Of a DNA stretch of 64,000 nucleotides, positions 1 through 64,000 are shown piece after piece. Positions within the stretch are counted from its first letter, which is position 1, and the number at the start of each line of letters is the position of its first letter. The notes under the pieces are model-generated. The model was not told where the DNA came from and did no database searches. It saw only the letters and a list, made by a program, of their open reading frames with translations. Origin of the DNA: Bolinopsis microptera (taxonomy: Eukaryota; Ctenophora; Tentaculata; Lobata; Bolinopsidae); the NCBI RefSeq assembly GCF_026151205.1, contig NC_087084.1:3566845-3630844 (forward strand), given 5' to 3'. A program made the translations under genes and the position numbers.

Positions 1-2100
1 AAAAGAGGTCTCGTATTCTGAGTGTGACAAAGTTTACGAAATGTTGCCTTAAAGCCGTTCGATCACTGCCCTTTAGGCCTACATTGTATCATAATTGTTA
101 GATTGACCTAATCTACTATATTTTAGACCAAAAAATGCTAATTGGGCAGCTATGGTAAACAATGTCACAAAAATGTGACATTCTTTACATAATAGTGCCT
201 AAAAGCAATACATTTTATTTTTGAGCAGTGCATATGGGAGTATGGGTCACGTGGCTAATGTTCAGAACTTATGAACACGCTAGATTAATATATGTTAAAA
301 TTAAACCACTATCGTCAAAAACGCTGTTTTAGAAATTTACCAATTTCCTCAAACTTCAATGAACGTGTCCTTGTAGTAAGTTTAAAATATTTATGTAATT
401 TCCGGTTAGGAGGAACATTATTTATGAGTAGCAATTACCATTAACAATGATGGGTGTTAAACGCTTCGTGACGATGGTATTTTGTGGGATGCAGATTGCA
501 GAACGTCTGACTTGTTAAAATCTATTCTACCTCGCAGTAACCTCCAACTTTTGTTTAATCTTGTGGATTGGGTTTAGTGAGCGGTACGGACTTCAGGACA
601 ACAACACAAACTATGTGTTGTTGTCGTAATTTAAGGTCATTTAATTTGACAACTCTGTGGTGTCGGCGTGTCTTTGTTATTTGATATTTCTTTATTGAAC
701 TCGTACCTATGCGACCGTTGTGGTGATTAAAATGTTGATGTCAGCGAACATGAATGTTAAATAACCAACTAGTGGCCGTGTAGTGTGTACCTAAGTTAAG
801 GTCCTAGACGGTGGGCATGTAACCGTATTACTATTAGTTTTGACACGTGACAATGATTCTGGGCTTTGGTTGGTAAATATTGGAAGCTGATTGGTTAATT
901 GCAGTCACGTGCCTACAGATTTAGGGTGCACCTCTCAATATCCTAACCGTGATTAAACGATGTGGACTAAAAACAACAAAATAATCGATAATCAGCCAAA
1001 AGAAGTCAACCGGTTCCAAACAAATATCAGAATAAGTCAACTATAAGTTAAAATAATTTAGTATGCAAGTCAACTATAAGTTAAAATAAGTAAAACCTCG
1101 GTTAAAAACCCACCTAACACTCATCACCTGGCACTAATAAACCTAATAAAACACGTACTGTATGTCTCCGGAAATCCTTCTTCTACTCGTTCCACGTTAG
1201 CTGGAAGGAACATCTAGCTAATAATTTGTGGCGTACATAAATTCTTCGGATTTTCCTTGGACGTCAAAGGAAGGGAAAATAACACGGGATATTATGACAT
1301 GCTAGGGATCATGATACGATATAATGTCTTCATCTAAACTATTAGTGATTCCCCTTTCCCGAAATATTCAACCGTTTGTAGAATATTCTGGAATAATCTA
1401 AGCGTTTATGGTAACTTCTGAAATAAACCGTTCGTGGTTATTTCAACCACCTTTTAAAAGTGGATAGTCTCCACTTTTTACGAAAACCTATCGTTTTACC
1501 TGTCAATAGGTGTCGACAGCTCTTCTAAAAACCCGTCCCTGTTCTGATTGGTTGAGCGCAAGCACGTGGGCAAATACTGGCCTCTGATTGGTTAGCACCA
1601 TAACCACGTGACTTACCCTAGTTTTTCTTACTGGATAGTATCTGTCCCGAGTTGATAAGATCGTCATGAGATCGCTCGCTGATAATTATAACTTTACAAG
1701 TCACCCGAGTCTGTTTTTATGTATTGTGAGGTAGTTACTAGTTTATTATTAAAACTCAGACATCCTGAAAATATGTCCCACGAACCTACAACGTGACTTA
1801 ACACTTTGGGTGGGACTTTCTGATAACCCCCCAGACTGTAATGCTTCTGATTCCCGTTCTAATCTTTATGTTTCGGGATCTTTGTTATATAGTGCTCGCA
1901 TTATGGCACTTGTGATATGTTAAATATGTTAACTATGTTAAATACATTACTTATTGTTACTGTGATGCTGTATTTAGCTAATACCAACACACCTTGTTTG
2001 TTGTGGTATTTGTCGCTGTGTGTTTGTCTAGTTTGTCTAGAGCCAAAACTACTTTTGTTACTTATTCTGTGACACCCTTTGTAGCGGACAACAGCTTGTT
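1..2100. other. Non-coding stretch, no gene seen
   Basis: No open frame here has coding character. Two copies of a 20-base direct repeat lie near 1037 and 1071. CACGTG palindromes occur at 248, 844, 906, 1563 and 1605, more often than expected in AT-rich DNA. I see no conserved exon or RNA gene. Confidence 0.5.
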
Positions 2101-2121
2101 TTAGAGTATTGGTCACGTGAC

Positions 2122-2250
2122 AGTTCACTCTGCTTCACTTTCACTCTGCTTCACTTTCACTCTGCTTCACTTTCACTCTGCTTCACTTTCACTTTGCTTC
2201 ACTTTCTCTATGCTTCACTTTCCCTCTGATTCACTTTCTCTCTACTTCAG
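2122..2250. repeat. 16-bp pyrimidine-rich tandem repeat
   Basis: About eight imperfect copies of a 16-base unit (TCTGCTTCACTTTCAC). The right-hand copies have drifted. The short open frame across it (Ser/Leu/His/Phe-rich) is a by-product of the repeat and not a gene. A CACGTG lies just upstream at 2114. Confidence 0.85.
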
Positions 2251-2899
2251 ATTTCTTGCTAAGTTACTTCTGCCTGTGCCCTGTAAAAACGAGAATGTTG
2301 ATATCATGCATTAACTTGATGTTAATGTTAAAGATAATGTTAAAGTTAAAATGAATAACCACGCAAATTGCTCTGTCCCTTACAACGAATTGGTTGCCAT
2401 TGGTACCCCCCCGTTCGAGGTCTCGGACGTGAATGTAAATTTGGTAAACCTGCAAGTTTTCCTTTAGTAAGGTTTGTGTCTTGTTTTAGAGGACGACAGT
2501 TTGTTCTCGAAGCTTGATCACGTGACCCAGTTAAAGAATGTTGAGATGTGAATTTTAATCTGCTAAACCTACACGTTTTCCATTTCTATTAGTATTAACA
2601 TGATTAAGTTCGAGTCTGGTGTGCGAGGTACGTGTTTTGTGGTACTAGTTGTAAGTTCGTACCATGGCTCCGTTCTAACCATGTCTCAGGACTCGGTATT
2701 ACTTTTAATTCACTTATATTCAGTACAATTCGGTACATTTTCTTTAAATTTAATTTGTGTTTCAGTTTGATATTCGTTTCACCTAAATTTGTAGCTAGTC
2801 TGATAGAATTCAAAGGGTATAATCATAGTGTGCCATTTGCTGCTCCCATTTCGACGTGCCATCCGACCATCGTTCATTGTTTTCTGTCCAGTAATTGAC

Positions 2900-3243
2900 G
2901 ATCACGTGACAGAACTATGTACGATCACGTGACAGTACTATGTACGATCACGTGACAGTACTATGTACGATCACGTGACAGTACTATGTACGATCACGTG
3001 CCAGTAATATGTACGATCACGTGACAGTACTATGTACGATCACGTGACAGTACTATGTACGATCACGTGACAGTACTATGTACGATCACGTGACAGTACT
3101 ATGTACGATCACGTGACAGAACTATGTACGATCACGTGACAGTACTATGTACGATCACGTGACAGTACTATGTACGATCACGTGACAGTACTATGTACGA
3201 TCACGTGACAGTACTATGTACGATCACGTGACAGTAATATGAC
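2900..3243. repeat. 23-bp satellite with a CACGTG palindrome in every unit
   Basis: Fifteen head-to-tail copies of a 23-base unit that starts GATCACGTGACAG and ends CTATGTAC. Copies begin every 23 bases from 2900 to 3222. Variation is slight (AGAACT or AGTAAT variants), and the palindrome TCACGTGA is kept in every unit except the one at 2992, where its last base differs. The copies abut without spacers, so this is a minisatellite and not a CRISPR-like array. CACGTG is the core site of bHLH-Zip factors (Myc/Max, USF, MITF type). Binding here is inference. Confidence 0.93.
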
Positions 3244-6200
3244 CACATTCATTAATTGAGTAAAGTCGGTAAAACCTAAGAATTTTTCGGGATGACAGTC
3301 GACAGAACAGCACGATAGATAAATTCCTGATTGTAGAAATGTTGTCAATTTGAGTCAGAACCCTATTTAGGGGGGCAGTGCACGGCGAATGTAAATTGTA
3401 AATGCACGGTTAATTAATAGAGGTAGAATTGACATAGGCTTAAGGTTACACACGAAAGTCGAAACCAATGCTTGGGGAAAAGAAATAGTTCCAGTTAATA
3501 AAAACACTGTAAATAGAGACACAGTAAATAGAGACGCTGTCAATATCGACACGGTAAATAGAGACACAGTCAACAGAGGTTCGACTGTAACCTACGTTTC
3601 CACTAGATTACCAGACACATTTCTCCATTTATCTTCATCTGCAACAAGTAAAACGGGAATAACATATACCCTACTAGTAAACGGTGCTAAAAATAGCCAG
3701 TCAACCTCTTTAAAAGCCCTCTCAAGCCATCTAAAGCCATCTAAAAGCCATCTAACAAGTCACCCACATCAGAGTTCTGACTTTCTTCAGAACTCTAGGT
3801 GCGATATGGTTGGGACAGCTGGTGACAGTCCTGTGACAGGTTACACACGAAGTAGGCACGCCCCGGGGTTGTTGTAGAAACACATAGTTATCTCTAAATA
3901 TTGGAAAATGTGACGTATTATTATTATACCCGAGTAGTACTTTTTATTTTGAAACTTTTACAAGAACCTCGCATATTTATTATTTATGTTGTATTTTTAG
4001 AGGATATTTTGGCGTAACATTACGATGAATTGGTCGAGTTGTCTGATCTTCACGCTGAGAGGGTGTACCAGCGTTCACTTGTCAAGATAAAATATGTATC
4101 ACGCACGCCAGATAGCTCACATTCTCAAAATAACGACGTCTCGGTGCGAGTCACTTTTTGAGCCAATTTCATATAATACGTACACAATTATCGTAGTCAG
4201 TACACAAAAACAGGATCCTCACCTTCCAGTGCCGTATTTGCTGTTAGATTTGCCTTTGTTCAGTATTTAAGATAGCATCTTGTTATGGAATGCTTCATAA
4301 GCTCATTAGCCAATCAAAGGATTTCATCTTTAAAACTTAAATCATGCGCTTATTACAAACTGCTTAGTGTAAGTTAATTTGTCGACAAAATCTAAAAAAG
4401 ACCATTCCGATTTTAATATATTATTATTAATAGGGCGGGTAAATATTCCGAATTCTTGAACGATGCTGGTTTTATGGTACTCCTGCTCACATAAAGGGTG
4501 TTTTCCCTTTTACCCCAGTCGAACTTTCCAAATTAAACGCATTATAACTTTAGAAATCACATTATTGATGCTCATCTGGCGCCGTCGGGAAATTTCCGAG
4601 GTTCTATTTTTAATAGTGCTAGTATCCATTTAATGAACTTAATGTTATTATAAATATATTTATTATTTCCAACTGTCTCTGAAAGCCTGTGGACTCTGAA
4701 ATATATGCTATATACTATAGGCGATTCTTATCGAGGTATGGGAACTTTCTTCTTGATAAAATTACGAGCGGTGACTTGTATTTTAAGTTTATTAGAGACG
4801 CTAACTTACTCTTAACATCCTCAGTAATTTCTGATAAGTCCCCGTTTACTGTTATTCTTTAGTCTTACAGCAACTTTAGTCTTTGTTGTTTAGTCTTTTG
4901 TTCAAGAAGTTTTTCTACGTCATTTTAATAATCAAGTAAATACGGAGATTTAGTCGAAGAGAACAATTTGTGTGTTTTTGTTGATGATTTTGTAGAACTT
5001 GATGACCGATTCCCCATGATCCAACTCAGTTCGTAGTGTAAATACGGGCGGTGCATGATAAAAACAACTCACCACAATTAAAACTTTAATTCAGGATATT
5101 ACGATTGATATTTGATACTACGCTTGCTTCCGAAACTACTAATTTGGTAATTGCAAACGTAAACAGATCTTTCATGAAAAAAGAACCCTGTCGTCATTAC
5201 ATAACCATGACATACCAAGTAATTTAAAGTAATTATCATTTCATTAAATCGGCTGAACTCTGTTGTTATTCACCTACTACCTGCGTAGTTATAATTATAT
5301 TTGATAAAGGAGCACAAATAATTATGGATAATCACACCTAAACCTCCACCCCTTCTTCCATGATGACATCTGTACTTACTAAAACTTACAGTTGAAAGCT
5401 GTGACACAATCTCTCGGAGAGACCGTTAGACGAGTTCAGTAATTCGTTTTCTGTTCAGCAGCCGTCGAGGCGGGCTTTAATGGATTGGCAGGTCGCTCTG
5501 TGTGATGACCAGGTCGCTGTCGCACGTGACTTTAGGCTCGGTCATGCTGTTAATCACGTGATAACAGGTGAAGAGGTTTTTAAGGTTCTGTGGTTTAAGG
5601 TAAGGATTATCAGAATGGTTAGTGTTAGGTCTTCAGTTAGGTTTCAAAACCCTAGATATTCTTTATTCTCACCACGTAAGGATCCGTCACGTTATAAGTC
5701 ACGTGCTATGACACATGGGCAGGTGCTGGGTCACGTGGGCGCCCACGTGGTTGTTTGATCCTGTCTGCGGATCAGTTGACTCCTGGTACAGGTCATAGTC
5801 CACCGTCAGCCCATAATCCAGATTATTGGCTACAGTTACTGGCACTTTTATCACTCTTCATACCTGATAGAAATATTATGTGACCCTGATTCAGCCATGA
5901 TGCAACCTTCACAGCTCCCCTATATACTCCTATAGAATGCTGACCCCTGATTGGCTGTTTAACCTCAGGAGGGTTGAGTTCTGCTCCCTTATTGGCAGAT
6001 TAGTGAAAGGTGGAGAGGACCTCCAGTAGATACTGGCCCTACCCGCCATTGTTCGAACGTGTGTGGGAGTGCGTCAAAGTGCTCCTTTATCAAATATTCC
6101 CTTATCTCCCAATTCCAATCCCGGAATTTGAGCGCCTTTTTTGCCCTTCGATTGCCCTCTTGATAAGTCACACCAGTCATTTCAGCTTTTCGATCATTTC

Positions 6201-7030
6201 AGTTTTTTAGTTTCCTTGACGTTGTGTTCACGTTGAATAATGAGCTGAAGATTTCTTTAACAATCGCAGTTTATCGTATCACTTTAAAGACACAGCGACG
6301 CCGACCTAACGAATCGTTCTGAAGCAAGATTTGTAAGATTTCCTTCAGTGTTACGTTCGCCTCTGCGGGCAGCTTTGAGGAACATATTTTGTGTTTTTCG
6401 ATCTCCTGATTCTGTATTTAGTTTGTTTGTTGACATATTTTGGGAGTTTCTCCTGAATGTTGTGGTCTTTCTTGTGAATTGTGGTTGTGGTTACCTTAGC
6501 TTATGAACGACGGATATAAGTTTAAGTTTTAGATTTTCAGATCTCATGCATCGTGGTGTTTAATAGCTTGGTCTCGTATGTGCGTTTTACTTTCAATGGT
6601 ATGCTTCATCATGGAGTTGTGTATTGTAGCTTGTTCCTTTTTGTTGGTTGTTATTTTGCTTTGCAATTTATCTGAAATGGCCAACTAACAGATAGTCCCC
6701 TTATTTGCTGCCAATCCCCTTCCTTTAGTCATTATTCCAGTGATTTTGTACTTTTGTAAAACTGCAATTTGAACAGTTTGTCTCTTTCATTAAATCCAAG
6801 TTTTGGATGCGAGTCTTGAAACACCCTGTATATTCTCTTCCTACCTTGTTCAACCTTCACAATTTCTCTGATCCCGGACCACGCTGGATTTCCTCCTGGA
6901 GTACTACATTTGTATATTCTCGCCAACTTTCTAGTTTTTTAAACCTTGTTGTTGTTTCCATTTTTGTTGTTCTTTGTCGCACGCATTTTCCCTTTCTCCA
7001 GACTAATTAATTAATTAAATAATTAACTCT
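3244..7030. other. Intergenic DNA upstream of the RhoGEF gene
   Basis: No gene recognised. Short open frames (for example 5480-5758) have neither homology I know nor splice context. CACGTG occurs at 5523, 5555, 5700, 5732 and 5744; the last two are the halves of an 18-base perfect palindrome at 5732-5749. Promoter elements for the gene at 7038 may lie here, but no specific site can be assigned. Confidence 0.4.
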
Positions 7031-7032
7031 CA

Positions 7033-7040
7033 GAACAATG
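7033..7040 (+). promoter_or_regulatory. Splice acceptor 4 nt before the RhoGEF start codon
   Basis: The sequence ends AACTCTCAG at 7033; four bases (AACA) then lead to the ATG at 7038. The acceptor either receives a spliced leader in trans or joins a non-coding upstream exon in cis. No upstream coding exon was recognised. Confidence 0.5.
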
Positions 7041-10000
7041 GTGCACGTTAAAAACTACCCATGTTCCTGTTGCGAGGATTGTGTGTTTATCCCCTACGTT
7101 AGCTACGAGGCTGGTAAGGGCAGTCTCAGAGCTGCTAAGAGGAGGTTCATCTGTACTGATAATATTGTAAGTGGTCTATTGTGACGTCATTAATTAATTA
7201 ATTAATTGATAAGTTCAACACTGCTATGTAATGAATAATTTGAGAAGGTTCTCGTTTAAGATGATTAAATTGAAGAATTGGTATCGTGATGTTGTTAGGT
7301 ATTGCTTATAAAATTTTAAGTATAGTGTATACTGAGTGAAAATTAATTTTAATAAGCCAACAATTTATAGGCGGGGTTGAAACAGTATCTGATATTTTTG
7401 ATAATAGAATTGCATTTGTGTCCGTACAGATTAGGTTATATACTGGTAATATCAACTAACTTCGAACAATCATTCAATTTTAATCCTATTAATAACCCCC
7501 CACATCATGTTAAGGACCCCACTAAGTCTGTATAAATCTATTATAACTAGAATTGAAGTAGTAGTTTGTTAATTGTAATATTATTAGAAATTCAAGTCAT
7601 TAATAACCATGTTCCAAGCAAGATAGGTTTGGATACTAGAAAAATTTGAAAATTATCGAGGGATCGCGAATATTAAAATTAAATCACCGCAATTTCAACT
7701 TCCTGGCGATATTACTATTATATGGTAATATTCTCATTACATCGTTTTATAACTTTCCTGTTTAATTTTTCATTTCCTCAAACAATGAATCAGGAACTAG
7801 TTTTCACATCATCACTATCAGGAACTGAAATGAAAATCCGTCGTCAGGAAATTAAATTCTGCAAGATTTGCTCCGCGGTGTCAGCAATGAGCATACAGTT
7901 TCTAGCAACTTATAACGCTTAATTAACACCTCTGTCACTAATTCAATTCAATAGTCAACAATAATTATTTCCTGCAATTTTCTGCAATTATCTACCGGAT
8001 ATCTAGCAATCTTCCGGGAGATTTTCGACAGATATAGGAAAAAAATGTCGGGAGATGAACAATTTTCCGGGTAATGATAAAGTCGATAATATCCTTTTAA
8101 CAATTAATTAGTTTATTAACACTCAATTAATTACTTAATTAACAGTTCATTGTTTCAGTTACGAATCTCCCAAGAGGTTGACGAACAGGATGTTAGACAT
8201 CAAGATAAAGGATCACCAAGAAGGATTACGATAATGCAGGTAAGCATCACCGAATTAAGCAAATAATTGTATTTTATAAGTCTTTGTAGTGAACTGATTT
8301 CTTTTTGATATCTTCGGCACCGTAATATAAAACCAAATAAACACATTATTGTGGCTGCTCTATTTTTATGAAATGTGAAATGTGAACCGGTTTATTCAGG
8401 GGGTGAATAAAATGCAGATAATAATTAAATATTACCAAGTTGTAGCAGCTTATTAACAATCTGATTAAGTTGTGCGTTGTTATTGATTCTCATTTGATGA
8501 TCCCTTCGAGAAAATGTCTTGTTTTTTTTCTTCTGAATAGTCTCAGTAATGACAATGTTCTAATGAAGGTAAAAATATCACGTACCGACATTTCTTCGTC
8601 ATACTCACATTCCCAAATAATTTGTTATATTTTAGTGTTGAAAGTATTAATGAAAGTATTAAATACTTTCATCACTACTATTAACAAATAATTTGATAAT
8701 ATGAGTATGACGTAGAAATCTCCTATCTATCTACCTTTATTAGAACATTGTCATCACTGAGTCTACTCAGAAAAAAAACAGAAATTTTCTTGAAAGCTTA
8801 TTAACAGTTTCATATTTATAGCGGCTCTAATTTCAAAGTAAACCCGACCTGCATTACAAATATATTTCTAATATTCTGATCAGTAAAATGCTGGCCCAAT
8901 AAATTTCGCTAACAAAACCGGTGGCCTCTGTAATATAAGGTAGCATTAGAAAATCAACACTCCAAACTAAATAAATCATGCTCATTTCATAATATTGACT
9001 ATACGAGCATTATGAAATGAATCTTTTCGTTTTTGTGGCCGTTATTACTATCTACAGATAAGCTCTTATTTGTAGATAAGGATATCTTATCTTATTGATA
9101 AGGTTGTTTTCCATCTAACTACATATTATATCACTTTCCTCTCACTTGCCTACTGATCAACTGTTAACCAATCATGTCTGTCACCAATTAGTTCTTTTGA
9201 AATTTGGTCGGCATTTTAGCTTGTCCCCTCACCAAAAATTATCTGTTGTATCTAGATAACAACTCAATCGTTATCAGTTGATAAGGATTTTTCACGTAAA
9301 CACAACACTTACCTGCTAACCGGTTATCGATTAACCTTCCCTGTGTTGAGCATTAACGCAAATTAGCGTGACAAAATGTTGTTACTCCGTTACAATTTCA
9401 AGTTTGACACAATTTCAAGTTTGACATTTGACAGTTTACACTATTATATATAATACACCTGTATTATAACAGCAGAGGTTTATGAGTATTTTATTAACCG
9501 TAATAATATGTGCAATTTAAGACTACGCGGGTGGTAAATCACCACTCCAGATTTGTTTGAGTTCATATTACTCAATATGGGCTTTCATAACTCAACATGG
9601 TTCTCCGTCAGTCTATTTATAGCACACAGCTTTCCCAATCTGTCAAGCTATCCATGATATCGGTTAATATGGTGGTATGATTCTCTACAGTTCGGGGTCA
9701 GGAGTCATAATATGAAACTTTTTACTGTTTATAGCTCTGTCTTTAATTTTCTATATTATATACAGCGTAAACTGTCGAATGTCAAACTTTAAATAGGACT
9801 GAGTCGTGCTGGTATTTTAGGAATGCTGTGCGCGTTTTTAAGACTCTGTTTGGGGGGGTCAGTTCGCATTATTGTTAGTTCATCCGTTTATTTTGAGTTA
9901 AGCTATTGAGTTGTTGTTAACAAACTTTTTGTTGATTGTGTATCAAGTTGTTGTTAACAATTTTTTGTTGATTAAGTTATTGAGTTATTACTTTTTATTG

Positions 10001-13000
10001 ACTAATTTTGTTTCAGCGTATGAGTACGATGTCAGGAAAACAGAGACTAAATCCAGAGTGGGTAAGACAGAAGGTTATAGAGGAGATAATTAATTACGAG
10101 GAGGGATATGTTAAGAACCTTAAAGACGTTATTGAGGTAATTTTATAATTAGTTAATTAGTTTTATTAGACATTTCTACGGCTGCTTGGTTGAGATCATA
10201 TAGAATATTTGTTTTTGGAACCTTAATCTTATATAATTACATGTACGATTGGATTGCAATTGCTGGATATTTTATTTACATTAACTTTAACAGGGTCCCT
10301 TAAAAGAAGCTAGACTCAGAAAAGATCTTTTCAACGATAACCAGATAGAACGACTTTTCAATAATATCGAAGAACTTTTCGAATTTCAGGTAAAATTAAT
10401 TTTCTGTGGATTAGATAATTTAAATTATTCATAATCCATTATATTGTATCATATTTCAAATATTATTTGGAATCCATTTTGATGTCCTATTGATAATCCC
10501 TCCACTCTCCAGCTTGTGCCTAGAACTAACAACTCTTACAAAAAAACTCAGTCCATAACAACCAGTCTATATTCTCTATAACCAACAACATATAACAACT
10601 AACTAATTAGTTAATTAATTTTGTAAATATATTTAATATAAACCCCATCTTATCAGGTTCAGTTTCTGGAGTCACTAAAGAACCGATTAAAGACAATCGT
10701 ACACAAATCAGAAATAGGGGATACGTTTACAGAGTACCAGGACAAATTCGTGGATATTTATAGCAGGTTAGTGATTAATAAGTTTGTTAATTGATAAGTT
10801 TGTTAATTGATAAGTTTGTTATTTGATAAGTTTGTTAATTAATAAGTTTGTTAATTATTCAATAATTTTGTTTGTTATCTGCTATTATTATCATCCGATA
10901 TTCTGGGTCACGTCATTTTAATTTAAATGACGCTACTCGCCGACTTAGCCGACTCAGTAAAACTTTTAATTCAGAGCTTTTCTCCACCTTGTAAGACTAG
11001 ACTTTTTGAGTACTGCTGGAACTTTAAAATTCGCTGATTATGTTATGCAAGCTCCGCCCTAATTCCGTTTTAACCGAAATTACGTAACCACATAACACTG
11101 CAACACGATGACACGATGACAACACTAACAGATATGTTGTAATTTATTAAATTACTAAATTAGCACTGCATACCAGACAAAATACTTTATCAGAGACAAT
11201 TCCTTATCCAACACGTGACACTAACATTACGTATTATTATTCAGGTACTGCAATAATCACAGTAGCGCACTCGCTGAGTACACGATACTAAATCAACACA
11301 TGATTTACACCATCTTCTTCGAATCATGTAGACTACTTAAAGACATGGAGAGCATCCCGTTAGATGGGTAGGTTATTAAATAAATATATTTATAGTTTCC
11401 TTTATTTTAGTTATTTAGTTAATCATTGGGTTAGAACTTTTGCCGAGCTCTATTTTTTCCCTTTCTTATCCTGTCAAATGTGTAAATTTAATTTCTTAAT
11501 GTTTGATTAATTACGGTTAATACTCTGCAGGTATTTATTAAAACCGGTTCAAAGGATTTGTCAATATCAGCTACAACTTAAAGAACTACTGAAATACACT
11601 ACCTCAACACACCCCGATCACGCCAAGGTAACATTTCTTACACATTTCTTACACATTTCTTACACATTTTGTACACATTTCTTACACATTTCTTACACAT
11701 TTCTCACACATTTCTTACACATTTCTTACACATTTTTTACACATTTCTTACACATTTCTTACACATTTCTTACACATTTCTTACAGATTTCTTACACATT
11801 TTTTACACATTTCTTACACATTTCTTACACATTTCTTAAGTACGTACTACTCACATATAAATCAGAATGATCTGTCTCATGAAATGTTCAAACCAATCAG
11901 CTCGCAGTTCCGAACGGGAATATACGAGGGTTGCTTGTTCAACAGTTGTTCAACAGTTGCTTGAGCCTTGAACTTGCATCATAAAAGTTAGTAGGCTTTA
12001 AAGTTCAATATTTAGTTCTTAATTAATAAAAGTTTGTCTCTCAGGTAAAAGATGCAGAGTGTATCATGAGCAAAGTTGCTTCAACCGTAAATGAAAGGAA
12101 GAGAAGAACAGAGAATATCAACAAATTAGCACAGTGGCAGTCAACTATAGAGGACTGGAGAGGGGAGGATATCTTAGTCAAGTCCAGCATCATGATCCAC
12201 AGTGGAAGTCTTTACAAGATTAGCGCAGGCAACAAACAGCTGCGGAGATTTTTCCTGTTTGATAAGCAGCTGGTGTATTGTAGGAAGGTGCTAGGAAGTG
12301 GAAAATTGCAGTACAAAGGAAGGATAAACTTGGATCAGTGCCAAACTGTTAATCTGGACGATAATTCAGGTATTTTATTTTTTAATCCATTTTTCATGTG
12401 ATATTTTCTTCCTCAATTCAATAATTCTATTAATTATTCAATTAATTATTTTATTACTTTTTAAATTAATTACTTAATTTATCATTAAATTAATTATTTG
12501 ATAACTCTACAGAACCGGGTGTTGTGAACGGCTGGAAGATGGAAAACAGAGTTAAAAACAAATGGATTGTTTTGTTTTGCAAGAAAAGTTCAGATAAAAC
12601 GGCCTGGTTAGACGCACTGAAAGAGGAACGTCGACAGGTTCGTTAATTAAGTTATTAAATAATTAGGTTCGTTAATTAAGTTAATCAATTAAATAATTAA
12701 TATTATTCGTTAATTAAGTTATTAAATAATCAGGTTTTTATAATATATCGTTTTATATAATTAGTTTTATAATAATTCGTTTTATATAATTAGTTTAATG
12801 TGTTCTGCAGACTTTACTACCCGAGGAAGTGCAGCAAAACACATGCGACTGCGATTTACCAATTTGTGATTCCTTACAGCTAAACTTTAACTAAGTTGAC
12901 ACCCCACATTTTAGCTGACACCCCACATTTTAGCTGCTTAAACAATCTTTGATATCTTATAATCGTTTATTATTTGATGAAAGCTTAAAATCTAACATTT

Positions 13001-13276
13001 TCTTTGCAGGTGGAGCTTGATGAGGAAAATAATTTCGTGATACCTGAAGCACAGAAACAAGCCGCGTACGTCCAGGTCACCAGATCTAACTCAACTCGAA
13101 GCAAAAAGCTTAACTCTTTTTCGCATAAATATAAGTCAACTTCAGATTTAAGAAACAGTTTATTAGTGGACCCAATCCCTAGGGACAGTAAAAGTAAATC
13201 AAATAAAAAGTTAAAAGGGTTTTCTAATAAGATGTTTTTAAAAAAGCAGAAGAAGTTGTTACACTTACATGACTAG
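7038..13276 (+). CDS. Rho guanine-nucleotide exchange factor, collybistin/Asef/SPATA13 type (DH-PH)
   Basis: Ten phase-consistent exons: 7038-7166, 8159-8239, 10017-10136, 10294-10389, 10657-10766, 11245-11367, 11531-11627, 12045-12369, 12513-12637, 13010-13276; about 490 residues. The DH domain is roughly residues 88-285: a first conserved region starting VIEEIINYEEGYVKNL, and a third with LLKPVQRICQYQLQLKELLK at about 221-240. The linker NERKRRTENINKLAQWQ and the PH domain (about 293-402, with RRFFLFDKQLVYCRK) are very close to the ARHGEF4/ARHGEF9/SPATA13 family, which activates Cdc42/Rac at membranes. The C-terminal tail is basic and Ser-rich. I find no SH3 domain before the DH; the first 70 residues include a Cys cluster (CSCCEDC) that I do not recognise. 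Family assignment is firm. Which paralogue it matches and its exact GTPase are inference. Confidence 0.93.
8511..8792. mobile_element. Small foldback MITE in a RhoGEF intron
   Basis: Left and right halves are inverted copies. The left has AATGACAATGTTCTAATGAA and the right the complementary TTAGAACATTGTCAT. The inner arms match too (GTCATACTCA against TGAGTATGAC). The centre carries the motif AAATAATTTGTTATA, which recurs near 32287 and 37366. There is no coding capacity, and no target duplication could be fixed. Confidence 0.7.
10780..10857. repeat. Short AT-rich tandem repeat in a RhoGEF intron
   Basis: About five copies of a 16-base unit (TTGATAAGTTTGTTAA type) immediately after the splice donor of the exon ending 10766. 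Confidence 0.7.
11631..11839. repeat. 11-bp minisatellite in a RhoGEF intron
   Basis: About 19 copies of ACATTTCTTAC with occasional variants, starting four bases after the exon that ends at 11627. The pyrimidine-rich array lies between the exon encoding the third DH conserved region and the long DH/PH exon. No function can be assigned. Confidence 0.9.
12811..12894 (+). CDS. Possible alternative last exon of the RhoGEF gene
   Basis: A good acceptor (TGTTCTGCAG, ending 12810) is followed by 27 in-frame codons and TAA. The frame is phase 0, the phase left by the exon ending at 12637. The peptide starts TLLPEEVQQ and contains two Cys residues (CDC). It would replace the basic 88-residue tail encoded at 13010-13276 with a short acidic, Cys-bearing one. 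Vertebrate collybistin is known to have alternative C-termini. That this exon is used is inference; it could be a chance open frame. Confidence 0.4.
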   Translation, partial: TLLPEEVQQNTCDCDLPICDSLQLNFN

Positions 13277-15600
13277 GATGTTTGCTTTTTCGTTTGTTTA
13301 TTTTGTAATTCACACAGTTTTAGTATTTTTGGGATGGATTTATTTGATTTTTATTTTAGATGAATTTCGTTATTATAGCTGATTTTATGTATGTGGCAAT
13401 GTCAGTGTTTGTACTAATTATCCGCATCTATTTTCAAATAGCCCAGAATTTTAAGACGGACGTTAATATTCAAATGAAAATAACATCAGGATTTATTTGT
13501 AAAAGCGTTAGTTTATCATCATAGTTGCTATGAAAGTTTTTTGTCGTAAAACTGTTTTACGTTTATTTGTCACAGACCACTTTAATTAGGAGCTGCTCAA
13601 GAGGTATGATGATATAATAACGTTATATTGATTAGATGCCTTTTAAATGATGTTTCTAATAATACTGATAGTGCTACTAATCATTTGCCTTTTATACTAT
13701 CAACTCATGTGTTTTTACTTAGTTTTTATATTGTATGTTGGTTAACTTTGTATCACGTCGCGATCTTTATTTACCACCGTGGGGAAAGCCACGATATAAT
13801 ATTGGATATGGCCGTGCACTCGTGCGCGGCGGGCCCACAACGTGGAGCAAGGTTAACTTGCACTTCCTTTTGAGTGCAGATTGTACTTGTAGCTGACATT
13901 CATTATCAATTATAACCCAGCTTATAATATTATTGATCTCTGGCTCGCTTAACAGTTGGCACTCTTACATGTGCTATGTGAGAAAGTAGCGAGCGCGAGC
14001 GTGCTAAATCACTCTACAGTCGATCTTCGAGATTATTCCAAAAGGAACCCCGACAGTTGAAAGTTGAAACCAACTTCATTCGATGTATTTTCGGACGCTG
14101 ATAATTCCGAATCACCCTCCATGACATAGGGTTAAAATGCTCCCCTGACGAGATATTTGATATTTGCGAAAAACTGTCTCGATCACGTGATATGACCTTA
14201 CTGGGCCGCCCTCAGCCTGTCATTCCGCCTAATCTCTTATCTCTATCTTTATGTTTATGAACATGATAGGCGATAGCCTGATCAGGTCCCCAGGTAAGAT
14301 ATGACCGTATAAGGAAGTTAGTCTAATTTCTCGTTGTGGTTACAGGTTAGGATTTCAGACTTTCAGCATATGCTTTTGTTAAAGATTCATGAGTTAGGGT
14401 TATAATCAATTGCTATATTAGCTGAGGGTTCAGATTTAAATTTCCAATAGTCATTCAGGGCCAGGCTTGTTATGTAGCGCGATGCGTTATATACTGTGCC
14501 GCGCCGAGCTGCGACATGCGATGAATTGACATCGTCAATTAAGGCCAGGCTAGAGAACGGGTTGAAAAAGTCACGTGACAGTCGAGTGTAGAGTGATTAA
14601 TCATCGTCCAGAAAGTAGGATCAAAGGTGAAATTTCAAAAACTGAAAATAAAAATGACTAGCTACCAATGATGAAACAAAATGTCAAAGGGCCCATGAAA
14701 ACAAAACCAAAAAAGTGCCATGACCGGCATAAGGCATTCTGTGGAGCTAACCCTCTTTCTCCGGCCCTATACTCTATATGCTATAGCGGCCCCTCAATAT
14801 CGATCCTTTATAGCTAGTCTAATTTTATTATCTTACTATTATCTTACTGTCATGAAAATGTAATTTTATCTGTCAAAACTGAGAACAAGAAAAATATAGA
14901 AAGTACGCCCGCGCCCGTCGCAGTACGCGTAGACTCATGCAATGGCTATGTAAATGTTATCCGTGAGAGAAGCGAATAGTTGAATAGCAAGTTGTCAATT
15001 AAATTGTCATACGTTGTAGACCTGCCGCGCACGAGTGTGGAGTGGCGCGCGGCAGTATTGATTTTTCGCCACAATACTAGTACTACTGCTAGCTTAGTGA
15101 AACAAGAATGGGTTCATGATATGATACAAATAGCAAGCTGAGTAATTGATAAAATTCATTCAACAAGCCTCCTTGGTGCTGCCCCGCTGAGAGCTGCGCG
15201 TAGAAATAAGATTATTGAGCGATAATTGCGCTGGTGCTACATTTTATACCATTGGATAGCAAAAATGCTCAATCGAATGTCGCCCTTTTCAAAAAACTCA
15301 GCACAGGTTCTCATAAAAAGTTATGAACATTTATATGGTCTAAATAAATTCTTACGCCGCGCGCCGAACAAAATGAATTCATAATAGAATAACTAGCGCG
15401 TCGCTACACGTATCTATGGATACGCGTCGCTTCACGTATCTATGGACACGATGACTATATATAGGCATGAGCGGACGGCTCATTTTTCATATCATTACAG
15501 TCGCGCGTGTGCTAAATACAGCAGTCCTGCGAGTTATGTTGTTAAAATCTCGCCTCGTCAAATTGAAACTTGCTTTAGGAGCTAAACATGGCCCAACCAT
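13277..15600. other. 3' flank of the RhoGEF gene and intergenic DNA
   Basis: No gene recognised. CACGTG palindromes occur at about 14184 and 14572. The segment from about 13,790 to 15,500 is locally enriched in GCGCGC-type runs. No clear polyadenylation signal was found close to the RhoGEF stop. Confidence 0.35.
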
Positions 15601-15617
15601 GAACCAGCGAATGCAAT

Positions 15618-16035
15618 GTGCCACGATGCAAATGTTGTGAACTTAAAGCTTCCCTTGGAAAGTGGAAACTTCTACTGCTTATAGAGTTACAACATCATTT
15701 ATTTGTTATTTCCCAATGTAGTGTCTGTGGAAAGGCTTACGTCGGTCGCACTACTCGCTCTTTACGGGTTATATTATACGGGCCGGTTATATTATATATT
15801 AGGACTGGAGAACATAGGGTCAAATATTATAAACTTTTAAATGGCGATAAATAAGTGATGAATATAGTTTTTGCTTACATTTATTGGATCGTGGTTATAC
15901 TTATAGACAAAGGGAACATTTCTGTGTCGATCACTGATAATTCTAGTCCCAAAACTTTGGAAGTCCGTGAACATGAATATATTTAACTTCTCTAGACTTT
16001 AATTTTAAAACCTTTGGGAATTAACATTATAAATC
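15618..16035 (+). pseudogene. Fragment of a GIY-YIG endonuclease from a Penelope-like element
   Basis: The translated motif CSVCGKAYVGRTTRSLR followed by an EHR-like segment is typical of the GIY-YIG domain at the C-terminus of Penelope-like retroelements. In another frame downstream, residues reading LEVREHEYI, a short gap, then KPLGINI match the end of the same domain. Stops and a frame change show it is dead. No reverse transcriptase was found upstream, so only the 3' end remains. Confidence 0.65.
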
Positions 16036-16477
16036 CTTTCGGCCTTCCCTTACTTATATATGTTATACTCTAACATCTCATTTTAACTTTTAATGAACGT
16101 TTTAAGAGTGTTCAGATTTTTAAGGGAATTTTGGGTTGTATTAACTTTTTACTATACAATTAATAGGGCTTGTGTCAATGAAGATGACGCCAGCCTGTAA
16201 AATGATAGTTTGATCTTAGTATTCACAACAATTCATGTAGCTTGATTGTAAGGGAAAAATTCCTCTGAACTTACATTCTAACTAACAGTTTTCGTGCCCA
16301 CCTAAATTTTCAACAAAATAAAAGTCACAATTCTGATGGACAAGCAGCAAGTTCGTTAAATTTCGTAATAGTACAGTAATAATAATTTCGTAATAGTACA
16401 GTAGAAATGTACACTGAAACATGTAAACAAATTACAATATAGCATGTCATAAAATAAAGTATCTCAGATTATACTTC

Positions 16478-17173
16478 GGGGTCGTTCACATATTACGTAA
16501 TCGGCAGAGGGTTCCCAAATGATTACGGGGGGGGGGGGGGGGGGGGGGGGAGTTAGCTGATAATTACGTAATTAATAGCACTCACTTCGAACGAGTAGAG
16601 ACATAAGTTCGCCAGATTAATCCCAAAACTTGGAAAAATGAGCACAAGAACAGCGGCATAATTCTTCCTTACTGGACATTGTAAACAGAACTACCATTTT
16701 ACGTAATCGGCCGAGGGGGGTTTCCAAATGCTTATGGTTGATTACGGGGTGGGGTGGGGAGGGGGGGCGAGGGGTTCGGTCGTTGATTACGTAATCAAAG
16801 TTTTTGTTTTTACCCTCTAGAATAATAACAATTTGATATTTTAAATTCCACTCAATTTCACTCTGATGGTGATAAAATTTAGAAATTGATCGAATATCCG
16901 GCTATAATAGTGAGTAGTTTAGAAGGTGCTTGGCCGGATACCATAACAATGATTTCAGCTCATCATGATAGCATGATCAGGGTAGCATGAACCGTAGAGA
17001 AAATTTTTTTTTAGGAAAAATCTCAAGGGGGGGGGGGGGGGGCCGGGCCATGATTACGTAATATTGCTGTCAGAAGGGGGGGGGAGGTTGGGTCTTGATT
17101 ACGGTTGATTACGGAAGGGGGGAGGGGGGTAAAAATTGCTAAAATATTGATTACGTAATATGTTAACGACCCC
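16478..17173. mobile_element. MITE with GGGGTCGTTCACA termini and G-run interior
   Basis: It begins GGGGTCGTTCACATATTACG and ends with the near-complement (GTTAACGACCCC). Internal segments rich in TTACGTAATC and long G runs (16529-16552, 17030-17042) repeat in both orientations. A partial tandem copy follows at about 17220-17420. The same family lies at 37421-37910 in the opposite internal orientation. It is non-coding. No convincing target duplication is visible, so the superfamily is unknown. Confidence 0.75.
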
Positions 17174-17775
17174 TAAGTTCAAACCGACAATGGTCCCCAA
17201 AAGTTGTCCACACTGTCTCATGGAAGGAGACAATGGATGAACTATTTCATTGGTCATGAAAGGTGCTTGGCCGGATATCATAACTGCACTGATAACAATT
17301 ATTTCATGCCATGATTACGTAAATTTGCTATCAGGAGGGGGTGGGTCTTGATAACGGTTGATTACGGAGGGGGAGCAAGAGGTAAAAATTGCTAAAATAT
17401 TGAATACGTGATATGTGTTTCTGAACATTTGATTTTGATTTGATTTGAAACTTTTACAAAATAGCAGTTAGTACAGTTAATCGAACAAACATTGATTGAT
17501 TGAAATAAATTTTCGTGCACACTAGGCCGAAATGTATAAATGCTAAAAAGCGTGGGTCAGCGAAAAGTACAGAGGACAACTTGCAGAACAGGAGTTTTTG
17601 GCCGCCCAAAGTCTCAATAACATCACTACCACCTAGTAATAAATTGATGAAATGTGAAAAGTGTGAAACAATCAAATAATAATGTATGCATATAATATAA
17701 TTGTCTCTCAAATACAGATAACGTCCGTAAACTCTTAAGATACTCCTACATAATATACTGATCGGTGTCCGATAG

Positions 17776-18400
17776 ACATGAATTACGTCATGGTGGCTTC
17801 TTTACCCGGCTACAGACCTTCCCGTACCAGATGTAGTGGTCGAGATGAGTTTGTTCAGCTCTCTTCTTCTTCAGGTCAGTTACCAGGTTCTTCCTTGCTG
17901 CACGCTCTTCACTGGATATACAAATCCATACATCTTTGTGTGCCTCAGCCAGCCTCAGTCTCCCTGTTTTCATCAGAATCTGATGAACTGCTGTTGAGCT
18001 TGGGACAGTGATCTTGGCTGGTAGGATGCCGTACCTGGCCTCTTCCAGCCGACTCTTGTCGCTTCGAAATGAGGTTTCTCCCCGATCTCGTCCAATACTG
18101 CGTTTACAAGAGCTGGTAGCTGTTCTTCATCCTCTTCTTTCAGTCCAAACACTATCAGATTCTTGCTCCTGTCCTCCTCTGCAGCCACACTCTTCATCAC
18201 CTTCTTCAGGATTTACTGTAGCAGACCGTACCACTTGCACTGTTCTGTTGAACAGCTGCACTGTAGCTCTTAATCCCTGACTCCACCGCTGTTTGTACTG
18301 TCTATTCAACTGTAGTTGTTCGTCGTTCTGCACCAGCAGCTGGTCCTACAGCCTGATCACCTTTCCTTGTCTGCTAGCGCTTCCGTCTTGAGGCACTCAT
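17776..18400 (-). pseudogene. Degenerate LINE ORF1 fragment
   Basis: Three minus-strand frames follow one another and match one protein. A segment before DRSKNLIVFGLKEEDEE, that motif itself, and a segment with LRLAEAHKDVWICISSEE and a Lys/Arg-rich helix are typical of ORF1 (RRM-like) proteins of non-LTR retrotransposons. At least two frameshifts (near 18130-18200 and 17973) break it. No matching ORF2 was found beside it. Confidence 0.7.
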
Positions 18401-18649
18401 TGTATCTGTCCTGTGTTTCGCTATTTTGATCTCTCTGTCACTAGCAATAGATTCGAAAAGGGTATTGCAGGCCACCAAAGGGTATTGCTCCTCGTGAATG
18501 GAGACGACTCCCTGCTAATGTTCTTCCCCGCAAAGAAGGCTTCAGCGTCTGGAGAGTTTAGGAGAGTCTACAACAATTTGTGGGTCATCAGTGAGCCCCA
18601 TCCATTGGTCCCAATCACTGGAGGGCGGTGAGATGCTGACCTCTCCCAT

Positions 18650-19690
18650 GCTTCATACCGTATGCTTCAGTTCTATTTCAACTTCGTCAGTCGAATTCGT
18701 GAAATCTGCGAGAAAAAATATTAACAAAATATGGCGTGAAGTGCGGCGCGCGCAAAATTTGTGCTAAAGATGCCAGGAATCGTGTGGTTTTTCCAACAAT
18801 TAAGATCGCGCGACGGACGAAAGATTTCCATCAAATTCGAGATCGTGGAAACATTTATGACAGATTTAGGAACATAAATTTTGGCTGTATATGTCCGTGA
18901 ACTAGTTGGATTTGCCCTGGTATGATACAATGGCATGAGTACCAACATTTTAAGCCTCCTGTGAAATATTTCCCTGATTCATGGAATGAATGAAATGAAC
19001 AAAAAATGAAGTGTCCCTGAGAAGGCATAATTGCGACTACAATTCTGTCACATGCTTCCAAAATCTCGGATTTATAAGCCCAAAACGGTCAACAAGATGA
19101 ATTGAAAATCGATTGAATTGGCTTATAAATTATAATAATTACCAGGCATGGGATAACTGTTCCTTCAAAGTTCCTTTAGTTTCGGCGAGAGTTTTCCACA
19201 CGCTGGATTCGTGCTTCATTTTGGCATAGTCAATCTTCGCTAACATGTTTTGTTTATTCTGAAAGCCTGCGGATATAATAATTCAAATTAAAGTTAATTG
19301 GAGAATTTAAAAGCCTATTACGAAATCAACTTTGGGACAATTTCTCAATCGACAAATAAATTCAAGTTTAAGCAATTTATATCAAAACTTGGTAAGAAAT
19401 GTAATTAATGGACATGTTTTTTTAAGCGACACTGTTTTCCTGATTTTACCTCTTTCAAAGTCGGGTGCACAAAATGAGGAAAAAGTCATTTAAGAGCGAC
19501 CATAGATTTGTACCTAGAATGAAGTGAAAATATTCAGCAGTTGTGATCCAGAATCATGGAAATTACGAACTATAACCAAATAGCTTACATTTGTCGCTAC
19601 AAATTTGTAAAGTTTTGCCCCAGATTCATTATAAATGCGACGAATAAATTATGTTCCAAATTTAGGGAAATTTAATAGGACGGGAATTTT
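18650..19690. other. Unassigned non-coding DNA
   Basis: No repeat structure, motif or coding signal that I can support. Confidence 0.4.
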
Positions 19691-20886
19691 TAAATTCAAC
19701 GTCTTAAACCCTTCTCAAAATTATGGGAAAAATGATATCAATAAACAAAATTTCATAAATTTTTAAAAAAACTTTGAAAACTTGGGGTTTTATCCCCCCC
19801 TTTTAAAAATTTTTTGGTTCCCGGGGAAATTATTTTCAAAAAAGCCTGGGGGGTTTCATTTCAAAATTTTTTTAAAAAAATTTTTAAACCTTTTTTAAAT
19901 TAAATTTTTTAAAAAAAAAATTTGACCCCCTTTTTTATTTTTAACAGGTTTATTGGGTTGTTTTAAAATTTTGCACCGGCAAAGCAAAAGTTCAAATTTT
20001 TAAAAAAATGAAAGGAAAAGGGATTGGGTTTTTGGTCCCCAGCGGCCCCCCCGGGGTTTTGGGGGGGGGGGGGGAAATGGGGGGGGGGGGGGTTTTGGGG
20101 GGGGGGGGGGGGGGGGAAAAAGAAACCCGTGAGTTATGTCAAGGGAATCGATCCGACCAACACAAAACAGCAGAAATTAGCATCGGACGGTTAACCAAAG
20201 TTTATTTTTCTTACGGAAAATTTTTGGAACCCTGCCCGGGTTGATTGCTTTTCAGACATTTTTGTGGAAGCTACTAAAATTGTACAAAATAAACCAAGAG
20301 AGTCGGGGGAGACTCATTGGTTCTTGGAGATTTGGGGTTGAAGTGCGTGTTCTTTGATTTGGTCATGCTCTCAAAACAGAGCAATTATTTTTTAAATTCA
20401 CAGTTTTTTAGATAAACCCAAAAACAACATAGACCCCAAAAAAAAATTATTAACTCGGGTACAAATTTTTTACCCGTGGGGGATCTTGGCACATTTTTTC
20501 TGATTCTGTAGGGGGGGGGGGGGGGGGGGGCCAAAAACATTTTTGTACACTAATTTTGCGTACATTTTGGGAAAAATCGATGGTCCTGTACATAATGGTC
20601 ATAAAAAATTACAAAAAAACGGAAAACCCTGGAAAACAAAAAAAAGGGGGGGGGGGGAACCCGGAAAAAACAAAAATTTTTCCATTTTTGTACATGTACA
20701 TTTTGGGAAAAAACTGGTGGGCCCTGTACAAAAATATAGTTGGAAACCCCCCCCCCCCTTTTTCTCAACCCGAAGTAAGGGGTAAGAGTGGTACTATGAA
20801 AATTTAAAAATGTGTTTTCCCCGGAAATCAGTAAAAAGGTGGACCCAAATTCCCCAACCCCCTTTTTTTTCCCCCCCTTATTTAAT

Positions 20887-20925
<39 letters not shown>

Positions 20926-20930
20926 TTGGG
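19690..20930. other. Homopolymer-rich, probably low-quality sequence
   Basis: Nearly every short run in this stretch is lengthened (AAAA, TTTT, CCCC, GGGG), with G or C blocks of more than ten bases. This is unlike either flank. A segment near 20455 (ACTCGGGTACAAATTTTTTA) looks like a distorted copy of sequence in the foldback element at 21041-22004. The simplest reading is base-calling or consensus error over repeats. Open frames across it (Gly- or Pro-rich) should be ignored. Confidence 0.6.
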
Positions 20931-21040
20931 GGAACTCTTTCTAGTTCAGAATATTGTAAAAGGGAATGGTGTGCCTTTTTTGTTTAGTGTGGCACAATTT
21001 AGTTGAACTGTGTGCCATTTATATATATCCATAATCTTCG

Positions 21041-22004
21041 AACTGGAAAAAGTCCCGCTCACATTGGGACTGGCGCTAAGTTTCTCGATGTAATCAGACT
21101 ATATTGTCCTAAATAACACAATTGACTCGGGTACACTTTTTCAACCATTTCTCGGAATCACGCCCTTTTCAGCGATGAACCAAATGTGCCAGAGATCTAG
21201 ATGCATGTTCATATTATTATAAGTGCTATGAAGATACTTAGGGCTAAGAGACTTAGTTTGTGAGAAATCGCAAAACCTCGAGATATCTTGAAATAATTGA
21301 TCAATCGCTACTTGCGATAGCGTAAAAATGGGATCTGACCTAATAACTCAACTACCTGAAGTCTGAAGGACTTTTAAATCATGCTTCTAGCCCACTCAAT
21401 ATGATGATTTTTCACCATTCATTGCATTTTTAAATGCCCAAGATGAGTGCTTAGCTCCAATCAGATGCGAGATATCTTGGAATAATGGCATCAATCGCTA
21501 CTCGCGAGAGCATAAAAATGGGATCTACCTAATAACTCAAACAACCTGAAGTCTGTAGACTTTAAAAATCATGCTCTACCCCACTCAATATGATGATTTT
21601 GACCATTTAATACCCAAGATGAGCGCTTAGCTCCAATCAGATTCTGAGATATCTTGAAATAAGTGTGATAATTGTTACTCGCGAGACTGCTATAGTAAAT
21701 CGGATTTTGGCGATATCTCACAAACAAAGTCTCTTAAGCCTTAAGTATCTTTGTAGCACTAATATAAACATGCTCTTAGGCACATTTTGGTTCATCTCTG
21801 AAGTCTGTATCTCGATCAGAATCCGAGATAATTTATAATGGGGGTCACGATATGGGTGCGGTCAAAAAGGGCGTGATTCCGAGAAATTCCCTACTGGTTA
21901 AAAAGTGTACCCGAGTAATTAGTGTTATTTAGGACAATATAAGTCGGATTACATCGAGAAACTTAGCGCCAGTCCCAATGTGAGCGGGACTTTTTTTTCC
22001 AGTT
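21041..22004. mobile_element. Foldback element with long inverted ends
   Basis: The left end (AACTGGAAAAAGTCCCGCTC and about 130 bases after it) is repeated inverted at the right end, finishing at 22004. The arms share the segment containing GGCGCTAAGTTTCTCGATGT and the one with ACTCGGGTACACTTTT. The interior has two direct copies of a roughly 140-base unit (about 21280-21420 and 21470-21620) with ATATCTTG and TCAATCGCTACT. A related unit appears near 63100-63480. No target duplication was found and there is no coding capacity. Confidence 0.75.
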
Positions 22005-24394
22005 CCAGGATTACCAATGATAAATCACATGAAATTTGTGTTGTGATCACCTGCTATAATTAACTTAAAACATCATGTCATTAGTATGTACCAAATTTCC
22101 TCGAGGAACATAATGTTGTCGCCAGACGTCTACTTCATTGTGCCAATTATTAAATAAGCAGCAAAAAGTCATTTCTTTGATTTTAGGCTCAAAATATTCT
22201 TTCAAAATGACAATTTGCTGAATTAGGACACACAATATCTTGATGAACTTGCTTAAGCTGTCAGAGCCCCTCACAGTGGGGCTCCATGCTGACATTTAGC
22301 AAAAAAGTCATGTCTCCAAAATCACTTTAAACTAGTTTAATCTAATTTAGCCAGGTTATTTCTGAGCTCAGAACTTTTTGATTTTTGATTCTATCTCATT
22401 CCTGAGCAAAGTTACAGCCCTGTAAAGTCAGGCGCTGGGATATTTATAGATTTGGCAGTGAAAAATATTCTGAATGTGCATGTCCAGGCAAGATATCTTA
22501 ACATCGTATTTTTGAATTAACACTATTGGGATAGTCCCACATGAGTTTTCATAGTAATGTCAAGCTCGTTGGTAGTCAATTTAAGCAAAATTGAGATTCT
22601 TTTGGCAAAAAATCGAGATTCTGTGAATTTTTAGGGATAATGTTGATAAATTTGCCAAATTTCGAAGGTTAAATTGTCATTTGCTCTGATGTCAGGCTGC
22701 TGGAAAAGTTATTCCTCTATATTCCCCATATCTACTATACTTTAAATGATACCTCAGAATGTCTATAAACACAAAATAATCGATTTGCTTCAGAACAATT
22801 CAGACTTTTGGAGAAGAAAAAAAAAATTTTTTTGGGTCCAGCCTCACGCTATTTCTCAGCCTTGAAAAGCTCACTGATAGACTAAAAACTGATTTTTTTT
22901 TCATTTATTTCATAGCTTTTGGGGCACACTTCGATCTTTTATGCTAATACCAGCAAAGTTCAATAGGAATAAGTAATATTTGGATGGAAAAATAATGCGG
23001 ATGAGCCAAAAATAGCCAAAATCTGGCAATTCGAGCTCGGAAAATCCAGGGGCAACTCTGATTTCATAGGATTTTTCTTATGTTTTGGTTATATTGCATA
23101 GTTTTTCTGGTTCTCCTTTCTGAAATACCATTAAACAATCACATCAGCATGATTGATGACTATTTCCATACGAAAAAGCAGAAAAATGGGACAGAAACCG
23201 CTTGAAATTGGATAAAATCTTAAAATTGCTAGTCAAAAAGATGCTTTTTGTGTGACAGAAAGTGCCAAATTTTCAAAAAAATTGATTTTTTTGCCCAAAA
23301 AAGTAGTGAAAGTTGTCCTATTTCACTGAAATAAGTCATAATTGACGATTTAACCCAAATTGACACCACCAAGATGTGGCCAGAGGCATAAAAAGGCAAA
23401 AAACCCAAAAGTCATAATGCCCTATTAGATTGCCCCACTGTGCCCCTGCCGCAGTAGTCTCGGAGCCGGCGCTTCGCGCCGACTCCTCGCCCACCCCTTT
23501 TAAAAATCTTGTGCACGCCCCTGTTGGGAAAGAAACTTAGCCGCTGCGAGCGGGCCACAGAAGGGTCTGAAAATGGGTTTGGGAGGAAATTTTTAATTAT
23601 GTGGATATGCTCATTTTGGGCATAGTTGAAGTACTTCAACCAAATTCCATATAATATTTGAATGATTCTAAGACATATTCTGAATTTTGAACAGGAAAGT
23701 CACAAAATTCAGTTTTTAAAGATGCCAGTCAGATGCTAAAAACTGGCAATGCATTAGCAAAATTTTATGACATATTAATCAACTTAAGGATTTCCTAACA
23801 GAGGCAGTTTAGATTTAAGGCATTGCTTTGCTACACTTTCTCGTTATTAGTCATTTCACGTTCACTGTCTTAAGTGCCATGGAATTCAAAGTCATATTAG
23901 TGCCACTAATAATTAGGGTCCTAGTGCCACTAATAATTAGGGTCCTAATAATTAGGGTCCTAATTTACATCAATCATTGTTATAACTTGAATTTTTAGTT
24001 TAATTGAGAGATTGTCCAAATGTGAAGCATGGTTATTAAACATCTACAAACCCTCATGACATATTTAGCACAGTTATATTTACCTAAATAGTTCTTCTTC
24101 ATTCATTTCGTTCCAGAATCCAGGCTGAAATTTTGTATTATTTTATATGTGCTTATCTATAATATTACCAGTCAAGATAATGTGAAAAACTTGTATAAAT
24201 GTTTAAGATCCAATAAAGTCCTATAAATAAATACTAAACAAACCTTCATTAAGGGCATCTTTAATTTAGAACATAGAATAATTTTGGGATGATCTCGGAG
24301 AGCTTTTTTAGCAAATTCTGGATCCATAAACATGTCAGCTTCTTGGGGTGATGATTAGATCAAAATATATAATTCAGAATTATAGTGAATAAAT
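22005..24394. other. Unassigned DNA
   Basis: No gene recognised. A GC-rich patch at 23430-23530 stands out against AT-rich surroundings. Three short copies of TAATAATTAGGGTCC lie at 23908-23960. Confidence 0.35.
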
Positions 24395-25085
24395 CAAATC
24401 ATTTGGATTCTGTCTCAACAAGCAAGAATTCAATGACGCCCTAGCCCTTAGGTACAACTTTGGAATAAAAGATGCTGCAAGAAAATGTGTATGTGGAAGT
24501 GACAACTCAATAAACCACTCACTAATGTGCAAAAGGGGTGGATATGTATCTCTTCGCCACAATTCATTGAGAGATGTGTTAGCAGAGCTCTCAGAAACTG
24601 CCGGCTGTAAAGATGTTACTACTGAACCTCTCCTTATTCCTGTCAATGGGAGAGAACTTCCTGCAGGCCGCAGGGGCCAACAAAGCAGATGGAGCTAGAT
24701 TAGATGTTAGTGCTAGGAGTGTATGAAACCCATTGGAAAGGGCATTTTTAGATATAAGAGTATTTCATGCTCAAGCTCCTTCCAATAAAGCTCTTGGATT
24801 TCTGATGAGTATGTACACTAGCCATGAGAGACAGAAGAAAAACATGGACAACAAAAATATTGTTGAAGTAGAATATGGAACATTTACACCAATAGTCCTT
24901 TAAATCAAGAACAGGTGGAATGGGAAGAGAAGCAAATACTTTTTTCAAAAAGGTTAGCTGATAGAATGTCTAGAAAATCAGGCCAAAGATACAGTGAGGC
25001 AATGGTACTTTTCAGGAAAATAATAAGATTTGACTTGTTGAGGACAACAATTATTGCTCTTAAAGGAGAAAGAAGGTTAAAAAGT
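24395..25085 (+). pseudogene. C-terminal fragment of a retroelement polyprotein
   Basis: Plus-strand translation gives a Cys/His motif (CVCG, then His and Cys, in a segment ending MCKRGGYVSLRHN). After a frameshift near 24680 comes ARLDVSAR, a stop, then ERAFLDIRVFHAQAP. This order is typical of the region after the reverse transcriptase in a class of non-LTR elements common in invertebrates. The Asp-rich LD and FLDIRV part may be nuclease-like, which is inference. Several stops make it a relic. No reverse transcriptase core is present upstream. Confidence 0.5.
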
Positions 25086-27510
25086 TGTTAGGAAATTTTG
25101 AATTATAGGAAATAATTCAGATTAGATTGAAAATGGCATATACATATTTCAAGTAAGAGATTAAATTTAATTAGAGACGAATACATATCATAAATTTGCT
25201 CTGTGATAATGAACTCCTACTTTCAGCAACAATAACAGAACAAGATGGTCCAGGAAATGAGTGTTGAAAACAAGAATAGAAAAGCACTAATTTGTTTTTC
25301 GTCCTGTGTACTGTATTTACTGATAGTTTGCATTTATTTAATTATAAGATCATCATTTATTTAATTATAAAATCATTGATTAGTTGAGCGATAGTAAATC
25401 GGCAAAATGTTATGCAGATATCTCAACTATATTGTGTGAACAGCAGGGAACGAGACATCAAGTCATAAACAACAGAACACAGCGGCTACTAACATTTTTT
25501 CTACAATCATACAAGAAGATTATATAGCGCTCGATCTCACATCTAATCTGTCTGCAGCCATACGTATATATGGCGTCACCGCGAAAAATGTACTGTTAGT
25601 TATTCCATCTTGATCACCTTCAAAACTTGTTCGAAACTACTTTCTCACCACTCACTGAACAAATGTCTATAGGTTTATTATTATTATATTGACAAGTACT
25701 TCACCAATTTTTACCAAAAATATTCCTTAATCGACAACATGATACCATTAAATGCGCGCGCGCGCAATAATAAACATAATTATTTTATTACAACCAGTAC
25801 AAAGCAAGTGCGGATTAATTTAATGTATTAAAATGCTTAATACAAAGATTTCCTTTGTTGTTTGTACTTACCTGTTTAAATTTCCCAAAAGTAAAACCTC
25901 AAAAGTGGAAAGGAAAATTTAAAATGAACATTTGCATTTTGGTTCAATAACCGTTTAAAAGTTAAAAAGATATAAACAACTAAACCAAGTAGCTTTAATT
26001 TACTTTTTAGAACATTTTAAATTATTATGTGGTATGGTCATTACATTACCCAATTTAGTGGTAATTTAGTAGTCAAGATTTAGTTTGACTTTTAGTATAG
26101 GTTTCGTTTGACGACTTTGAGCAGAAAATCCTGTATAATGTATAATGTATAAACATATTTTATGCTTTAGACGCCAAACTGAAAACGCGAACGATTATCA
26201 TCAGTTTAAAAAAATCGAAAATAAACTCTTCGGTATTCAGAATTTGAATATTATCAAATATTACCCGGTAGTCACAATGATCTTTTTTAATAAAACGTTT
26301 TAAATTGTATTTGAAACTTAACATGAATTGTGTGTTGTGATAAAATTTGAACCTTAAAAGTTGACAGTTTTGAGTTTTTTAATTCGAATATTTTGTTCAT
26401 TAGTTGCTATTTATAATTTATCATACAAGATCGAAGATGAATTAATTCATGACTTGAAAGTTTGACGCGCGTTTATTTCTACACTATAGTGTGTAATGTT
26501 GTGCAGCGCGCGGCCGAAATTGTGACAAACCGGAAAAATTAACTTGTTATCAAAACGTATCGCGCGAAAATGTTTTTGTAGACGCGCATGTGACATTACG
26601 AGTGCAGAGCTCGCACTGTTTTATAATACATGTATTATAAAACAGTAGCGCCTTATTTCGCGTGCAAAAGGGCCGGGCTCTAGTACTGTAGTTACAATAT
26701 ATGACATGTCGAACGCGAAAGCAGAAAAAAAATTTGTTATAATAATACCTGCAGTTTTACTAATTATTTTTTAAGAGTAAAAACAAAAATTTGAATTCCC
26801 TTGAAAATTTAACAGTCTATCGAAGATAATTTTAAACAGTACTTAATCAGCAATTTATAATATGTAATAATAATTATATAATTCACATGATGGTATGAGA
26901 TTTAATGAAATAAATCTTACATAAGCTTCTTTTACTGATTTCCCCTGACACCTCGAATATGAACGGCTATGAGGACACTACGAAGTAGAGAAAAGTGAAG
27001 TCTCGTTCTTATTGATTCACGATGTCAATCCTTCGCAGCTCGGCGAGGCACAGTGGTGCATCTCGCCGATCTACCGAGAAGCATTATTTGATGCGCGCGC
27101 GCGACCCAGTAGTGCATCGCGCTACAACGTTCTTATAAACCTACCACATGAGCAAGGGCTCTAGTTAGATTAGCAACATTGCCTCAAATTATCAGAATTC
27201 TCTTTTAATCATAAAGAACTTGTTTTGACCGTTGAATCGATTAAACGTAGTTTCAAAAAGCTTCTATTCGATCAACAGGAAATCATCAAAATAGGAAATT
27301 TGTTAAATAAAAGCTTTTCTGCCATTTCCTTGACTGAAGTTTCAAAGTTTTTACTCAATTTTTGTCCATTGATCTGCGATCAGTGAGGTCACTGTGACAG
27401 AAAGTCAAATTTGTTTTCTTGAATGTCCTACCGATAGGACTGAGCTGAATAACCGAAGAAATCTTTGATAAACGGAAAATCATCAGAATAGATAAAATGT
27501 CAAACAGTAA
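25086..27510. other. Unassigned DNA
   Basis: No gene recognised. There are scattered GCGCGC runs (for example 25756-25766 and about 27095). A short inverted repeat around 26620-26645 (ATAATACATGTATTAT) is perfect over 16 bases. Confidence 0.35.
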
Positions 27511-27846
27511 TTGGCAGAGCACAATCATCAGAATAGAAGGAAACATTTTGGAGACCGATACCGTTGTTTAATGGAACTTTTCAAGATCATTAAGTCACGA
27601 GTACCAATTTCGTTATACTACTTATTCAACATATCAAATAGGAAAGATAATCTGTTCATTACACCCTCTCCAACTAATCAATTTATTTATAAATCTGCAT
27701 GGCTTTGGAACGAATTCCGTAAAGTTGGCCCGTTAAATTTCACCTCCACATGCGGATCTGTCAAGAATTTACTTAAACAGTCACTTCTAAGAGCTCAAAA
27801 CCGGTATGGAACTGAGTGGTGTGACAGAAATTTCACTGAATTCTGA
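27511..27846 (+). pseudogene. C-terminal fragment of a LINE reverse transcriptase ORF
   Basis: The open frame starts at TTG, so no genuine start is present. Its product has the C-terminal signature of many non-LTR ORF2 proteins: FIYKSAWLWNEFRK followed by a helix with VKNLLKQSLL, ending a few residues before the stop. The fragment keeps a clean frame of about 110 residues. The reverse transcriptase core is missing upstream. Confidence 0.6.
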
Positions 27847-27849
27847 TTA

Positions 27850-29690
27850 TGAAGTGATATTCATTTGCCCGTTATTCCCACTTAAGCACTGACTGACAAG
27901 CTTATCTATGAATACCATGCTTGAATTTAGGTAAACAACATACAACTCATTCCCAGTTACGCTGAGCGCAACCGCCGAATGACACAGTAATATGGGCACG
28001 CGCATAGCATTGCGCGCCGATGCTGTGCGCGTTGTCGGCCGAAACTTGGGAAGTTCCCGCTCTAATATTCAGACGACAGTGATGACTCATTAAGAGCACT
28101 AATTTCGACCACTTTCCCGGTCGAGCCATACCAAATCAAACTAATTGACCCACGTGTATAGCCAATGTCCTGGCGGTGCTGAGCCGATGTAAAACTCTTC
28201 TGTAAACTCTTTTGTCTCTTGTAACTTGTTTATATTTTATATTTAAGTTATACTGTGTACTGTGTACAATAGTTATAGCGTATATATAGTGTGTAGTGTG
28301 TAGTGGTTATTTTGTTGTGACGTGTCACTTTATATTTTGCTACCAACGTCAGCCTTGACTTACCATTTATTGTAATTGGTACAGCATATATCAAAACTAA
28401 AACACTGTTTTCGATCTGACGGGTGGGGGGGGGGGGGGGGGGGGGGACGGGTGATGGGCTCTCTCTGATGGGACACGGTTCTAGGGGGTACCCGGGGTAC
28501 GAGTTAACGAATAGTGTTCGTGTCCTTCCACAACCCCCTCTCATTGTGTTTTTGACGGAGGAGAAGCCTAGTTCATCCGTCTGCATCGCTTAATCGAGTT
28601 GAAAATTTAGCCAATAACAAACTAAATTACATGTTATACTGATAGCAGGTGTAGAGTTTATAACATACAAATTATAAATTTTTGACGGCTGACGATGGTA
28701 AGTCGCTATGTTTAATTCGGGACTTTTATAGTCTTAAGTCTTGGAGCTCAAAATGTCTCGTGCTGTGGGCCGTATAAACGGCGCACACCACCGCCCCGCC
28801 TTACTGCTTACATTACTTCATGGTTGCAGGGCGGAGCTGGTGCCGTTTGTCTCGGCCTCGAGTGGCGAGTGCTTGCCCATCGAATACACAATTGAAACAC
28901 TAATTATTTATTGGAATTCTACAGTTTCCAAAACGAAGTACGAGGATATATTAACTTTGAGCTTTGTTTTGGCGACTGCTTCATCGATGGGCAAGTAGGT
29001 ATTTGTTGTTTAGCGGTGTTGAATATTGGAGCAATTATATAATGCAATGTATATCTCCATCATAATATAGGCTAGTGTAAACATATATAATCAATAATAC
29101 AAACAAATGGTATTAGTAACTCGCTAGATTATAGATGTTATTTAAACACATATGTTTACGTCAATTATTACTAAAATTAATATTCTTTTTGCTTTAATAT
29201 AATTACATGTCACATAATGGATTAGTTGAATGAAAAGTGTGCTACAAATGTCTACGCCTCACGCAAAACTGCGTACCGCTTAGTACTTCATGCTTGAGCG
29301 GTACTGCGGTTGACAGTGGCGCGCACTCAATTTAATCACAAATAACGAGCGCGCGGTTTTTTGGAATCCCTCCATTATTATATTAATTAGGTCGCAGTGT
29401 TCACGGCCTGTACTGCGTGAACGACAGAAATATCTTTTAAATTATTTTGCTTCTGAAATTTTGGCTCTAGAAATTAAGAAATGTGACATGTAATTGTAAG
29501 ATATGTATTGACATGTATTATAAGATAACAATTAAATAGATCATGTGCGCGGCGCCTACAGCTGACCTACGAATTTCTGAACAATTTTAAATTGTGGCTG
29601 TGTGCGCGGCGTACTGTATATGTGTTTGAAATTGAAATTTGAATTTATTTATAAATATAACATTATGTATTGATTGTTTTGTGGTAAATA
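27850..29690. other. Unassigned DNA with a poly-G tract
   Basis: A G run of about 22 bases starts near 28425. A 14-base inverted pair (GCTTGCCCATCGA near 28870 and TCGATGGGCAAG near 28984) brackets the 3' part of a short open frame that I do not accept as a gene. Confidence 0.35.
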
Positions 29691-29699
29691 AAAATTTTT

Positions 29700-29956
29700 C
29701 TTTCCTAAAATTTTTCTTTCCTGGAAGACTTGACACATCTTCTGACTGCTATCTGGAGAATGGAGTACCTCAAGGATACATTTTAAGACCGCTTCTGTTC
29801 ATATTATATACCAGAGATCTTGCAATTTACTCTCAAACTATGATCACATATCTTTCTAATGAAAAAGAGACTCATTTTCAATCATGTTCTCGTCAACTGT
29901 CAACTCGGCTGCAGTATTCTGTCCTTATGGTGCATTGTCTTCCCCACTCCCGTGTC
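29700..29956 (+). pseudogene. Reverse-transcriptase fragment (non-LTR), split by a hAT insertion
   Basis: The translation has GVPQGYILRPLLFILYTRDL, which is the well-known reverse-transcriptase motif of LINEs (usual form GVPQGS-LGPLLF--Y-NDL). The catalytic YADD box that should follow is not recognisable. The fragment is cut at 29956 by the hAT element; DNA beyond 35060 resumes after the target duplication. Confidence 0.75.
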
Positions 29957-30406
29957 CAGTGGCGTAACGAAGGCCCCGCTGACCCCACTGTGCAGGGGGG
30001 CGCCGTCTTAGGGGGGCGCCAAATCGTTGTTTGAATGTGGGACAATTTCGAAAACTTAACTAAAGTACTAGCAAAACTGCGCGTTTTGCTCTAAATACAC
30101 ACTTTTTTAGAGATTTTACCGGCGTATCCTCTAAAATCACCTAATTTGTTCAATTTTTTTGAATTTTCTAAATCTAATCTGAGAATGAAGTATAATGATG
30201 ATGAAAATCTAAATATTATAGGCTACAATGAGCATTTTAGTAACAAATAGTATGAAAGATCTGAAATTTAAAAAATAAAAACCCTAAAAATATTTACACC
30301 CCAAGTTAAAAATATAAATACTTTATTTTTAAAAACACTATCAAATAAGGTGGTTGATCAGTCACTTGTGTCATTACGACGACGTCGTTATATCAAGTCA
30401 AAATAT

Positions 30407-30610
30407 TTAAAAAATATTAATATATATCTTGTATTCCTGGTTTCTGCCAGTTTCTTGGATTGAGAGGAGAATAATATCATTATCAAACACATATTTGTTA
30501 AGCATCATGTGGCTTCGCTGGGAGAGCCCACAGATGTTGATAGTACATATTTTTCCTAGGATATTATTTTTACTTCTACCCATATCTGAACAGGAACTAG
30601 TGCTAGTCAT
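30407..30610 (-). pseudogene. Start of LINE ORF2 (endonuclease), truncated
   Basis: The frame begins ATGACTAG, overlapping the last bases of ORF1 by 8 nt in another frame. Residues INICGLSQRS and the segment ILLSIQETG match the first strands of the apurinic-type endonuclease domain at the N-terminus of ORF2 in LINE elements; the Glu of QETG is the usual metal ligand. The frame ends after 67 residues and nothing downstream continues the domain, so the element has lost its 3' part. Confidence 0.75.
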
Positions 30611-32024
30611 ATTGACGATCTACTGAGAATTGAGCCAATTTATTCTTGTATACTTCACAATCATAGGAGCCAGCTTTGTGATCTTTGTTGCAGTGTGCAC
30701 ATTTGAATCCTGTGGTTATGTCACATGAAAGACTCTCATGATTTCCTGCACATTTCCCACACTTAGCGGATTTGTTGCAGTACCTGTGAACATGGCCCCA
30801 GCCCTGACACTTATTGCACTTTATCACTCTTGATTTTCGTTTGTATTCCTCAACAATGTATCTCTGGTTGCAGAATTTTATCTTTTCATCCATTACTTTG
30901 AGCAGGCTGTTTCTAGATTTGAATTCAACTTTAATCAGTCCCATGAATGAATTGTCACCTTTGCGCTTGAGGAACTCGCAGCCCTCTATATCCTCTGAGT
31001 AATTATTCATGATATCATCTTTCATCTGATCTTCAGATAGGTCATCGTAAACGTGTTTGACTATTCCAGTGGTGTTGTCAGCTCCCGGAATTTTCATGCC
31101 CTTATTTCCTCCAAAGAATTCAGTAGACCAGCTATCATGAACTGACTTGGCAGTGGTCTCATCCTCAAACTCAAAGGTTATAGAACCAGATGCTGTTAGG
31201 CGACAGTGTTTAATGACTAAGCCTTTGTGGTGTTTGTTGAACTCTTTCCTGATATCACGACTGGTGCGGATGTTAGTGTCACCTGGTCTGACTGCCACTC
31301 TTATCCGTTTAAGCTTATCTGCATTCTGGCTATCCCTAGTAGATTTAGTCATTGTGTGGAGACTCTCAACCAAGTTTGTAGGAAGCAAAGCACTTCGATG
31401 GTGATTCGCATTACTTGCTTTACTGGTCACTCCACTATAGGATGGTTTACTGGCAATACTAACAAGGTCCTCTACCTGATCTGACATGAGATTTATTGTA
31501 TTTGCCGTCTTGGTAACCTTCTTTTCAATTCGCCTTAGCTTGAGGGCAGCACTGCCATATACTCTATTGCAGGGTGGACATAGAACCTTGACATAGCCAG
31601 GGGACTTTGTAATAAAATCAAATTCTGGTTTAGTAAGGGGTCTGCTAGAGCATTGGTTGTGAAAATACATGTTACAACCATCACATTCAATTCCTGATCC
31701 ACTGGAATCGCTTTTGTCTGTGACTTCCCCAGCACATACTTGGCATGGATATAACACTTTGCCAGACTTGTTTTTTGGAAACAGCCCTTCAAAACTATCA
31801 TCTTTTGTTTTAAAATCCACAAAATCACCATTTTTGAATATCACCTGTATGTCAGATTCATTGTATTCACTTAGCCCGTTGTTGTAAATTACGCTGGACT
31901 TCAATAGTTCGATCCTGCCGTCCAAGTCGTAGTCCTGTGGGGCAATCAGCTGAAGTTTTCGGTGTATCTTGTCAATCTGGGGGGTTGAGACATTAGTCAA
32001 GGAAATAATAGTTTCGCCTGGCAT
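30603..32024 (-). CDS. LINE ORF1 protein with PHD-like finger and CCHC knuckles
   Basis: Intact 473-residue frame starting at ATG (32024-32022). A PHD-type zinc finger lies at about 94-152 (Cys94, Cys97, Cys114, Cys117, His122, Cys125, Cys149, Cys152). A Lys-rich helical linker follows, then a region at about 240-395 that probably folds as one or two RRM-like domains, and three CCHC-like knuckles at about 403-456. ORF1 proteins of non-LTR retrotransposons bind element RNA and act as chaperones in the particle. The ORF1/ORF2 overlap fits a termination-reinitiation or frameshift layout. It sits inside the hAT element at 29957-35060. The frame has no stop, so the insertion is fairly young. The exact clade is uncertain (CR1/L2-like is a guess). 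Confidence 0.85.
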   Translation of the reverse strand: MPGETIISLTNVSTPQIDKIHRKLQLIAPQDYDLDGRIELLKSSVIYNNGLSEYNESDIQVIFKNGDFVDFKTKDDSFEGLFPKNKSGKVLYPCQVCAGEVTDKSDSSGSGIECDGCNMYFHNQCSSRPLTKPEFDFITKSPGYVKVLCPPCNRVYGSAALKLRRIEKKVTKTANTINLMSDQVEDLVSIASKPSYSGVTSKASNANHHRSALLPTNLVESLHTMTKSTRDSQNADKLKRIRVAVRPGDTNIRTSRDIRKEFNKHHKGLVIKHCRLTASGSITFEFEDETTAKSVHDSWSTEFFGGNKGMKIPGADNTTGIVKHVYDDLSEDQMKDDIMNNYSEDIEGCEFLKRKGDNSFMGLIKVEFKSRNSLLKVMDEKIKFCNQRYIVEEYKRKSRVIKCNKCQGWGHVHRYCNKSAKCGKCAGNHESLSCDITTGFKCAHCNKDHKAGSYDCEVYKNKLAQFSVDRQYD

Positions 32025-32259
32025 AGTACCAAAGAGGATGAAGATACCAAAACCAAATCCAAGCTAATTAGATAGTAGTAAGGAGGTTGGGCCAAAGACT
32101 GGATCAAAATCGAAAAAGTTTGAACCAACCGGAGAGGTTCCGACTTATGGGTCGGACTCCCTTTGTATATTTGGGAAGACGAGAAGAAGGAGATCTTCAG
32201 TTTCAGGTATTGAGGCGTTATCTGGTCTGAGTTTTCGTATTGTCTTATCTACGGTCCCA

Positions 32260-34975
32260 CTACTTGTTTGCGTACATGTCACATACCTCAAATTATTTGT
32301 TATATAGTAGTGTTGAAAGTATTAAAAAAATGAAGTATAAAGAAATTTTTAATTAGCACTGTATAGTTTAAGATATTTATAGCTTATTATAGTAAAACAA
32401 TTTTTTTTAGTAAAACAAATTTAAATTTTGGCATTTATTAATAACAATCAAAACATATCATATCATAAAAATAAAGCCGCGCGTTGGTTGACTGCCTCAG
32501 TATGGTGAATAATTTAAGCTTGAAGGTGCCCTGTGCATTTACAGAACATTATGCGGCAATCACATCACTACGAGTTACTCATGCTTTTGAATTATAGGAG
32601 TGCGGATTGTCAGGTATTTCATTCATTCATACTTAATCGGTTTAAAGCTGTATATTTAGAGCTCACTATTGTTTGAACTATGAAAGCAGAACGTAAATAA
32701 TGGACAATATACCGACGACAATACCAAGGACCCGAGTGCCGCATTGACTTTTCCGGATCCGTTTTTACCGAAGGCTTATCCACCAGTTACTCATGCTGCA
32801 TGTATAGTCTGATAATATTTTGTTTTATCTCTAGCAAGCATTCTGTAAGTTGGAGTGTCGTATTTATTATAGAAGAGCCAGCCAACCTCCGCATTACAAT
32901 CTTTTGTATGCCAGGTTCGTTTATAAAATCTAATCATATAATAAGATTGATCCAATAGTCTAAGATGAACGGTATATCTAAGCTCATCGTTATTAAAATC
33001 CTGATGGATGAATTAATCAAGTAATGTTCCCTTCCAACACAACTAAACAACAAACAAATGCTTGCTCACCAGTGGTGACGCAATCGTAGGGGCATGCAGT
33101 TGGTTCAGATAACTCTCACCCCGACGACAGCGTCGAGAAATTATCAAATTATGCATTTGCGCCATACTGGACACATTTTATATTTAATATTTTGTGGTTT
33201 GTAGAAATTAGTGTCATCTAAAGTATAGCTTAACTGGCGAGCAAGCATCGTCCCACTCGGCGGGGACGAAAATACCGAGTCCAATCACAGAAAGTTAACC
33301 AAAAGATAAAAACAAGAGCTCGGATATCAACAAAAATCACACGCTCCAGACGACGGGGGAAGAGAGGATAGGAAGTAAGCTGCTGGGCTCAACAAATTTT
33401 GATAATTGTAAACAAATTTGTTCTTGTGCCCTATAATAATTTGGTATTGAGGTATGACCCTGTACTGTGCGTGATAGTGAAAATGAAAGTGAATGTGAAT
33501 CTGTAATGCGAACGAAATGAGTTATAACCATTGATACAAAGGCCATAATCTTTCGCCAGCTCTTTAATATCCACCTTGAAGCTACATTTTATATCCTTGA
33601 ACTACACAATATAAACTAAAGCATGTTTTAGTGTAGGCTTTTTGTCACAACAAGACTGCAACCTATAGTATCAACTATAAACAGAACCCCTAATTATACC
33701 GACCCTAATTATACAGACCCTAATTATACCGTCGACAATTCATATGACAAATTTTACACTGCAATCATAGTCGACGATAACTAAGTAACTTCTAATTCTT
33801 TTAAATCTGAGGCATATTATATAATTGATGTATCGAAAAGATATTCCCTTTTTTACCACCTTACCATTCTGATTGATTTTGCACATGACTGACATGTTTT
33901 AACTGGAGAAGGGGTTCCCACAGTGGTAGTTTTATAAACCACTTTTAATTTATTGACCTATTATACTTAGTGGTAGTTTTATAGACCACATTTAATTTAT
34001 TAACTTATCATACTTAGTATTTATTTTTGGTGACTGTATCACCCAGTTTTAACATTTGATAATTGTACAGTTTATTGACGACACATTGACTGAATGTTAT
34101 TTTATATTCTAATTTATATTCTAGATATTTTATTTATTTTACAACAGACGACAACTTCCTGTTTTTTCTTCTATATTAGTTACTCATATCTCTTGTACAG
34201 ACTTTTTTACAAGGACATTGACAAATGATACTCACATTAGGCATTCATTATTGCATCTAAATTATTTCACTTGCATTAGGCTTAGAAATTTATTCTCTGG
34301 TCAACAGATTTCAAATGTTTAATTAATTTGTAGTATGACAGTAAGGTACATAAGAAGTTATTTAATTTTGCTTGGGCTATTATATTGACTAGGTATTGAG
34401 GTTTAATGATGATATGGAATTTGAATTCTATATAAATTTACACTATGTGGTTGGGGCATTTTGCATAGTAAATATGGTTACTACTCATATATATCATATT
34501 ATTTGATTGGTATTCAATTTCTGATTATTTCTTAGGAATATGATTATTATATCTCAATTTGGCTTTAGGTAGGGTGCCCCGCTAAAAGAACTGGATTCTT
34601 CCAGGAAGCATCCCGTGCACAGACCTTGGTCTACATATATATTAAATTATTAACCATTCATTCTGTATGTGCACGAAAATTTATTTCAATCAAAACCCCT
34701 AATGTCTACTAAAAAATTTCTTCTAGTCCTAATATGAGCCTTGTCTCTAAAAACCTAACTGAACTAGCGTTTCGGTGTGTGCAAAAGCTTTCAGGCACGC
34801 GCATTCCTTGCCCCGTTAGTTACCTGTCCTTCCAAAACCAAACTAGCAGTCAAGGACAAAAAGTCATACACCAAATGGGCATTATATTTTATGAATTGTT
34901 TTACATCTTTTTATTCTGTAAAATGTGCTAAAATTAAATTTCTTGTTTCATTGAATTTCTTGTTTCATTGAATTT
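32260..34975. other. AT-rich interior of the hAT element
   Basis: No transposase motif or sizeable open frame. A copy of the dispersed motif AAATTATTTGTTATATAG lies at about 32287, close to the 5' end of the inserted LINE. Short direct copies of CTAATTATAC occur at 33690-33730. Confidence 0.45.
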
Positions 34976-35160
34976 TAGGGAGGGGCACCAAAAGGGGAGG
35001 GGGCGCCAACAGGGGGGCGCCTTTTCGGCGGGGGGGCCAACAGGCAACGTTACGCCACTGCCCGTGTCCCTGTCTTCCTGTCGCTGCATTCTGTCAAACC
35101 TGGTACAGTGGTACCAAATACCTTAACGGACTATTTTAAATAATTAATTAATATCGATTA

Positions 35161-36425
35161 CGGGTATATGCCTCACAGAATGGCTAGCCTCACAGAATGG
35201 CCAAATTTGTAAATGTTTTTGTAACTATTTTTTTGTATAAGACTGGTAGGTTTTGTGGATACCATATGAAACAAAAGTCTTCTGGCAACACTTCCTGTGG
35301 TGAAATCATTAACTAGGACCACATTTTCTGGCATAAATATTACTGTTTATGTAGAAATTTTGAGCACTGAAAATTTGTTTTCAAATTTTTGAACTAAGTT
35401 TGCATTTTGGTGAGAACTTCTGGCACCAGTATGACAGAAGATGTTTAAAGAATAGTATTCATCAAACAAAACGAACATTGTTCAATGTAGGAAGAAAAAA
35501 ATGCTAAAATGGATACACGCCTCACAAAATGGCCAAAATATGCCTCACAAAATTTGTTTTCAAATTGTTGAACTAAGTTTGCATTTTGGTGAGAACTTCT
35601 GGCACCAGTATGACAGAAGATGTTTAAAGAATAGTAGTCATCAAAAAAAACGAACACTGTTCAATATAGGAAGAAAAAAACGCTAAAATGGCTACACGCC
35701 TCACAAAATGGCCAAAATATGCCTCAAAAAATGGCCAAAATATAAAACTCCTTCTATTGATGTAGACATGTTAGTTTTGATGGTCTAAAGTATTCACAAG
35801 CTATTTATCATACAATAACACCCCAGATGGAGTGTTTTTACAGCCGAATGAAGGTTATAAATCATGAAATCAGGGAATATGAACAAAATGGCAATTTTTG
35901 GTGTAGGAAATTATGCCCTTTTTATTCAGTTCTAAGAAATTTCACCTATATGGGGGTGTTAACAAGGCATATTTATACCAGCAGCATGCCTGAAACAAGA
36001 GCCAAAGGTTTTAGAAAAATAAAATTTTCTCGTTTTCTTTTTTTTTTGGCCATTTTGTGAGTCATTTTTTTTGTTTGTGAAATAATTTTTCACAGCTCAG
36101 ATTTTTCGTGAGTTTTAGGTTATTACCCCATTCCTTAATAGGTTTTCTAACAACGTGTGGTGATAGAAATTTAAAAAGTATCTCTATCAAAAAATTATAG
36201 AAATTCAGATTTGGCCATTCTGTGAGGCATGTTTTTTTGGAGGAAGATTTTCCGGCCAATTTTTCTCAAAGAAAAAATGGTTATGAGATTAAATCAACCC
36301 CGGCCCCAGGAAGAAAAATATGAGTGTCAACTTAGCTTCTTATGAGATAAAAACTGGAATAAAGTGTGTTTTGTGATTTTGAGAGACCTTTCTTTTTTTT
36401 GGCCATTCTGTGAGGCATATACCCG
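35161..36425. mobile_element. 1.27 kb non-autonomous element flanked by TA
   Basis: Inverted ends: CGGGTATATGCCTCACAGAA at the left and the complement ending CATATACCCG at the right, both flanked by TA (35159-35160 and 36426-36427). The block CCTCACAGAATGGCC or its complement recurs several times inside. A direct duplication of about 150 bases lies at roughly 35365-35510 and 35550-35700. A TA duplication suits Tc1/mariner or a similar superfamily. There is no transposase. Confidence 0.8.
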
Positions 36426-36429
36426 TACC

Positions 36430-37060
36430 AAACATTAATTATTTTCTAATGACCAACTTATATATATGTAAAACGCTCTATATACGCCATTTAACTACAA
36501 TTCGATAATGAACTTCATATTAGTGCTGCGTGCTGATAAATATCCTGGGAATAAATCCACCCAATCGTGGCGATAACATATTTTTGTGTTCGGCCAGTTT
36601 TAGGCTTGAGTTTGTGCTCCAAGAGTGGTAATTCAGGGGTTAGTAAAGCTCTTACAGGCAACTGGCTCCTTTTGCCAACTGCTTTTGGTTTAAGCGCTGA
36701 CTCACATCTTGAACTGGAATGGGTATAATTGCAATATCCTACGAAGTCAGCATGCTAATTATCTCGCAATATCCCGTTTATCTTAACAATATTTAGAGTT
36801 TATGGTTTAGGCGCGGCGCACCGCTAGTTTTTCCATTTTCGGCACGGTTTTGCTACACTCTGTATAGCATGTGGGTCAAGCGCAGTGCCGCACTTAGCAG
36901 CAAAAGAATTATAAGTAAATTCTTTTAACATACTGTGTTCTGCCAATCAGAATATTTTCGGTTATATTGACTGTTGATATTTTTTAAATTTGAGAAAATT
37001 AATTTTTGTATTTCAAAAATGATGTTGAGTTTTTAATATTACTAGCAGGATCCCGTCTAA
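36430..37060. other. Unassigned intergenic DNA
   Basis: AT-rich, with one GCGCGGCGC patch near 36812. No gene or repeat structure that I can support. Confidence 0.35.
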
Positions 37061-37072
37061 CCCTAATGTGGT

Positions 37073-37275
37073 GTCAAGACTATTTTAATTCGCGTTTTTG
37101 ACACCACTAAAATTCTTATTCGTTGGCCAATTTTTATTTTTTCATGCTGATTTGAAGGCCATTAAAGCATTTTACCCAGTAAAAAAATTTCAATTGTATA
37201 TCTTTTACGGTTTCTGTGGAAATTGATTTTATTAGTTTCATTGATGCCCTGGTGTCAGTAAAATGGCACGGATCC
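37073..37275. repeat. Dispersed repeat shared with the Merlin element interior
   Basis: It runs from GTTTTTGACACCACTAA to CCCTGGTGTCAGTAAAATGG, so it ends in inverted TGACACCA/TGGTGTCA. Blocks such as TGATTTGAAGGCCATTAA and ATCTTTTACGGTTT occur in the same order at 52068-52768, where an extra roughly 500 bases is present. It may be a deletion derivative of a small element. Confidence 0.6.
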
Positions 37276-37420
37276 ATGTATATATATTTGAGACATTCAG
37301 TGAAACAGTAAAACACGAAATTCACATTAAGCTATCGATTGTATAATCTTTACATGTCTCATTCTCAAATTATTTGTTATATAGTAGTGTTGAAAGTATT
37401 AAAAAATATATATATATATA

Positions 37421-37910
37421 GGGGTCGTTCACATATTACGTAATCAATACTTTAGCAATTTTTACCCCCTCCCCCCTTCCGTAATCAACCGTAATCAAGA
37501 CCCAACCCCCCCCCCCTCCTGACAGCAATATTACGTAATCATGGCCTGACCCCCCCCCCCCCCTTCACTTTTTTCCTAGAAAACACTTTTCTCTACGTTT
37601 CATGCTATCCTGATCATGCTATCATGATGAGCCGAAATCATTGTTATGATATCCGGCCAAGCACCTTCTAAACTACTTACTATTATAGCCGGATATTCGA
37701 TCAATTTCTAAATTTTATCACCATCAGAGTGAAATTGAGTGGAATTTGAATTAAAATATTGTCAAATTGTTATTATTCTAGAGGGTTAAAAAGAAAATTT
37801 TGATTACGTAATCAACGGCCGAAACCCCCCCCCCCCCCCCCGTAATCAACCATAAACATTTGGAAACCCCCCTCCCCCCTCGGCTGATTACACAATATGT
37901 GAACGACCCC
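37421..37910. mobile_element. Second copy of the GGGGTCGTTCACA MITE
   Basis: It starts GGGGTCGTTCACATATTACG and ends GTGAACGACCCC. Its interior matches the copy at 16478-17173 in reverse orientation, including GGCCAAGCACCTTCTAAACT. C runs replace the G runs of the other copy. The left flank is a TA dinucleotide repeat, so the target duplication is ambiguous. Confidence 0.8.
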
Positions 37911-38351
37911 ATATCGTCTCGCTTTATATATAGTAAGATGTAGAATTATAGCTATTTCTGTACAGCCTAAGTATGCACGTTTGAAGGACTATGAACATGC
38001 TAGCTCTTTTTATTTTGTTAGTCGGGCGGCATCTTGGGTTGTACTGGACCTAACAAGTTTATTATCAGATGTCTACTTATATTTATTATGATATCATTAT
38101 TCATTGTAATGGCAATACAATTTAAATTTTGTTTTCCTTAAATTTTGTTTTCCTTCATTGTCGCAAAATATGATTTCTTGTTTTATTTGTATGCAGACAA
38201 CACAGGTGTATTTTGCTTTAGATGTTCACAGTCTCAATCCTGATAAAATGTACTGAGAGGTGAAATTGTACAATATAGCTACTACAGTTATAAGTGTCTG
38301 ATATGCAGAGGAAAATTTCTTGAAATTGTACATTACAAGAGTGTTTCATTT

Positions 38352-38364
38352 GCTACAGATAATG
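38352..38364 (+). promoter_or_regulatory. Splice acceptor 3 nt before the YME1L start codon
   Basis: A pyrimidine-rich tract ends TTTGCTACAG at 38358, then ATA, then the ATG at 38362. As in three other genes here, the acceptor lies almost against the start codon. Confidence 0.5.
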
Positions 38365-41300
38365 CTAAATGGTGGGCGACTTGCCTTGAGAAATATAAAT
38401 CATCAATGCAGAGCTGCAATAAACAGACATGGGTACCCTCAAAGTGTAAGTTTGAGTTTAATTGACAGCTTTGAGCTTTGAAGGTCCTTCACCTTAATTG
38501 ATTATAATTCTTATTTAAGTGCTATTTAGCAGTAGGGTGCGGCTCACTAGGACCACTGTGCCAATCACAAAAAGGGGTCCGGAAAAGCCATTACTGGCAC
38601 TCGAGTCCTTGCCATCCTTCAGCCTCTGTCAATTGAAATTATTATTAATCCAAGTTGAGGTGATCAGCCGACGCTCAGCTTTTATGGTTATATATGATAT
38701 GTATAATCTGTAATAAAGATCAAAATTCAATTATTTAAGTTTTATAAATAGCACTTAGATATTATTCACAATGTAACTCCACCGCCAGGTATTGCTTATC
38801 AAGCACCACTACCAAACAAGACGAGAAGAAACAGACAAACTAGAACAACACGCTAACAACAACCCGGGTGATGCGCATGCGCAGCACGTGTTCTTACAGT
38901 CCGTTATGGTCCAGGATCCTGCTTTTGTGATCAGGAGGATTGAAAGTGGGAAGTTTGCTCTTAACAAAGAGGTGATCATTTAGATTGATATGATAAGTTG
39001 TGTGTCATCTTTGCAAATCATGGGGTACATTGAAATAACAATGTTAATTATAAAGCACAATACCATCACAATGCAATGATACAAGTTGGTTATTTATCAA
39101 TCTAAATCAAAGTTAAAATATTCCCTCAGTCGATCCAGACATATGAGCGAGCAAGAGAGTTGACCGGCATGAAACTTATTGTCAACCCTAATAACCAACC
39201 TCACGCTCCACCGCTATTTGTAATTATAATTATTTGTAATTAGTTTTTACTTCGTATTAATAAAAAGTTGGATAATTTTGGTGTTCATTTCATGAATACC
39301 AAATCTTTTTATTAATACCAACTACCTTTTGCTAAGCAAGGTAGTTGCTAATTTTAATTTATCTCTGGCTGTAAAGATCACAGAAGGTTCCGGTTTTAAA
39401 TAGGATGTTTATCTTTCAGCGAGGAACAACTTCCTCCTGACAAATTCGTCGTAAAATTATTATTTAATTGAACAACAAGCTACATTTTACTAATTAGTGT
39501 CTAAAAAATCGGAACAATCTTTTGCTGAAAGTGGTGAAGAAAGTTTTAGCAACAAAAACACATCTATAACGATTACATATTATCAATTACTTTTCATTTT
39601 ACATGTCTTGCTGAGACAACAAGTGTGTAACATAATATCAACTGTTACACCATGTTTCCGGTGATGAAACGTTTAATAACTCTTTTGTTATTATATCTGA
39701 GTTAAAGTAAGAATCGGTTCAGGAATTGGGATCAGGTAAAGGTATTTATAGAGCTAGGGTTAGGATCTGATTCTATCCAGCTAGATAAGATACAGGGTTA
39801 GGGACAGGGTCCTGGGTAGGGAAGAGTCATGTCAGGATAACGGAAGAGTCAGGGATAGGATAAGATACAGGGATATGACTATAGGATAAGATACAGGGAT
39901 AGGATAAGATACAGGGATAGGATAAGATAATGGGATAGGATAAGATACAGATTACAGGGATAGGATAAGATACAGGGATAGGATAAGATACAGGGATAGG
40001 ATAAGATACAGGGATAGGATAAGATACAGGGATAGGATAAGATAATGGGATAAGATAAGATACAGGGATAAGGAAGAGCTCTGAAGTATAACTACTCACC
40101 TTGGGAACTGGTCACGACTATCTCGAAGATTGAAATACGTAAAGTTTCCTTTGAAAGTCGTATAGAATCTCCTTCAACATCACAGAAAAAGGTATAGGTC
40201 TGATCTGAGCGTTCTCGTCCGTATGACATTTGGAGGGTTCCACAGGACTTCTGGTGTTCTTCTCCTTGGTACACTGACACATCTACATTATTGTTATTAT
40301 CTTTACAAGTCCTGTAGTTTTCCATGGTCATCACACACCATGTATTAATATCGTAAAAGTCAGCGTTGAAGAAGACATGGTAGATCACAATTTTGTGAAT
40401 GAAGTGACTTTTCCCGTACTCTACTTTGAACCAGACTTTTCCATTGACTGCCTCAGCAACTGACTCGGTCATAAGATTCCTGTCGATCGCATGTGTTTCC
40501 TTGAACCCCTGTTCATTGTTAAAAGTCTTTGATTGTGTGACTCTCAGTGGTGATATTTCTCCTGGTGACCATGGTAAAATGTGTTGAACTTTAGCAGTAA
40601 CTGCAGTTACCTGGCAGGCTACCAACACGATCATCAAGATGATCCTCATTTTGACAACTTCTCCCCTGATAATCTGTGCGGCAGTTTTATTTGGTCTTCA
40701 AACGAGCTGAGTACTGTTAAGATGCTCCTCACATACAACAGCTTTAAAGAGTAAAAACGGATTGTGGCTCAGCAGACAAGATGCTGCTTTAAGATCCTGG
40801 CACTGAATAAACATTCGTATCACTTCAAGTATGTTTTAAACGACCCCCTCCAAGGTTCTATGTAATCACTGCACAAGTGACTGAACTAGTTGAACTTTCC
40901 TGCGTTGTATTGTGCTAAGATTGCCCTGGTATTTATGACAGAGGACTGATCATCGTCTCATTAAAGCAGCAAATTTCCATAAGGGCATGATTGGGAGGTT
41001 CTTTTGTGAAGAACCTCCTTCACCATGCCTTTATGGATATATCGTACCATCGTGGGGAAGGATAAACGAGTGCAGGCACTGGCGTTTAGAATCATGTCTG
41101 GAACGGTTACTCGCACTGCCTGTATCATATTGAACGTATCTATGACTGCATCATAATCGTATTCAGGGTTCGGACTCTACGGCGTGAGATTTGTCGGCAT
41201 AAAAAATTAGGGTTAAGGTTACCTAAGCCTAGGGTTAGGTTACAATTCCTCAGCAAAAGGTAGTTGGAAGGTATTTATTTTAAAATTGGTAATATTCATG

Positions 41301-44300
41301 AACTCCAACTTTTTCCAACTTTTTATGAATACGGCTTAGTTAAACCCAACTTATCTGTTTTATGTCTGTGAATTGTTTCAAGAACTTTACAGCCGACTCC
41401 TCCTTTTGTGATTATATTGTATTGATATTTTAGTAATTATCATGAGATGAGTAATCGGACTTATTGCATAATTGTTCGTTTCATTGTATCACCAATTTTC
41501 CCGACAATTGATATTATAATACTTTATTATAAAGTACTTATTTGTTTCAGATCACGTTTATTGTAGCGGTGAACGACATAATAAGAAAGATAATAATGTT
41601 TGTAGTTGTTCCTTATCTTCTCTATCTGTTCATCACCAATCTTTTCCCACGGATGTCCCAAGGAGGACCATTTTCAACTGTAAGTTATGACTTGTCATTG
41701 AATGTACTTTGTAGCTAGAAATTGAGTTGTTTAAAGCTTTATATTCAGCATTTATTTTTCATGCTTTTGGAACACTTTTACCGGAGCCGGAGGAAGTCAA
41801 AATGTCACTTAATGATGTTATGTGCCACAAAAGAGACCACAAAATGTGTTTTGTGTGGCACAAAAATGTAAATTAATCTTATGTTCCCTTAGAAAGACTA
41901 TCTGGCAACAATCCCTACACAAACATTTGACGACGTTGCGGGGAACAACGTAGCAAAGAAGGAAATGCAGAACCTCGTTACATTCCTGACTGAACCGGAG
42001 AAGTTTGCTGCCATGGGGTGTAAGATTCCGAAAGGAGTTCTACTTTCCGGTAATTCATTCTTTTAATTCGAGCAAAGAAGTTGATTTGTTTATTCGTTAG
42101 CGGTTAATCGTGCGATTTGATAGGACCTATAACCCAACTACTATTAATTCATGCTTGTGGAATGTTGAACCAAGTTGTTGACTAATGACTAACAAACAAT
42201 CAAATAACATCTCATAAATCTTCCTGTTATTCTTTCCTGTTCAAACATTTCTAATTCTAACCTTTAGGACCCCCCGGTGTTGGTAAAACACTGTTAGCTA
42301 AAGCTCTTGCTGGCGAGGCTTGTGTTCCTTTCTTCTTTGCGTCAGGTACTTAATGCTAATATGTATTTGTGTACAAGTTATGAAAATAGTACCCAAGAAT
42401 TTGTTAAAATTTAAACTAGTTTTACAAGTTTTTCAAACAATAAAGCGTCATATCACGACGTTGAAGGATAAGTCTCTAAGATATAACCCCATGTTCTACA
42501 GGATCAGAGTTTGATCAGATGTTCGTGGGTATGGGAGCTAAGCGTGTGAGAGGTTTGTTCAAAGCTGCTAAAGAAGCTGCTCCCTCCATCATTTTCATAG
42601 ACGAGATTGATACCGTCGGAATGAAACGAGGTGAGTAATTTAATGGGTTAATTAAATAGTTAACTAAATTGAAGTATATAGTTAAGTTAATAGCACGACA
42701 AACATTCTAGAACAATGAGTACGAAGGAATGAATGACATACTATTAATTTTAAGTATAAATTCCTTAAAATCAACTCTAAACCCAGTTATCAATAAATAT
42801 AACCCCAGGATTCTCGGGTAACAGAGCTACAATAAACCAGCTGTTAGCGGAAATGGACGGTTTTAATGAGCAGGAAGGGGTAGTAGTATTAGCTGCAACT
42901 AATGACCCTGATGCGCTGGATGACGCGCTTGTTAGGGAGGGAAGATTTGATAATAAGATCACTATGCTGTCCCCTTCTAACAAAGTATGTTGTTACGGAA
43001 AAAAACGCTTATTTTTCTGAACACACTTATTTTTCTGAGATTTCTTTTAAAAAGAGAAAGAATTTGTTCATCTCTTTCATGTTATTTTGTTTATAAAATC
43101 TCGAACATGGCGAGAATTGCCGTGACTTATTTGAGTGTAGGGACAGGAGGCATCATTGTAGACCTGAAGTAGCAGCAACATAGTCAATAAAATATTATAT
43201 ATAACCAACTTCGTCACTTCCAAATTATTCCATCTTACTCGATGTCTGATTCCAGGACAACTTGAAAAAACAACCTTAAAAACCGCAGGAAACACTGAAA
43301 AAACCTTAAAAAACACCGAAAGAAAACCTTAAAACCTTTTAAAAAAAAGAGAGAACCTTAAATCACAACCCTGATCTTACTCAATGTCTGATTCCAGGAC
43401 AGAGTGAGCATTCTGAAGGTGCATTGTAGGAATAAGAAAATAGACGCTGATGTTGACCTGGAGTACCTAGCTAAAGCTTGTGTAGGCATGTCCGGAGCAC
43501 AGCTGGCCACACTGGTCAACACGGCAGGACTACGAGCTTGTCAGAAGAACAAGGAGAAAATCGACCAGGTACCTAAATTTGGAGAGGATTGTGGTGTTAG
43601 TAATGGCGAGGTTATGGTGCAATTTGTTTTTACACGTGACATCATTTCGGTGATATCATTGCTTGATGCTTGGTGCTGATTGGTCATTCGCTATCACGTG
43701 TCCAAGCAGACTTGTATTAGTTCTCCAACCTCAGTGACGCATGTAATTTCCATTTTGTTGTATTTGACTTCAGACCCTGCCAGCTGCCTATGTTCCCCTC
43801 AATCTTATGTTAACATGGACATTTTCCCGACACAAAGAGAGCGATTCTTTCTGTGATCAATCAAGGTCACGTCTTGAAGAGAGTATCTAATAGCAATTAA
43901 TCAGTACTCTTAAACTCAATATTTGTGGTACATCTGTGTGAACTGGTGAGACTCTCACCAGTTCACACAGATGTACCTGGTGAGAGGGTCTTCTTTTGAT
44001 TTTATATGGACCACGCGACAAAAATATTGCAGCCTTTAACGCGCAAAAGGTGTCGGATTCGAGTGCATGCATGCGCGCGCACGTCACGATTAAATAACTT
44101 GATTGTGGTTCTGTGTATGCGATAAAAGAAATGATGCAACAGTTATTCTAGATTTTACATAATTTTAGGACGATCTGGAATTTGCAAGAGCAAAGGTACT
44201 GATGGGAGGGGTGGACTCTAGTCTTTGCATAAGCGAGGAAGATTCTTTCAAGATCGCATCACACGAAGCTGGTCATGCTATTATGGAACTTCTTAGGGTG

Positions 44301-46853
44301 AGTGAATGAAGCTGGAACATTTAAATATGCAATACTAATCTCTGTGAAAACGACAAATATTGCCACCGATTCGACTCAGAACAACATTTTGAAGCGCCCT
44401 AAATTTTAAGGCTAAATAATTGGTTAAATTAATAAATAAAAATAGTGTACAAGGTATTATCCGTTTGCCATACAGGAGGAAGTAACTGAGAAGAAGATCT
44501 ACCTAGCAACGATAGAACCACGTGGTGTGACGATGGGTCACGTGTTCAGCGTATACAAACAAGACACATACGCTATCGACAACGACCAACTGATCGCGTT
44601 TATTGATATTGGTTTCGGTGGTAGGGCTGCTGAGGAAGTCCTCCACGCAGGGGTTGGTTTAACACTTACTTTAACACTTTAACACTTATTTTTTTGCTTA
44701 ATAAAGGGTGGCCCATAAAACACTACCCATCCTTATCTCTTAAAATTGTTACAGTTCGCTGAGATCTTGCTAATTATTTTATTTCAGAATGGAAAAGCGC
44801 CATAACTTACGTTCTGATTAATATTTTTGTTTAAAATTTTTAGAGAATGTCAATCATAATTAGACACAACTTCGTGCCAAATTTTGTGTGAGTCTGAGCT
44901 TTTCTGACAAAGTTAGCTCCTGAGCGTGCTAGCTTTAATTTCTCACCCAGAACTGTTTACATTGGTTAATAGGAACCACAAAAAAAAATCCTGGGTAAAG
45001 AAATTAAAAAACCACCGATTTATTTATGTTTTACCAATTCTATTAACCATGATCCATCGCACATTCCTTGTCAAGGCAAGTGAGAAGAACGATATAAACA
45101 AGCAGGAAGGATCATCTGTGATAGTCCTTATCAGTTAAAATATAGGATGTACACTGTACACATGGAATGTGCGATGGATCATGGTGAATAGAATTGGTGA
45201 AACGTGAATAAATCGCTGGTTTTTTGATTTTTTTACCCAGCATTTTTTTGGTGGTTTCCAATGTAAACAGTTCTAGGTGAGAAATTCAAGCTAGCTCGCT
45301 CAGGGGCTAAATTGGTCAAATAAGCTCAGTGAAGCTCACACTCACACAAAACTTGCCACAAAGGTTTAGCTACTTGTTATTAACATTCTGTGAAATTTAG
45401 AAGCAAAAATATTTATCAGAACATAAGTTATGCCACTTTTTGTTTTTAAAATAATTAGCAAGATCTCAGCGAACTGTAACAATTTTAAGAGATAAGGATG
45501 GGTAGTGTTTTATGGGCCACCCTGTATTATTTCATGATTGTTGAACCAGGTCTGGCTCACTCTTGGAAAAGTTGTCAAGTCTTTTGCAAAATAACACATC
45601 GTTAATTATTCTTTAGTCAATTCCTCAAAATTCCCACGGTTACGGCTAAAGATCTTTAGTTTATTGCCCCAATAAACAGATTATGTATTGAATTAAGGCT
45701 ACGTTTAAACGATTATATAACCATTCAGGACAAGGGAGAGATAACTACAGGGTGTGCTGCAGATATGAGTAACATCACCAGATTTGCTCGTATACTTATC
45801 GAGGAGAATGGTTATAGTTCTAAACAAGGTTATTTGAGTTGAATTTCGTTTTTTGTTACTCTCCTCTAACTGAGGTCATCTTATTTTCGGATTTATTGAA
45901 CGGAAAGTGATACTGCAAATTTCTCCACTTTTACATTGTTTTGTTTACACCGCTAATCTATATTTTAGTTCCATCAAGTTCATCCGTGTTGCTACTCTTT
46001 TTATTGTTTATGTATGTAATTTTCCGCTCATTTGGTTTAAAAGCATCTACATTGTGGTCTGGTCGTCCAATCAGAAACTCCGAATCCACCTTTTTTTAAC
46101 ACAAGGCGTTTTTAAAATGTTGATGTGGGACCGAAATTCTGACAAATTGTGTGCTTTATCCTGAATGTCTGCGCAACTAATTTAAACACTTAGTTCAAAC
46201 CTTTTTATTTGAGTTCATAACTCTCTGGCCACATTCCAAAATTCCTTTCAAACTCAGTTTTCAGTTAGTCAATACGCGGTAGATATGAGTTATTATTATT
46301 TTCACCGCTCATTTTTCAGGATTTGTGAGATACTCCGACTCTGAGATGAAGAACATTGAAACTAACGAGATGATTCAGGGGGAGATCAAGGCTCTTCTTG
46401 ATGTAAGTTATTGTTTTTACGTGAGACAAAATATTTATTTTTTCACGTGATATTTTTGGATATTTTCATGGGTTGATCTCTGAGGCGGATCTCTCTATCC
46501 CATTTTGAAATAACAAGATATTACCGATGCGATTTATCTATTTATGAAACTTTTATTTTCACAACAAACGAATATATCAACCAACTGGCGTTATACACCT
46601 TATTCCTTCTAAGACGAATTCTAACTTCTTCGCTCCCAATATCATTTCATTATAATCGATAAGTGAAATATATTCACCGAATCAGGAACGCTACAAAGCA
46701 GTGAAGGGAGAGTTGTCGAAGCACAAAGTTCAATGGGCAAGACTTAGAGATTTCCTAATCGAATACAAAACTTTAACTGGAGAGGAATGCAGAACAATAT
46801 TTAAAGGAGGCCGGCCTTCCAGACTCCCCAGCGAGGGACTCCCTTCTTCTTGA
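38362..46853 (+). CDS. YME1L1: YME1L-type mitochondrial i-AAA protease (ATP-dependent zinc metalloprotease)
   Basis: Fourteen exons keep one frame: 38362-38445, 38789-38971, 39130-39219, 41551-41679, 41893-42049, 42268-42345, 42502-42630, 42809-42984, 43398-43568, 44169-44297, 44476-44652, 45729-45828, 46320-46402, 46686-46853; 617 residues, somewhat shorter than the human protein. The first 28 residues are Arg-rich without acidic residues, like a mitochondrial presequence. Then come the YME1 N-terminal region, one membrane segment (about 133-151), Walker A GPPGVGKT (215-222), pore loop FVG (248-250), Walker B with D274/E275, Arg fingers R326 and R329, zinc-binding HEAGH (431-435) and probable third ligand D513. 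The enzyme degrades and processes inner-membrane proteins from the intermembrane-space side. The donor after 44652 (GTTGGT) is weak. Phases agree throughout. Confidence 0.93.
39851..40071. repeat. 18-bp tandem repeat in a YME1L intron
   Basis: About twelve copies of GGGATAGGATAAGATACA, some with TAATGGGATA variants. It starts about 20 bases past the apparent exon end of the opposite-strand F5/8-C gene. Its antisense frame gives a Ser/Tyr/Pro repeat peptide that I do not accept as coding. Confidence 0.9.
40092..40649 (-). CDS. Secreted F5/8 type C (fucolectin-like) domain protein, first exon or whole gene
   Basis: Starts at ATG (40649-40647). Residues 1-19 form a signal peptide (hydrophobic, ending AVTA). 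From about 50 to 180 is a galactose-binding-like F5/8-C fold: [24 protein letters not shown], a Cys pair around residues 135-155, and a closing strand ending FEIVVT. Such domains bind fucose or other sugars in animal lectins and adhesion proteins. The last sense codons are cut by a perfect donor (GTGAGTAG, from about 40102), so the protein either ends at 185 residues by reading into it or continues in exons I could not find. The gene lies wholly inside the third coding intron of the YME1L gene, on the opposite strand. Confidence 0.75.
   Translation of the reverse strand: MRIILMIVLVACQVTAVTAKVQHILPWSPGEISPLRVTQSKTFNNEQGFKETHAIDRNLMTESVAEAVNGKVWFKVEYGKSHFIHKIVIYHVFFNADFYDINTWCVMTMENYRTCKDNNNNVDVSVYQGEEHQKSCGTLQMSYGRERSDQTYTFFCDVEGDSIRLSKETLRISIFEIVVTSSQGE
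40976..41037. repeat. 62-base imperfect hairpin
   Basis: Outer arms TCCATAAGGGCATG and CATGCCTTTATGGA pair with one mismatch. Inner arms GGAGGTTCTT and AAGAACCTCC pair perfectly around a 5-base loop. It is about 330 bases upstream of the F5/8-C gene and inside a YME1L intron. It could be a small inverted repeat or a transcribed hairpin; nothing in the sequence decides. Confidence 0.6.
43927..43977. repeat. Perfect 25-bp inverted repeat in a YME1L intron
   Basis: Two 25-base arms, the left starting GGTACATCTGTGTG and the right ending CACACAGATGTACC, meet around one central base. In RNA this would form a perfect stem with almost no loop. It lies in the intron between exons 43398-43568 and 44169-44297. 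Confidence 0.85.
44704..45524. mobile_element. 821-bp foldback MITE, TA-flanked, in a YME1L intron
   Basis: The ends are long inverted repeats: AAGGGTGGCCCATAAAACAC at the left and its complement at the right, ending CCACCCTG, each flanked by TA (44702-44703 and 45525-45526). Complementarity runs almost to the centre: CCATGATCCATCGCACATTC near 45048 pairs with its complement near 45165. The unpaired loop is about 90 bases. TA duplication with AGGGTGGCCCA-like ends points to the Tc1/mariner superfamily. There is no transposase. Confidence 0.85.
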
Positions 46854-46993
46854 CATAATTTAACTTTTACCCAATCAAGAGGTCGTTCAAGAAAATGATC
46901 AGTATGCGAGGTATCAGAGAACACTGTTTAATTTATTGTCTGGGTGAATGCTTCATTGTCATCCCTGACCTGTTTACCGCTACGGGTGGTAAA

Positions 46994-46999
46994 AATAAA
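46994..46999 (+). terminator. Candidate polyadenylation signal of the YME1L gene
   Basis: AATAAA about 140 bases after the stop at 46851-46853. It lies before the next co-oriented gene. Weak on its own. Confidence 0.35.
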
Positions 47000-47330
47000 A
47001 TTGAACTTCTGCGCACGTCGGGACTAATAAGGAACCAATACGACCCACAGTCAACTTACAACTGTCCTCAATCATTGTGATAATCCGTTTGGATATTTAC
47101 ATCACGCTAGCTTGAAAATTATTCCACATTTGCAGAGATATTCGTGACCGTTTTATATTTCATCCTGTTTACTTACTGTGTCCTAATTAGATGTTTGTAA
47201 ACTAAATCTCGGTGTGTGGCGTATTGAACCATGTGATAATTCACATAATTTTAAATTTAGAAATACTCACCACGTTAACTACTTACTTACTTTAGAACTT
47301 CAAATAATTGAACACCTAATTTAACACCTA

Positions 47331-47345
47331 CTTCAGCTCCTAATG
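47331..47345 (+). promoter_or_regulatory. Splice acceptor 6 nt before the IDI1 start codon
   Basis: The tract ACACCTACTTCAG ends at 47336; CTCCTA then leads to the ATG at 47343. This suggests a leader added by trans-splicing, or a short cis-spliced 5' exon. Confidence 0.5.
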
Positions 47346-48065
47346 ACACAAATAAGGAGACTAACCCAGCTATGTCCGATCCAGACAGCACTACTAAAAG
47401 AAAAAGTCATGCTTGTAGACAGATCTGACAACATAATCGGAGCAGCCAGCAAAGAAGACGCGCATCTCATGAGTAACATCACCAAAACAGGCATGCTCCA
47501 CCGAGCGTTCAGTCTCTTTCTCTTCAACTCTAAAAACGAGCTACTAATGCAGAGGAGGTCGCCTCAGAAGATTACATTCCCGAACCTCTACACCAACACG
47601 TGTTGTTCACACCCTCTTTCCACGATACCGGGAGAACGGGACTTTACTTCAGGGGCTAAAAATGCTGCTATACGTCGGGTAAAAGATGAGATGGGTATCA
47701 CGGATATTTCCTATGATGACATTCATTTCATGACTAGGATTATATATTTCGGCGCGAGCGGTGGCACGTGCGGTAGTGACACCACGTGGGGTGAACACGA
47801 GCTTGATCACGTGTTGATCGTGAAAAAGGACGTGGAGTTTGTTCCGAACCCTAACGAGGTTAGTGAGACGAGGTATATATCGAGGGGTGAGCTGGAGGGG
47901 TTGTTGGAAGATGAGGAGGAGTTTCCGGTTACTCCCTGGTTTAGGATCATTGCGAGGTCCATGTTGACTGGGTGGTGGGATAATATTGATATGTTGCAGG
48001 AACTTTCTGATGATAAAATCCATGAATTCAGCTTCCCGCCTCTTGAGGAGGAATCAAAACACTGA
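47343..48065 (+). CDS. IDI1: Isopentenyl-diphosphate delta-isomerase, type I
   Basis: Complete 240-residue frame without introns. It matches animal IDI1 along its length: HRAFSLFLFNSKNELLMQRR, TNTCCSHPL with the catalytic Cys (Cys88), a degenerate Nudix segment AAIRRVKDEMGI, WGEHELDHVL with the active-site Glu (Glu153), and the TPWF and WWDN motifs. It interconverts isopentenyl and dimethylallyl diphosphate in the mevalonate branch that feeds sterols, dolichol, ubiquinone and prenyl groups. The C-terminus is SKH; vertebrate IDI1 ends in a peroxisomal-type tripeptide, so weak peroxisomal targeting is possible but unproven. Its stop lies 750 bases before the next co-oriented gene. Confidence 0.97.
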   Translation: MTQIRRLTQLCPIQTALLKEKVMLVDRSDNIIGAASKEDAHLMSNITKTGMLHRAFSLFLFNSKNELLMQRRSPQKITFPNLYTNTCCSHPLSTIPGERDFTSGAKNAAIRRVKDEMGITDISYDDIHFMTRIIYFGASGGTCGSDTTWGEHELDHVLIVKKDVEFVPNPNEVSETRYISRGELEGLLEDEEEFPVTPWFRIIARSMLTGWWDNIDMLQELSDDKIHEFSFPPLEEESKH

Positions 48066-48800
48066 TTTATGTGATTTTAGAGGTTTCGATTTTCGTTTTA
48101 TCTTTAATATTACAAATTAAATGCAGACTTGGGGAAGACCTGGAGAAAAGTTTGGTATCTGGTATGAACCCGTTATCATCTGATGTTATTGTAGTCACAA
48201 AACATTGCTTTGAAACAAGTTGAGAATTAAAACTTACTGACTAACTCGCTACAGACTACAGACGAATTAAATAGATTATTGTTGCATTATATGATTCTTT
48301 ATAAATTATTTATAAATAGTTTTTAGAAGTTACATTTATCTAATTTCAAAGCATGTTTCCATTTCTTTCAAGAATCTATAATAATTGAAGTGTGTTAGAG
48401 TAAAGTTTGACATCAATTATCATACTGTTTGAGATATTGATTTTTAAAATTTTTATGTATCCTTTTATGAAGCTGTAAATATGTTTTACTCGGCTTTTTA
48501 TACCTAAAAAGCATTGTCTTTAAGCTTTTATTCCATTTAATCTAATAAACAGCACTTTCCGGATAGTTTTCTAAATAAACTTTAAAGAATTTGCAATTAT
48601 TGACATTTAAACTTGCATTATCTATTCAACAATAATTTCTACAAGTATGACTCATATTTGATACAAGAGAAACGCCATTTTCGGACGTGAGGAGAGTTAG
48701 GACTCCTCCAACTAAATCAATTCCCTCTGTAACGTCCTCAATAAATGTAATAGATTTGTAGTGTTGTAATTAGTTTATATCTAACCTGTAGCTGTATGTA
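48066..48800 (+). other. IDI1 3' flank
   Basis: AT-rich. AATAAA hexamers at about 48544 and 48574 are candidate polyadenylation signals, some 480 bases after the stop. No gene. Confidence 0.4.
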
Positions 48801-48815
48801 TTCTTCTCTGTCAGG

Positions 48816-50685
48816 ATGGCATCAGGGGTACTATTCCCCACATTAACAACTCTATCAGAATCAGTCTTATCTGCTGTCAGGAGCAATTATAACCACACTT
48901 CATTTCAAAGAGCTCGGACAAGAGGCAGAAAAACTAAACAATCTTCCCAAAATACAGGTACGAAATATACGTATTTTAGAATTATATGGTGGCCCCAAAT
49001 TTAGTGTAAAACGTTTCAGAGCTTATTATGAAGTTACTGACTGCCCGCTTACCTAAACCTCAATAAAGTTATCCGCGTAGAATTATAAATAATAATGGAC
49101 ATTCTCAGGTAAGACAAGTAGAGGTGAACTAACGACGGAACAGAGCAACAGACTAGCTACACTGCTATTACTACATGCAGACAAACTTAAATCAGGTCAG
49201 TTTTACTTAAATACTTAATTAATAATATGTAGAATTGTTTTAGTATTTTAATTTTATTAGGCTGGTAATCTGATTTGGTAACAATTAGTATTTATGTCTA
49301 AGTTAATTTAGTTGAGTACCTATTTAACTACAGTATCAATATCAGGTGTTATTGTTAATGTAGTGAAGGGAGACGACACCTCACACCTAACTACACTATC
49401 TGGCGATGTTTTTCTGCTTCCTCTAAGTCAACAGATAAGATCTTCTGATATTTACAAAGAATCATGCGTCAGCAGAGGTTTTTATCCATTCTTCTTTTTC
49501 TTTTATTTATATAAAAAAAGCAATCTTCTTCTACTAACATGCGATATAAACGTTTATCAATAATATTAAAGTGGAAATGAAACGATTTCCCCAGCATATT
49601 AGATAATTACTAATGAGGGACCAGCAAACCAAACACTTTCTAAACAGACAAAATTACAAAAATATTACTATCAAATATTTCAGTGGAATGTCAGAAAAAC
49701 CCGGCTACAAACAGTTCACAATCAAAACGAGGTCTTCTCCACCTCCACGCTCCCCGTCTCATCTGCCCTAAAACAACATCATCATCACAACACCACGTGA
49801 CGTCATCACAACCCCACGTGACGTCACAACTTGCTTTTATCCGGTCACTACACACACGGACCACACTGCGAGGTAGTTCAGCTCGCCCCTTGAGTGCGGG
49901 TAAAGTGTTTGATTCTGAGATGGGGTTGTTTGCTCAGTCACAGGGAGGGCTGTTGGAGGATTGTGTTACTACCAGGGCTGCGTATGAGAGGGATCCTACC
50001 AAGCTGAATGCTAAAAAGGTATTTGTAAATTTGTTTGAGCGTAAACCGCGGACTTTGGGGAAAATGAAACATCCGCGGTGAATCGGGGTTTTGTTTGTTA
50101 ACATTATGCACGTTAAATCCTATTTAGGGGAATGGAGATGGCCGCGGTAAATCGGGCGCGGTATATATGGGGTTTCGGTTAGTTTAGCTGATTAATTAAC
50201 AAATTATTTTATCAAATATTTTTACGTATCATATTGATCAATGAATGCACCACATTTTTGTGCAATGCTAAGAATGCTAAGAATGCCAAGAACATTTCTT
50301 CTTTAGGTACTCAGAAAAGAGCAGATGTTCTTTAAAAGATCGCTAGATAAGCTGTTACCCAAGATAAAAGTGAAAGCAGAATCGGACCCCCAGAACGCGC
50401 ACTTGCAGTCGCTGCATCTGCTTGCTCTCTACTTGTCGGACAGCAGGAATTTGGAGCATATCTTAGGGTAAGTGGTGTATAAATATGGACCAATTCCGGG
50501 ATATTTCCTACATACGAACAACATTCTTGTATTGTTGATGTTTATAGACACCCGTATCATGAGTTTGTATAAGTTTAAATAAAGACCCGACAACCTCTCT
50601 TCAGGAACAGAAAGATTCCTCTATCCCCTCTTGCTATTGGGATACTTCAGGACGCTCGAGGGTACAGGGACTTGAAGGAACTAAG
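48816..50685 (+). CDS. Unrecognised spliced gene, 3' end not found
   Basis: Six exons join without a frame break: 48816-48957, 49109-49195, 49346-49477 (or from 49334; both acceptors are in frame, 12 nt apart), 49684-50018, 50307-50467, 50605-50685. This gives about 312 residues before an open donor (GTAAGA). A strong acceptor (TTCTCTGTCAG) ends one base before the ATG. The middle part is Ser/Thr/His-rich and low complexity. The last three exons encode a helical stretch (from FDSEMGLFAQSQ to LQSLHLLALYLSDSRN and GILQDARGYRDLKEL) that could form paired helices of an armadillo- or TPR-like kind, which is inference only. I do not recognise the family. The following intron contains the Merlin element at 50869-54787. 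A frame-compatible acceptor at 55894 opens 65 codons, but this is weak. Confidence 0.7.
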
Positions 50686-51060
50686 GTAAGAAAGTAAAAA
50701 GAAACGCGTGCAAAATTCGGTTGCACAGTTTCGATAAACTAGCGTATGAAATCTGGAGCCGCGCAACTGAACAGTGAACATGCGATAAAGTTTTGCATCT
50801 TAGTCTTACAACTGTATTACTCATAATTCCAAATCATAGAAATTGCAATTAACCAATCAGCTTCCACTGGGAAGTTGGTCGTTTACCACCTGACAGTCTA
50901 TGCAACGTCTATGCAACGTCCGTGCAACAACAAAAGAACCGTCTATGCAACGTCTATGCAACGTCCCTGCACAATGAACACTCTATGCACACTCCCTGCA
51001 CGGTCAGTCTATGCAACGTCTATGCAACGTCTATGCAACGTCTATGCAACGTCCCTGCAC

Positions 51061-51955
51061 AGTACCATATGAACACCGGCTACTAGCCGGCTACTAACCG
51101 GCTAGTAGCCACTTTTGTAATAACAGCTCCTCAACTTCACATTAACAACCGGCTACTAACCGGCACTTGAAAAGTGGTCACTAGCCGGCTACTAACCGGC
51201 TACTAGCCGGCTAGTGACCACAAAGTGGCTACTAACCGGCTACTAAGCGGTCACTAGCCGGCTATTAGCCGAGCTCTAAAGCAGACCTACTAGTAGCCGG
51301 TTCCAAACCGGCTACTAGCCGGCACTTAGAAAGTGGTCACTAGCCGGCTACTAACCGGCTACTAACCGGCTAGTAACCACCAAGTGGCTACTAACCGGCT
51401 ACTAACCGGTCACTAGCCGGCTCTTAAGCGGACCTACTAGTAGCCGGTTCCAAACCGGCTACTAGCCGGCACTTAGAAAGCGGTCACTAGCCGGCTACTA
51501 ACCGGCTACTAACCGGCTAGTAACCACCAAGTGGCTACTAACCGGCTACTAACCGGTCACTAGCCGGCTCTTAAGCGGACCTACTAGCCGGCACTCGAAA
51601 AGCGGTCGCTAGCCGGCTACTAACCGGCTAGTAACCACCAAGTGGCTACTAACCGGTCACTAGCCGGCTCTAAAGCGGACCTTCTAGTTCCAAACCGGCT
51701 ACTAGCCGACACTTGAAAAGCGGTCACTAGCCGGCTACTAACCGGCTACTAACCGGCTAGTAACCACCAAGTGGCTACTAACCGGTCACTAGCCGGCTCT
51801 AAAGCGGACCTTCTAGTTCCAAACCGGCTACTAGCCGACACTTGAAAAGCGGTCACTAGCCGGCTGGTGGGTACTAGCTGGTTAGTAGACGGCTACTAAC
51901 CGGCTAGTACTAACTTGCTCTAGGCGACTCTAAATCAGACCGGCTATAATTCATT
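51061..51955. repeat. CCGGCTACTA satellite, left arm
   Basis: Dense CCGGCTACTAGCCGG and CCGGCTACTAACCGG units, themselves near-palindromes, are grouped in a higher-order unit of about 120-140 bases marked by CACTTGAAAAGCGGTCACTA, AACCACCAAGTGG and AAGCGGACCT. About five higher-order copies. The mirror-image array is at 53645-54590. Confidence 0.9.
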
Positions 51956-52067
51956 ATTGCCAAATAAACAAATTATTTGAAACAAATGTCAAGACTTTAG
52001 GAGGCCGGATCAGTTTCCTGCCGCAAAGTCTCCCAGTGAAAATTATTATTACCTATTTAATTCACGT

Positions 52068-52768
52068 TTTTGACACCACTTGGAAGTCCGAATTTTGGGC
52101 ACTAAAATTCTTATTTCTTGGCCAATTTTTTTCCCTGCTCTTGCCGAAGGCAAAAAGATCGTAGGGATCGGAATAAGTAATCGGGTTTGGATATATGAGG
52201 TGAAAAAATGATCCTACGTCTATGACAAAAGTCTGCGCCTTCACAATATAGACCACTCTGCATAAATTGGGGGTATTATTGGCGTTTGTTTTGCTGCGCG
52301 CGACGACAGCTATGTGTTAATTAATTGTTTTATCCAACGCGAATTTCAATTGTCAAACGATGCCGTTTAAATAAATTAGCCCCACATTTGTGCGCGGCGT
52401 ACTAAATATTCGATTATAATCCTGCACGCGCGCAATGATAAATTACGATTAAAAACATTGTACTTATGAATTAAGCAACTTATATTATTACTGAATATTT
52501 TCGTAACTTATGACATGACAACAAAATAATGCAATATCCTATTTTTTTTGACTCAATAAGATTAAACTTTTCATTGCAAACATTAACGGTTTGAGCAGGG
52601 AAAATTGATCGTGCGTGGTGTGACCGCGGCGAAATTCTTGCTTATTTTTTATGTTGATTTGAAGGCCATTAAGGCATTTGACCCAGTCATAACAAATTTG
52701 AGTATTATATCTTTTACGGTTTTTGCGGAACGTCGTGTTAAAGTTGATGCCCTGGTGTCAGTAAAATG
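52068..52768. repeat. Dispersed repeat nested in the Merlin element
   Basis: Ends TGACACCACT and CCTGGTGTCA, sharing blocks with 37073-37275 but about 500 bases longer. The extra interior has several GCGCG-rich patches and no open frame of note. Its presence between the Merlin arms suggests a nested insertion or a captured segment. Confidence 0.55.
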
Positions 52769-52924
52769 GTAGCAAATATATATATAATATAAATAATTAT
52801 AGTGTCCTCATGAAATAAAACAATTAATCTGGTTAGTTTGCAAAATTATGATATATCTACGACTTCATTAAATGCAATACAACATCAATTATATATTTTA
52901 GATAATCATTAAACTTCCCATTAT

Positions 52925-53644
52925 TCAACCAAAGGTTCTTTTCATGAGCTCAGGAATCTCAAAGTTAAAACTCTTACGAACAGAAACATCAGAACGTGTA
53001 AGATTAAATCTCTTCAACCACATAAATTCACAGAGTGCCAAGTCCATTGCAGCTGAATCAGTCCTGGTTCGTTCGTGCCCCCCTCTCATGTGACGCTTAG
53101 CGTGGTACCACATACCTTCACAGGTATTTGTATGCACGCCCGTTGCAGGGTCGATGAATCCACGTCGATGATTCACGGTGAGGTGGATATATCCATGGCG
53201 ATTCAGGTGTGTGTAGCCTTTCCAGCGGTCTGATAGGATTGTAGTACCAGGGTTGATGTAACGCTTTATCAGAGAGAGGAGGGTGTGATGGTTCCTTCTG
53301 TTATCAGGGCACTCCACCAAGAAACATTCTCCAGTAGTTCGACTGACACCTCCAAGCAACCACTTTCCAACAACACGTCTGCCAGAGTTATATTTCCGTT
53401 TCCCGAACTTGCTTTCGTCGACCTCGACGATGTGACCATCACCTCCTATTTTTCCTCCCGCCCCATTCTGGATCAGGTCTTCTGTCATACACTGACGTAG
53501 GGTTTTGACCAGGGTTGCCACAGTGGAGGCAATGGAGGTCTGAGGAACTTGCACGTGCAAAGATTTGCGAGCATCATTTTGATTGATTATGTGGTATTTA
53601 CATTTACGTTGTGCTTTACATTTACAATTTGTTTCAAATAACAA
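52925..53644 (-). CDS. Merlin (ISXO2/IS1595-like) transposase, N-terminus missing
   Basis: A 239-residue frame with the full DDE triad in its usual setting: VDESKFGKRKY (Asp76), ILSDRWKGY (Asp139) and HTNTCEGMWYHAKRHM (Glu176, with the preceding Asn). This is the ISXO2-like DDE domain of Merlin elements. The frame begins at TTG, and an in-frame TGA lies two codons upstream. There is no ATG, and the N-terminal zinc-ribbon/HTH part expected in this family is absent, because the CCGG satellite starts almost at once. A Cys/His cluster remains at residues 7-18. Either an unseen spliced exon supplies the start, or the copy is a catalytic-core remnant. The catalytic core has no stop. Confidence 0.85.
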   Translation of the reverse strand: MLFETNCKCKAQRKCKYHIINQNDARKSLHVQVPQTSIASTVATLVKTLRQCMTEDLIQNGAGGKIGGDGHIVEVDESKFGKRKYNSGRRVVGKWLLGGVSRTTGECFLVECPDNRRNHHTLLSLIKRYINPGTTILSDRWKGYTHLNRHGYIHLTVNHRRGFIDPATGVHTNTCEGMWYHAKRHMRGGHERTRTDSAAMDLALCEFMWLKRFNLTRSDVSVRKSFNFEIPELMKRTFG

Positions 53645-54590
53645 GTTTCAAATAGTAGCCGGTTAGTAGCCGGCTAGTGACCGCTTTTCAAGTGTCGGCT
53701 AGTAGCCGGTTTGGAACTAGAAGGTCCGCTTTAGAGCCGGCTAGTGACCGGTTAGTAGCCACTTGGTGGTTACTAGCCGGTTAGTAGCCGGTTAGTAGCC
53801 GGCTAGCGACCGCTTTTCGAGTGCCGGCTAGTAGGTCCGCTTAAGAGCCGGCTAGTGACCGGTTAGTAGCCACTTGGTGGTTACTAGCCGGTTAGTAGCC
53901 GGTTAGTAGCCGGCTAGTGACCGCTTTCTAAGCACCGGAACCGGCTACTTGGAACCGGCTACTAGTAGGTCTGCTTTAGAGCTCGGCTAATAGCCGGCTA
54001 GTGACCGGTTAGTGACCGCTTTCTAAGCACCGGAACCGGCTACTTGGAACCGGCTACTAGTAGGTCTGCTTTAGAGCTCGGCTAATAGCCGGCTAGTGAC
54101 CGGTTAGTAGCCGGTTAGTAGCCACTTGGTGGTTACTAGCCGGTTAGTAGCCGGTTAGTAGCCGGCGAGTGACCGCTTTTCAAGTGCCGGCTAGTAGCCG
54201 GTTTAGAACCGGCTACTAATAGGTCTGCTTTAGAGCCGGCTAGTGACCGGTTAGTAGCCGGTTAGTAGCCACTTGGTGGTTACTAGCCGGTTAGTAGCCG
54301 GTTAGTAGCCGGCTAGTGACCGCTTTCTAAGTGCCGGCTAGTAGCCGGTTTGGAACCGGCTACTAGTAGGTCTGCTTTAGAGCTCGGCTAATAGCCGGCT
54401 AGTGACCGCTTAGTAGCCGGTTAGTAGCCACTTTGTGGTCACTAGCCGGCTAGTAGCCGGTTAGTAGCCGGCTAGTGACCACTTTTCAAGTGCCGGTTAG
54501 TAGCCGGTTGTTAATGTGAAGTTGAGGAGCTGTTATTACAAAAGTGGCTACTAGCCGGTTAGTAGCCGGCTAGTAGCCGGTGTTCATATG
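53645..54590. repeat. CCGGCTACTA satellite, right arm
   Basis: Inverted counterpart of 51061-51955 with the same higher-order unit but a different copy number and order. It starts about ten bases after the transposase frame. Confidence 0.9.
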
Positions 54591-54944
54591 GTACTGTGCA
54601 GGGACGTTGCATAGACGTTGCATAGACGTTGCATAGACGTTGCATAGACTGACCGTGCAGGGAGTGTGCATAGAGTGTTCATTGTGCAGGGACGTTGCAT
54701 AGACGTTGCATAGACGGTTCTTTTGTTGTTGCACGGACGTTGCATAGACGTTGCATAGACTGTCAGGTGGTAAACGACCAAGTTGCCCTTCCACTATAAA
54801 CCGATCAAACCCCAGAATAATGTTCTTGGTTATATTGACAAAGGAAGACAGTTGATCACCGAAATATAATAAATTCAGCCAGCAGCAGTTACAATAATAT
54901 TTTATCATATATATACAAATAATAGTAAAGTGTACATAAAAAAC

Positions 54945-55791
54945 GGCCAGTTGGTAGATCACCGACCGGCTATAAGCCGGCTACTAACCGGCTATAAGCC
55001 GGCTTATAGCCGGCTACAATTTTTATAGCCGGCTATAAGCCGGCTTATAGTCGGTTAGTAGCCGCTTACATTTGTTGTTGAGCGACGGCTATTAGCCGGT
55101 TATAAGCCTGCTATTAGCCGTTTTGGTATTAAAAGTGGTTATAAGCCGGTTATAAGATATTAACTCAACTACATCGTACTGAACGATAGTCAGGAGCCGG
55201 CTATAAGAAATTCAGTGAAAACGGCTATTAGCCGGTTATAAGCCGGCTATTAGCCGTTTAGGTATCGAAAGTGGTTATAAGCCGGCTATAAGCCGGTTAT
55301 AAGATATTAACTCAGTTCAGTACGATGAAGTTAAGTTAATATCTTATAACCGGCTTATAGCCGGCTTATAACCACTTTCGATACCTAAACAGCTAATAGC
55401 CGGCTTATAACCGGCTAATAGCCGTTTTCGCTGAATTTCTTATAGCCGGCTCCTGACTATCGTTCAGTACGATGAAGTTGAGTTAATATCTTATAACCGG
55501 CTTATAGCCGGCCTATAGCCGGCTTATAACCACTTTCGATACCTAAACGGCTAATAGCCGGCTTATAACCGGCTAATAGCCGTTTTCACTGAATCTCTTA
55601 TAGCCGATACCTAAACGGCTAATAGCCGGCTTATAACCGGCTAATAGCCGTCGCTCAACAACAAATGTAACCGGCTACTAACCGGCTATAAGCCGGCTTA
55701 TAGCCGGCTATAAAAATTGTAGCCGGCTATAAGCCGGTTTATAGCCGGCTTATAACCGGCTTATAGCCGGTCGGTGATCTACCAATTTCCC
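54945..55791. mobile_element. Non-autonomous foldback element related to the Merlin element
   Basis: The flanking octamer TAAAAAAC is duplicated exactly (54937-54944 and 55792-55799). The ends are inverted: GGCCAGTTGGTAGATCACCG against GGGAAATTGGTAGATCACCG read from the right. The whole 847 bases is built from CCGGCTATAAGCCGG and CCGGCTTATAGCCGG motifs plus about 60-base blocks with CTATCGTTCAGTACGATGAA, mirrored about the centre near 55325. TTGGT termini, 8-bp duplications and CCGGCTA arrays match the neighbour at 50869-54787. It has no coding capacity and would need a transposase in trans. Confidence 0.88.
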
Positions 55792-56087
55792 TAAAAAACA
55801 ACTGCGAGTGATCATACAGTTGATTCTACTTCATTGTCTATCTCTGTTCATTTTAAGCACCAACATTTTCCAACTCCCTCTGTTGATATTGTAGATTGCC
55901 GATCCTTTCTGATACTAATTACATATCCAATTCACCGTCATTCAAATTCTTTTTAGGCACTGAGAGACGAAAGTTGAGAATCTTTGGTACTTTTTATCAA
56001 AGCCATAGCTCCCACAACTTAAGGTCCGTTTACCGTGTCAAGGTTGATATCTCCTACCTGGTTCTTGTAATCTCCTTCTCCAGCCAG

Positions 56088-59000
56088 TTATAGATTGGTT
56101 TCTCCCACTTGGTTAATGTTGTCTCCATCTCCAGCCAGCTCAAGGTTGATATCTCCTACTTGGTTATTGTTGTCTCCTTCTCTAGTCAGTTCGAGGTTGA
56201 TTTCTCTTATTTGGTTCTTGTTATCTCCTTCTTCAGTCAGCTGTATGTTGGTATCTCCTACTTGGTTATTGTTTTCATCTTCTCCAGTCACCTCCAGGTT
56301 GATATCTTCTGCTTGGTTATTGTTGTTTCCTTCTCCAGCCAGGTCTAGATCAAGGTTGATATCTCCTACTTGGTTCTTGTTGTCATCTTCTCCAGTCACC
56401 TCCAGGTTGATATCTTCTGCTTGGTTATTGTTGTTTCCTTCTCCAGCCAGGTCTAGATCAAGGTTGATATCTCCTACTTGGTTATTGTTTTCATCTTCTC
56501 CAGTCACCTCCAGGTTGATATCTTCTGCTTGGATATTGTTGTTTCCTTCTTCAGCCAGGTCTAGATCAAGGTTGATATCTCCTACTTGGTTATTGTTGTC
56601 ATCTGCTCCAGTCACCTCCAGGTTGATATCTTCTGCTTGGTTCTTGTTGTCTCTTTCTCCAGTCGGCTCCAGGTTGGTATCTCCTACTTGGTTGTTGTTG
56701 TCGTCTTCTCCAGTCACCTCCAGGTTGGTATCTCCTACTTGGTTCTCGTTGTCTCCTTCTCCAGCAAACTCTGCTCTGGCAGGCCTTTCTCCTCCTTGTA
56801 CCATTACACCATCCAGCTCCATAGTTTCACGTGGTCTTGGTCTTCTTATTCTTTCTCTGAAGACTCTAATTGTTCTTGAGTTGGCCGTGGCGTTTCTAAA
56901 TCTCTGAACAGGAAGGCTGAGGAGGTGTGTCACAGTATCATCGTAGATCAATGGATTGATTACAGAGTTTATCGGGAGGATGATCATGGAGAACAAGCTG
57001 TACCAGGGTGTTGCATCAAGAACATCAAAGGAATGCAATACACAGATCACTATGAATGGAATCCAGCAAAGAAAATCTGTAGTGATGATGATTGTGATTC
57101 TCATGTTCATTTTTCTATTCCGCCGTGAAATTTGTTCGTTGCCTCCTGTCTTTGTCAAACTTTTGGATGATCTGTAAGAAATAATGCCTATTACCAAATA
57201 CGACACTGTAATGAGAATGAAGCACACAAAGTTCAAAGCAAGGATTGTCCATACAAAATTCCTCTGAGGATCTTCTGCTTTGACAAAATACTTAAATAGG
57301 CAGACCCCGTCGTTCCCATAAAAGTCAACTTTTGAAATCTTTGTCGTATGGTCCTCATAACCATCATCATGAGAATACATCTCAGACATCATTTCGTTTA
57401 TCAATTTCCAATCGAGTGTTGTGTGCTTCATTCTGCCAAAATATGCTCGAAAGATGGCAAGCAGCCTCTGCTTATTCGGTGTTCCAATCAAAACCTTGAG
57501 TTGGTCTGCGTATTTTACCCCATTGACGAATAAATCTTCAAATCTGCTAATGATTGGGATAACAGCAATGGTGATGGATGCTAGGGTCATCATAAGCAAA
57601 CCTGCTACAACTTGCAGCGATTTCTTCCACGTTGCTTCTCCTGGTATACTCATGGAATTGTATATTCCATAAATTCTGGTGAGGCTCAATGCACACATTG
57701 CAAATAGAGATATTTGGGAGCCTATGGTGCTGAGGACACCAATTACTGAACAGTTGGTGCTTGTAATCCAACTGATCTGCTGAGTACAGTAATCTTCTTT
57801 AAAGATTATTCCATCGTAGATTGAGATGCAAAATAGATATCCACCTACTAAAAGATCTCCTAAAGATATAATCATGATGAGAGATCTATTCAACAGAGCC
57901 ACTGTGGTTTTACATTTCTTTAGGGGTCCTGCATTTTTGACAAGGATGACTAAGTTTGCAACGATAGCTAGAAACCCAATCACCCAGGAGAGAACTTTTA
58001 ACACTGTGCCCTCAAGAATCTTTGTAGAGCACTGAGCGTTACATTCGTCAGATAAATCCATACAGTCGTATGACCCATCACATTTGCTAGTCTTTGGTAT
58101 GTAAAGTCCACTTTCTTTGCATTTAAAATGATTAGAGCAGCTTTCCTCATCAGAACCATCCCCACAATCATCAACAAGGTTGCATACTTTTGAGAAGTCG
58201 ATGCACTTTACTTTGTTATCACAGACAAAGTATCTGTTGGTATAGATACTACCAAATGACTTTGTAAAAAAGGCCAGGTATTTATTGTTGGCTATGGTGC
58301 CAATTCTGTTGCGATATTGTCCTGGACAAACTTCATATCTGGGAATATTTCTCAATGGACAAGTAGAGTCGGTACACTCACCGATACAACTAGTGTACAC
58401 ATACAGCTCTCCAAACATGTGGTCACAAGTTTGAGTTTTTTTTGGAAGGATCACTGTAGTTCTGCTTTCCACTCCAAAAAAGTGATGCTTCGGAAAGATG
58501 AAAGAGGCATCTGTTTTGCAAGTGTCATTGAAGTTTTGAGTGTTCTTGATCCCCTTTATGCAGTGTGAAAGATGCTTCGTCAAGGTTCTGTCGGTTGTGA
58601 GAACAGTTGTGGAAGGTTTTGGTGAACTACTAGACTCGGAGCAAATTTTGTTCTCGTTCCCACAAGTTTCAACTCCATCACAGAGTTGACCGAACTCCAC
58701 GTATCCAGGCTCGCCCCATAGGCAAAGGTAAACGTTTTCACATATTTTGTCATTGCTGGTAACAAATCTTAACGATTGTTGGAACCCACAGGTGGGCCAA
58801 TTGTCTTTTTCATCTGCGCCGCTTATGCAATCCACTACTCCGTCTTTCAGCCAGGACAGGGGTATTGGTAATTCCTCTGCCTTTCCGATCCGTCTTTTAC
58901 ACTTTTGTTCTGTCTTGGAGGTGCAATCAAGATTTGTTTCGTCGCTCTTGTCGTTACAATCCTGTTTACCATCACACAGTGAGTGCTTGTGAATGGAGCA

Positions 59001-59904
59001 GGAGGTAGAGGTGCTAAGACACTGGTTCTCGATATTATCGTCGCACGCCTTTTCTCCCCGACATATCATAAATTTGGAAAATGAGGACATATATCCGTTC
59101 ATAAGACAATATCCTCCAACCTTGGCGGTATCAGAGCAGTTTGTCTGATATGGTGCATAATTCTTGCAATAATGTAATAAATTACCGTCCTGGTATTCCT
59201 TGCCAAAAGCATACTCCATCTGATGACATCGTGTTATATTTAGAACAGGAACTATTCTTCCTGTTTTGGAATGTTCACAAGTGTACTGTGTCTCGTTGGT
59301 AACAGCACAGTTCTCTTCGTCTTCTCCGCCATTGCAATCCTTAACACCATCACATATCCAGCTAGCTGGAAAGTGATAATTCTCTATACCCCAGTCGTTG
59401 CAACTGATACCGTAGTGGTATCCTCCACAATCGGCCTCGTCTTCACAATTCCAGGAGTCGCACACTCCATCGCAGACATCTTTGGATAATAATCTTTTTC
59501 CACTCGGCAGGGTTATCCATTTCATTGAATAATCAGAATAATCAGCATCTGAACACCCTGTCTCATCTAGATCGGTATTCACACAGTCTCGTTGTCTGTT
59601 GCAGTGAAGGCCTCTGTCTTTCATTTCAACGGTTGTCGACATTTGCCCTGAGTCCAGTTTGACACAGATATAGCTTCCACATAGAGTCTCTTTATTTGTT
59701 ATCCTGTCCATTGTCGTCGTGCCGCAGACTTGGTAAAAGTGCTTATCTTTGGAGCACAAACCTGCTATTTTGTTAGTATGCAAGCCGTCGCTGGTATATA
59801 ATGGAAAAGTGGAATAATATTCCTTTGAGTTATGGCACTTGTAGCGGGACACTCTTTCATCTGATTCACATACATACTTCAGGAATCCTTTTTCTTCTTT
59901 CAAA
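56088..59904 (-). CDS. LDL-receptor class A repeat 7TM receptor, last exon
   Basis: One 1271-residue frame without introns. Residues 1-630 are extracellular and Cys-rich, with about seven LDLa-like modules (for example at about 168-199, 302-327, 388-421, 561-589 and 595-621; motifs CDGVKDC, CDGKQDC and DDCGDGSDE), several lacking full sets of acidic or Cys residues. A rhodopsin-family 7TM core follows (about 634-990) with NPLIY (983-987) and SLTRIYG in place of DRY. This order recalls the LDLa-bearing leucine-rich receptors (GRL101/relaxin-receptor group), but no leucine-rich repeats are seen. A basic segment (1001-1026) precedes a roughly 225-residue Asn/Asp/Glu-rich repeat tail. The frame starts at TTG right after an acceptor-like TGCAG (59909-59905), so the signal peptide must come from an unseen exon above 59905. 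Confidence 0.87.
56095..56765 (-). repeat. Coding minisatellite in the receptor tail
   Basis: About 13-14 imperfect units of 48-60 bases encode variants of GEDDNNNQVGDINLEVT. A higher-order pair (a unit with DLDLAGEGNNNNQAEDINL) repeats three times. All units stay in frame. The antisense open frames here (56095-56907 and others) are shadows. Confidence 0.9.
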
Positions 59905-60395
59905 CTGCACTCTGTGAGATATTTTGTGTTGACGATTGATGATGTGATTTAGCCATTTAAACAAATTTAGTCTTATGATAGTGCCCAGGAATTCAAATCT
60001 AGATCGTTTCCTCAAATTTTAACTAAACGATACAACAGATTGTTGTGATGATCTATTTTAAATTAAAAAGTGGTATATTTTCATAAAAATCAACAGCTTG
60101 CTTTTGAAAAGTCGCCAAATTTTGAAGGAGATTCAGCAACCTCTGGCATTTTAAAAATAACCTTGGGATTGAGCTGGTGTAGAATAATATCTTAGACTTA
60201 TTGTATCATATGCGCTAGAAACTGTACTATCCTGAGCTTTTGAATACGTCCAGGTCCAAAGAATCAGCAACACTAACAACATAAACCTCGTACTAAATGT
60301 GTTATAGTTAAGTACAGTTAGAGAGAATGAATAGATATTAGATATACATAATGAAATCTAATAGCATAAACCTAGTTATACTGAATTAAGGGGGC
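59905..60395. other. 5' flank of the receptor exon
   Basis: AT-rich. An upstream receptor exon with a signal peptide should lie in this direction, but no convincing one was seen up to the window end. Confidence 0.35.
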
Positions 60396-60396
60396 C

Positions 60397-60809
60397 GGGG
60401 GTCTTCATAAATATTCTCTTGCAATTGAATTTATAGTTGTTTTTGATAGATAAGAGGGGAGTGATATCTACCAGCTGCTTTTGATCCCATGGAAAAACAT
60501 TGTTCCTAGCCGAAATTATCGCCGGTCTAAGGTCTGGGCTTATGTGTAATTGTATTGTGCGAAGTGCGAAGTCTAAAAATCTATCTTCGCCTACATTTTT
60601 TGAGCCATCACCCTGAAACTTTAAAAGAGATCTTTCATACAAAATTTTGAGATAGGTCTTTAAAATTTTTTTATTAAATTTTGGAAATCTTGGACCTATT
60701 TTTACATGGGACGAAAAGCAGCCTAGCTGATAGATATCACTCCCCTCTATTAGTCTAGTATCAGAAACAACTATAAAATCAATTTCGAGAGAATTTTGAT
60801 GAAGACCCC
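60397..60809. mobile_element. Foldback MITE
   Basis: The ends GGGGTCTTCATAAA and the inverted GATGAAGACCCC frame a 413-base near-palindrome. Inner arms match too (GAGGGGAGTGATATCTA against TAGATATCACTCCCCTC in inverse, and the pair with CCCATGG/CATGGG). No clear target duplication. The minus-strand open frame across it is a by-product. Confidence 0.75.
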
Positions 60810-63800
60810 TTTTTTTTACCCTTGGTTTTTTTGAATGAAACTAACTTTATATAAACGGTAAGCCTAAACTACACATTCTCTACGATTATCAGCTCAATAT
60901 CTACCTAACTGTGGATTCTGTGTTCAAATAATCATAAAAAATGAACAAAATCGCCCATATCTCAGTTCGCAATATTTGCGAAACTGATTTCGCTCAAAAC
61001 AATAGAACTCAGTAAGTTTTGTATTGGAATTTTGAGTTAGGCCTTTAAAAAGATTTGGCGGCCAAATTCTGAAAAATGCACAGCAAGTTCTATTATTGAT
61101 ATTTGACTAATTGATGGGCCAAAATCGATCAAATTTGGTGCGTATGCCCAAATGTGGGCATATAGTTTTTAGCTCATAACTCAGTAATTTTTTGTCCAAT
61201 CTTAATGAAAATTCATATACGAGTTCAGGAGACCACTAGCTACAAGTAGAGAACCTTAAATCTGGTTTTTGGGCATGTTCAGGGTATTTGGCTCAATTGG
61301 GCCCGCAGGCACTGTTTGATGGTTGGGGTCCGGGACCCCCTCAAAAGTTCGGTCACTGGTCTTGGTTTGTTGATCAACTGCTGTCTCGAAATCAAGTTTC
61401 ACAAAAAAATACCTATTAGATTTAGTAGTTTGTAAGTTTCGAGAGAGAGAGAGTCTAGTTGTTTGTATTGTGTTCGGAACATTTATTTATTTGTGAGGCT
61501 TTGATCCTACTTGGCCCACTAAACAGTTAGACCCTGCCCCAGGTTCTGTCTTTTTAATTTAAGTGCCCAGTATACCTTAGTCGGTAATATTATGGGGGGT
61601 CTAATTGGGTCCTTTTCGGGCCAAAGCACCATATTTATTACAGTCCATATTTTTACCCCCCCATAATTTAACCCCCCCATAATTTAAACCCCCCCCCCCC
61701 CCCCCCCCGAGTCAAATTTTGGTGTATCTTTAAATGGTATATCAGTCATAATATGGTTAACGTTTCTTTCATTCACGCCCAGGCCCCAGAAGTATGCTTA
61801 CGTTATTGTTTGTTGAATTGAAGCTAGTTCTGGTTCAAAAAGTCCGATTTATCTACTATTCCCCCCATCCTTTCAATTTGAGGGGTTAACTAGGAACAAC
61901 TTCAGATGAATAATACAAACTCAGCAGCAACTGTTTCGTTGCAGTGTACAATTTGTGAGCTGTACGGGCTAAAACATATATATATAGGGGAGCTTGTGAA
62001 TATTTACACGATGCAACTGACAACTGGATTTCAATCACCAGATTTCGATAGCAGTCAGTCCCACATTCTAAAATAACGCTCCATGTTTAGCAGAACAAAT
62101 GTACTTTAACACTTAATATGGATCGAATATCTATTGTAAAAATATTAAATCTGGTGTGAAACTGAAAGCGGCAATGTGGTTATAATTGCGAAAACAATTT
62201 GATCAATATTTTCGATTTGAGATTATTTTACGAAAGGAAAGTCGCAGTTAAAAGTGTGGGGGTCAAATTTGGTTCTTTTGGGCCAAAGAACCATATTTAT
62301 AACAGTCCATATTTTTAATATGGTGAGTTTCTCATGCTGTCACATCACGTAATTGTCTTTTCAAGACTTCCGGCCTACAAGCGTTTTAGAAAAGTATAGA
62401 AAGCCTGAGACGAAGCATTTTATTTGAAACCAATTATATTGTGAGACTGGAGATCGCATAAATTTGTGAAACCAACGAAGACCACAGGGGGGAAGCCAAG
62501 GCGTATTTTAGGGTATTATGGGGAATGCCATTAATAGATTTTGGAAAGCACCCATAATAAAGTCCCCCATAATACCCCAAAATTACCCAAAATAATTATA
62601 AATATTCATTGTGGGCAACAGTTTCCGTTTACACAAACCAGTTTCAGTCCATTGTTCAGTGCATGTTTTAGTCGAAATTGTAGTCTGCCTAGATAATAAA
62701 TTAGATCAGGAAAAAAAATTGTTAGACTCAAGATCAACAGCCAAATTTCTGAACTGTTGCTCTGCTCATGCTTATGACTTATAGTTATTAAATTATTATA
62801 TTCCCCTTTATACTCATGGATCTGGTAACATTCCCGTCTAAAACATTTTGGCCCCGGGGCCGGGTTTGAGACTTGGAATACCTAAGGAAACGATCGGAAA
62901 CAAATTTTGCTTGGGTAGAAATTTTTACTATGGACTTATGGAGTATGTTGCAGTTTTGCGCAATCGACCACGCTTTTTTTGGCGCTTTTGCGACTTTGAA
63001 ATAAAACTTTGGCCTCTAGCTCTGATTAGAGTCAAAAGCCACACTTGGGTATAAAGATGTCCAGCATTATCACATTTAGGGGTGTACAGCATAAGTCCTA
63101 TGACATTAGGACATTAGTTATGAGGCTGCACCTATTTGCGCTATCGTGATAATTGCAATTACAGAACTTTATAATAGTAAGATATCTCGGCTTCTGAAGA
63201 AGCTAAAAGCTCAAAATGGACATTTAAATTTTCAAATGATCACATTTAGTCGGGTAGAACATATAATGTCAAAGTTATTAGTCATCAAATTGCTGAGTTA
63301 TTAGGCCAAAACCCATTTTTACATTGTCGCGTGTTGCGACTACAGCACTTAAAATCAAAATTACTCGGTTTCTGATTGGAGTTAGGAGCTTAGATTGGGC
63401 AGTAAAATGATCATACTGAGTGGGGTACCGGGTAAAGCCTAGTTTCAACGTCTTCAGGCATCAGGCTGTCGAGTTAATAAACCAAAAGCTTGCTAGACCA
63501 AAGGCTTGCAAATTTCATCATCTAGAAAAGCCAGTTTTTGTCAAAGCAACAGCTCCAGGTTGGCGTTTTCAATAATGCAACGAGAGTAATCTCCCAGCTA
63601 GGGTAGGCGAGGCTATGACATTATTATGCTAATCCCCTGGGGCTCCTAGAAGGATAGAAACCGTAAAGTGGGCGGTCAGCAATCTTCCTTGCCTTCAAAC
63701 CTTTTGTTTCACACATTTCCTGGCCTCACGAGTTCTTGGATTAGCCCAGAACACCAGATAATTTTGAACAATTTGGTTGCTCGTATACGGATCTTACAAC

Positions 63801-64000
63801 CACACTGAATATTCAACGCTCATTTGAGTGGATCTAACTGGCGTCCTGGTGGATTTAATCGATCGCATTACCGTATCATAGGCTACCAGTACCACGTCTC
63901 GTGTAACCCAGGATTTGGTTTAGGATCGGACACTCTTAACAACGATAGAGGAGCGGTCTACACGCTCACAGGCTACCACGTCTCGTGTAACACCAGGATT
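60810..64000. other. Repeat-rich DNA without a recognised gene
   Basis: A direct repeat of about 75 bases with CCATATTTATTACAGTCCAT lies near 61628 and 62288. ATTATGGGG/CCCCATAAT inverted segments occur at 61590, 61662, 62512 and 62565, with a C run at 61688-61707. At 63100-63480 is sequence related to the interior of the foldback element at 21041-22004. Two copies of TACCACGTCTCGTGTAAC near 63889 and 63973 may start a tandem array that runs off the window. Confidence 0.5.

Follow-up and report, generated by a model that had tools for sequence, protein, structure and literature searches.

A probable recent insertion of a foldback-type Merlin transposon with 11-bp-phased inverted arms in the ctenophore Bolinopsis microptera

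Merlin and foldback transposons

Merlin transposons, the eukaryotic relatives of IS1016 and IS1595, combine an IS1595-type DDE transposase with ends beginning GG and 8-bp target-site duplications (PMC8101967). The available part of that source states terminal inverted repeats of 24-462 bp, a reported range as opposed to a defining limit. It also reports Merlin matches in three ctenophores (Mnemiopsis, Pleurobrachia and Beroe), notes internal tandem repeats in Merlins and proposes their spread as proto-satellites (PMC8101967). Long inverted repeats containing internal tandem repeats are a feature of Galileo, a foldback-like element of the P superfamily, where the repeats contain several sites that the THAP domain of the transposase was shown to bind (PMC3688188, available part). 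Tetris and other foldbacks likewise have long inverted arms with tandem repeats inside them, make duplications of 8-10 bp and include non-autonomous copies; Tetris was suggested by its authors to be a Mutator element, and has units of ~220 bp (PMC4079207, available part).

We analysed a 64,000-nucleotide stretch of Bolinopsis microptera DNA (NC_087084.1, positions 3,566,845 to 3,630,844; hereafter the window), which contains an element at 50869-54787 that shares features with each of these systems. As in Merlin, its family has an IS1595-type DDE transposase, GG ends and 8-bp duplications. In contrast to the Merlins of PMC8101967, as far as the available text describes them, the arms are ~1.07 kb as opposed to 24-462 bp and consist of 11-bp-phased arrays, and a second gene encoding a zinc-knuckle pattern is linked to the family. 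Its long inverted repeats, with tandem repeats inside them, resemble those of Galileo, whereas the transposase belongs to an unrelated superfamily and the units of the repeats, unlike the THAP-bound sites of Galileo (PMC3688188), are putative binding sites.

We consider it probable that a foldback-type Merlin (IS1595-related) DNA transposon inserted recently at 50869-54787 by a cut-and-paste mechanism; its phased arms would bind the transposase and/or a second protein, and it would have been moved in trans. Long repeat-filled inverted arms would then have arisen in Merlin too, besides mostly Mutator and exceptions such as Galileo in P. The En/Spm (CACTA) system comprises a second protein, TnpA, and subterminal 12-bp sites of about one helical turn each. 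The window family resembles it in having a second protein and repeated short subterminal putative sites, and differs in its unrelated transposase and in that binding to the sites is predicted. In the openly accessible literature, a search on Merlin foldbacks, second open reading frames and ctenophores listed no article describing a comparable element.

The insertion and its family

The element spans 3,919 bp and is flanked by the exact 8-bp duplication that a preliminary description of this DNA had proposed:

50861..50868, forward strand: left target-site duplication CTTCCACT, with an exact copy at 54788-54795
50869..50894, forward strand: left terminal motif GGGAAGTTGGTCGTTTACCACCTGAC, whose inner 20 bases were used for the genome-wide end search
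54762..54787, reverse strand: right terminal motif GGCAACTTGGTCGTTTACCACCTGAC (read inward), from end comparison
54788..54795, forward strand: right target-site duplication CTTCCACT, an exact copy of the left one

The termini, GGGAAGTTGGTCG and GGCAACTTGGTCG, are inverted over 13 bases with two differences, again as first described. One GGGAAG and one GGCAAC end are paired in 18 of the 19 two-ended copies, and the two differences are therefore a character of the family as opposed to decay. To gauge chance occurrence, we scanned the whole window for any pair of 16-bp inverted ends that begin with GG, allowing up to 4 mismatches, that lie 150-9,000 bp apart and are flanked by an exact 8-bp duplication. 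This yielded three matches: the window element, a neighbouring element (54945-55791) and an artefact of poly-G sequence.

Genome-wide, 156 + 152 ends were found with up to 3 mismatches, compared with 6 + 6 for the control. Exact 8-bp duplications, all different, flank 14 of the 19 two-ended copies read; in one further copy a single extra base precedes the repeated 8-mer, and the remaining four show no duplication. Both ends begin 5'-GG in 18/19 copies, a count in which GG is favoured by an end-scan pattern that itself starts GG and allows 3 substitutions; one end of copy L042 begins ACCAAG. The core of the preliminary description, a recent Merlin with an IS1595-type DDE transposase, 8-bp duplications and CCGG satellite arms, is thus supported: other copies stop at the same end point, the duplications recur at other insertions, and the transposase exceeds the curated cut-offs for IS1595 in both Pfam and NCBIfam.

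Over its outer 480 bp, the GGGAAG arm of the window element is letter-for-letter identical to that of five of 11 other copies (L046, L047, L048, L049 and L058). Judged from identical outer arms shared by copies on different chromosomes, the family looks young, and polymorphic insertions and a live source may therefore exist in ctenophores. No Rfam match was obtained in the window.

Arms phased at 11 bp

The inverted arms align over ~1.07 kb (element positions 1-1073 against 3919-2855), with 88% identity over 1,101 columns and 64 gap letters, and their outer 480 bp are 99.4% alike. Each arm consists of a TATGCAAC block followed by a CCGGCTACTAA satellite, both phased at 11 bp:

50896..51053, forward strand: left subterminal array of 11-bp GTCTATGCAAC units (TRF period 11, 14.3 copies)
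51077..51941, forward strand: left CCGG satellite of 11-bp CCGGCTACTAA units, arranged in higher-order units of 147 and 129 bp (TRF, arm alignment, lag-11 identity)
53655..54586, reverse strand: right CCGG satellite, inverted (TRF, arm alignment, lag-11 identity)
54603..54760, reverse strand: right subterminal array of 11-bp units, inverted (TRF period 11)

TRF places 11-bp arrays at 50896-51053, 51147-51765, 53768-53918, 54079-54476 and 54603-54760, and identifies the 147- and 129-bp higher-order units in the arms. Together with the arm alignment, this bears out the inverted arms of ~1.1 kb made of CCGG units that had been reported, and the element has the long inverted arms with internal tandem repeats of the foldback class. 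Lag-11 identity in the left subterminal array is 0.70, compared with 0.26 in shuffles, and the single-strand fold of the left CCGG satellite has z = -18 against 20 shuffles.

We found 11-bp-phased inverted arrays in all four subfamilies examined, with at least three unrelated unit sequences. Across these subfamilies, lag-11 identity is 0.47-0.72 in eight array stretches, compared with 0.27-0.31 in three control stretches. It is plausible that the arrays are multiple putative transposase sites, a suggestion strengthened by the phasing common to the four subfamilies. A full transposase, comprising an N-terminal DNA-binding part and the DDE part, would cut at the GG ends and insert with an 8-bp stagger. 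The arms would present long arrays of putative protein sites, many of them palindromic, spaced at roughly one helical turn (11 bp); the transposase, the zinc-knuckle second protein or both would bind them, pairing the ends and conferring specificity. Such binding to the arrays we infer by analogy with the THAP domain of Galileo. Array length would drift via unequal exchange and slippage.

Alternatively, the arms may have no role in transposition, the 11-bp repeats expanding by slippage or unequal exchange and being tolerated since only the terminal ~26 bp matter. Copy size does vary, with end pairs on C1 and C2 spanning 647-1,780 bp in 21 of 23 cases and 7,093 and 12,532 bp in the remaining two. 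Higher-order units of 147, 129, 111 and 95 bp indicate local duplication, and within a single arm the CCGG unit and the outer TATGCAAC unit are different. Furthermore, the window and neighbour families share a similar CCGGCTA unit, and therefore not every family is independent. However, at least three unrelated units in the four subfamilies examined keep the 11-bp step in both inverted arms, and a shared period is not predicted by drift alone. We regard arms without a role as unlikely, if still a serious alternative. The persistence of the same step across several subfamilies and unrelated units suggests that there is a reason why phased subterminal arrays are retained; these subfamilies would constitute natural experiments.

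The resemblance of the arms to higher-order satellite could also mean that host tandem arrays came first and were later captured into the element ends. A satellite 21-mer occurs at 716 + 633 sites genome-wide (1,349 in total; control 0 + 0). The first 100 of these sites to be listed all fall on C1 and C2: in 98 cases an element end is no more than 1.5 kb away, and the other 2 are inside a partial copy. No free array was seen among them, and such capture is very improbable. The proposal that the element seeds satellite arrays elsewhere is likewise not borne out among these 100 sites, which all lie in or beside elements; in contrast, Tetris repeats did form satellite arrays (PMC4079207, available part).

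Transposase, second gene and neighbouring foldback

One transposase frame lies between the arms:

52925..53644, reverse strand: DDE catalytic half of an IS1595/Merlin transposase, the N-terminus replaced by upstream sequence after deletion (Pfam, NCBIfam, alignment, junction comparison)

The frame matches Pfam PF12762 DDE_Tnp_IS1595 (2.9e-15, 57 bits, cut-off 27) and NCBIfam NF033547 (IS1595; 79.3 bits, cut-off 75), and residues D76, D139 and E176 are invariant in all four sequences of alignment A1. A search of the Protein Data Bank with the transposase profile gave no match at E up to 1. The ISXO2-type DDE frame of the preliminary description is therefore present as regards its catalytic half, and is complete only for that half. 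Mutator elements make duplications of similar size to the 8-bp ones seen here. A Mutator- or P-superfamily foldback merely containing a nested Merlin transposase would fit the placing of most described foldbacks in Mutator, Galileo in P being one of the exceptions (PMC4079207, available part), but is scarcely credible: IS1595-type transposases occur inside the same kind of ends in sister families, GG ends with 8-bp duplications are the Merlin pattern (PMC8101967, available part), and between the window arms there is, transposase apart, no frame longer than 71 amino acids.

Sister subfamilies have open transposase frames of 312-337 codons. One example of a complete relative transposase is the frame at C1:17444575-17445543. 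The first ~43 codons of the window frame match sequence interrupted by stops in copies L059, L061 and L065. A reading of these 43 codons as an 'exon 1' was rejected, because the homologous stretch runs into stops in all three and L059 has an intervening helix-turn-helix-like stretch. When the window family was searched with a complete relative transposase of 323 residues, the best match covered residues 90-322 and another 82-263; no match reached the N-terminus, and the source of mobilisation was therefore not found. The window copy is without both the transposase N-terminus and the second gene, and the lost internal stretches are seen by comparison with L059 and L063. By this sequence comparison, the window copy is a deletion derivative, and it would be non-autonomous and moved in trans.

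The second gene, represented for instance by C10:11057248-11058441, encodes a product with a zinc-knuckle pattern, a proline-rich composition and a basic C-terminus. In two other subfamilies, 10 of the 14 two-ended relatives with a transposase also carry this gene (four are without it), and it is found in the window element's own family as well. Transposase loci lie within 6 kb of 27 of the 78 second-gene loci, compared with a random mean of 0.42 and a maximum of 4 in 1,000 trials; the other 51 have no transposase match within this distance. Against Pfam, the second protein stays below the cut-off for both zf-CCHC (18.3 bits against 20.8) and CCDC106 (17 bits against 30.2), NCBIfam gave no convincing match, and the best Protein Data Bank hit has an E of 0.37. 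With this linked gene, Merlin would in this case be a two-gene system. More tentatively, ctenophore Merlins might be two-component elements in which the zinc-knuckle/proline-rich protein builds a synaptic complex by coating the helically phased 11-bp arrays of either end. Subfamilies might then have co-evolved their own units, and extension of the arrays might have produced kilobase foldback arms, of which short derivatives take advantage.

Some 150 bp to the right of the window element is another Merlin-type foldback, which, like the deletion and the second gene of the family, had been overlooked in the preliminary description:

54937..54944, forward strand: left duplication TAAAAAAC of the neighbour, with an exact copy on the right
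54945..55791, no strand assigned: 847-bp foldback of a sister family, ends GGCCAG / GGGAAA + TTGGTAGATCACCGACCGG, with 11-bp CCGGCTATAAG-like units
55792..55799, forward strand: right duplication TAAAAAAC of the neighbour, an exact copy of the left one

Ends of this neighbour family number 88 + 83 genome-wide at up to 3 mismatches (control 2 + 2), and on C7 a copy of 3,044 bp carries a fragment of a Merlin transposase between CCGG arms.

The window element and its family

Within the window, which has a GC content of 37.8%, a Merlin transposon of 3,919 bp is flanked by exact CTTCCACT octamers. The relevant features are:

50869-54787: window element, with inverted arms
52925-53644, minus strand: transposase frame of the window element (DDE_Tnp_IS1595 match 2.9e-15; NCBIfam IS1595 model above cut-off)
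54945-55791: neighbour, an 847-bp Merlin-type foldback of a sister family
37105-37266: short degraded stretch without arms, similar to the interior of the element (81-94% identity)

From the outside inwards, each arm starts with a 26-bp end, followed by 11-bp GTCTATGCAAC units in a block and then by an array of 11-bp CCGGCTACTAA units (the CCGG array, or satellite), the latter showing higher-order units of 147 and 129 bp. The arms pair along approximately 1.07 kb with 88% identity. With 3 differing positions in the outer 480 bp (99.4% identity), the arms diverge mainly closer to the interior. The left CCGG array also gives a much better single-strand fold than its shuffles do (z = -18, n = 20 shuffles). 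When the window was scanned in full for inverted ends that start with GG and are flanked by an exact 8-bp duplication, the window element, the neighbour and one poly-G artefact were the only hits.

Genome-wide, there are 156 + 152 matches to the inner 20 bases of the end at ≤3 mismatches, against 6 + 6 for a reversed-pattern control. Ends were read in the window and in 27 fetched loci (L039-L058 and L059-L065, with L001-L038 outside the scan), a non-random sample picked as strong matches. This gave 19 two-ended copies, two of which were joined from two loci each (L043/L044 and L063/L065, the latter spanning 33.9 kb); seven loci whose ends all point the same way (L040, L041, L045, L053, L054, L062 and L064) were excluded. 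Exact 8-bp duplications, all different, flank 14 of the 19 copies. The same 8-mer is repeated after one extra base in L051, and the duplication is absent from L042, L050, L052 and L057. It was found that 18/19 copies combine one GGGAAG end with one GGCAAC end (exception L042), which makes the two bases that differ between the ends of the window element a fixed left/right mark of the window family. Comparison with 11 other copies shows the outer 480 bp of the window GGGAAG arm to be letter-for-letter identical in 5 of them, and those of the GGCAAC arm in 1, the remaining compared copies deviating in the outer arms through substitutions, insertions or deletions. This identity indicates that part of the window family moved recently.

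On contig C2 (410103-443987; L063, L064 and L065), two family copies apparently follow one another head to tail, as far as the parts read show; the same CATTATGT octamer stands at both outer limits of the pair, at a distance of 33.9 kb. L062 (C6:10842500-10850500) contains three element ends in a single orientation, each preceded by GTACCAAG; two copies of what we read as a reverse-transcriptase-like frame run into the later two ends, and the locus also bears a 438-aa frame fusing the transposase with the second gene that accompanies it.

Sister subfamilies and the 11-bp arrays

The neighbour lies approximately 150 bp to the right of the window element; it is flanked by an exact TAAAAAAC duplication, and its satellite is CCGGCTATAAG-like. 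Ends of its family occur 88 + 83 times genome-wide (control 2 + 2), the first 100 listed ends containing 39 pairs that span 255-3,044 bp. The 3,044-bp copy contains a Merlin transposase fragment inside CCGG arms, with a 7/8 duplication; as the ends of this copy resemble each other, the left/right mark does not hold universally. Two further subfamilies with different ends gave 50 + 53 and 24 + 26 matches (controls 0), with an exact ACTTAATT duplication in one C1 copy and a 7/8 duplication in one C11 copy. Inverted 11-bp arrays are common to all four subfamilies, with the following units:

Window family: CCGGCTACTAA and TATGCAAC
Neighbour: CCGGCTATAAG-like, similar to CCGGCTACTAA
Others: GGGCACACCTC, AAGACAACATT

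There are at least three unrelated unit sequences across the four subfamilies. Eight array stretches have a lag-11 self-identity of 0.47-0.72, compared with 0.27-0.31 in three control stretches.

It had been suggested in the preliminary description that the element could seed satellite arrays elsewhere. The satellite 21-mer CCGGCTACTAACCGGCTACTA occurs 716 + 633 times at ≤1 mismatch (control 0). When the first 100 listed exact sites, all on C1 and C2, were placed, 98 were within 1.5 kb of an element end and 78 inside a plus/minus pair; the other two are beside second-gene sequence, in a C1 copy with one end found. Among these 100 sites the satellite thus resides in elements, no spread into free arrays was seen, and the suggested seeding was not borne out.

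Transposase and second gene

Alignment of the window transposase with three other copies shows D76, D139 and E176 to be invariant, and their motifs suggest that these are the catalytic residues. Open transposase frames of 312-337 codons occur in other subfamilies; these long frames have an N-terminal cysteine pattern, which appears zinc-ribbon-like, and a helix-turn-helix-like stretch; their profile matches are below threshold. The window copy has neither. Compared with L059, it is short of a stretch of approximately 300 bp, between positions 2640 and 2677 of the element, and the first ~43 codons of its frame are homologous to sequence that hits stops in L059, L061 and L065. L059 retains the helix-turn-helix-like stretch and has lost the cysteine pattern; no match in the window family extends to the N-terminus of a complete relative transposase of 323 residues. 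Where present (window, L059, L060 and L061), the transposase is read from the GGCAAC side. Also absent from the window copy is a 2-kb stretch bearing the second gene, located between the left arm and the transposase in L063.

In L043, the second gene is a frame of 398 aa whose middle is rich in proline and whose basic C-terminus is conserved; it also has a zinc-knuckle pattern, CX2CX4HX4C. Its matches in Pfam all fall short of the cut-off. Between L043 and a 319-aa C11 relative, codon positions 1/2/3 differ in 0.43/0.32/0.64 (301 aligned codons, proline-rich repeats included), which is consistent with a constrained protein. The gene has 115 matches at 78 loci. At 27 of these loci, one of the 106 transposase loci is no more than 6 kb away, where 1,000 random trials averaged 0.42 and never exceeded 4. 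For the two further subfamilies, 16 end pairs of ~1.9-8.2 kb were listed, the list for the 50 + 53 subfamily covering the first 100 of its 103 ends: 14 pairs contain a transposase match, and 10 of these the second gene too. C11:2671573, C4:14168381, C10:9606902 and C5:241006 have the transposase without the second gene, C7:6787569 the second gene alone, and C6:17670733 neither. The two genes are transcribed divergently in 10/10 listed pairs holding both; in the window family they share a strand in 4/4 copies checked (L059, L060, L061 and L063).

Proposed mechanism and relation to known elements

The window element inserted with an 8-bp duplication, has fixed ends, phased inverted arrays and an internal deletion, and is recent. 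We infer that this copy was moved by trans-mobilisation, and the transposase N-terminus, the second protein or both may bind the phased arrays. This array-binding model is patterned on En/Spm TnpA as well as on Galileo. In the latter, the THAP domain of the transposase binds the long inverted repeats at several sites (PMC3688188); in the ctenophore elements, binding is predicted. Against the mechanism count the failure to find a complete source copy of the window family and the many second-gene loci (51/78) with no transposase locus within 6 kb.

Merlin elements are described as having ends that begin with GG, duplications of 8-9 bp and inverted repeats 24-462 bp long, and internal tandem repeats have been noted in them before (PMC8101967); the window family, in contrast, has kilobase arms. 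Most known foldbacks with repeat-filled arms belong to Mutator, Galileo in P being one of the exceptions (PMC4079207). What the window family adds is a foldback of the Merlin type whose arms reach kilobase length in 11-bp phase and which goes with a linked second gene; no earlier account of such an element was found in the literature searched.

Other features of the window are:

56088-59903, minus strand: open frame of 1,271 aa that combines LDL-receptor class A repeats with a 7TM domain of the rhodopsin type
56036-56765: 51/108-bp tandem repeat, overlapping the C-terminal part of this frame
47343-48065, plus strand: open frame with a NUDIX domain (Pfam 3.5e-11)
2898-3241: 23-bp tandem repeat, 15 copies, 97% matches

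Both foldbacks sit just downstream of the 1,271-aa frame.
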